From the NCBI GenBank assembly GCA_902784685.1, contig CACZWA010000004.1, positions 1 to 37,093 on the forward strand: a stretch of 37,093 nt of DNA, in the 5' to 3' direction. The notes beneath the pieces were generated by a model, which had not been told where the DNA came from, did not search any database, and was given only the letters and a program-made list of their open reading frames with translations. This DNA comes from an uncultured Ruminococcus sp. (GTDB lineage: Bacteria; Bacillota; Clostridia; RUG12999). The first letter of the stretch is position 1. The number at the start of each line of letters is the position of its first letter. The position numbers were made by a program, and so were the translations under genes. This document shows positions 1 to 37,093 of this stretch, piece after piece.

Positions 1-614
1 GCTGTTCCCGCGCAGACCTCACGAAGATTAAAGCTGCATATTTTACTTGCCATACCTACGGCTATGCCCTCGTTGGGGTTTACGATTATATTCGGAAACG
101 CAACGGGCAAAAGCGTGGGCTCTTTCATTGTGTTATCGTAATTATCCACAAAATCAACCGTATCTTTATCAATATCCCTGAAAACCTCATTACATATAGC
201 TTCAAGCTTTACTTCGGTGTATCTCGGCGCGGCATACGCCATATCGGACGAATATTTTTTACCGAAATTACCCTTTGAATCGACAAAGGGTACAAGAAGC
301 GATTCATTCGCCCTTGCAAGACGCACCATTGTTTCATAAATTGCGGCGTCACCGTGCGGATTAAGCTTCATGGTCTGCCCCACAACATTGGACGATTTTG
401 TTTTCGCGCCCGTTATAAGCCCCATTTTATACATTGTATAAAGGAGCTTTCTGTGAGAAGGCTTAAAGCCGTCAATTTCGGGAATAGCCCTTGAAACAAT
501 AACGCTCATGGCGTATGGCATATAGTTAGTTTCAAGAGTATCGCATATTTTTTGCTCAATAATTTTTTCTTCAATCGGAATCGGCTCCTGCGCCGTATTT
601 TTCTTTTTTGCCAT
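1..614 (-). CDS. Type IIA topoisomerase subunit A (GyrA/ParC family), 3' end beyond window
   Basis: This is the breakage-reunion subunit of a type IIA DNA topoisomerase, which cuts and reseals both DNA strands through a tyrosine. The first 204 codons are visible, starting MAKKKNTAQE; the rest lies left of position 1. The catalytic Tyr is in AAPRYTEVKL (about residue 132), and the quinolone-pocket region reads LNPHGDAAIYETMVRLA (about 85-101). Residues between these differ from classical GyrA (KSSNVVGQTMK), as in the divergent clostridial subunits usually labelled topoisomerase IV/gyrase A. The ATG at 614 follows a GGAAGGAAT ribosome site. It lies 31 bases downstream of the B subunit and is surely co-transcribed with it. 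GyrA versus ParC cannot be settled without the C-terminal domain. Confidence 0.93.
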   Translation of the reverse strand, partial: MAKKKNTAQEPIPIEEKIIEQKICDTLETNYMPYAMSVIVSRAIPEIDGFKPSHRKLLYTMYKMGLITGAKTKSSNVVGQTMKLNPHGDAAIYETMVRLARANESLLVPFVDSKGNFGKKYSSDMAYAAPRYTEVKLEAICNEVFRDIDKDTVDFVDNYDNTMKEPTLLPVAFPNIIVNPNEGIAVGMASKICSFNLREVCAGT

Positions 615-645
615 ATATTTTATTCATTCCTTCCAAAATGTGATA

Positions 646-2616
646 TTATTCAACATCAAGCATTTCCATATATTTGCCGCCGTTTTCAGCAATAAAATCT
701 TTTCTCGCCGGCAGATTTTCTCCGAGAAGTATATCAAACATTTGCTCTGTTGCTTCCGCATCCTCCGGCGTAACCTGAATAAGCCTTCTGGTTGCCGGGT
801 TCATTGTGCTTATGGACATCATATCGGGGTCGTTTTCACCGAGACCTTTCGAGCGGTGTACCGTGCATTTGCCGCCTATACGCTCTACAATCTCATTCTT
901 CTCCTTGTCGGTGTAGGCAAAGAAGGTTTCGTCCTTTGTTCTTACCTCAAAAAGCGGTGATTCGGCAATATACACATAGCCTTTTTCTATAAGAGTTGGT
1001 GTGAGCGCATAAATCATTGAAAGAATAAGCGTTCTAATCTGGTAACCGTCAACGTCCGCATCTGTGCAGATTATAACCTTGCTCCAGCGGAGATTATTTA
1101 TATCGAAGGTGTTTAAGTCCTTATTGTGTTTTGTTTTTATTTCAACTCCGCAGCCCAAAACACGCATAAGGTCGGTTATTATCTGACTTTTGAAAATTTT
1201 GTCGTAATCCGCTTTAAGGCAGTTGAGAATTTTGCCTCTTACGGGTATAACAGCCTGAAATTCACTGTTTCTTGCAAGCTTAACAGAGGTAAGAGCCGAG
1301 TCGCCCTCAACAATGTAAACCTCTCTGCGGCTTACATCTTTTGTTCGGCAATCCACAAATTTTTCAACACGGTTTGTAATATCAATATTTGAGGAAAGCT
1401 GTTTTTTTATGTTTAGCCTTGTTTTTTCGGCCGATTCACGGCTGCGCTTGTTGACAAGCACCTGACCCGCAATTTTTTCGGCATCAAGCTTGTTTTCAAT
1501 AAAGTAAACCTCTAAATTATGCCTTAAAGATTCTGTCATAAACTCCTGAATAAACTTGTTGTTTATTGCCTTTTTGGTCTGGTTTTCATAGCTCGTAAGA
1601 GTTGAAAAAGAGTTTATAATAAGAATAAGGCTGTCTTGTACGTCCTGAAAAGTTATTTTCTGCTCGTTTTTCGTATATTTATTATTTGTTTTAAGGTATT
1701 GGTCTATCGCATACACAAAGGCATTTTTAACCGCTTTATCGGGCGCGCCGCCGTATTCAAGCCAGCTTGAGTTATGGTAATACTCTATAAGGTTGGCAGT
1801 ATTGTTAAAACAGAAAGCAACGCTCATTTTAACCTTATATTCGGGCTTGTCATCACGGTCTTTTCCGCTTCCTTCCGTACTGAAAGAATGTACGGGAGTA
1901 AGCTCTGTATCCCCTGAAATTTCTTTGGCGTATTCGTTAATTCCGTCGGCATAGTAATATTCCGAGATTTCCATGCCGTCCTCGGTCTCGTTATAGAATA
2001 CAAATTTAAGCCCGGAATTTACTATCGCCTGCCTTTTGAGCGTACTTTTAAAGTATTCGGCGCTCACATTTATATCCGTGAAAACTTCAATATCGGGCTT
2101 CCACCTTATTTTTGTTCCTGTTTTTTTGCCCTTTATTTCGGTCTTTGTAAGTCCGCCGATATTCTCGCCCTTTTCAAAATGCAAATCAAACCTTGTTCCG
2201 TCACGGGTAACGGTTACATCCATATATTCGGAAGAATACTGCGTGGCACAGCTTCCCAGACCGTTAAGACCGAGACTGTATTCGTAGTCTCCGCCCGCAA
2301 AGTTCTTATATTTTCCGCCTGCGTAAAGCTCGCAGAAAACAAGCTCCCAGTTATATCTTTTCTCACGCTCGTTATAATCGAGCGGTATGCCTCTGCCGTG
2401 GTCCGTTACCTCTATTGAGCCGTCAAGATATTTGGTAACCTCAATTATATCGCCGTAGCCTTCACGGGCTTCATCAATAGAGTTTGACAAAATCTCAAAG
2501 ACTGCGTGTTCACAGCCCTCAAGGCCGTCCGAGCCGAAAATTACCGCCGGGCGAAGTCTTACTCTGTCCGCTCCCTTGAGCGACGTTATACTGTCGTTAT
2601 CATATTTTCCTGCCAT
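646..2616 (-). CDS. Type IIA topoisomerase subunit B (GyrB/ParE family)
   Basis: This is the ATPase/Toprim partner of the preceding A subunit. A GHKL ATPase N-terminus carries the N-box LSNSIDEA (about 47-54, counting from the upstream ATG), DHGRGIP (about 76) and the lid LNGLGS. The transducer lysine is in ENQTKK (about 349-353). The Toprim domain has VEGDSA (about 440-445), DADVDG (523-528) and SKGLGE. About 656 residues matches clostridial ParE-like proteins. An upstream ATG at 2628 lies one base after AAGGAG, too close. The ATG at 2616 (MAGKYDNDSI) sits 13 bases from it and matches the usual family start, so I chose it. A consensus sigma-A promoter precedes the gene. Confidence 0.93.
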   Translation of the reverse strand: MAGKYDNDSITSLKGADRVRLRPAVIFGSDGLEGCEHAVFEILSNSIDEAREGYGDIIEVTKYLDGSIEVTDHGRGIPLDYNEREKRYNWELVFCELYAGGKYKNFAGGDYEYSLGLNGLGSCATQYSSEYMDVTVTRDGTRFDLHFEKGENIGGLTKTEIKGKKTGTKIRWKPDIEVFTDINVSAEYFKSTLKRQAIVNSGLKFVFYNETEDGMEISEYYYADGINEYAKEISGDTELTPVHSFSTEGSGKDRDDKPEYKVKMSVAFCFNNTANLIEYYHNSSWLEYGGAPDKAVKNAFVYAIDQYLKTNNKYTKNEQKITFQDVQDSLILIINSFSTLTSYENQTKKAINNKFIQEFMTESLRHNLEVYFIENKLDAEKIAGQVLVNKRSRESAEKTRLNIKKQLSSNIDITNRVEKFVDCRTKDVSRREVYIVEGDSALTSVKLARNSEFQAVIPVRGKILNCLKADYDKIFKSQIITDLMRVLGCGVEIKTKHNKDLNTFDINNLRWSKVIICTDADVDGYQIRTLILSMIYALTPTLIEKGYVYIAESPLFEVRTKDETFFAYTDKEKNEIVERIGGKCTVHRSKGLGENDPDMMSISTMNPATRRLIQVTPEDAEATEQMFDILLGENLPARKDFIAENGGKYMEMLDVE

Positions 2617-2681
2617 TAATTTTTCCATGCTCCTTTTTACTTATATACAAGGTATAGTATGCCAATAATACTCTATATAAT

Positions 2682-2710
2682 ATAATACCCCAAAATTTGG
2701 AGTTTGTCAA
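2682..2710 (-). promoter_or_regulatory. Sigma-A promoter of the topoisomerase B/A operon
   Basis: On the minus strand TTGACA (2710-2705) is followed after exactly 17 bases by TATTAT (2687-2682). This predicts a start near 2675 and a leader of about 60 bases before the B-subunit gene. No other promoter is evident between the topoisomerase genes and the upstream gene that ends at 2775. Confidence 0.7.
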
Positions 2711-2774
2711 GCGTTTAATATAAAATTTGCGTACATAAGTTCGTAGTTTATGCGACAATTTTTACTTCATTACT

Positions 2775-3194
2775 TTAATTATTGCTTAAATCCGTTAACA
2801 TAATTTTTTCTGCCACAAGCTGGTTATCTTCATTATAGTGACACTGAACAACAATGCTCTCGCCCATCTCAACTTTTTCCGCAAATTTGCGTTCTCTGTC
2901 ACCCTCTATACGAAGCTGATATACCTCACCGTTTTCGTCAGTAACCTCAAAGGAATTTGTATCAATCATTCCTTCAAAGGTACATTTCACAAAATATGTT
3001 TTAAAATCATCAAACGTCTCATGCTTGATTTCATCTCCGTGTTTTTCAGGCGGAAGTTTATTTTCCGTTCCCGCCTGAACATCAGTCTTTGTGAGAGGTT
3101 GAAGTGATGCCTTGTATGCATAAGTAAACCCAAAAACAGCAGCGGCAACAAGAATAACAGCAACTATAATCGCTGTAATTTTATTTTTTACCAT
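2775..3194 (-). CDS. Small membrane-anchored extracytoplasmic protein, function unknown
   Basis: I do not recognise this 139-residue protein. It has an N-terminal hydrophobic helix (about residues 5-27, ITAIIVAVILVAAAVFGF) that acts as a signal anchor. A short polar linker follows, then a compact soluble domain of about 85 residues ending VAEKIML. The domain reads like a small beta-rich fold (SFEVTDENGEVYQLRIEG, then VQCHYNEDNQ) that could resemble an OB fold, but that is only an impression. The ATG at 3194 lies 6 bases after AGGTG. A GTG nine bases upstream would overlap that site and is less likely. It lies 62 bases downstream of prs with a GC-rich hairpin between, so it is probably the last gene of the glmU-prs unit. 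Confidence 0.75.
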   Translation of the reverse strand: MVKNKITAIIVAVILVAAAVFGFTYAYKASLQPLTKTDVQAGTENKLPPEKHGDEIKHETFDDFKTYFVKCTFEGMIDTNSFEVTDENGEVYQLRIEGDRERKFAEKVEMGESIVVQCHYNEDNQLVAEKIMLTDLSNN

Positions 3195-3211
3195 AAAAAT
3201 CACCTGTCCTT

Positions 3212-3246
3212 TCTTTTACAGACGGCACAGGCAATTATATGCCGTG
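3212..3246 (-). other. GC-rich hairpin between prs and the downstream gene
   Basis: ACGGCA and TGCCGT arms about 12 bases apart, plus outer CTGT/ACAG arms, can pair across most of the 62-base gap. No run of T follows on the minus strand, so this is not a convincing terminator. It may be a processing or stabilising hairpin at the 3' end of prs. Confidence 0.3.
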
Positions 3247-3256
3247 CACTGTAAAA

Positions 3257-4219
3257 TTATTCATAAAGCGGGCTTATTGCAACGTCTTCGTAAATTCTCT
3301 TAATTGCTTCTGCGCAAATGGGAGCTACTGAAAGCTGCTTGATTTTTGAAATCTGTTTTTCTTTCGGAAGGTCAATTGTATCAAGCATTACAAGCTCTTT
3401 TATCGGAGAAGCTTCAAGTCTTTCGATAGCAGGTCCCGAAAGTACGGCGTGCGTACAAGCGGCATGAACCTCTTTTGCGCCTCTGTCAATAAGCGCCTGA
3501 GCGCCTATTGTAATTGTGCCGGCAGTATCAATCATATCATCAACCATAATACAATATTTATCTTTAATATCGCCAATAACGTTCATAACCTCAGAAACGT
3601 TTGGTTTCGGACGGCGCTTGTCTACAATTGCAAACGGAACGCCGAGCTTCTGTGCAAACTGTCTTGCCCTGCCAACGCTTCCGTGGTCGGGCGAAACAAT
3701 GCAGACATCGCTCATAATTTCTTTAAATTTACCCTTAAAATGTCCTGCAAGAATCGGTACTCCGAACAGGTGGTCAACAGGAATATTAAAGAAGCCCTGA
3801 ATCTGCGGTACATGAAGGTCTATTGTAAGCACTCTGTCCGCACCTGCAACCGTAATAAGGTCTGCAACAAGCTTTGCCGAAATCGGGTCTCTGGCTCTTG
3901 CCTTTCTGTCCTGACGGGCATATCCGTAATACGGAATAACAGCTGTTATTTTAGCCGCCGAAGCACGTTTTAAAGCGTCTATCATAATAAGAAGCTCCAT
4001 AAGGTTGTCGTTGACCGGAAGGCTTGTTGACTGAATAATAAATACCTCCGAGCCTCGAACGGTTTCGTTAATGTTTACGCAAATTTCTCCGTCGCTGAAG
4101 GTTTTAACCTCGGCGTTGCCAAGAGGAATTTGAAGTCTCGCCGCAATTTCTTTGGCAAGCTTTTTGTGGGAATTTCCGGCAAAGATTTTAATGTTTTTTC
4201 CGTGAGTTGTTGATGCCAT
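3257..4219 (-). CDS. prs: Ribose-phosphate pyrophosphokinase (PRPP synthetase)
   Basis: This enzyme makes 5-phosphoribosyl-1-pyrophosphate from ribose-5-phosphate and ATP, feeding purine, pyrimidine, His, Trp and NAD synthesis in the cytoplasm. The 320-residue length is typical. Visible signatures are FSDGEICV (41-48), the ATP-loop segment [17 protein letters not shown] (100-116), [11 protein letters not shown] (134-144) and the PRPP-binding loop [10 protein letters not shown] (226-235). The ATG follows AAAGGAAATG. It is downstream of glmU in the order common in Firmicutes. The 152-base gap to glmU holds only a weak promoter candidate (a TACAAT box without a good -35), so co-transcription with glmU is likely. 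Confidence 0.97.
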
Positions 4220-4371
4220 GAATTTTCATTTCCTTTCGTTTTTAAGTCTGCGCCTTCCGTTCATAACATCCGTTTTCACGTTCATTGTACCTTTTAAAGA
4301 CATCCCTTGAACCTTCAACCATTATGCCGGCGACCGCAGCTTATATTAATAACTGAGCTTATTACTCAATG

Positions 4372-5739
4372 TTATTCACCGTATTTTTTTGTCCGCCACT
4401 TTTCTTTAACGGTCTGGCGGCTTCTCGCAATTGCAAGAGCGTCACCCGGAACGTCCTCGGTAATGGTCGAACCTGCGGCGGTGTAAGCGCCTTCGCCTAC
4501 GGTAACGGGAGCAACGAGATTTGTGTTGCAGCCGATAAACGCACCGTCTTTAATGGTTGTTCTGTGTTTCTTTTTACTGTCGTAGTTTACGGTAACCGTT
4601 CCGCATCCGAAATTAACTCCCGAACCGACATCACTGTCACCGACATATGTAAGGTGGGCTATTTTTGTGCCTTCGCCCACAGTTGAATTTTTAACTTCAA
4701 CAAAATCGCCTACTTTAACCTTATCTGCAATCACGCAGTTAGGTCTTACATAAGCGTAAGGTCCCATAGCGACATTTTTTCCCACTTTACTGCTGACAAC
4801 TGTTGAAGCGTTGATTTCGCTTCCGTCGCCGATTTCGCAATCCTTAAGATTTGCATTCGGACCTATAATGCAGCCGCTTCCTATAACGCAGCCTTCGCCT
4901 ATTATACTTCCCGGAAGAACGGTTGTGTCGGCGCCTATTTTAACATCTGCGCCTATATAGGTGTTTTCGGGATCAATTATTGTAACGCCCGAAAGCATAT
5001 GCGCTTCATTTATACGTTTTCTCATTACTCTCTCCGCCTGAGAAAGCTGAACCATATTGTTTATGCCCATAAGCTCGTTTATATCGGGAATTTTAAAAGC
5101 TCCTACCTCGTAACCGTTTTCGAGCAAAATTGCAAGTGTATCGGTTAGATAATATTCACCTGCGGCGTTCTCGTTGCTGAGGTTTGATATAACCGCCCTT
5201 AAAAGCGCAGTATCAAAGCAGTAAGAACCTGAATTTATTTCCTTTATTTTGCGTTGTGCGGGGCTTGCGTCCTTTTCCTCCACAATGCCAAGTACACTGC
5301 CGCTTTCACTCCTTAAAATTCTGCCGTAGCCCTTGGGGTCGTCAATATCGGCGGTTATTACCGTTGCGGCGCAGCGGCTTTTTATATGAAAATCTGCCGC
5401 GGCCTTTAATGTTTCCTCCGTAATAAGCGGAGCGTCGCCGCAAAGAACTATGACAACGCCGCCGTCGGGTATTTTTTCAAGAGCAACCGCAGCGGCGTGT
5501 CCCGTGCCGAGCTGTTGCCGTTGAACGGCGTATTCCTTATCCTCGCCGAGAGTGGATATAACCTGCTCACGGCGGTTTCCTACAACTGTTATTATTTTAT
5601 CCGTACATATTTTTTCAGCCTGTGAATATACCCAGTTTATCATCGGTTTTCCGCAGACCTTATGAACGACTTTTGCTTTTGAGGATTTCATTCTTGTACC
5701 GCTTCCTGCGGCAAGAATAATAGCTGAAATATTGCTCAT
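4372..5739 (-). CDS. glmU: Bifunctional UDP-GlcNAc pyrophosphorylase / glucosamine-1-P acetyltransferase
   Basis: GlmU acetylates glucosamine-1-phosphate and couples it to UTP to make UDP-GlcNAc, the precursor of peptidoglycan and other glycans. The N-terminal nucleotidyltransferase has LAAGSGTRMKS (9-19) and the C-terminal half is a left-handed beta-helix of hexapeptide repeats from about residue 250. The acetyltransferase tail reads CGTVTVNYDSKKKHRTTI and AAGSTITEDVPGDALAIARS. The chosen ATG at 5739 gives 455 residues, the usual family length, and follows AAGGGG. An in-frame ATG 28 codons upstream would place the promoter inside the gene and is rejected. A promoter with an overlapping inverted repeat lies just upstream. 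Confidence 0.96.
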   Translation of the reverse strand: MSNISAIILAAGSGTRMKSSKAKVVHKVCGKPMINWVYSQAEKICTDKIITVVGNRREQVISTLGEDKEYAVQRQQLGTGHAAAVALEKIPDGGVVIVLCGDAPLITEETLKAAADFHIKSRCAATVITADIDDPKGYGRILRSESGSVLGIVEEKDASPAQRKIKEINSGSYCFDTALLRAVISNLSNENAAGEYYLTDTLAILLENGYEVGAFKIPDINELMGINNMVQLSQAERVMRKRINEAHMLSGVTIIDPENTYIGADVKIGADTTVLPGSIIGEGCVIGSGCIIGPNANLKDCEIGDGSEINASTVVSSKVGKNVAMGPYAYVRPNCVIADKVKVGDFVEVKNSTVGEGTKIAHLTYVGDSDVGSGVNFGCGTVTVNYDSKKKHRTTIKDGAFIGCNTNLVAPVTVGEGAYTAAGSTITEDVPGDALAIARSRQTVKEKWRTKKYGE

Positions 5740-5771
5740 GATTTTACCCCTTCCTTTTATTTTTTGGGAGA

Positions 5772-5795
5772 GTACAATATCCACTATTATTGTAC
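5772..5795. repeat. Perfect inverted repeat over the glmU promoter, candidate operator
   Basis: GTACAATA (5772-5779) and TATTGTAC (5788-5795) are exact reverse complements separated by 8 bases. The element covers the -10 box and predicted start of glmU, the position of a repressor operator. As RNA it could also form a hairpin at the very 5' end of the message. I cannot name a regulator. Confidence 0.45.
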
Positions 5796-5817
5796 CATAT
5801 ATAAAAGGAAAATTCAA
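5789..5817 (-). promoter_or_regulatory. Sigma-A promoter of glmU
   Basis: On the minus strand TTGAAT (5817-5812), a 17-base spacer and TACAAT (5794-5789) predict a start near 5782, about 43 bases before the glmU ATG. The -10 box lies inside one arm of an inverted repeat (5772-5795). Confidence 0.6.
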
Positions 5818-5877
5818 CCGCATTTTAAAAAAATAATTACCAAAAACAGTTTTATATTTTTGTGCTTTTTTGTAAGA

Positions 5878-5906
5878 TTGACATTACCGCAAAATTGTTG
5901 TACAAT
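5878..5906 (+). promoter_or_regulatory. Consensus sigma-A promoter upstream of the ECF sigma gene
   Basis: TTGACA (5878-5883), a 17-base spacer and TACAAT (5901-5906) make a near-perfect housekeeping promoter on the plus strand. It predicts a leader of about 70 bases before the sigma factor gene at 5983. Confidence 0.65.
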
Positions 5907-5930
5907 TAATATAATAAAATAAAAAATTTT

Positions 5931-5957
5931 TGAAACCTTTTGTCGCTTTGCAGGGTA
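5931..5957 (+). promoter_or_regulatory. ECF-type promoter candidate (autoregulation)
   Basis: TGAAACCTTTT at 5931-5941 resembles the AAC-containing -35 element of ECF sigma factors, and GGTAT follows 17 bases after TGAAAC (5954-5958). The spacing and boxes are close to the Bacillus sigma-W type (TGAAAC, about 16, CGTA). A start near 5964 would leave about 20 bases including the ribosome site. This fits an ECF gene controlling its own promoter downstream of a basal sigma-A promoter. Confidence 0.45.
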
Positions 5958-5982
5958 TTATTAACGGAGGGAGGAGAAGCGT

Positions 5983-6456
5983 ATGTGCATTTCACGGAGT
6001 GAAATGACGGAAAAATACTACGATATGGTTTACAGGCTTGCGCTGTCACGCACAAAAAGCCGCACTCACGCCGAAGATGTTTCGCAGGAGGTTTTCCTTC
6101 GGTTTTTAAAAACCGACAAGGTTTTTGAAAGCGAAGAGCATATTAAAGCGTGGCTTATAAAAGTTACGATAAACCGCAGTAAAAGTGTTTTTTCCGACCT
6201 TTGGTTAAAGCGCACGGTACCTCTTGATGAGGAAATACCATTTTCTTCTCCCAAGCTTAGCGAAGTGTATTTTGCCGTTTTAAATCTCCCTCCAAAATAT
6301 AAAACGGCATTACACCTCTTTTACTACGAAGATATGTCCGTTAAAAGCATTGCGGAGTGCCTCGGAGAAAAAGAAGCAACGGTTAAAACCTTGCTTCACA
6401 GAGGACGTAAAATGCTTAAAAAAACGCTTGACGGGAGGTATGACGATGAACTTTAA
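5983..6456 (+). CDS. ECF-family RNA polymerase sigma factor
   Basis: This 157-residue sigma-70 relative has only regions 2 and 4, as in extracytoplasmic-function sigma factors. Region 2 includes YYDMVYRLALSRT (about 12-24) and AEDVSQEVFLRFL (about 30-42). Region 4 is the helix-turn-helix YYEDMSVKSIAECLG, then EKEATVKTLLHRGRKMLK near the end. The ATG at 5983 follows GGAGGGAGGAG. Its 3' end overlaps the next gene by 11 bases, the coupling expected of a sigma/anti-sigma pair. It is expected to drive transcription of its own operon and perhaps other envelope genes, but the signal it answers to is not visible. Confidence 0.92.
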   Translation: MCISRSEMTEKYYDMVYRLALSRTKSRTHAEDVSQEVFLRFLKTDKVFESEEHIKAWLIKVTINRSKSVFSDLWLKRTVPLDEEIPFSSPKLSEVYFAVLNLPPKYKTALHLFYYEDMSVKSIAECLGEKEATVKTLLHRGRKMLKKTLDGRYDDEL

Positions 6457-7363
6457 AAGCCTTTACAAAGCCGCAAACAACGAGCTTGAAACAAACAAAG
6501 AAAAAGCGCTTGAACAAATCTTTTTAAAGGCGGAAGGTCAATCTCCGTCACCCCAAAAGCATAGGTTTTACCGCACACCTGCTGTGGCGGCGGCTTGTGT
6601 GGCAGTATTTATTTTGTGTTTTGGCGCTGTAAATCACTTTTCCGATTTTACGGACGAAAAAAACACCACGCTTGACAGCAACACCCTAAAAAATATTATT
6701 GAAGCCGACAAAGCGGAAATAAAAGGTGATGTCTCCTCTCCTTCCGCAGAGGGCGGCGCCGACGGCGAAACGGAGGAAATTGCCGCACCCGAAAACACGG
6801 CAGATACCCCTCCGGTCAAAAACAATTCAGACGAAAAACAAGACGAAAAAAAAGAGTTTTCCAAAGAAGAAAAGGCCGAAATATCCGAAACGGACGTTTT
6901 GGAAGCCGAACCTAATACGGAAGAAGTTCCCCTCAAAAGTATTCCCTCTGCGGAAGCGTCAAGTAACAGCGAAACGGCAGAGGAGGACGGCGAGGACCTT
7001 TCTCTCTCCGAAAATCCCGATGACATGGCGCGCTCCATATATGCAGAAAGCGCCGAAAGCTACTCTGCGGGCGGCGGCATGCGTGACGGAGGCTCGAGCG
7101 GAGTCATGATGAACAAAATTGCGAATTTGCCCCTTACCGTAAACGCAACCTGCCTTTCGTACAGCGGCGGCGTGCTTACCCTAAACGACTCTGTTTACGG
7201 CAAAATTACCGTTCATTTAGATGAAACCACGGATATTTTCACAGTTGACGGCGAAAAAATCAAAGCAAGCGAAATAAAAACAGGGGCTTCGCTGACGGTA
7301 ACCTACTCTGAGCCGCCCGAAAACGGCAGTGCGAATATAACAAAAATAGTGATACACGATTAA
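6446..7363 (+). CDS. Putative membrane anti-sigma factor with acidic extracytoplasmic linker
   Basis: This 305-residue single-pass membrane protein is encoded immediately after and overlapping the ECF sigma gene, so it is probably its anti-sigma factor. Residues 1-45 form a short cytoplasmic segment (NFKSLYKAANNELETNKEKALEQ is helical) without a zinc-binding HxxxCxxC motif. A transmembrane helix follows at about 50-70 (VAAACVAVFILCFGAVNHF). Next come about 130 residues of Glu/Ser/Pro/Asn-rich, probably disordered sequence. The C-terminal domain of about 75 residues (LTLNDSVYGKITVHLDETT) looks like a small beta fold. The ATG at 6446 lies 7 bases after GGGAGG; an ATG at 6440 is too close. No homologue is recognised by name; the role is inferred from position and topology. 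Confidence 0.7.
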   Translation: MNFKSLYKAANNELETNKEKALEQIFLKAEGQSPSPQKHRFYRTPAVAAACVAVFILCFGAVNHFSDFTDEKNTTLDSNTLKNIIEADKAEIKGDVSSPSAEGGADGETEEIAAPENTADTPPVKNNSDEKQDEKKEFSKEEKAEISETDVLEAEPNTEEVPLKSIPSAEASSNSETAEEDGEDLSLSENPDDMARSIYAESAESYSAGGGMRDGGSSGVMMNKIANLPLTVNATCLSYSGGVLTLNDSVYGKITVHLDETTDIFTVDGEKIKASEIKTGASLTVTYSEPPENGSANITKIVIHD

Positions 7364-7376
7364 GGAGGAATTTTTT

Positions 7377-9455
7377 ATGAAAAAAATTTTTACGTTTCTT
7401 TTAAGTTTAACTTTTTTATTGCAGACTGTTGCCTTTGCAAACGGCAAAGCAAGCGCAAAAACCGAGGAAATGCTTAAAACCGTAAAAGAGAGAATAGGCG
7501 AAACCGACGAATACGATAAAGTTGCGGCAAATTCTCAAACGAGCGAAGATGGTACAGTTTACAGCTTTAACTGGTCCTATGACGACAACGGCGAATACAA
7601 AAGTCTTGACGTTTCAATAACGGAAAGCGGAATTATAACCCATTACAGCAAATACAGCTCTGACCGCAGAGACGGCGAAAAATTGTCTGTAAACAGGTTA
7701 TCCGCAGATGAGCTTATGAAAAAAGCGCAGGCTTTTTCGGACAGACTTAACCCTTCGCTTGCAGAAAAAATAAAAGTAATAAGCGCAGGAGACAGCGACG
7801 ACTTATCGGACAGAGACAGATATTTTACCGTTCAGCGCTATGAAAACGATATTCCCGTGCTTGCAGACACCGGCTCAATCTCAATATCTGCGGACGGCGA
7901 GGTATCAAATTTTTGGATTGACTATACAGATACAATCTCTTTTGAAACGGCAGACAGCATAATAAGCCGTGACGATGCAAAAAAAGCATTTGAAGAAAAC
8001 TTCGGTTTTGAGCTTTGTTACATAAAAAAATGGAACGGCAGAAAAAAAGAATATGAAAATATGCTTGTATGGCAACCCGCAGAAGGACATGACGACGAAT
8101 ACATAAGCGCCGTAAACGGCGAAACCGTAAAGCGTATTTTCCCCGAATACGACGGTTATCTTAGAGCCGGCGGTTATGCAAACGCAAAAACCGAAATGGC
8201 GGCTGATGAAGGAGGCGGAAATTCCGCCCTTACAGAAGCGGAAATAAAAGCGCTCGATACCGTTGCAGGGCTTATTTCGCAGGATGAAGCCGAGAAAAAA
8301 ATCCGCTCGCTAAAGCCACTTAAAATTTCGGGCAAAATGAAGCTTAAAAGCATCGGAATGTATCACAACGAACACGGCGAAAAGACTTACATTTACAATA
8401 TGCAGTTTGATGACGGAAACAGCAAATCGGCTTTTGCAAGCATAAATGCCGAAACAGGCGAACTGCTTCGCTTTTACTCATATCCGTCGGGCGATACCTC
8501 AGACAAAACTCCCGATACAAACAAGTTTAAAAAACTTGCGGAAAGCGCTCTAAAAAGCCTTGCCCCCACATATTTCCCCGCAAAGGACGAAAACAACAGC
8601 TTCCGTTTTTCACCCTCACGCTCTGACGGAAACTTTATTTGGTATGACAGATATGTTAATGGAATCCGTTGCGGAGCAGAGTATATCTCTATCGGCTTCG
8701 ATACCGCAAACAATAACATAACCTCATTTAACCTTATCCGCACAAAAAACGATTTCCCATCACCCGATAGCGCAATATCTGCCACGGAAGCGGCAAAGGC
8801 AATATTTGACGAGGCGGTTTTTGAGCCTGTTTATATATTTACCTGCAGCAAAGAAGGGCTTAAAAAGTATGACAAGGCGATTGCCGTATATAATCTCGGC
8901 GGAAACACGGTGATTGACGCCCTTACAGGCAAACCTGCCGATGAAAATGTCAAGGCGGAAGCCGATTACACGGATATATCCGGTCATTATGCGGAAACGG
9001 CAATTACAACTCTTTGCCGCTACCGTATAGGCTATGCGGGCGAAAGCTTTAAACCCTCGGAATATATTACCCAAAAGGATTTTATTGCATTTTTATATTC
9101 GGCATTTCAGCGTTACGGCAGTGAGCTTATAACGGGTGATTACGATTACAGCTCCGCATACCGCTATGCATACGACAAGGGTATTATATCGGCAGAGGAA
9201 CGTGACCCCGAAGCGGCTGTTACAAGAGAGCAGGCGGCGGTGGCTATGGTTTCGGCACTCGGCTACCGTGAGGTTGCGGATATTGACGGAATATATAAGC
9301 CGATGTTCAGCGATGTTTCGTCAAATATAGGAAGCATCAGCATTCTTGCCGGAATGAAGGTTATAGGCGGTGACGGCAACGGCAATTTTAATCCGGGCGC
9401 TTTGCTTACAAGAGGCGACGCGGCAGTTATTCTTTATAACTACTTGTCACGTTGA
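7377..9455 (+). CDS. Secreted YcdB/YcdC-like protein with C-terminal SLH domains
   Basis: This 692-residue protein begins with a signal peptide (MKKIFTFLLSLTFLLQ, cleavage near AFA at about 21). Residues about 30-510 resemble the YcdB/YcdC repeated domain with PepSY-like units: SADGEVSNFWIDYTD, SAVNGETVKRIFPEYDG and INAETGELLRFYSYPSG each look like the end of such a unit. From about 525 on there are three S-layer-homology segments: DISGHYAETAITTLCRYRI, then AYDKGIISAEERDPEAAVTR, then FSDVSSNIGSISILAGMKV with GDGNGNFNPGALLTR. These should attach it non-covalently to wall polymers. It lies 13 bases after the putative anti-sigma gene, so it is probably an output or sensor partner of the ECF system. 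Enzymatic function is unknown. Confidence 0.8.
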   Translation: MKKIFTFLLSLTFLLQTVAFANGKASAKTEEMLKTVKERIGETDEYDKVAANSQTSEDGTVYSFNWSYDDNGEYKSLDVSITESGIITHYSKYSSDRRDGEKLSVNRLSADELMKKAQAFSDRLNPSLAEKIKVISAGDSDDLSDRDRYFTVQRYENDIPVLADTGSISISADGEVSNFWIDYTDTISFETADSIISRDDAKKAFEENFGFELCYIKKWNGRKKEYENMLVWQPAEGHDDEYISAVNGETVKRIFPEYDGYLRAGGYANAKTEMAADEGGGNSALTEAEIKALDTVAGLISQDEAEKKIRSLKPLKISGKMKLKSIGMYHNEHGEKTYIYNMQFDDGNSKSAFASINAETGELLRFYSYPSGDTSDKTPDTNKFKKLAESALKSLAPTYFPAKDENNSFRFSPSRSDGNFIWYDRYVNGIRCGAEYISIGFDTANNNITSFNLIRTKNDFPSPDSAISATEAAKAIFDEAVFEPVYIFTCSKEGLKKYDKAIAVYNLGGNTVIDALTGKPADENVKAEADYTDISGHYAETAITTLCRYRIGYAGESFKPSEYITQKDFIAFLYSAFQRYGSELITGDYDYSSAYRYAYDKGIISAEERDPEAAVTREQAAVAMVSALGYREVADIDGIYKPMFSDVSSNIGSISILAGMKVIGGDGNGNFNPGALLTRGDAAVILYNYLSR

Positions 9456-9474
9456 TTTTAACTTTTAAACAGCA

Positions 9475-9507
9475 AAAGAGGTTTACGCCATAAACGTAAA
9501 CCTCTTT
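9475..9507. terminator. Bidirectional intrinsic terminator between the SLH gene and rnjA
   Basis: A perfect 13-bp stem (9475-9487 with 9495-9507) encloses a 7-base loop. A T-rich stretch follows on the plus strand and the left arm begins with A residues, so it can work for both convergent genes. Confidence 0.8.
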
Positions 9508-9521
9508 GTTTATTCAACTTT

Positions 9522-11366
9522 TTAAACCTCAACAATTACAGGCAGCAGCATTGGACTGCGTTTTGTTTTCTGATAAAGGTAAGTGTTAAGGTGACTGCGT
9601 ATTGCAACTTTAAGTGCGCCCCAGTCTTTCTGCGAGCTTTCATAGCGGCAGTCCTCAATTGCGTCAAGCGTGCGCTCTCTTATTTCGGAAATAAGGTCCT
9701 CCGATTCCCTCATATAAACAAAGCCTCTTGATATAATATCGGGGTCGGAAACGACTTCGCCTGTAACGGAATCCATTGAAACAATAATCACAATAAGTCC
9801 GTCCTGCGCAAGATGTTTACGGTCACGAAGCACAATGTTTCCCACATCGCCCACTCCGAGGCCGTCAATAAGCACTTTGCCCGACGGCACCGAGCCGTTT
9901 ATTTTCGCAGTTTCGCCGTCCGTTTCAAAAACCTGACCAACCCCCATAATAAAGCCGTTTTCAGGCGGTACTCCCATAAGCTCGGCAAGATGCTTGTGAA
10001 GCATAAGATGTCTGTGTTCGCCGTGGACGGGAATGAAAAATTTCGGCTTTGTTATGCCTATTATAATTTTCAGTTCCTCGGCTTTGGCGTGACCCGAAAC
10101 ATGAATATCGTCAAGTGCGTTATAGATTACCTCTGCGCCCTTTTTAAACAGCTCGTCAACAACCTTTGAAATCATTTTCTCGTTACCGGGTATCGGGCTT
10201 GCCGAAATAACAACAAGGTCGTTTGAGGTAATTTCAATTGTCTTGTGGTCGTTCATTGCCATTCTTGAAAGCCCCGCCATTGGCTCTCCCTGACTGCCGG
10301 TAGTACAAACCACAACTCTGTTTGGCGGAAATTTCTTAACTTCGTCAAGTTTTATAATTGTTCCCTTCGGGATTTTCATATATCCGAGTTCAGAAGCAAC
10401 GTCAAGAATGTTTTCCATACTTCTGCCCGAAACCGCAACTTTTCTGCCGTATTTCACAGCGGAGTTAATCACCTGCTGGACTCTGTGAATATTCGAGGCA
10501 AATGTCGCCACTATAATTCTTCGGTCGGTTGCGGAGCTGAAAATCTCGTCAAATTTTGCGCCTACGGAGCGTTCACTCATGGTATATCCCTGACGCTCGG
10601 CGTTTGTACTGTCCGAAACAAGGGCGAGAACGCCTTTTTTGCCAAGCTCACCGAGCTTCGCAAGGTCAATCATTGTGCCGTCTATCGGCGTGCAGTCAAT
10701 TTTAAAATCGCCTGTGTGAATCACCGTTCCGACCGGCGTATGAATTGCAAACATAACGCTGTCCGCAATTGAATGATTGGAGTGAATAACCTCAACCAAA
10801 AAGTTACCGAGTCCGAGCTTGTTCCCCGCCTTTACTGTATTGAGTTTATATTGATTAAGCGAGCCGTGTTCGGACAATTTACATTTAATAAGCCCGATTG
10901 TAAGGTTTGTGCCGTAAACAGGCACATTAAGCTCTTTAAGAACATACGGAAGCGCGCCGATATGGTCCTCATGGCCGTGGGTTATTATTATTCCGACAAC
11001 CTTTTCTCTGTTTTTAAGAAGATAAGATATGTCGGGTATAACAAGGTCAATGCCCGGCATTTCATCATCGGGGAAGGCAAGACCGCTGTCTACCACAAGT
11101 ATGCTGTCCTCGTACTCATAAACGTACATATTTTTGCCGATTTCGTCAAGTCCTCCGAGAGAGTAAAATTTAAGCTTTGAAAGCTTCTTCGGCTCATGTT
11201 TTTGTGTTTTTAATGCGGTCATTCTGTTTTTTATGCCTGCGTTTTTTCTGACGGGAGCAGGCGCCGCCTTTGCTTTTTGCGGGCGTGACCCATTCATAGC
11301 GCCGGTCGGTTTTTTCGCCGTATGCGCTCCTTTCATGCCCGAATTGTTTTTTTGAATAATTGCCAT
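9522..11366 (-). CDS. rnjA: Ribonuclease J
   Basis: RNase J is a metallo-beta-lactamase/beta-CASP nuclease with 5'-3' exonuclease and endonuclease activity in mRNA decay and rRNA maturation. The catalytic metal motif THGHEDH is at 129-135, preceded by LGGLDEIGKNMYVYEYED. Further metal and beta-CASP signatures are HTGDFKID, VSDSTNAE, TTGSQGEPMAGLSRMA and HVSGHA, then the C-terminal PVHGEHRH. At 614 residues it is about 60 longer than typical. The excess is an N-terminal basic, Ala/Pro/Lys-rich tail (1-62) that is probably disordered and could bind RNA. The ATG follows AAAGGACAG. It lies just 34 bases after a predicted 6S-like RNA on the same strand. Confidence 0.95.
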   Translation of the reverse strand: MAIIQKNNSGMKGAHTAKKPTGAMNGSRPQKAKAAPAPVRKNAGIKNRMTALKTQKHEPKKLSKLKFYSLGGLDEIGKNMYVYEYEDSILVVDSGLAFPDDEMPGIDLVIPDISYLLKNREKVVGIIITHGHEDHIGALPYVLKELNVPVYGTNLTIGLIKCKLSEHGSLNQYKLNTVKAGNKLGLGNFLVEVIHSNHSIADSVMFAIHTPVGTVIHTGDFKIDCTPIDGTMIDLAKLGELGKKGVLALVSDSTNAERQGYTMSERSVGAKFDEIFSSATDRRIIVATFASNIHRVQQVINSAVKYGRKVAVSGRSMENILDVASELGYMKIPKGTIIKLDEVKKFPPNRVVVCTTGSQGEPMAGLSRMAMNDHKTIEITSNDLVVISASPIPGNEKMISKVVDELFKKGAEVIYNALDDIHVSGHAKAEELKIIIGITKPKFFIPVHGEHRHLMLHKHLAELMGVPPENGFIMGVGQVFETDGETAKINGSVPSGKVLIDGLGVGDVGNIVLRDRKHLAQDGLIVIIVSMDSVTGEVVSDPDIISRGFVYMRESEDLISEIRERTLDAIEDCRYESSQKDWGALKVAIRSHLNTYLYQKTKRSPMLLPVIVEV

Positions 11367-11400
11367 AAATTCTGTCCTTTCATTTTAAACTGATATGTAT

Positions 11401-11557
11401 TGTTCGGGCGAAATTAAAAAGGACAATGAAAAACAAAGGGTAATGACCTTCCGCCTCGATACGCAGAAGCACAACATGACCCGTAAAGTTTTAAGTAACG
11501 CTCGGGCGGCAATAATCTTAAAAGGTATAAGCATTTTTCTCCGATAATTCCGAACAG
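11401..11557 (-). ncRNA. ssrS: Candidate 6S RNA
   Basis: On the minus strand the ends pair: TGTTCGG (11556-11550) with CCGAACA (11407-11401), and AATTA with TAATT (11416-11412). Inside, GGA and GAAAAA pair with TCC and TTTTTC across a small bulge. A large open bubble follows (about 20 bases on the 5' side, about 15 on the 3' side). A GC-rich upper stem comes next (CCGCCCGA with TCGAGGCGG, extended by GCGT/GCGT) with a long terminal loop. A long hairpin of about 157 nt with an open central bubble is the layout of 6S RNA, which mimics an open promoter and sequesters sigma-A RNA polymerase. A TATAAT box stands at the right distance upstream. Identity rests on hand folding only; an rnjA leader structure is the alternative. 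Confidence 0.5.
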
Positions 11558-11563
11558 GAGAGC

Positions 11564-11590
11564 ATTATACCGCAAAAAACCGCCTGTTAA
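11564..11590 (-). promoter_or_regulatory. Promoter of the 6S-like RNA
   Basis: TTAACA (11590-11585) and a perfect TATAAT (11569-11564) on the minus strand are separated by 15 bases, slightly short. The start predicted at about 11557 coincides with the 5' end of the closing stem of the structured RNA. Confidence 0.5.
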
Positions 11591-11769
11591 ATTGTTGTCT
11601 TTTTTTAAATCTCGCTCTTTATATAAACAGGAAATAATCGGCAAAAACCGAAAATATAAAGCTCTTGACGTACAGCTTTAAACCTGTTTTGTATCAAATT
11701 TTAATATAAATATAATTAACTGTTTTTGCCGTTTGACTGCGGCGACAGTTTTATTTTTATTTTCATTAT
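11574..11769 (-). ncRNA. Unrecognised structured RNA region upstream of the 6S-like RNA
   Basis: Within the 603-base gene-free stretch, the minus strand can form two structures. The first is a nested hairpin at 11750-11718 (AACTGT/ACAGTT outside, GCCG/CGGC inside). The second is a three-way junction at 11689-11625: P1 AAACAGG/CCTGTTT, P2 TAAAGCT/AGCTTTA with a 10-base loop, P3 TCGG/CCGA. The 3' arm of P1 can alternatively pair with AACAGG at 11588-11583, which is followed by CGG and six T. That is the logic of a riboswitch-like attenuator. I cannot match it to a known class. The plus-strand version of the first hairpin is followed by a T-rich run and could instead be a terminator. No protein-coding gene is evident here. 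Confidence 0.3.
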
Positions 11770-11775
11770 ATTACT

Positions 11776-11786
11776 ATTATACCACA
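11776..11786 (-). promoter_or_regulatory. Extended -10 promoter candidate upstream of the structured RNA
   Basis: TGTGG followed directly by TATAAT on the minus strand matches the TRTGN extended -10 element, which can work without a good -35 box (the hexamer at 17 bases is only TTTATT). It would start transcription near 11769, just before the nested hairpin. Confidence 0.45.
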
Positions 11787-11865
11787 AAAATGGAAAATAA
11801 TAAAGCCTTTTTTTAAATTTTTTTCAAAAATTAAAATATCGGTATAAACTAACAATAAAAATGTA

Positions 11866-11894
11866 TTGATTTTTTAATATATTTGTTGTATAAT
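11866..11894 (+). promoter_or_regulatory. Sigma-A promoter of the yqhQ operon
   Basis: TTGATT (11866-11871), a 17-base spacer and TATAAT (11889-11894) predict a start near 11901 and a leader of about 70 bases before yqhQ. Confidence 0.65.
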
Positions 11895-11969
11895 TATAAT
11901 AGATTAGTATATTTAAAGTTAAAAATTATCTTTTATATTTATGTTTTTCCACGGAAAGGAATGATTAAA

Positions 11970-12929
11970 ATGAGTGAAAACAAGGTTCATAAAACCTCTA
12001 TCGGCGGTCAGGCGGTGCTTGAAGGCGTAATGATGAAAGGGCCTGACAAAATTGCCGTTGCCGTAAGAAAATCGAGCGGTGAAATTGTCACCGATGTTCA
12101 GGATATAAAGCCAGCTTCAAAAAGGAATTTCTTTTTGAAACTGCCGATTATAAGGGGCTGTATAGCTTTTTTTGAATCTATGATTGTCGGCGTGAAAACT
12201 CTTATGAAATCCGCCGAAATGTACGACCTTGAGGAGGACGAACCCGAATATACTCCCTCAAAGGTTGATGAGTTCGTTGAAAAAATATTCAAAAACAAGG
12301 ACGCCGTTATTTATTTTTCAGTTGTTGTTGCGGTTCTTTTCAGCGTAGGGCTGTTTTTCATAATTCCGGGCCTTATTTTCAATTTTCTTGCAAAAGTTAT
12401 TGAAAACCGCATTGTTCTCAACCTTATCGAAGGCCTTATAAGAATTGTAATCTTTTTAAGCTATCTCGGACTTGTTTCGATAAACCGTGATATTCAGAGA
12501 GTTTTTGAATACCACGGAGCAGAACACAAAACCATTTTTGCCTACGAACACGGCGAAGAGCTTACTCCCGAAAATGTCCGCAAGTATCAGCGTTTTCACC
12601 CTCGCTGCGGCACAAGCTTTTTGCTTTTCGTTATGATAATAAGTATCCTTGTGTTCTCGCTTATTCCAAAGGAAATCGCAGGTATGCAAATCGGCGGTTT
12701 CGGAACGATTTTAATTAAGCTTTTGCTTTTGCCCATAGTTTCGGGCATTTCGTATGAAATAATAAAATGGGCAGGAAGAAGCGACAGCAAATTCGTTGCC
12801 GCACTCAGCAAGCCCGGTATGTGCCTTCAAAGGCTTACAACCCGTGAGCCTGACGACAGCCAGCTTGAAGTTGCCATTGCCTCGATTATGGCTGTAATTC
12901 CCGATAACAGAGAGGACGATAAGTGGTAA
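11970..12929 (+). CDS. yqhQ: DUF1385 (YqhQ family) membrane protein
   Basis: This 319-residue protein matches the DUF1385/YqhQ family of Firmicutes, whose biochemical role is not established. Family hallmarks are the N-terminal IGGQAVLEGVMMKGP, the central EYHGAEHKTIFAYE and FHPRCGTSFLLF. The conserved His/Glu/Cys residues suggest metal binding. Hydrophobic segments lie at about 110-145, 155-180, 220-240 and 250-270. The ATG at 11970 lies 9 bases after AAAGGA; in-frame codons further upstream overlap the promoter and are rejected. It abuts prmC with no gap. DUF1385 next to prmC is a common clostridial arrangement, often near rpmE and prfA, which are not seen here. Confidence 0.9.
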   Translation: MSENKVHKTSIGGQAVLEGVMMKGPDKIAVAVRKSSGEIVTDVQDIKPASKRNFFLKLPIIRGCIAFFESMIVGVKTLMKSAEMYDLEEDEPEYTPSKVDEFVEKIFKNKDAVIYFSVVVAVLFSVGLFFIIPGLIFNFLAKVIENRIVLNLIEGLIRIVIFLSYLGLVSINRDIQRVFEYHGAEHKTIFAYEHGEELTPENVRKYQRFHPRCGTSFLLFVMIISILVFSLIPKEIAGMQIGGFGTILIKLLLLPIVSGISYEIIKWAGRSDSKFVAALSKPGMCLQRLTTREPDDSQLEVAIASIMAVIPDNREDDKW

Positions 12930-14444
12930 ATGACTATAAAAGAAGCCGTTAGCGGGTATTCGAGAATACTTATGAATACCGACAGCCCTGTACGAGAGGC
13001 AAGACTGCTCGTTTCGTATGTTACGGGCATGGATATGGCAGAGGTGATTGCAAAAGAGGACACGGTTCTTACCCCCAAGTGCGAGGAAGAACTGAAAAAC
13101 GCCGCTTTAAGGCGCTCGGCAGACGAGCCTTTTGCGTATATAACGGGTGAAAAAGAATTTATGGGGCTTAAATTTAAGGTGAACAAAAATGTTCTTATTC
13201 CAAGACCCGACACCGAAATGCTTGTGAATATTGCCTGCGGAAAAGAAAAAAGCGTAATCGACCTATGCACAGGTTCGGGCTGCGTTGCGGTTTCGCTTGC
13301 AAAAAATATGCCGTGGGCAAAGGTAACGGCTGTTGATTTTTCCGATGAAGCTCTTGCGGTTGCAAAGGAAAATGCCGCTCTTAACGGCACAAAGGTTGAA
13401 TTTATCAATAAAGATATTATGAAAGGCAGACTTAAATTCGGGAAAAAATTTGAGCTTGCCGTTGCAAATCCGCCGTATATAAAAAGCGGCGAAATACCTT
13501 TTTTAAGTGGCGAAGTGCGCAGTTATGAGCCGCACGAGGCGCTTGACGGCGGCAAGGACGGACTTGACTTTTACAAAAAAATAGTTGCCGACGCCGAGCT
13601 GTTTTTGAAAACGGGCGGCAGGCTTTGTTTTGAAATAGGAAGCACTCAAAGCGCTGATGTCAAAAAAATTATGAGTGCAAAATTTGAAAATATTAATATC
13701 ATAAAAGACTATGCAGGCTACGACCGTGTTGTGGTTGGCGAGCTTTCGGACTTTTCCGCAGGGAAAAAGCACGAACACAGCGGTCACCGCAGCAGACTCA
13801 GAAAAAGATATATTGACGAAGGGCTTGACGGTTTTCAGCTTCATGAAGTGCTTGAACTTTTGCTGTTTTATGCCGTGCCGAGGCGTGACGTAAATACGCT
13901 GGCTCACAAGCTCATAAACGAGTTCGGCAGTATTTCGGCGGTGCTTGGCGCAAGCGTTGACGACCTTATGAAATACGGCAAGCTTACCGAAAGTGCGGCT
14001 GTTCTTCTTAATCTTATACCGCATCTTTCGAGAATATATTCAAAAGATAAATGGGGCGAAAAGCCTGTTTTAAAAGACAGAACAACTGTCGGACGTTTTG
14101 CCGTGGATTTATTCAGAGGCGCAAATTACGAACAGTTTTACGTTATTTGTCTTGACAGCGCAAACAGCCTTATCAGCTGTGAGAAAATTTCGGAAGGAAC
14201 AATAAACGAAACCGCAGTTTACCCGAGGCTTGTTATTCAGTCTGTAATAAAGTGCAACGCAAACAAGGTTTATCTTGCTCATAATCACCCAAGCGGCTCT
14301 CTTATGCCTTCATGGAGTGACACCGAAATCACCGATAAAATCGAGGTTGCGCTCGGCAGTATTGACGTTGAACTTGCGGACCATATAATAGTCGGAGGAA
14401 ACGAATACGCCTTTTTAAGCGACGCAAGGCGTCCAATGCCTTAA
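12930..14444 (+). CDS. prmC: PrmC-RadC fusion: release-factor glutamine methyltransferase plus RadC/MPN+ domain
   Basis: One uninterrupted 504-codon frame encodes two normally separate proteins. Residues 1-272 are PrmC (HemK), which N5-methylates the Gln of the GGQ motif in release factors. It shows the SAM loop DLCTGSGCVAVSLA (111-124) and catalytic NPPY (180-183). Residues about 281-504 are a full-length RadC (UPF0758): GHRSRLRKRYIDEGLDGF, helix-hairpin-helix HEVLELLLFYAVPRRD, then JAB/MPN+ motif HNHPSG (451-456) with Asp464. The joint SDFSAGKK is short and there is no stop or ribosome site at the boundary (about 13745-13770). RadC's molecular role is unsettled. RadC is often found between maf and mreB in Clostridia; here that site has no radC. 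Confidence 0.93.
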   Translation: MTIKEAVSGYSRILMNTDSPVREARLLVSYVTGMDMAEVIAKEDTVLTPKCEEELKNAALRRSADEPFAYITGEKEFMGLKFKVNKNVLIPRPDTEMLVNIACGKEKSVIDLCTGSGCVAVSLAKNMPWAKVTAVDFSDEALAVAKENAALNGTKVEFINKDIMKGRLKFGKKFELAVANPPYIKSGEIPFLSGEVRSYEPHEALDGGKDGLDFYKKIVADAELFLKTGGRLCFEIGSTQSADVKKIMSAKFENINIIKDYAGYDRVVVGELSDFSAGKKHEHSGHRSRLRKRYIDEGLDGFQLHEVLELLLFYAVPRRDVNTLAHKLINEFGSISAVLGASVDDLMKYGKLTESAAVLLNLIPHLSRIYSKDKWGEKPVLKDRTTVGRFAVDLFRGANYEQFYVICLDSANSLISCEKISEGTINETAVYPRLVIQSVIKCNANKVYLAHNHPSGSLMPSWSDTEITDKIEVALGSIDVELADHIIVGGNEYAFLSDARRPMP

Positions 14445-14468
14445 CACAAAACCTGAAAGGACTGCATA

Positions 14469-14945
14469 ATGTACGTATTCTTTTTTTTACTTACTTTTGT
14501 TTTTATTTTGGCGGATATTCTTTCAAAGCTTGCGGCTGTTCGCTTTTTACAGCCGATAGAAACATATCCTATAATTAAAAACGTTTTCCACCTCACATAT
14601 TGCCGAAACACAGGCGCCGCATTCAGCATTTTTTCGGGCAGTACAAAGCTTCTTGCTTTTGTTTCTGCGCTTATGATTGTGCTGATTTTGGCTTACATAA
14701 TATACAAAAAACCGCAGAGCCGCCTTTTGCTCCTTTCCTTTTCTATGATAATAGCGGGTGGAATAGGCAATGTTATTGACCGCATTTTAAGGGGCTATGT
14801 GGTGGATTTTTTTGATTTCAGGCTTATAAACTTTGCAATATTCAACGTTGCGGATATTTTTGTATGCGTCGGCGTTGCTTTACTTGCCGTATATATTTTT
14901 AAAAATGATTTTAAAAACGAAAGCCGCGAAGAAAATGATATTTGA
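14469..14945 (+). CDS. lspA: Lipoprotein signal peptidase (signal peptidase II)
   Basis: This membrane aspartic protease removes the signal peptide of prolipoproteins after diacylglyceryl modification. At 158 residues it has the usual length and four hydrophobic segments (about 2-17, 62-79, 86-100, 127-145). Family motifs are CRNTGAAFSIF (45-55), GGIGNVIDRILRGYVVDFFD with catalytic Asp104, and FNVADIF with catalytic Asp129. The ATG follows GAAAGGAC. Its stop overlaps the rluD start by 11 bases, the common lspA-rluD pair. Confidence 0.96.
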   Translation: MYVFFFLLTFVFILADILSKLAAVRFLQPIETYPIIKNVFHLTYCRNTGAAFSIFSGSTKLLAFVSALMIVLILAYIIYKKPQSRLLLLSFSMIIAGGIGNVIDRILRGYVVDFFDFRLINFAIFNVADIFVCVGVALLAVYIFKNDFKNESREENDI

Positions 14946-15855
14946 AATAAATTCGTCAAACTCAGGAAAACGCATTGATAAATTTTTAAGCGAACAGCTT
15001 GCCGACTGCACACGCTCATATATCGGCAAAGTGGCTTCGGGCGGCACGCTTAAAGTGAACGGCAAAATCTGCAAGGCTTCCTACAAACTCAAAGACGGCG
15101 ATACCGTTTCCGTTGAAATTCCTGCGCCTTCCGAGCCTGATATTTTGCCCGAAAATATACCTCTTAACATAGTTTATGAGGACAGCGAGCTTCTTGTGGT
15201 GAACAAGCCGCAGGGGATGGTTGTTCATCCGGCGCCCGGAAATTACAGCGGCACGCTTGTCAATGCCCTCATGTACCATTGCAGGGGCAGTCTTTCGGGA
15301 ATCGGCGGAGTTGCAAGACCGGGGATTGTTCACAGAATAGATAAAAATACATCAGGGCTTCTTATGGTGGCAAAGACAAATGCCGCTCACCTTTCCCTGG
15401 CGGAGCAGATAAAGGAACACAGCTTTTCAAGGCGGTACAAAACAATAGTTCACGGCGGCTTTAAGGAGCAGGAAGGAACTGTTGACGCTCCGATAGGGCG
15501 AAACCGTAAAAACCGTGAAAAAATGTGCGTAACTAACGAAAACTCTAAAAATGCTGTAACTCATTACAGAGTTCTCGGCAGGAGCGCCTGCGGAATGTAC
15601 TCCTATGTTGAGTGCATACTTGAAACAGGAAGAACTCATCAGATAAGAGTGCATATGGCGCATATAGGTCATCCGGTTGTCGGGGACGATGTTTACGGAG
15701 TGAAAAAAGAAAAATTCAGGCTTGACGGACAGCTTCTTCATGCATATCTTTTGGGCTTTAAGCACCCTAAAAGCGGCGAATATATGGAGTTTACAGCCCC
15801 GCTTCCTGCTTACTTTGAAAAAGTTTTATCAAGCCTTGATTTTAAACAAATATAA
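14935..15855 (+). CDS. rluD: RluA/RluD-family 23S rRNA pseudouridine synthase
   Basis: This is a 306-residue RluA-type pseudouridine synthase. An S4 RNA-binding domain (about 10-70: GKRIDKFLSEQL, TLKVNGKICKASYKLKDGD) is followed by the catalytic domain. That domain has the signature HRIDKNTSGLLMVAKT (133-148) with catalytic Asp136, then RTHQIRVHMAHIGHPVVGDDVYG. By family it isomerises uridines in helix 69 of 23S rRNA or nearby; the exact target cannot be read from sequence. The start at 14935 (MIFEINSSNSG) overlaps lspA and gives the normal N-terminus. It precedes pyrR as in many Firmicutes. Confidence 0.92.
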   Translation: MIFEINSSNSGKRIDKFLSEQLADCTRSYIGKVASGGTLKVNGKICKASYKLKDGDTVSVEIPAPSEPDILPENIPLNIVYEDSELLVVNKPQGMVVHPAPGNYSGTLVNALMYHCRGSLSGIGGVARPGIVHRIDKNTSGLLMVAKTNAAHLSLAEQIKEHSFSRRYKTIVHGGFKEQEGTVDAPIGRNRKNREKMCVTNENSKNAVTHYRVLGRSACGMYSYVECILETGRTHQIRVHMAHIGHPVVGDDVYGVKKEKFRLDGQLLHAYLLGFKHPKSGEYMEFTAPLPAYFEKVLSSLDFKQI

Positions 15856-15894
15856 TATAATTTATGCCTGTTTTTAGGCGGATTGGAGACCGTT

Positions 15895-16431
15895 ATGGCA
15901 GCAGAGATTATGGACGGCGCGGCACTTGCCCGTGCAATTACAAGAATATCGTACGAAATCACCGAGCGTAACAAAGGTATAACCGATGTATGCCTTATCG
16001 GTATTCAGCGCAGGGGGGTTGTGCTTGCAAACCGCATTGCCGAAAAAATTTTACAAATTGAGGGCAAGGCGCTTCCGTGCGGCATTGCGGATATTACCTT
16101 TTACCGTGATGATTTAAGCCGTATGAGCGAACAGCCTCGCATAAACCACACAAAAATTGATTTTGATATTAACAACAAAAAGGTAGTTCTTGTTGACGAT
16201 GTAATATACACGGGCAGAACGGTAAGAGCGGCGCTTGACGCCATTATGGATAAAGGAAGACCGAAGCTCATTCAGCTTGCCGTGCTTATTGACAGAGGGC
16301 ACAGAGAGCTTCCCATAAAGCCCGATTATGTCGGAAAGAACGTGCCGACTTCAAACGATGAGCGTATAGAAGTTCTCGTTAATGAGATTGACGGGAAAGA
16401 GGGAGTTGAAATAATAAAAATCGAGGAGTGA
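15895..16431 (+). CDS. pyrR: PyrR: pyrimidine operon attenuation protein / uracil phosphoribosyltransferase
   Basis: PyrR binds UMP/UTP and pyr mRNA to promote attenuation in Firmicutes and has uracil phosphoribosyltransferase activity. The 178-residue protein has the PRPP loop [13 protein letters not shown] (98-110), the N-terminal [17 protein letters not shown] and [10 protein letters not shown]. The ATG at 15895 lies 6 bases after GGAG; a TTG four codons upstream overlaps that site. No pyr biosynthesis genes and no obvious PyrR-binding attenuator appear nearby, so its targets are elsewhere. Only a small GCCT/AGGC hairpin lies in the short gap after rluD. Confidence 0.93.
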
Positions 16432-16441
16432 GTGGTTAGGA

Positions 16442-17530
16442 ATGGACGAAAACATTAAAAGCTACAAATGTCCCTGTTGCGGCTCACAGCTGGTTTTTGA
16501 CGCCGCAAGCGGAAATTTGAGCTGTAATTCTTGCAAAAATGTCTTTTCTGCCGAAACAATGCAGCAGCTGGGCGAAGCCGACGCATCGGCATTGCAAAGC
16601 AAATACGACTGGGAAAACTATACTCCCCGTGATTTTGGCGAGGCGGAAAGCCGTGATTTTAGCGGATATGCCTGCCCGTCGTGCGGTGCGGAGGTTATAG
16701 GCGACAACAATATGGCGGCGACAATCTGCCCATACTGCGGCAACACTCAAATTGTAAAAAAACAGTTTGAGGGAGCGCTCAGACCCGACCTTATTATTCC
16801 GTTTAAAATAACCAAGCAACAGGCAATTGAGCATTTTGAAGCCGCTTGCAAAAAAGCTCCTCTTTTGCCGAAAGAGTTTAAGAACTCGAAAAAAATAGAT
16901 GAAATGACAGGTATTTATGTACCTTTTTGGCTCTTTGATTGCAGGTGCAGAGCGAATATGCAGTTTAGCGCCGAGCGTGTGAGCCGTTGGAGCGACTCTC
17001 GTTACGATTATACAAAAACCGACTTTTACCGTATAATCAGAAACGGCACAATCGACTTTGAAAAAATTCCCGTTGACGGCTCGGTGAAGGCAGACGACGC
17101 CTATATGGACGCACTCGAACCCTTTGATTATACCGCCGCAGTGGATTTTGATACGTCATATATTTCCGGTTTTCTTGCCGATAGATATGATGTTAGCTCC
17201 AAAGACAGCGAGCCCCGTGCAAACGAGCGTGTAAAACGCAGTACGGAGAAAGCTTTTGCGGATACCGTTTTGGGCTATTCCATTGTTAATCCCATAAGCT
17301 CGGCTGTATCCTTTTCAAACGGTAAAATCCGATACGGCCTGCTTCCCGTGTGGATGATGAACATAAAATATAACGGCGCTGTGTATAAATACGCCATAAA
17401 CGGTCAAACCGGAAAAACAGTCGGAAAATATCCGATTTGCAAGAAAAAAAGAGCTTTGTGGTTTTTCGGCGTTTTTGCCGCTTCCTTCGCCGTATGTTTT
17501 GCTGTTGCAAAACTTTTCGGACTTTTATAG
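16442..17530 (+). CDS. Zinc-ribbon protein with C-terminal membrane anchor (YdjG-like)
   Basis: This 362-residue protein starts with two zinc ribbons. The first uses Cys10/13 and Cys28/31 and the second Cys78/81 and Cys96/99, in TFIIB-type CxxC pairs. A conserved middle domain follows (DLIIPFKITKQQAIEHF, TGIYVPFWLFDCRC, LLPVWMMNIKYNG). A C-terminal transmembrane helix (about 338-362, ALWFFGVFAASFAVCFAVAKLFGLL region) ends the protein, so the bulk should face the cytoplasm. With the TPM and SPFH genes downstream it matches the B. subtilis ydjG-ydjH-ydjI arrangement, which helps recruit PspA to the membrane. It starts 10 bases after pyrR. Confidence 0.8.
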   Translation: MDENIKSYKCPCCGSQLVFDAASGNLSCNSCKNVFSAETMQQLGEADASALQSKYDWENYTPRDFGEAESRDFSGYACPSCGAEVIGDNNMAATICPYCGNTQIVKKQFEGALRPDLIIPFKITKQQAIEHFEAACKKAPLLPKEFKNSKKIDEMTGIYVPFWLFDCRCRANMQFSAERVSRWSDSRYDYTKTDFYRIIRNGTIDFEKIPVDGSVKADDAYMDALEPFDYTAAVDFDTSYISGFLADRYDVSSKDSEPRANERVKRSTEKAFADTVLGYSIVNPISSAVSFSNGKIRYGLLPVWMMNIKYNGAVYKYAINGQTGKTVGKYPICKKKRALWFFGVFAASFAVCFAVAKLFGLL

Positions 17531-17543
17531 GGAGGTGGCTGTA

Positions 17544-18782
17544 ATGAAAAAGATTATTTCCTTATTTATACTTACTGTTTTTGCCGTTACTCTTATTTTG
17601 CCGTTTGCCGCATACTGTGAAAACGGCTTAAATCCGCCTGTTGTTGATAACGCAGGGCTTTTAACGGCAGAAGAATTTGAAAACCTCTCCTCGTGGCTCA
17701 GCGAAGTACGGGAGATTTACGGCTACGATGTTGCCATTTACACGGAAAATGAAAATCCGCTTGAAACCGCAACCGCAAGATGTAACGACCTTTACATAAA
17801 CAACGGCTACGGCATGGGCGAAAACGGCAGAGGGCTTATGTTTTACATAAGCACAAGCTCCGGCAGGTACAATATTCTGTCGTTCCCCGAAGGGGAAACG
17901 TATTTGTCGGATGAAGCTTGTAACTATATTGCCGAGCGCTGTGCGCCATACTTAAACAATAGGGATTTTTATAACGCATTTCTTAAATACTATCTTGTTA
18001 CGACCGACCTCTTTGAAAAAGAGCTTGCAGGCGAAACGTTAAGCTTTGGCAAAAATCCGCCTGTTGTTGATAACGCAGGGCTTTTAACCACGGAGGAGCT
18101 TGTTGAAATATCCGATATTCTTTACGATATAAGAGAAACCTATGACATTGATGTTGCGATATATACCGAAAACGAAACCGACAACAGCGATGCCGTGTCA
18201 AAAGCGGATGATATATATGATTATACAGGGTACGGCATGGGCGAAAACGACCGTGGTATGCTGTACTACGTTTGTATGAGCACAAGAAAATATGCGCTTT
18301 CCACATATCCCTACGACGAAACGCCTTTCAGCAACTCGGCTTGTGATTATATAGGCAGTTCCTGCCTTGAATATCTTTCAAACGACGACTATTACAATAC
18401 TTTTTTGACTTACGCAGAAATTGCAAGAAATATTCTTGAAACAAACGAAAACAGCGGAAGTTTTGATTATGACGTTTACCCCTACTCCGGGGAAAGAGGC
18501 GGCGAAAAGCATTATGTTGCCCTTATTATCCTTCTTGGCGTTGTTCCGCTTGCAGCTTCCCTCATAGTTGTATTATACAAACAAAGCAAAATGGACACTG
18601 CGGTAAAACAAGCTTTTGCAACGCAATACCAAAAGCCCGGAAGTATGAATATTGAACATGCGGCGGATATTTTCCTTTACAGTCATGTTTCAAGAACAAG
18701 GCGGCAGGAAAGCAGCAGCGGAAGCGGCTCGCATACTTCATCTTCGGGAAGAAGTCACGGCGGCTCGTCGGGAAGCTTTTAG
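17544..18782 (+). CDS. Membrane protein with two tandem TPM domains (YdjH-like)
   Basis: This 412-residue protein has a signal peptide (about 1-25) and two TPM (TLP18.3/Psb32/MOLO-1) domains outside the membrane (about 29-160 and 170-300). Each opens with NPPVVDNAGLLT and contains YGMGEN, with a repeat period of 141 residues. A transmembrane helix (about 327-348, VALIILLGVVPLAASLIVVLY) and a cytoplasmic tail ending in a Ser/Gly/His-rich stretch follow. TPM domains are described as phosphatase-like or as partners of membrane complexes; no catalytic claim is made here. The ATG follows GGGAGGTGG. It is the middle gene of the ydjGHI-like trio. Confidence 0.82.
   Translation: MKKIISLFILTVFAVTLILPFAAYCENGLNPPVVDNAGLLTAEEFENLSSWLSEVREIYGYDVAIYTENENPLETATARCNDLYINNGYGMGENGRGLMFYISTSSGRYNILSFPEGETYLSDEACNYIAERCAPYLNNRDFYNAFLKYYLVTTDLFEKELAGETLSFGKNPPVVDNAGLLTTEELVEISDILYDIRETYDIDVAIYTENETDNSDAVSKADDIYDYTGYGMGENDRGMLYYVCMSTRKYALSTYPYDETPFSNSACDYIGSSCLEYLSNDDYYNTFLTYAEIARNILETNENSGSFDYDVYPYSGERGGEKHYVALIILLGVVPLAASLIVVLYKQSKMDTAVKQAFATQYQKPGSMNIEHAADIFLYSHVSRTRRQESSSGSGSHTSSSGRSHGGSSGSF
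17630..17665 (+). repeat. 36-base exact direct repeat, copy 1 (first TPM domain)
   Basis: The 36 bases encoding the NPPVVDNAGLLT entry of the first TPM domain recur exactly at 18053-18088. The copies are 423 bases (141 codons) apart, so they are in frame and mark the domain duplication. Confidence 0.9.
18053..18088 (+). repeat. 36-base exact direct repeat, copy 2 (second TPM domain)
   Basis: Exact second copy of 17630-17665. The surrounding domains have diverged far more than this segment, so either recent conversion or strong constraint has kept it identical. Confidence 0.9.
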
Positions 18783-18846
18783 TTAATGTCAGAATTTAAG
18801 GTAACATAAAAAATATATAATAACAAAATGAGAGGAGATATAGAAA

Positions 18847-20130
18847 ATGGGACTTTTAAAAGCAGGTGCCGGTGCGCTCGGAGGCGCTCTGGCAGATTCA
18901 TGGAGAGAATACTTTTACTGTGAGAGTTTGTCTGCGGACGTGCTTGCGGCAAAGGGCGAAAAACGCACGGGAGGCAGAAGCTCAAACAAAAAAGGCGAAA
19001 ACAACATAATTTCAAACGGCTCGATTATTGCCGTTAACGACGGTCAGTGTATGATTATTGTCGACCAGGGCAAAATTGTCGAGGTCTGCGCCGAGCCGGG
19101 AGAATTTATTTACGATACTTCTACCGAGCCGAGTATTTTTTACGGCAGTTTAGGCGAAAACATCAAAAAAACCTTTGAAATTATAGGCAGACGTGTGGGC
19201 TTTGGCGGAGACACAGGTAAGGACCAGAGAGTTTACTACTTTAACACAAAGGAAATTCCCGGCAACAAATACGGAACTCCTTCACCCGTACCTTTCAGAG
19301 TTGTGGATAACAGAATAGGTCTTGACGTAGATATTGCAATCCGCTGTCACGGCGAATATTCGTACAAAATAACAAATCCGCTTCTTTTCTACACCAACGT
19401 ATGCGGAAATGTGCAGAGTGATTATACGAGAGATAATATTGACGGTCAGCTTAAAACCGAGCTTTTAACCGCTCTTTCACCGGCGCTTGCAAAAATTTCG
19501 GCGCTCGGAGTTCGTTACAGCGAGCTTCCGGGTCACGCAACAGAGATTGCAGACGCTCTTAACGATGAGCTTACGGAAAAATGGGCAAATCTTAGAGGCA
19601 TTGAGATTGTCAGCTTCGGCGTATCTTCGGCAACCGCTTCCGAAGAGGACGAAAAGATGATTAAAGAAATTCAGCGCAACAGCGCTCTCCGTGAGCCGGG
19701 TATGGCCGCCGCTCATATGGCAGGCGCAACAGCTCAGGCTATGCAGGATGCGGCGAAAAATCAGAGCGGTATGGGAAGCATGGGCGCATTTATGGGAATG
19801 AATATGGCAGGAATGACAGGCGGCGCAAATATGGCAAATATTTATGCCGCAGGCGGCGGTTTTTCTCAGCAACAAGCCGCTAACGCTAACGGCGGCTGGA
19901 CCTGCTCCTGCGGAAGCGTGAATGACGGAAAATTCTGCAAAGAGTGCGGCAAGCCCAAGCCCGAAGCAAAAGCTACATGGACTTGCTCCTGCGGAAACGT
20001 AAACGACGGAAAATTCTGTTCAAGCTGTGGCAAGCCTATGCCGACAGCAGGAAAATGCCCGCATTGCGGCGCAGAAGTTGCAGGTAACGCAAAATTCTGC
20101 CCCGAATGCGGAAAAGCTCTCGGAGAATAG
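18847..20130 (+). CDS. SPFH-domain protein with C-terminal zinc ribbons (YdjI-like)
   Basis: This 427-residue cytoplasmic protein has a flotillin-like SPFH domain (about 55-270: IISNGSIIAVNDGQCMIIV, YYFNTKEIPGNKYG). A Met/Gly/Ala-rich linker follows (about 300-345), then three zinc ribbons: CSCGSVNDGKFCKECG, CSCGNVNDGKFCSSCG and CPHCGAEVAGNAKFCPECG. This architecture is that of YdjI, also labelled virion core protein-like. The first two ribbons are near duplicates at DNA level (about 19900-19950 and 19978-20028). The ATG follows GAGAGGAG. A strong terminator ends the unit. In B. subtilis such a protein works with YdjG/YdjH and PspA in membrane stress; pspA is not adjacent here. Confidence 0.87.
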   Translation: MGLLKAGAGALGGALADSWREYFYCESLSADVLAAKGEKRTGGRSSNKKGENNIISNGSIIAVNDGQCMIIVDQGKIVEVCAEPGEFIYDTSTEPSIFYGSLGENIKKTFEIIGRRVGFGGDTGKDQRVYYFNTKEIPGNKYGTPSPVPFRVVDNRIGLDVDIAIRCHGEYSYKITNPLLFYTNVCGNVQSDYTRDNIDGQLKTELLTALSPALAKISALGVRYSELPGHATEIADALNDELTEKWANLRGIEIVSFGVSSATASEEDEKMIKEIQRNSALREPGMAAAHMAGATAQAMQDAAKNQSGMGSMGAFMGMNMAGMTGGANMANIYAAGGGFSQQQAANANGGWTCSCGSVNDGKFCKECGKPKPEAKATWTCSCGNVNDGKFCSSCGKPMPTAGKCPHCGAEVAGNAKFCPECGKALGE

Positions 20131-20144
20131 TTTATAAATACATT

Positions 20145-20175
20145 AAAGGGGCTGTAGTAAAACCACAGCCCCTTT
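20145..20175. terminator. Intrinsic terminator between the SPFH gene and mgsA
   Basis: AAAGGGGCTGT (20145-20155) and ACAGCCCCTTT (20165-20175) form a perfect 11-bp stem around a 9-base loop. CTGTTTTT follows on the plus strand. The upstream side is A-rich, so it may also serve minus-strand transcription leaving mgsA. Confidence 0.8.
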
Positions 20176-20188
20176 CTGTTTTTAATTG

Positions 20189-20608
20189 TCAGGAAATACC
20201 TGTATTCGATTTCGGATTTACAATATCACGCCATTCAAGGTCGCCTCGTTCAAGACCGTGAATAAGCACTTCGGCGGTTGCAACATTTGTTGCAATCGGG
20301 ATATTGTGCATATCACAAAGCTTTAACAGCGTTGTAATATCCGGTTCGTGAGGGAGCGAGCCGAGCGGGTCACGGAAAAACAGAACCATATCAATTTCGT
20401 TGTACGAAATTCTTGCGGCAATCTGCTGGTCTCCGCCTTGCGCTCCCGAAAGGAACTTATGTACGTTAAGCCCTGTCGCCTCGGAAACAAGTCTGCCGGT
20501 AGTTCCGGTAGCACATAAATTATGCTTGTCCAAAATAAATTTATAAGCGATACAAAACTGTACCATAAGCTCTTTTTTATTATCCTGTGCAATCAAGGCA
20601 ATGTTCAT
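20189..20608 (-). CDS. mgsA: Methylglyoxal synthase
   Basis: This enzyme converts dihydroxyacetone phosphate to methylglyoxal and phosphate, a bypass of lower glycolysis when phosphate is scarce. The 139-residue protein has the family landmarks [13 protein letters not shown] (3-15), [22 protein letters not shown] and [14 protein letters not shown], including the conserved catalytic aspartates. The ATG follows AAAGGAAAAT. It is the last gene of the minus-strand shape/division cluster, a common clostridial position after minE. Confidence 0.96.
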
Positions 20609-20647
20609 ACGTTTATTTTCCTTTCTGATATTTATTTGGCGGTTTTC

Positions 20648-20941
20648 CTATTTTGAAGATTTAACCTTGGCCTTGTTAATCGGAATATTGGCAACAAGAG
20701 CGGTACTTACTCTGCCCTCGCTGTCTGTGTTACGCTCGAACTTAACGTCAAGGTCGTTTTGTTCAATTTCGAGATACTTGTTTATTACCTGCATAAGTTC
20801 TTCTCTGAGTTTCTCCATAATATCTTCCGGTATGGCGGAGGTGCTTTCACGGTCCATTTTAAGAAGAACCTGAAGTCTGTCCTTTGCCATGCCGCCGCTT
20901 GCCTTACTTGAAGAGAAGAGCTTTAAAAAATTTTCAAACAT
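20648..20941 (-). CDS. minE: Cell division topological specificity factor MinE
   Basis: MinE stimulates the MinD ATPase and drives MinCD off the membrane near midcell. At 97 residues it has the amphipathic N-terminus MFENFLKLF, the anti-MinCD segment AKDRLQVLLKMDRE and a C-terminal topological-specificity domain (MEKLREELMQVINKY, VKFERN). The ATG at 20941 follows GGAGGGAAAG; an upstream ATG is part of that ribosome site. It lies just downstream of minD. MinE presence implies a Min oscillator or gradient of the MinE type rather than DivIVA/MinJ alone. Confidence 0.94.
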   Translation of the reverse strand: MFENFLKLFSSSKASGGMAKDRLQVLLKMDRESTSAIPEDIMEKLREELMQVINKYLEIEQNDLDVKFERNTDSEGRVSTALVANIPINKAKVKSSK

Positions 20942-20964
20942 TTTTACTTTCCCTCCATTCAAGC

Positions 20965-21759
20965 TCAGTCTTTTTTAGAAAAACGTTCTTTAAGTTTTCC
21001 GAAAAAGCCTTTTTTGTCAAGTTCAAGAAGCGGAACTTCCTCGCCCATAAGTCTTGCGGCAATGTTTCTGTAAGCCTTGCCCGGAAGCGATTTTTCGCTC
21101 ATTGCGGCAGGTTCGCCTCTGTTTGTTGTTGTGATTATGCTTGTGTCGTCCGGCACAACTCCTATAAGGCTGATTGCAAGAAGCTCAACAATATCTTCAA
21201 CAGACATCATATCGCCCGATTTTACCATATTTATGCGAACACGGTTAACAAGAAGCTTCGGGTCTTTAATCTCGTTAGCTTCAAGAAGCCCTATAATTCT
21301 GTCGGCGTCTCTTACAGCCGAAACTTCAGGCGTTGTAACAACAATTGCTTTATCCGCACCTGCAATTGCATTTTTAAAGCCCTGCTCAATACCTGCCGGG
21401 CAGTCAAGAATAACATAGTCAAAGTCCTCTTTAAGCTTTTCGCAAAGCTCCTTCATCTGCTCTGCCGTAACAGCGTCTTTATCTCTTGTCTGTGCGGCGG
21501 GAAGCATATACAAGCTGTCGTGACGCTTGTCCTTTATGAGCGCCTGCTTAACTCTGCAAGTACCTTCAATTACATTTACAAGGTCATATACAACTCTGTT
21601 TTCAAGACCCATAACAAGGTCAAGATTTCTAAGTCCTATATCGGCGTCAACCAGCACAACTTTTTTGCCTGCCATAGCAAGCGCTGTGCCTATATTTGCG
21701 GTAGTTGTTGTTTTGCCGACTCCACCCTTACCGGATGTTACAACTATTACCTCACTCAT
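20965..21759 (-). CDS. minD: Septum site-determining ATPase MinD
   Basis: MinD is a membrane-associated ParA-type ATPase that recruits MinC to block Z-ring formation away from midcell. At 264 residues it has the deviant Walker A loop GKGGVGKTTTT (10-20), DADIGLRNLDLVMGLENR and DCPAGIEQGF. Its C-terminal amphipathic membrane-targeting helix is GFFGKLKERFSKKD. The ATG at 21759 (MSEVIVVTSGKGG) follows AAAGGA by 11 bases. A small GAACTC/GAGTTC hairpin lies in the 196-base leader (21792-21811), with no strong promoter seen there. Confidence 0.97.
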   Translation of the reverse strand: MSEVIVVTSGKGGVGKTTTTANIGTALAMAGKKVVLVDADIGLRNLDLVMGLENRVVYDLVNVIEGTCRVKQALIKDKRHDSLYMLPAAQTRDKDAVTAEQMKELCEKLKEDFDYVILDCPAGIEQGFKNAIAGADKAIVVTTPEVSAVRDADRIIGLLEANEIKDPKLLVNRVRINMVKSGDMMSVEDIVELLAISLIGVVPDDTSIITTTNRGEPAAMSEKSLPGKAYRNIAARLMGEEVPLLELDKKGFFGKLKERFSKKD

Positions 21760-21955
21760 ATTATAACCATTCCTTTCTTTCTGATTAAAACGAACTCCCC
21801 AAAACGAGTTCATAACCGCAGTTTGCGTTTTCATTCAAACTACAATTCCCCATTAAAAAATATTATATTTATATTTTATCACATTTTTCCCAATTAGTCC
21901 ATACCTTTTTTAAAATTTTATTATTTTTTATTTACAAAGCATGGCAAAATGCGCT

Positions 21956-22570
21956 TTATTTCGACTTACAAAGAGGGTATGTATAAATGCTTCCGTCTTT
22001 AATTTTTGCTATTTCCGGATAATACTCGGTGCTTTTATCGTTTTCGGGCGCACGGGTGATTATATCCGCAATTCTGAGCTGAGTGGGAGTAAGCTGAAGC
22101 GCCGCAACGGTAGCGTTTCGGTCGCCCTCCATACCTGCGTGCGCAACGCCTTTGAGCTGACCGAGAACAACAATATTTCCTGCCGCCGAAATTTCAGCGC
22201 CCGGATTTACGTCACCAAGCACTATAAGATGTCCCTCGGAAGCAATGTTTTGCCCCGACCTTAAAGTGCCCTCGTGGTATATTGTTTCTTTTTTCTCGGC
22301 GTTTCGCCTTTCGATTTCACGCTCGTCTATAAAGCTTATAACCGCTTTATAATCAAGCATTTCAAGAAGCATTTTGTTAATCTCGCATTTATTTTCGTGA
22401 GTGAGATTTCCACGCTCTATTTCAACAACAAGCTCTTTTTTAAGTTTAAAGAGTTCAAGCGTGTTTCCAACTTTTTCTTCTATTTCTTTTTTAAGCTCCT
22501 CAAACTCCGCATCCTCGGAAACAACAATTTTAAATCCGTTTTTAATTCCTTTTATTCTGCAACATTCCAT
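21956..22570 (-). CDS. minC: Septum site-determining protein MinC
   Basis: MinC inhibits FtsZ assembly and is positioned by MinD. This 204-residue protein has a weakly conserved N-terminal FtsZ-binding domain (about 1-95). The C-terminal beta-helix binds MinD (RSGQNIASEGHLIVLGDVNPGAEISAAGNIVVLGQLKGVAHAG region, about 103-145; LRIADIITRAP near the end). The ATG follows GGGAGGAAAT. It is translated upstream of minD, separated by 196 bases that contain no gene. Confidence 0.94.
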   Translation of the reverse strand: MECCRIKGIKNGFKIVVSEDAEFEELKKEIEEKVGNTLELFKLKKELVVEIERGNLTHENKCEINKMLLEMLDYKAVISFIDEREIERRNAEKKETIYHEGTLRSGQNIASEGHLIVLGDVNPGAEISAAGNIVVLGQLKGVAHAGMEGDRNATVAALQLTPTQLRIADIITRAPENDKSTEYYPEIAKIKDGSIYTYPLCKSK

Positions 22571-22614
22571 TTATATTTCCTCCCATATTTTTTGTGATAA
22601 AGGTAATATTTTTT

Positions 22615-24660
22615 CTATCTTAAAATTTTGTTGTATTCAACCGCATTGCTTTCTGCAGCCTCGTTGTCGCTTACAAGATAGCTGTCGAGTATTTTTCTCG
22701 CAACTCCGACGACCTGATTGCCCTCGCCCAAAATACCGCCGTTTTCTATTATGCAGGCAACGGCAATTTTCGGGTTGTCATAAGGCGCATAAGCAATAAA
22801 CAAGCTGTCGTTTTTACTGCTGCTTGTCTGCGCTGTGCCTGTTTTTCCGCCAACTCTGTAAGGAGCGTCCTCAAACACGGAGGAGGTACTTCCTTCTGTT
22901 GTAACGGCAAGCATACCTGCGTGAACAATATTCCAATATTTATCGTCTATATCAATTTTTCTCACAATCTGCGGAGCTGATTTTTTTATTTTATGCCCTG
23001 TTTCGCCCGAAATAACGGTATCAACAAGGTACGGTTTATAAAGCGTTCCCTTGTTTGCAAGAGCGGCGCAGTAGTTTGCAAGCTGTAATATGGTAAATTT
23101 ATTATCAGACTGTCCTATTGCCGCCTGAATTGTATCGGCAGGATACCAGTCGCCTCCCGAAGCCTCACGTTCTTCGGGTCCTGCAACAACGCCTGCGGAT
23201 TCTCCGCCTATTTCTATACCTGTTTCCTTGCCGAAGCCGAACATTTTTGCATACTCGTTAATTTTTTTTATTTTAAGCCTTCTGCCGGTTTCAAAGAAAA
23301 AAATGTTACATGAATTTTCAAGTGCGCCCACAACGTCAAGTTCGCCGTGATTTCTGCCGTAATAGCCGTAAATCCAGCATGACGGGGTATAATCGGGAGC
23401 GTAATATTGGTACTGACCGGTACACTCGATATGCTCATGCGCACTAATAACACCCTCATTAAGTCCAGCAAGCGCCACAAGCGGCTTGAAGGTTGAACCG
23501 GGAGAATATGTTCCTACTGTTGCTCTGTTATAAAGAGGCTTGTTTTTATCTTCAATAAGCGCATTATAATCCTTGCTGAAAGTCGCAGGGTTATAATCGG
23601 GGCAGCTTGCAAAAGCCAACACTGCTCCTGAGTTTACGTCAACCGCAACCGCCGCACCGCCGCCTATGAAATTCGCTCCTTCTTTTTCCCGTATCCGGGC
23701 TATTGCCTCGGCAAGCGCACTTTCCGCCGCCGTTTGCATATCAATATCAATCGTAAGCATAACACGGTTTCCGGGCACTGCCGGCACATCCTCGTTTACA
23801 ACCGTGGTTTGCCCGTTTACATCAATCGTAATGCCTGTTTTGCCGTCTACCCCTTTAAGGTCGGACTCAAGATATTTTTCAAGACCTGTCTTACCGACAT
23901 AATCCTGCATACCGTAGCCCTTGCCTTTAAGCTCAGAATATTCTTCTTCGTTTATAAGTCCGATATATCCCATCATATGCGAAGCCGTGTTTCCAAGCGG
24001 ATAATCTCTCACCGGAACAACATCAACGCTTATGCATGGATATTTTCGCCTGTTCTCTTTAAGCTCGGAAATAACGCTTATATCAACGTCACGCACAAAT
24101 TCAAAAGGCGTGCTTTTACTGAAATTACTGCGTTTCATATCAAAGCGAAGTCCCATAATTTTTCTGACAAGCGCTTCGCCGAAATCGTCTTTTATTTCAT
24201 ATTTATCTTTAAGAAAATCAAAAACCTGTGCGGCTGTTTCGTCCTCGTCAAATTTAAAGTTGTCCTTCCATTTCTGCTCCGCTTCCGCAGACTCAAACGT
24301 AAATTCATACGGCTTTGCTAAAGTTATCGGAAGAGAATCAGAATACGGCTTTTCGATACGCTCCGCAAGCAAAATAAGCTCCGAAAGCGCATTATTAAGC
24401 TCTTCATCATTAAGTCCCACATCTTCTATAAAAACCGTTTCTATTGTTTTGTTTGTTGCGATAATTCTTCCGTATTTATCGGCTATTTCCCCTCTCGGTG
24501 CGTCGAGCGTTTTCGAGGAATACCCTCTGCTGCTGCTTATTGCCGAATAATACTTGCCGTTAACAACCTGAAGGTTAACGGCACGGAGCAAAAGCACAGT
24601 CGCAAGAACAGCGCCGAAAAGCCCTATAATATTGACTCTGTTTTTAAAAAATTCTTTCAT
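22615..24660 (-). CDS. mrdA: Penicillin-binding protein 2 (elongasome transpeptidase)
   Basis: This class B PBP cross-links peptidoglycan in the MreB elongasome, normally with RodA. One N-terminal transmembrane helix (about 8-28) precedes the pedestal/dimerisation domain (LDAPRGEIADKYGRIIATN) and the transpeptidase domain. The active-site motifs are STFK (about 389-392), SCN in LENSCNIFFFETG and KTGTAQTSS near residue 610. About 681 residues is normal. An ATG at 24669 has its AAGGTG site one base away; the ATG at 24660, ten bases from it, is preferred. It overlaps the end of mreD by 17 bases. No rodA is seen in the window. Confidence 0.95.
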   Translation of the reverse strand: MKEFFKNRVNIIGLFGAVLATVLLLRAVNLQVVNGKYYSAISSSRGYSSKTLDAPRGEIADKYGRIIATNKTIETVFIEDVGLNDEELNNALSELILLAERIEKPYSDSLPITLAKPYEFTFESAEAEQKWKDNFKFDEDETAAQVFDFLKDKYEIKDDFGEALVRKIMGLRFDMKRSNFSKSTPFEFVRDVDISVISELKENRRKYPCISVDVVPVRDYPLGNTASHMMGYIGLINEEEYSELKGKGYGMQDYVGKTGLEKYLESDLKGVDGKTGITIDVNGQTTVVNEDVPAVPGNRVMLTIDIDMQTAAESALAEAIARIREKEGANFIGGGAAVAVDVNSGAVLAFASCPDYNPATFSKDYNALIEDKNKPLYNRATVGTYSPGSTFKPLVALAGLNEGVISAHEHIECTGQYQYYAPDYTPSCWIYGYYGRNHGELDVVGALENSCNIFFFETGRRLKIKKINEYAKMFGFGKETGIEIGGESAGVVAGPEEREASGGDWYPADTIQAAIGQSDNKFTILQLANYCAALANKGTLYKPYLVDTVISGETGHKIKKSAPQIVRKIDIDDKYWNIVHAGMLAVTTEGSTSSVFEDAPYRVGGKTGTAQTSSSKNDSLFIAYAPYDNPKIAVACIIENGGILGEGNQVVGVARKILDSYLVSDNEAAESNAVEYNKILR

Positions 24661-25138
24661 TTCGGTCATGCACCTTTCCGATTAAAAGGTAAAGAAGCGG
24701 GGATATAACCGTGTTATAAACACAGCCCGGAAGTATGTACCGTACAAGCGAGTACCAAAAACCCGCTTCACTGCCCATAAATATCTGAAAAATGTAGGTT
24801 ACAATATTATATCCGAAGCTTAAGGCAAACACGGTCACAGCCGCCGAAAAATAGTTTTTTTCAAGTATTGTTTCGTATGTAATTCCGCAAAGCACACTTA
24901 TTGCAAGATAAACCAATGCGTGCGCCCCAATGGGACTTGCCGAAATAAAATCCGTAACAAAGCCCATACATACCGCCATAACAAGTCCTCTTTCTTTGCC
25001 GTAAAAAATGCAGAAGCATATGAGGGCAACAAGAACAAATTGCGGCATTACACCAAATACCGAAATAAACTCAAATGCCTTTGCGCTGTCGAACAAATAC
25101 GAAAACGCAAATATAAGAAAATTAAGAAATATTGTCAT
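24644..25138 (-). CDS. mreD: Rod shape-determining protein MreD
   Basis: MreD is a small integral membrane protein of the elongasome that binds MreC and the MreB complex. The 164-residue sequence has five or six hydrophobic segments across its length (about 2-18, 27-47, 50-68, 72-90, 95-118, 135-158). It contains the family-like GFVTDFISASPIGAHAL. The ATG follows GGGAGGGGAC. Its 3' end overlaps the mrdA start, and mreC lies 21 bases upstream, as expected for the mreBCD-mrdA order. Confidence 0.9.
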   Translation of the reverse strand: MTIFLNFLIFAFSYLFDSAKAFEFISVFGVMPQFVLVALICFCIFYGKERGLVMAVCMGFVTDFISASPIGAHALVYLAISVLCGITYETILEKNYFSAAVTVFALSFGYNIVTYIFQIFMGSEAGFWYSLVRYILPGCVYNTVISPLLYLLIGKVHDRNERIF

Positions 25139-25159
25139 GTCCCCTCCCTTCCGTAATCT

Positions 25160-25996
25160 TTAAAATGATGTGATTACCGTAACTTCTTTAAGATTATAAA
25201 TATCTACCGCAACATCAACGGTTATTTTTTTTGTTATCTGCCCCGAAACGGCTTCAACGGTTTTTACCTTGCCGATTATGATTCCCTTCGGGTACATATT
25301 TCCAAGACCCGATGTTTCCAACGTGTCGCCGATTGAAATATCTGCATCCTTTACAGTATAGTTAAAGGCGCATTCACCCGATGAGGCAAGCTTTATATCA
25401 CCCTCCACTATACCGCACTCGCCCGAGCGTATAACGTTTGCGCTGACGCTTGAATAGCTGTCTAAAACTGTTGTTACTCTTGCCCAGTTTGTGCCTGCCA
25501 TAGTAACGCTTCCGACAAGACCGCCGCTGTCCGTGACAACGTTGCCGACATCTATACCGTCCGCCGTACCTTTATTCACGACAAACTCGTTGTTCCATGT
25601 TGAAAACGACCTTCCGACAACCTCGCAGGCAACCGTTGTATAGTTATCCTGCCTATCTTTAAGGTCAAGCATTTTCCGAAGCCTGTCATTTTCGTTTTTA
25701 AGCTCATCAAGCCTTTCGTTTTCGTTTTCGAGCTGTTTTATCTGTTTTTTAAGCTGTTTATTTTCTTTCACGGCAGATTTACTTTGTGACAAATCTTCAA
25801 AAAAATTGCCGATACCGCCTGTTACCGCTCCGAAAACGGATTTTATGGGCGTGACAATGACGTTTACGACATTTGTAAGCCCGGAAGCTTCCGTTCCGTC
25901 ACCTCTTGCTATAACCGCCACACTGCATATAAGCGCAAGCACGACGGCGGAAACGATTACCACATTCCAATAATTGCGGTTAATAAAATTCCACAT
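25160..25996 (-). CDS. mreC: Rod shape-determining protein MreC
   Basis: MreC is a bitopic membrane protein that activates PBP2/RodA and links to MreB. The 278-residue protein has a transmembrane helix at about 12-30 and an extracytoplasmic coiled coil at about 72-118 (KENKQLKKQIKQLENENERL). A two-lobed beta domain follows, with VVGRSFSTWNNEFVVNKG, GLVGSVTMAG and YPKGIIIGKV. It lies between mreB and mreD with short gaps, in one transcription unit. Confidence 0.94.
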   Translation of the reverse strand: MWNFINRNYWNVVIVSAVVLALICSVAVIARGDGTEASGLTNVVNVIVTPIKSVFGAVTGGIGNFFEDLSQSKSAVKENKQLKKQIKQLENENERLDELKNENDRLRKMLDLKDRQDNYTTVACEVVGRSFSTWNNEFVVNKGTADGIDVGNVVTDSGGLVGSVTMAGTNWARVTTVLDSYSSVSANVIRSGECGIVEGDIKLASSGECAFNYTVKDADISIGDTLETSGLGNMYPKGIIIGKVKTVEAVSGQITKKITVDVAVDIYNLKEVTVITSF

Positions 25997-26011
25997 TTGC
26001 AGTCATTCCTT

Positions 26012-27034
26012 TTATCTTGGTCTGCCGCTCTTTTCAAGGATTTTCCGAAGCATCGGTCTTTCCTCGCCCTCAAGAAGTTTTCCTATTCCGTCTATAACAC
26101 CGTTTAAGGGATTTTCGGCAATATTTACTTTAATATCGGTTTCAAGCTCTATTATTTTATCAAGTCCCCGAAGAAGCGCGCCGCCGCCCGCAAGCATAAT
26201 ACCTCTGTCCATAATATCTGCGGCAAGCTCCGGCGGAGTTTTTTCGAGCGTGCTTTTAATGCAGTCTATAATATTGTAAATCGGTTCTGCAAGAGCTTCT
26301 CTTACCTGGTCCGCTCTTATCTCGACATGGCGGGGAAGTCCCGAAATAAGGTCTCTTCCTTTAATCTGCATTACGCCTTCGCCTTCATACGGATACGCAC
26401 TGCCTATCTGGATTTTTATATCCTCGGCCGTTCTGTCACCAACCTGAAGATTAAATTCTCGTTTTATATATTGAAGAATTGCGCTGTCAAAGGTATCTCC
26501 CGCAACACGCAGAGAATTGCTTATTACAATGCCGCCGAGAGAAATAACGGCAACCTCGCTTGTACCGCCGCCAATATCAACAATCATACTGCCTGTCGGC
26601 TCGTCAACGGGAAGCCCTGCGCCGATTGCGGCGCTCATCGGCTCATAAATCATATACACCTCTTTTGCGCCTGCCTGCATACCGGCTTCGTCAACGGCTC
26701 TTTTTTCAACCTCGGTAACACCGGACGGTATGCATATAACAACAAGCGGTTTTATGAATATGCCTGCCGAGCCGATAGCCTTTCTTATAAACTTTTTAAT
26801 CATAGCCTGCGTCACATCAAAATCGGCAATAACGCCGTCTTTCATGGGTCTTACGGCGTCAATGGTTCCGGGCGTTCTTCCTATCATGCTCTTTGCGTCG
26901 TTTCCCACGCTTAAAACCTCTCCCGTATTCTGATTAACCGCAACAACCGACGGTTCGTTTACAACAACACCCTTTCCTTTAACATAAACAAGAGTGTTTG
27001 CCGTTCCAAGGTCTATTCCGATATCTTTAAGCAT
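26012..27034 (-). CDS. mreB: Rod shape-determining actin homologue MreB
   Basis: MreB polymerises under the membrane and guides lateral wall synthesis. The 340-residue protein has the actin-fold phosphate loops [19 protein letters not shown] (4-22) and [18 protein letters not shown]. It also has the adenosine-binding end [15 protein letters not shown]. The ATG at 27034 ([10 protein letters not shown]) lies 9 bases after AAAGGA; a TTG three codons earlier overlaps the site. Five bases separate it from maf. In many Clostridia radC lies between maf and mreB; here radC is fused to prmC. Confidence 0.97.
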
Positions 27035-27039
27035 TTTAA

Positions 27040-27705
27040 TCAATCCTTTCTCTGCTCTTTTAAGTATTCCTCAGCGTTCACCTTTATTATTCCGTTTTCA
27101 ACATATAATTCCGGCGAAAAATCGCTGTTTACCGTTTTAAAAAAAGTTTCGGTCGGAAAACCGACAACATTAAAATAATCTCCGTCGATTTTCTCCGCAA
27201 AAGCTCCGCCATGCCCCTGTATTCCGTAAGCTCCGGCTTTGTCTTTATATTCGCCTGTATCCAGATAGCTTTCTATTTCGCTTTCCGACAGGTTTTTAAA
27301 CTTAACCTTTGTTTTACAAAAAGCGCAGGCGCAACGGTCATTTTTGCCGTCGAGCTTCCAAAGGCATATTCCCGTTACAACCTCATGGGTGTTCCCCGAA
27401 AAGCGGCAAAGCATTTCCTTTGCATTCTCACGGTCCTTCGGCTTTCCTATAATCTCTCCGTCATACACAACAACGGTATCGGCAGAAACAACCAAATATA
27501 TAACGCCGTCTTTTCTTATAACCTGTTTTGCGGCGGCGCTTCCTTTTAAAAGCGCAAGCTCCTGAGTATAAATTTCGGGAGGCACGCCTTCTTTTTCAAT
27601 ATTTTCGTCTACATTCGGAAGAATTATTTCCGCATCTATATTAAGGTCTTTAAAAATTGTCCTTCGCCTGGGCGATGCGGACGCCAAAATAACCTGTAAT
27701 TTCAA
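27040..27705 (-). CDS. maf: Maf family nucleotide pyrophosphatase
   Basis: Maf proteins hydrolyse non-canonical or canonical nucleoside triphosphates (dTTP/UTP type in this branch) and are linked to septum control in Bacillus. Signatures are [10 protein letters not shown] (6-15), [16 protein letters not shown] and [25 protein letters not shown] start at 27705 ([14 protein letters not shown]) is chosen because it lies 7 bases after AAGGTG; a TTG two codons upstream is only one base away. The length is 221 residues, with a C-terminal tail ([18 protein letters not shown]) about 20-30 longer than usual. It sits directly upstream of mreB. Confidence 0.93.
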
Positions 27706-27717
27706 AAACAATCACCT

Positions 27718-28206
27718 TCATTTAAGGAATTTAAGTTTTTTAAGGCAGAGCGTGGCGCAAATCCCCGTAAAAGCCCCTGCGCCAACCGAAACAAAACCCA
27801 AAATCCAAAGATAATTTATAATGTATATATTACTCATAATAATGCACGATACCGCAACCTGCGCAAAATTATGCGCAAATGCTCCCAAAATTGCCGTTCC
27901 CGTAAGGCTTATTTTCGGTATTTTCCCCGCAAGGCTCATTGCCGCAAGAGCGGCTATTCCGCCGCAAAGCGAGTACGGAAGCGACATTGCGCCGCCGTAA
28001 ATTGCCGCCGCAAGAAGACATCTTACCACGGTTACGGCAAGAGCGGATGCCGTACCGAAAAGCTGCATAACAAGCATGGTTATTATATTTGCAAGTCCGA
28101 GCTTGCCGCCCGGCACGGTAAAGCCTGACGGAATTAACGTTTCCGCCCATTGTAAAGCCATTGCAAGCGCTGTAAAGATACCGAGCTTTATGTATTTGTT
28201 GTTCAT
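27718..28206 (-). CDS. Gx transporter family membrane protein (Hpre_diP_synt_I)
   Basis: This 162-residue integral membrane protein resembles the Gx transporter family, historically annotated heptaprenyl diphosphate synthase component I (PF07456). It looks like an ECF-transporter S component. Five or six hydrophobic segments span the protein, with IPSGFTVPGGKLGLANIITMLVM characteristic of the family near residues 25-48. The substrate is unknown. It is paired with a NusG domain II protein immediately upstream, a pair seen in many Clostridia, often near electron-transport or isoprenoid genes. It ends 12 bases before maf. Confidence 0.82.
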   Translation of the reverse strand: MNNKYIKLGIFTALAMALQWAETLIPSGFTVPGGKLGLANIITMLVMQLFGTASALAVTVVRCLLAAAIYGGAMSLPYSLCGGIAALAAMSLAGKIPKISLTGTAILGAFAHNFAQVAVSCIIMSNIYIINYLWILGFVSVGAGAFTGICATLCLKKLKFLK

Positions 28207-28217
28207 TTTGCTTTCCT

Positions 28218-28595
28218 CTATCTGCTCACGGCGTCGGTCTCCGTTTTGCCGCTTATATAAACCGTGAGCCTATGCGGTGCGCAGACAATAATCTCGCCCG
28301 ATTTTGTAATCTTTTTATGCTTAACGTCAATCTGATTCGGGCAGTCCGAATATATCATATCCGCTCCCTCACGGTCTATACGCAAAATATTCTTACCGAA
28401 ATCCGTGTTTATTTCAATATCCTGCGGCTTGTCCCCAAGCGAATTTAAGCTGTACGAGGCATAAATTTTGCCGTTTGTTTCGATTACTATTTTTTCGGCA
28501 AAAGAGCGTCCTGCCGAAAGAACAAGCCCTGCCGCACAAATAAGGCAAATAAGCGCCGCAACAATAAAATCCGTAACGGTAAAATATTTAGTCAT
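28218..28595 (-). CDS. NusG domain II-containing membrane protein
   Basis: This 125-residue protein has one N-terminal transmembrane helix (about 9-30, FIVAALICLICAAGLVLSAG). An extracytoplasmic domain of about 90 residues follows, resembling NusG domain II (PF07009). The typical ending SGEIIVCAPHRLTVYISG and the DCPNQ motif (CxxQxCVx-like, here DCPNQIDVK) are present. The function is not established. It precedes the Gx transporter gene by 11 bases, and the ATG follows AGAGGAAAAAG. Confidence 0.85.
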   Translation of the reverse strand: MTKYFTVTDFIVAALICLICAAGLVLSAGRSFAEKIVIETNGKIYASYSLNSLGDKPQDIEINTDFGKNILRIDREGADMIYSDCPNQIDVKHKKITKSGEIIVCAPHRLTVYISGKTETDAVSR

Positions 28596-28635
28596 ATCTT
28601 TTTCCTCTGCTGAAAAATCAGCCGTGTCCGTGTTT

Positions 28636-29343
28636 CTATTTAACAGCTTTATAAAAATGTCCTCTTGTAAAGCTGAAATCCGCCTCGCTTTGACTTTTAA
28701 ACAAGTCTATCACTTTTTCGCACTCTTTTGCGGTTTCTGTCGTAAACATTAAATTCACAAAATCCGCCTTTCCCGAAAGCTCGGACATCTTGTCCGCCAT
28801 AAAAACAGGCTGTGAGTTAAGTATATATGCCGTACAGTCCTCGCAGTCGCAAACAAGACCGAGGTTTTCGCCCTTACGGTCCGAAAGTACGGCTTCCGCA
28901 GAGTTTTTACCACAATAGCCTTTACCTCTAAGCGGACAGTTGGCGGTTTTCATAAGCGCAATTCTGCCGTAGCCTATGACCTCAAGCGGAATTTCACTTT
29001 TGATTTTTCCGAGCTGAGCAAGGTTTAGCTCAGGCGACAGCGTTACTCTTTCAAAACCAAAGCCGTTAAACGCCTCGGCGGAGTAAGAGTTAAAAACATT
29101 TGCATCAACTGCTCCAATAAGCTTAAAGCCGAGCTTTAAAGCTTTTTCGGCAAGTCCGAGGTCTGAAAGGTACACCTTATCTGCGCCGTATTTTTTTATT
29201 TGCTCAAGAAGTTTAAAATATATGTCAAGCCGCTTTTCACGAATCACAGGCGGAAAAGCAGGCACAAGCCTCTCTTTGTCTTTTTCCTTTAAATACAGCC
29301 TTGCAGGGAAGTATATTTCTTTTATTTCCGTGTGCTTTCGCAC
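28636..29343 (-). CDS. U32/RlhA-like protein, C-terminal portion (separated by frameshift)
   Basis: This reading frame encodes the C-terminal half-barrel of a U32 peptidase-family protein (IYFPARLYLKEKDKERL, KVYLSDLGLAEKALKLGF, CPLRGKGYCGKNSAE). It opens with a GTG at 29343 that has no ribosome site. The frame stays open upstream to at least 29409 and encodes NLKRSKTAEFTAFVLNKEQL, which continues the preceding gene in the -1 frame. It is therefore best seen as the second piece of one gene disrupted at the A6 run 29408-29413. Joined, the two pieces give about 665 residues, near the length of E. coli RlhA (YdcP). Whether the piece is translated is unknown. Confidence 0.72.
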   Translation of the reverse strand: MRKHTEIKEIYFPARLYLKEKDKERLVPAFPPVIREKRLDIYFKLLEQIKKYGADKVYLSDLGLAEKALKLGFKLIGAVDANVFNSYSAEAFNGFGFERVTLSPELNLAQLGKIKSEIPLEVIGYGRIALMKTANCPLRGKGYCGKNSAEAVLSDRKGENLGLVCDCEDCTAYILNSQPVFMADKMSELSGKADFVNLMFTTETAKECEKVIDLFKSQSEADFSFTRGHFYKAVK

Positions 29344-29402
29344 AGCGTCAAGCTGTTCTTTATTTAAAACAAATGCGGTAAATTCCGCTGTTTTACTGCG
29401 TT

Positions 29403-30632
29403 TTAAGTTTTTTGGGGTATGAATTTTAAAGTCCGAAACCTCACGCTAAAGGGGTACGCTCCTGTTTTTTCAAGCTGAATGCGTACTCTTTCCTCGGTTA
29501 AAGGTGCGTTTTCCGCCTTTACAGCGGCATTTTCACCTTGCACATCAAAAGAAATATTTCCGCATTTTACGCTTAATTTCGGTTTTTCCTCAGGTTTTGC
29601 GTAAAAGTCAAATTCAACCGGTGTTTTGCGAAAATTGCAGTCCTCTTTGGAGTATTTTGCATATTCCTTCAAAAGCTCCGCATTTTGCTTTGAATATGCA
29701 TCATCGTTTGAAGCGTCTTTCTTCATAACGTCGGGTTTTCCGTCAAAAGGTGCGGAGGTAAAACCGCCCCGGCTGAAAACGCTTTCAAGACGTGCAAGCT
29801 CATCATCATCTATATTTTTTCCGCTGTCTATCGCTTTTCGGTATGCGGTGCAAACTGCCGCAACGTATTCGGGGCTATTCATTCTGCCCTCAATTTTCAG
29901 ACAGTCCGCTCCGCTTGCAAGCACTTTTCCAATCTCTGTGCCGAGGCACATATCAACAGGTCTTAAAAGATAGCCTTCGTCAATTCTTTTGTCGCCGCTA
30001 CCAAGCTTATACGGCAATCTGCACGGACCTGCGCATTTGCCTCGGTTGCCGCTTCTTCCACCGTAAAAACTGCTCATAAGACACAATCCCGAATACGAGT
30101 AACACTGCGCTCCGTGGACAAAAATCTCAATTTCAAGCCCGGGATTATTTCTGCATATACTTACCGTTTCGTCAAAAGAAAGCTCTCTCGCAACCACACA
30201 ACGGCTTGCGCCGAGCTTCTCCGTAAAAGCCGCCGAAGCGCTGTTCATTACTGCCGCTTGTGTACTTATGTGAAGCGGAAAATCAGGCAAATATTTTTTT
30301 AAAAGAGCAAGCAGGCCCATATCCTGCACCAGCACGGCGTCCGCTCCCGACTTTGCCGCAAAAGCGGCAAGCTTTACCGCTTCTTCTGTTTCCGTATCCG
30401 AAACGAGTGTGTTAAGAGTAACATATACCTTAACCCCACGAAGATGACAATAATCTACCGTTTCCGCAAAAGAAGTTTCTGTAAAGTTTTCAGCATAGCT
30501 TCTTGCGCCAAAGCTCGGCAAGCCGAGATAAACGCAGTCTGCGCCGCTTTGAACCGCCGCACGGGCGCTTGAGGCACCTCCTGCCGGAGCGAGAAGTTCA
30601 GGCTTGCGTCTGTTTTTAAAGCTATTATCCAT
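29403..30632 (-). CDS. U32 family protein with DUF3656 (RlhA-like), N-terminal portion
   Basis: Residues 1-300 form a TIM-barrel U32 domain beginning RRKPELLAPAGGASSARAAV. The hallmark is EIFVHGAQCYSYSGLCLMSS followed by GGRSGNRGKCAGPCRLPY, whose cysteines bind an iron-sulfur cluster in related proteins. About 110 residues of the DUF3656 region follow. RlhA (YdcP), with this architecture, hydroxylates C2501 of 23S rRNA; the same role is inferred, not shown. The ATG at 30632 overlaps the zapA stop by 8 bases; an earlier start would run through zapA. The frame ends at TAA (29405-29403) two codons after an A6 run, while the homologous sequence continues in the -1 frame. Confidence 0.85.
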   Translation of the reverse strand: MDNSFKNRRKPELLAPAGGASSARAAVQSGADCVYLGLPSFGARSYAENFTETSFAETVDYCHLRGVKVYVTLNTLVSDTETEEAVKLAAFAAKSGADAVLVQDMGLLALLKKYLPDFPLHISTQAAVMNSASAAFTEKLGASRCVVARELSFDETVSICRNNPGLEIEIFVHGAQCYSYSGLCLMSSFYGGRSGNRGKCAGPCRLPYKLGSGDKRIDEGYLLRPVDMCLGTEIGKVLASGADCLKIEGRMNSPEYVAAVCTAYRKAIDSGKNIDDDELARLESVFSRGGFTSAPFDGKPDVMKKDASNDDAYSKQNAELLKEYAKYSKEDCNFRKTPVEFDFYAKPEEKPKLSVKCGNISFDVQGENAAVKAENAPLTEERVRIQLEKTGAYPFSVRFRTLKFIPQKT

Positions 30633-30960
30633 GCGTGTCCGCACCGCCGTTATGTCTGCCGCCTGCGGCGCGCATAGAGTTAAGATTATTCTGCAAAAGC
30701 CTGTTTTTTTCTTCGGAAACGGAAAGAAGCTGTTCAAGCTCGGAGATTTTTTCGTTCTTTTTTTCGGACTCATCGGCAAGGTTAAGCGCCGCAAGCACAA
30801 GCTTCATAGATGAGCTTATGGCAAGTCCCGAAGCCGCCGAAATAGTCTTGTCCACATGGTCGGCAATTTTTCGGATATATTCCTCCGTTTCGCTTCCCAA
30901 AATAGTATATTCCCGTCCGTCAATAGTCACGGTTACTCTGCTTTTGTCTTCTGCCGGCAT
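30625..30960 (-). CDS. zapA: Cell division protein ZapA
   Basis: ZapA cross-links FtsZ filaments at the division site. The 111-residue protein has the N-terminal domain SRVTVTIDGREYTILGSETEEYIRKIADHVDKTI (about 7-40). A long helix, coiled coil at about 65-95 (ESEKKNEKISELEQLLSVSEEKNRLLQ), follows, then a short polar tail. The ATG follows GGGGGAAAG. It is the first gene after a sigma-A promoter and appears to head a minus-strand unit running to mgsA. The U32 gene overlaps its stop. Confidence 0.9.
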   Translation of the reverse strand: MPAEDKSRVTVTIDGREYTILGSETEEYIRKIADHVDKTISAASGLAISSSMKLVLAALNLADESEKKNEKISELEQLLSVSEEKNRLLQNNLNSMRAAGGRHNGGADTHG

Positions 30961-31017
30961 CTTCTTTCCCCCTCAGCTTTGCATTATGTAAAATATTCTC
31001 AATTTTACCATAATTAT

Positions 31018-31046
31018 ATTATAACACATATTTTTGTAAGATACAA
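31018..31046 (-). promoter_or_regulatory. Sigma-A promoter upstream of zapA and the shape/division cluster
   Basis: On the minus strand TTGTAT (31046-31041), a 17-base spacer and TATAAT (31023-31018) predict a start near 31011 and a leader of about 50 bases. It is back to back with the promoter of the M50 protease gene. Confidence 0.6.
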
Positions 31047-31116
31047 GTGTTTTTTGACGCTTAGGGAAATTTTATTAAAAATTTATCCTCCTTTTCCTGT
31101 TTTTGGGTAATAACCC

Positions 31117-31145
31117 TTGACTTTTTGGCTAAAATATAATAAAAT
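31117..31145 (+). promoter_or_regulatory. Sigma-A promoter of the M50 protease-scpAB operon
   Basis: TTGACT (31117-31122), 17 bases and TAAAAT (31140-31145) predict a start near 31152, leaving about 30 bases before the leader mini-frame and 50 before the protease ATG. Confidence 0.6.
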
Positions 31146-31182
31146 ATATAATGTACAATTATATTTAATAAACAGGAAAGGT

Positions 31183-31224
31183 ATGCTAAAATTCAACAGT
31201 TATGTTAAACAGTCTGCTATCTAA
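31183..31224 (+). other. Possible 13-codon leader frame overlapping the protease start
   Basis: The only good ribosome site upstream of the M50 protease gene (AGGAAAGG, 31174-31181) is next to an ATG at 31183 in another frame. It encodes MLKFNSYVKQSAI and stops at 31224, 22 bases past the protease ATG (31202). The protease ATG itself has no site of its own, so re-initiation or coupling is possible. The ribosome may instead use the distant site directly. Confidence 0.3.
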
Positions 31225-31837
31225 AATATATCTTCTTCCCATAATTTTGCTGTCTTTGTCTGTTCATGAGCTGTCGCACGGTTTTGCGGCGTATAAGCTC
31301 GGCGACACAACCGCAAAAGATATGGGAAGGCTGACTTTAAACCCTGCGGCTCATCTTGATATTGTCGGCACTGTTGCCATGATGTTTTTCGGCTTCGGCT
31401 GGGCAAAGCCTGTGCCGGTTAATTTTTCACGGCTTAGGTACAGAAGGCTTGGACCAATTTTGGTGGCAATTGCAGGTCCGCTGTCAAATATTCTTATAGC
31501 GCTTGTGAGCTATGTTTTTTATGCGCTCATATGGTTTAAAACCGGCGATGCGCAAGGCTTTTTTATTGAATATCTCGAAACTGCCGTTGTGCTTAACGTT
31601 ACGCTTGCGGCGTTTAACCTTTTGCCCATTCCGCCGCTTGACGGCTCAAAGGTTGTAATATCGCTTTTGCCGTCAAGGCTTCAATACAAAGTGTACAGCT
31701 ATGAACCGTACATACAAATTGTGCTTTTTATTCTTCTTTATATCGGGCTTTTGGGCCCTATTATAAGAGGGTTCAGCTATATAGTTATGAGATGGCTCAA
31801 CAGCATTGTTTCGGGCATAATAAATTTTATTGCATAA
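31202..31837 (+). CDS. Site-2 protease (M50) family membrane metalloprotease
   Basis: This 211-residue membrane protease of the SREBP S2P/M50B type has zinc ligands in HELSH (22-26). The third ligand region is NLLPIPPLDGSKVV (about 139-152), and GWAKPVPVN is a family hallmark. About six hydrophobic segments span the chain. Close relatives of this short form are common upstream of scpA in Clostridia; their substrates are unknown and it lacks a PDZ domain. The ATG at 31202 is the first in-frame start (an in-frame stop lies at 31187), but its ribosome site is about 20 bases away. scpA begins 12 bases downstream. Confidence 0.9.
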   Translation: MLNSLLSKIYLLPIILLSLSVHELSHGFAAYKLGDTTAKDMGRLTLNPAAHLDIVGTVAMMFFGFGWAKPVPVNFSRLRYRRLGPILVAIAGPLSNILIALVSYVFYALIWFKTGDAQGFFIEYLETAVVLNVTLAAFNLLPIPPLDGSKVVISLLPSRLQYKVYSYEPYIQIVLFILLYIGLLGPIIRGFSYIVMRWLNSIVSGIINFIA

Positions 31838-31849
31838 CAGGAGCGGAAA

Positions 31850-32608
31850 ATGAATTTTAAGCTTGATAACCTCACTTTTGAAGGACCGCTTGACCTTTTG
31901 CTTCAGCTTCTTCACAAAAACAAAGTGAGCATATACGATATACCGATTGCCGAAATTACGGCACAATATATAGAATATGTCGAGCGCCTTCAGGAGATAG
32001 ATATGGAGGGCACGGGCGAGTTTCTTGTTCTTGCGGCGCAGCTTCTGCTTATAAAGTCGAAAATGCTTCTGCCCGGCAGCGGTGAAAAAGAGGACGAGGG
32101 CGACCCCAGGTCTGAGCTTGTGGACAGGCTTATCGAATATGCAAAATACAAAGAAGCTTCCTCTTTTCTTTCGTCAAAGCAATTTTCGGACGCTCTTGTA
32201 TTTTACAGAGGAGCTGAAAAAATAGAGCTTCCAAAGGTTAAAGAGTTTGACGAAAAATTGCCGCTTTCAAAGCTTTTTGCGGCATTTGAAAGCGTTATGG
32301 AACGTCAAAAAGAGCGTGACAGCTACAAAATAAAGCGTGAAGCTCTTGAAACAATAGTTAAAAGAGAAACTGTACCCGTAAAAACCAGGATATATCACAT
32401 ATACAGAAGATTTTCGGGCAGAAAAAGTCTTTCCTTTTCGGCGCTTTTTGCAGATGTCATAAACCGCGCCGAGGCGGTATCGACTTTTCTTGCCGTGCTT
32501 GAACTTATGAGAAGGGGAAATATGTCGGTAAGCGGCGAAAGCGCCGATATGCTTCTCACTTTAAGCGGAGAAATTCCGAGTGATGAAGAAATGGAAAAAA
32601 TGGGATAG
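31850..32608 (+). CDS. scpA: Segregation and condensation protein A
   Basis: ScpA is the kleisin of the SMC-ScpAB condensin that organises and segregates chromosomes. The 252-residue protein has the N-terminal SMC-neck-binding helix region FEGPLDLLLQLLHKNKVSIYDIPIAEITAQY (about 10-40) and LVLAAQLLLIKSKMLLPG (about 60-77). The C-terminal winged helix (FSALFADVINRAEAVSTFLAVLELMRRG) contacts the SMC head cap. The ATG follows CAGGAGCGG. scpB follows 20 bases later. Confidence 0.96.
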   Translation: MNFKLDNLTFEGPLDLLLQLLHKNKVSIYDIPIAEITAQYIEYVERLQEIDMEGTGEFLVLAAQLLLIKSKMLLPGSGEKEDEGDPRSELVDRLIEYAKYKEASSFLSSKQFSDALVFYRGAEKIELPKVKEFDEKLPLSKLFAAFESVMERQKERDSYKIKREALETIVKRETVPVKTRIYHIYRRFSGRKSLSFSALFADVINRAEAVSTFLAVLELMRRGNMSVSGESADMLLTLSGEIPSDEEMEKMG

Positions 32609-32628
32609 ATTTTTGGAGTGATTGATAA

Positions 32629-33198
32629 ATGGATTTAAAAGAAGCGGAAAGAATTATCGAAGCTGTGCTTTTTGCTTCGGGCGACCCTGTAACAACCGAA
32701 GAGCTTAAAAATATACTCGAAAAAGAAAATGTTGAGGAAATTGCGGACGCTGTTGCCGCAAAATGGGATAACGAAAAAAGAGGTATTCGCATAAAGCGAG
32801 TTGCGGACAGATATTACCTATGCTCAAACGAGCTTTATTACGACTATATTGTAAAGCTTATCGAGCCGAGAAGACAGAGCGGGCTTTCAAATGCCGCTCT
32901 TGAAACTCTTTCGATTGTGGCGTATAATCAGCCCGTAACACGCTCAACCATTGAGTTTGTGAGAGGCGTTAACAGCGACGGTGCGCTCAGCCGCCTTGTG
33001 GAAAGAGGTTTGGTTGAGGAATGCGGAAGGCTTGAAACACCCGGAAAACCGCTTCTTTACCGCACAACAGACGTTTTTCTCCGTGCATTCGGTTTAAGCG
33101 ATATTTCCGAACTGCCCGATTTACATACCCTGCCGCTTCAGTCCATGTTTTACGAAAGCGGCAAGGAAGAAAAATCCGAAAAGGCTGATGAACAATGA
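32629..33198 (+). CDS. scpB: Segregation and condensation protein B
   Basis: ScpB dimers bind ScpA and complete the condensin complex. The 189-residue protein has two winged-helix domains. The first includes EAVLFASGDPVTTEELK (about 11-27). The second has the family stretch ALETLSIVAYNQPVTRSTIEFVRG followed by ALSRLVERGLVEECGR and GKPLLYRTTDVFLRAFGL. A Lys/Glu-rich tail ends the protein. It overlaps the DUF2953 gene by the ATGA arrangement. Confidence 0.95.
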   Translation: MDLKEAERIIEAVLFASGDPVTTEELKNILEKENVEEIADAVAAKWDNEKRGIRIKRVADRYYLCSNELYYDYIVKLIEPRRQSGLSNAALETLSIVAYNQPVTRSTIEFVRGVNSDGALSRLVERGLVEECGRLETPGKPLLYRTTDVFLRAFGLSDISELPDLHTLPLQSMFYESGKEEKSEKADEQ

Positions 33199-33884
33199 GC
33201 ATTTTGCTTGGCGTAATCAAGTGGTTTTTAATAGCTTTGCTTGCCCTTCTTGTTCTTGTAATACTGATTTTGACTGTTAAAATCGGTTTTTATGCTGAGC
33301 TGCTTTACACAAAAAAAGACGGCTTTAAGTTTAACGGCAAGCTCACCTACGGTCTTTTTGTTAAAAGCATAGGCGGAAAAGATAAGAAAAAGGACGACAA
33401 AAAAGTAAAAAAAGAGCAGGAAAAAGAAGATAATAAAGAAGATAACAAAAAAGAAAAAAAATCCGTTGGCGAAACGGTAGACCTTATAAAAGCATCTGCA
33501 AACCTTGCCGTTCAGCTTAAATGGCTTCCGAGAAAGGTGCTGGAGTTTAAAAAGGAGTGCGTATGGTGCAAAGTCGCATTAAGCGACCCCATGAAAAACG
33601 GCACGACTTACGGCATAATTTCGGGAGCGCTCATATCGGCAGTTACGACAATTGTCTGCTGTTTTAAAACAGACGAATACAAAGTCCGTGTAACTCCCGA
33701 TTTTGTGGCAAACGACGGAATAAGCATAAAAAACATAACCTGGGTTAGACTAAGACCGATATTCCTTATAATATGCCTTGTTTGGGCGTATATTAGAAAC
33801 AAAGACCTGCGTGAAGCGGTGCATGAACTGCTTCACTGCATTAAAAAAGACAAAGAGAAGGAAAGGAGCCGTGAAAAAGCATGA
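33195..33884 (+). CDS. DUF2953 membrane protein
   Basis: This 229-residue protein has an N-terminal transmembrane helix (about 5-30) and a strongly charged Lys/Asp/Glu linker (about 62-92, KKDDKKVKKEQEKEDNKED region). A DUF2953-like domain follows (WLPRKVLEFKKECVWCKVALSDPMKNGTTYG region, about 115-145), with a second hydrophobic segment near 195-210. The function is unknown. Genes of this family lie next to ytfJ/gerW in spore-forming Firmicutes, suggesting a linked role. It overlaps both scpB and gerW by 4 bases. Confidence 0.82.
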   Translation: MSILLGVIKWFLIALLALLVLVILILTVKIGFYAELLYTKKDGFKFNGKLTYGLFVKSIGGKDKKKDDKKVKKEQEKEDNKEDNKKEKKSVGETVDLIKASANLAVQLKWLPRKVLEFKKECVWCKVALSDPMKNGTTYGIISGALISAVTTIVCCFKTDEYKVRVTPDFVANDGISIKNITWVRLRPIFLIICLVWAYIRNKDLREAVHELLHCIKKDKEKERSREKA

Positions 33885-34282
33885 GCAAAGGCAGTATAAA
33901 CGAAATGATTGGCACTATGATGGATTCCATAAAAGAGGTAGTAAAGGTAAGCACAGTTGTCGGAAACGAGGTTAACGCTCCCGACGGAAGCGTTATAATT
34001 CCCGTAACAAAGGTAACCTGCGGTTTTGGCGCAACAGGCGTTGAAATTCCGACAAAATCCGCCATAAAAGAGGAATATCCTTTCGGCGGCGGAAGCGGCG
34101 GCGGTCTTTCCATTGAGCCGATGGGCTTTATGGTGCTTAAAGAAGGAAACGTGCGCATTGTGCCTATGGTATCCGAGCAGACTACCGTTGAAAAAGTTAT
34201 TGATATGGTACCGCCTATGGTTGATAAGCTTAACGGCATTGTAAAATCCTATACCGACAAAACAGAGCTGAAATCCGAGTAA
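33881..34282 (+). CDS. ytfJ: GerW family sporulation protein (YtfJ)
   Basis: The 133-residue protein matches the GerW/YtfJ family, linked to spore germination in Bacillus. Signatures are NAPDGSVIIPVTKVTCGFGA (about 32-51), the Gly-rich YPFGGGSGGGLSIEPMGF (about 66-83) and MVSEQTTVEKVIDMVPPM. The family is nearly restricted to endospore formers, so it suggests that this organism sporulates. The ATG lies downstream of an AAAGGAG site and overlaps the DUF2953 stop (ATGA). Confidence 0.93.
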   Translation: MSKGSINEMIGTMMDSIKEVVKVSTVVGNEVNAPDGSVIIPVTKVTCGFGATGVEIPTKSAIKEEYPFGGGSGGGLSIEPMGFMVLKEGNVRIVPMVSEQTTVEKVIDMVPPMVDKLNGIVKSYTDKTELKSE

Positions 34283-34309
34283 TATTAAATATGTTTTATA
34301 ACATAGTAT
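34280..34309 (+). promoter_or_regulatory. Possible sigma-E-type sporulation promoter upstream of the carboxypeptidase
   Basis: TAATATT (34280-34286) fits the B. subtilis sigma-E -35 consensus KMATATT. CATAGTAT (34302-34309) after 15 bases partly fits CATACANT. A start near 34316 is 27 bases before the TTG start codon. B. subtilis dacB is sigma-E controlled, which makes the match more plausible. It overlaps a TATAACAT/ATGTTATA inverted repeat (34297-34330). Confidence 0.3.
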
Positions 34310-34342
34310 ATAGTGAATAACAATGTTATAGGACGTGATTTT

Positions 34343-35200
34343 TTGAAGCTTTACAGAATTTTATCTGCCGCAGTTATAATCTGCCTGTTTACCGTAATGA
34401 GCGCCACGGCAACAGATTTAAGCGCCGAAAGCGCAGTATTGATTGACGCCGCAAGCGGACGTGTTCTCCTCGAAAAAAACGCTTACGAGCGCAGAGGTAT
34501 GGCAAGCACAACTAAAATTATGACGGCGATTGTTGCGCTTGAAAGAGGAAATCTTTCAGATACGGTAACGGTTGACAAACGTGCCGAGGGCATTGAAGGC
34601 TCAAGCCTGTATCTTAAAGCAGGTGATAAAATTTCTTTAAAAAACCTGCTTTACGGTATGCTTCTCCGTTCGGGAAACGACGGAGCGGCGGCGGTTGCGC
34701 TTCACATAAGTCCGAGCATTGAGGAATTTGCCGAGCTTATGACGCAAAAAGCAAAGGATTTGGGGCTTAAAGATACCGCCTTTAAAAATCCTCACGGATT
34801 ATACGAAGAAGGGCATTACACAACAGCTTATGACCTTGCGCAAATTGCACGCTACGGCTTTACGCTTGACGGCTTTGCCGATATGGTAGGCTCGACCTCG
34901 TACAAGATTGACGACAATATCGAAACCAAGCTTGTAACAAACAACAATAAGCTATTGCGCTTTTATGAGGGCGCAGAAGGCGTTAAAACGGGTTATACCC
35001 CCGAAACGGGCAGAACGCTTGTCGGTTCTGCCACCCGAAACGGTATGAGAGTTATAACCGTAACGCTTTTTGACCGTGACGACTGGAATGACCATATGGC
35101 TATGTTTGACTACGCTTTTGATAACTACGAGCTTAAAAACCTTGCGGCAAAAGGGCAGGGCTTTGGCTGTGTGAGAGTTTACGGCGGCAACTCCTGTTAA
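34343..35200 (+). CDS. D-alanyl-D-alanine carboxypeptidase (DacF/DacB-like), C-terminus disrupted
   Basis: This S11-family PBP removes the terminal D-Ala from peptidoglycan stem peptides. A signal peptide (MKLYRILSAAVIICLFTVMS) precedes the penicillin-binding domain, which has the motifs STTK (in RRGMASTTKIMTA), SGN (in LLRSGNDGAA) and KTG (in EGVKTGYTPETG). The TTG at 34343 is 9 bases from AGGA; a GTG ten codons upstream lacks a site. The frame ends at residue 285, just after entering the C-terminal beta domain (GFGCVRVYGGNSC). The rest of that domain plus the C-terminal anchor is found immediately downstream in another frame, with an estimated 45-60 residues missing. The catalytic domain looks intact, membrane attachment probably not. 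Confidence 0.87.
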   Translation: MKLYRILSAAVIICLFTVMSATATDLSAESAVLIDAASGRVLLEKNAYERRGMASTTKIMTAIVALERGNLSDTVTVDKRAEGIEGSSLYLKAGDKISLKNLLYGMLLRSGNDGAAAVALHISPSIEEFAELMTQKAKDLGLKDTAFKNPHGLYEEGHYTTAYDLAQIARYGFTLDGFADMVGSTSYKIDDNIETKLVTNNNKLLRFYEGAEGVKTGYTPETGRTLVGSATRNGMRVITVTLFDRDDWNDHMAMFDYAFDNYELKNLAAKGQGFGCVRVYGGNSC

Positions 35201-35345
35201 AGCAGGGCAAAAAATCGGCTCCGTAACCTTTGCCGAAGGGGACGAAATTATCGGTGAAACGAGCCTTGTTGCCGCAAGCGGTGCGGATAAGGCAAAAAGC
35301 CCGAACTTTTTTTGGCGGATAGTGAACTTTTTCAGAAAAAGATAA
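35190..35345 (+). pseudogene. Out-of-frame remnant of the carboxypeptidase C-terminal domain and anchor
   Basis: Read in the third frame, 35190-35345 encodes TPVKAGQKIGSVTFAEGDEI and on to a final amphipathic/hydrophobic helix FFWRIVNFFRKR. This is exactly the kind of sequence that ends DacB/DacF proteins. It has no start codon or ribosome site. It follows the stop of the upstream gene directly, so it marks an out-of-frame internal deletion (or an assembly fault) near 35183-35192. Confidence 0.7.
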
Positions 35346-35376
35346 ATACAAATGATATAAAGGTATGATTTAACAT

Positions 35377-36105
35377 ATGGAACTTATACGCTTACAGAAA
35401 TATATTGCGGAAAGCGGCATTACCTCAAGACGCAAAGCCGAGGAGCTTATACGGTGCGGCAGAGTTAAGGTAAACGGACTTGCCGTTACCGAAATGGGCG
35501 TTAAAATAAACCCCGAAGCGGACGAAATCGAGGTTGACGGTACGCTCATAAAGCCGGAGGCAAAAAAGTATTATATTATGCTTAACAAGCCTGCCGGATA
35601 CATAACGACAACCTCGGACGACTTTGACCGCCCGACAGTTATGGAGCTTACAAGTGACGTTCATGCAAGAATTTATCCTGTCGGAAGGCTTGACTATGAT
35701 ACCCAGGGGCTGTTGCTTCTTTCAAATGACGGAAATTTTGCAAATGCCATAATGCACCCCGGCGGAAACCTGAAAAAAACATATATTGCAAACGTTAAAG
35801 GGCTGATTTCCATATCGGCAATTAAAAAGCTTAAATCGGGCGTTGATATAGGCGACTATTTCACAAGACCTGCCGAAGCGGAAATAATAAGCGGCACAGA
35901 GAGAGAATCCACCGTTAAAATTACTATCGGCGAGGGCAGAAAAAGGCAGGTGCGCCGTATGCTTGAAGCCGTGGGATACCCTGTTTTAAGGCTTAAACGT
36001 GTGCAGATAGGCGCAGTAATGCTCGGAAATCTTCCCGAAGGAAAGTGGCGCCACCTTAAAGCCGCAGAGATAGATTTGCTTACAAAAGGAAAGGCAGGAA
36101 AATAA
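35377..36105 (+). CDS. rluB: RsuA/RluB-family 23S rRNA pseudouridine synthase
   Basis: This 242-residue RsuA/RluB-type synthase isomerises a uridine in rRNA, by family around position 2605 of 23S. An S4 domain (LQKYIAESGITSRRKAEELI, about 6-25) is followed by KYYIMLNKPAGYITTTSD and the catalytic motif PVGRLDYDTQGLLLLSNDG with the catalytic Asp. GEGRKRQVRRMLEAVGYPVLRLKRV comes near the end. In B. subtilis rluB lies after dacB-spmA-spmB; here it follows the carboxypeptidase directly, with no spmAB between. Confidence 0.94.
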   Translation: MELIRLQKYIAESGITSRRKAEELIRCGRVKVNGLAVTEMGVKINPEADEIEVDGTLIKPEAKKYYIMLNKPAGYITTTSDDFDRPTVMELTSDVHARIYPVGRLDYDTQGLLLLSNDGNFANAIMHPGGNLKKTYIANVKGLISISAIKKLKSGVDIGDYFTRPAEAEIISGTERESTVKITIGEGRKRQVRRMLEAVGYPVLRLKRVQIGAVMLGNLPEGKWRHLKAAEIDLLTKGKAGK

Positions 36106-36107
36106 AA

Positions 36108-36485
36108 ATGTTCAGCATAAAGCTTGCAACTCCCGAACAAATTCCCGAAGCGGAGCTGTATTTGGATAAAAAAATAAAAGGGCTTGTAATGCTCCTTTAC
36201 GAGCAGAAGCTTACAGGAGCGGTTGAGTTTAACATTGCTCCGGGCGGCGGCTTTATAGAGGCTCTTAAAACAGACAGCGAGGAAATGCAGTATGTAACTC
36301 TTGCGAGTGCGCTCAATTTTCTCGATTTGCACGGAATACGCTATGTATATATAAATCTTAAAGAATATGAAAAACTATGCGAAAGAATGAAATTCGTTCC
36401 CTGCGACGAAGGCCCTGTTCCGAAAAAAGACGGCTACCTTGCAAAGGTTGACCTTAAAGGGTACTTCACGCACGAGCACGAATAA
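36108..36485 (+). CDS. Small protein with weak GNAT acetyltransferase resemblance
   Basis: This 125-residue protein starts 2 bases after rluB. The middle and C-terminal parts (LASALNFLDLHGIRYVYINL, then YEKLCERMKFVPCD and DGYLAKVDLKGYFTHEHE) resemble the end of a GNAT fold, where a helix and YeklGF-like strand precede the last strands. The N-terminal acetyl-CoA loop is not recognisable (only GGGFIEAL near residue 46). It may be a reduced, non-catalytic member. It precedes ireB by 14 bases. No function is claimed. Confidence 0.7.
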   Translation: MFSIKLATPEQIPEAELYLDKKIKGLVMLLYEQKLTGAVEFNIAPGGGFIEALKTDSEEMQYVTLASALNFLDLHGIRYVYINLKEYEKLCERMKFVPCDEGPVPKKDGYLAKVDLKGYFTHEHE

Positions 36486-36499
36486 AGGAGGAAAAAATT

Positions 36500-36751
36500 A
36501 TGGCATCTCAGGACACATTCATTTTTAAAGGCGACCAGAACAAAGCGGAAATTATCAAAGGCGTGGTTGAAAAGGTCTATGCCGCTCTTAAAGAGAAAGG
36601 CTACAACCCGGTAAACCAGATGGTTGGGTATATAATTTCAGGCGACCCGACTTATATAACAAGTCATGAAGGAGCAAGAGCGCTTATTACTCAAATTCAG
36701 CGTGATGATTTGCTTGAAGAAATTGTTAAAAACTACCTTAATCAATTTTAA
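36500..36751 (+). CDS. IreB family regulatory phosphoprotein (UPF0297)
   Basis: This is an 83-residue member of the UPF0297/IreB family (YrzL in Bacillus). Enterococcal IreB is phosphorylated by the Ser/Thr kinase IreK and affects cephalosporin resistance. The sequence is highly typical: DTFIFKGDQNKAEIIKGVVEKV (5-26 region), YNPVNQMVGYIISGDPTYITSH and GARALITQIQRDDLLEEIVKNYL. Thr near the N-terminus (Thr6) could be the phospho-acceptor as in IreB. A perfect AAAGGAGG site precedes the ATG. The usual neighbours ruvX and DUF1292 are absent; murD follows by 21 bases. Confidence 0.93.
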   Translation: MASQDTFIFKGDQNKAEIIKGVVEKVYAALKEKGYNPVNQMVGYIISGDPTYITSHEGARALITQIQRDDLLEEIVKNYLNQF

Positions 36752-36772
36752 GGTTTGTCGGGAGGAACAGCT

Positions 36773-37093
36773 TTGAATCTTGAGGAATATAAAAACTACA
36801 TAAAGGGCAAAAAAGTCTGCGTTATAGGGCTTGGAAGAAGCAATATGCCGCTTATTTTCCTGCTTTCACGCTTTGGGGCGGATATTACCGCCTGCGACAG
36901 ACGTGAGAATATAGGCGAGGCGCTTGAAACGCTTAAAACTCTCGGAGCAGAGGTTAAGCTCGGCGAAAGCTATCTTGACGGATTGGAAGCCGATATTGTT
37001 TTCCATACTCCGGGAATACGTCCCGACCTTTTGCAGCTTGAAAAGCTGAAAAAAAGCGGAGCAAAAATAACCTCGGAGATGGATTTGTTTTTT
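36773..37093 (+). CDS. murD: UDP-N-acetylmuramoylalanine-D-glutamate ligase, 5' part
   Basis: The first 107 codons of a Mur ligase are visible; the window ends before the ATP-binding P-loop. The N-terminal Rossmann-like domain reads KVCVIGLGRSNMPLIFLLSRFGADITACD (about 14-42), then FHTPGIRPD (about 80-88) and AKITSEMDLFF at the edge. The HTPGIRPD and SEMDLFF segments are typical of MurD, which adds D-Glu to UDP-MurNAc-L-Ala in the cytoplasm. The TTG start follows GGGAGGAAC. It may be co-transcribed with ireB. Confidence 0.9.
   Translation, partial: MNLEEYKNYIKGKKVCVIGLGRSNMPLIFLLSRFGADITACDRRENIGEALETLKTLGAEVKLGESYLDGLEADIVFHTPGIRPDLLQLEKLKKSGAKITSEMDLFF

Follow-up and report, generated by a model that had tools for sequence, protein, structure and literature searches.

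In the window analyzed here (the whole stretch of 37,093 nucleotides), one reading frame encodes both the release factor methyltransferase PrmC and RadC. RadC is very common in bacteria and, to our knowledge, has no known activity in any organism. Finding it stably fused in nature to an enzyme whose function is known gives a lead that can be tested, and the locus raises the question of whether this fusion is real, how it arose, and what it says about its RadC half.

Two domains in one frame

The frame consists of 504 codons with no internal stops, and both protein families named in the original prediction were matched above their curated cut-offs. The PrmC half was assigned to the equivalog family TIGR03534 over residues 23 to 268 (268.6 bits; cut-off, 199.1) and to PrmC_N (PF17827) over residues 7 to 73 (48.1 bits; cut-off, 23.4). 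Together with the NPPY motif and the SAM loop (DLCTGSGC, residues 111 to 118), both intact as predicted, these matches established that PrmC is complete. Lone clostridial PrmCs end at DRVVxG, where the linker of the fusion starts, and lone RadCs start a few residues before GHRxR; because these ends coincide with the halves of the fusion, nothing essential was lost on either side. A search of the source genome (a 1.55-Mb draft in 212 contigs) for further copies, as had been proposed, returned a single RadC-domain match and a single PrmC; the remaining hits were weak matches to other methyltransferases. Features of the locus are listed in Table 1.

Table 1. Positions of features in the window
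Feature	Position	Strand	Basis
prmC::radC fusion gene, 504 aa, ATG to TAA	12930..14444	+	Open frame; homologous fusions in five other genomes
PrmC half (residues 1-272): N-terminal helical domain and SAM-dependent methyltransferase	12930..13745	+	TIGR03534, PF17827; DRVVxG end of lone PrmCs; 2b3t_A
NPPY catalytic motif of PrmC (residues 180-183)	13467..13478	+	Invariant in six fusions
Linker region (residues 273-284), of variable length in the family, low model confidence	13746..13781	+	Alignment of fusions; pLDDT
RadC half (residues 285-504), GHRxR clostridial RadC type	13782..14441	+	TIGR00608, PF04002; tree; 2qlc match
Helix-hairpin-helix region (residues 335-357)	13932..14000	+	Lys at residue 351 (13980-13982) in place of the consensus hairpin Gly
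JAMM metal site: E401, H451, H453, S461, D464	14130..14321	+	Unchanged in all six fusions and in the 31 lone relatives
DUF1385 gene, stop TAA abutting the ATG of the fusion	11883..12929	+	PF07136, 303.7 bits
lspA, 3' neighbor of the fusion	14469..14945	+	TIGR00077
RluA-family (rluD-like) pseudouridine synthase, longest frame, true start probably further 3'	14833..15855	+	TIGR00005
pyrR	15883..16431	+	NF003549
maf-mreB junction (maf 27040-27711, mreB 26012-27043), no radC between	26012..27711	-	

The RadC half was matched by TIGR00608 over residues 289 to 495 (140.9 bits; cut-off, 133.85) and by PF04002 over residues 385 to 495 (121.9 bits; cut-off, 22.1), and its score against the RadC equivalog NF000642 (PRK00024), 157.0, was below the cut-off of 180. 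The claim that both RadC motifs were intact stood for the HNHPSG metal motif, the JAMM residue set being invariant, and was too strong for the hairpin. The consensus hairpin Gly is present in 28 of the 31 lone relatives and in none of the six fusions, which carry K, E, or D (K351 in the window) and which all have a Gly one residue before the replaced position. UPF0758_N did not match the fusion protein; the helices of the hairpin region were predicted with confidence in the structure model. The substitution suggests that a DNA-type contact may be weakened in the fused RadC. Since the fusion has been retained between deeply diverged genomes and the changed hairpin is common to all fused RadCs, adaptation of the RadC half to its PrmC partner is possible.

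An AlphaFold2 model built from 41 sequences had a mean pLDDT of 93.3 and a pTM of 0.61, with residues 278 to 281 below a pLDDT of 50. The model points to two well-folded domains on a flexible tether, their mutual placement not fixed. Searched with Foldseek, the PrmC part matched 2b3t (PrmC in complex with RF1; TM score of 0.92 to 2b3t_A by target length) and the RadC part, separately, 2qlc.

The putative substrates of the PrmC half were examined as well. Methylation of GGQ raises the speed and accuracy of termination, and prmC knockout slows growth (PMC8131318). An RF2 with GGQ (SGAGGQ) is present in the genome. RF1 (prfA) was not found in the source draft, where TIGR00019 matched only RF2; it is present in all three congeners and in most of the order, and its absence is most likely an assembly gap. 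Loss of RF1 as a companion event of the fusion was rejected, since the congeners have RF1.

Distribution and gene neighborhood

The sample of the order comprised nine species in one family and three genera (that of the window, g2, and g3). Each of the four sampled species in the genus of the window has the fusion, as do two of the three g3 species, making six genomes in total; neither half was found in the third g3 draft. No fusion was found in g2 (G004 and G006), where both drafts contain a lone radC and G004 also a lone prmC. Two partly overlapping samples, 391 genomes from the class and 398 from the phylum, were searched with the window fusion as the query, such that very different halves or a long linker could escape; no fusion was found outside these six genomes. 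The architecture is thus as rare as had been supposed, being confined to six genomes of one order in class and phylum samples of about 780 genomes.

That assembly or sequencing had merged two adjacent genes might be suspected of a draft in 212 contigs. The probability of such an artifact is practically nil: in the alignment, the other five fused proteins are 65, 60, 53, 40, and 39% identical to that of the window, and their linkers differ in length with the frame always kept, in six separate genomes. Because six genomes carry the same fusion, the junction can be neither a product of chance nor a sequencing error, and the PrmC-RadC fusion is real and inherited. It is also old, being present and in-frame in two genera. 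The dN/dS values for the halves (0.07 and 0.11; G005 versus G007) indicate that both are under purifying selection. Second, partial copies of prmC or radC were observed at contig edges at two loci (L034, G001:C196; L040, G004:C230), and these probably reflect assembly overlap or strain mixture.

The location of the fusion, DUF1385-prmC::radC-lspA-rluD, is common to the six genomes. DUF1385 is the regular 5' neighbor of prmC across Clostridia, as seen at outgroup loci. In g2, the unfused radC is flanked by a NIF3-family gene on one side and by lspA-rluD-pyrR on the other; the DUF1385-prmC pair of G004 is on a different contig from radC and is followed by a convergent truA-like gene. Because the g2 radC already stands before lspA-rluD-pyrR, the radC half is at the place typical of the order, and the adjoining of DUF1385-prmC is the special part. 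At one g2 locus (L041:6222-7747), the unfused radC was observed directly 3' of the NIF3-family (DUF34) gene on the same strand. Among the matches listed for sampled Clostridia outside the order, none had prmC beside radC.

The number of fusion events was addressed with trees of both parts. Fused RadCs formed one group in 51% of bootstraps of the RadC tree, and in the DUF1385-plus-PrmC tree g2 grouped weakly with g3 (AU P of about 0.05 for the alternatives). The shared hairpin change, the synteny, and, weakly, the RadC tree favor a single fusion event; the g2-g3 grouping would weakly favor a split in g2 or parallel fusion.

Weighing of explanations

The observations are best explained by one bifunctional polypeptide in which an intact PrmC and a GHRxR-type RadC with an intact metal site are joined by a short, poorly ordered linker. 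The N-terminal half would act on RF2 and RF1, methylating the glutamine of their GGQ motifs; the C-terminal half would be a JAMM-type metal-dependent hydrolase. In an ancestor within the order, DUF1385-prmC would have become placed immediately 5' of radC-lspA-rluD-pyrR; the stop codon of prmC would then have been lost, and the fusion would have been kept since it made expression of two otherwise independent enzymes coupled and equal. Coupled expression of enzymes that work independently on a flexible link is the preferred reading (probability of about 0.68), because the tether is flexible, no sampled genome outside the order was seen to have the two genes side by side, and PrmC is fused elsewhere to DUF1385, as expected if coupled neighbors simply fuse. 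The fusion probably arose from a chance gene neighborhood, and by itself it does not show what RadC does.

Two alternatives concern the product of the frame and the source of its radC half. One frame in the DNA could yield two proteins in the cell, through internal initiation or proteolysis of the linker, and the variable linker, poorly ordered in the model, would suit this. Against it, no in-frame start codon near the junction that has a ribosome-binding site is conserved among the fusions, and neither the source genome nor G003 has an ATG within 30 codons upstream of GHR. A separate RadC made from an internal start was therefore rejected, and a two-protein outcome by either route is rather improbable. 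The original prediction further held that radC had moved from a place between maf and mreB and then fused. Its starting point was correct, as these genes abut at about position 27040 in the window with no radC between them. The relocation itself was rejected and is very improbable: the RadCs of the maf-mreB site are a distinct paralogue, in a deeply split clade of their own (support, 100/99; stem branch, 1.56 changes per column), two genomes (G030 and G033) carry both RadC types, and the unfused g2 radC already stands at lspA-rluD-pyrR. The fused RadC groups instead with a second clostridial type, GHRxR, whose lone members sit at assorted loci. Since Clostridia have two or more RadC types, a RadC that lies away from maf-mreB has not necessarily come from that site. 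A third RadC-like group ("HTESFLKGLT..."; L056, L059, and L064), with neither GHR nor maf-mreB features, was also observed and forms its own clade (100/99).

The remaining alternative is that the fusion is functional in the Rosetta-stone sense, with the RadC half taking part in the process that PrmC serves; it could, for example, be a JAMM amidase or protease whose substrates are release factor, ribosome, or stalled peptides, and the changed hairpin would mark lost DNA binding. Maintenance of the fusion in two genera under purifying selection, replacement of the hairpin Gly in all six fusions, and the intact metal site agree with this. The confinement to one order, the joining of PrmC to DUF1385 elsewhere, the unrelated genes (not prmC) that adjoin lone GHRxR RadCs, and the DNA-related modules to which other RadC domains are joined (PMC5512222, PMC11981726) argue against it, and it is unlikely. 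A more specific form, in which GHRxR-type RadC would be a hydrolase of translation termination or ribosome quality control that receives its substrate from release factor bound to PrmC, with the fused, altered-hairpin form specialized for the partnership, is a long shot. RadC might act directly in translation termination, but this is unsupported. The proposal that the fusion is a rare functional hint thus held for its rarity; the hint is weak, as the fusion occurs in one lineage only and PrmC fuses to another neighbor elsewhere. Coupled expression of independent enzymes is retained as the preferred reading, and PrmC can be left as it is while the RadC half is inactivated.

Comparison with known systems

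In its first half, the protein resembles PrmC/HemK release factor N5-glutamine methyltransferases (TIGR03534; 2b3t, 1t43, and 1sg9) in full length, NPPY motif, PrmC_N domain, and fold, and differs from them in bearing a C-terminal RadC extension. In its second half, it shares with RadC family proteins (TIGR00608, PF04002; 2qlc) the JAMM residues E, H, H, S, and D and the JAB fold, and differs in the N-terminal PrmC, the replaced hairpin Gly, and a type other than that of maf-mreB. Lone GHRxR RadCs of Clostridia are about 50% identical to the RadC half.

A comparable fusion of PrmC to a tightly coupled neighbor was found in other Clostridia, where DUF1385 (PF07136) is joined in-frame to PrmC; the partner there is DUF1385 and lies on the N side (L094, L095, L096, and L097; genomes G013, G051, G213, and G320). 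Of 25 genomes in one genus (f6/g8), 23 carried DUF1385::PrmC, which was also seen in families f69, f85, f217, f219, f220, and f221; it appears to be more widespread than the PrmC-RadC fusion, and it would link PrmC with what is probably a membrane protein. Bifunctional PrmC/TrmB (NF002421, PRK01544) is a precedent for PrmC as half of a two-enzyme fusion; its partner is a tRNA methyltransferase, and the window protein, at 146.5, falls below the cut-off of 567 for that family. RadC domains are known fused to DNA-related modules, including HhH, ArdC-N, and DinG helicases (PMC5512222, PMC11981726). In the RadC-like DinG proteins (PMC11981726), RadC is likewise a module of a larger protein, with a helicase as the partner. 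A literature search returned no paper linking RadC and PrmC, and the architecture was not found there. Fusions of PrmC and fusions of RadC domains are each known already, and PrmC-RadC is a new combination of these known parts.
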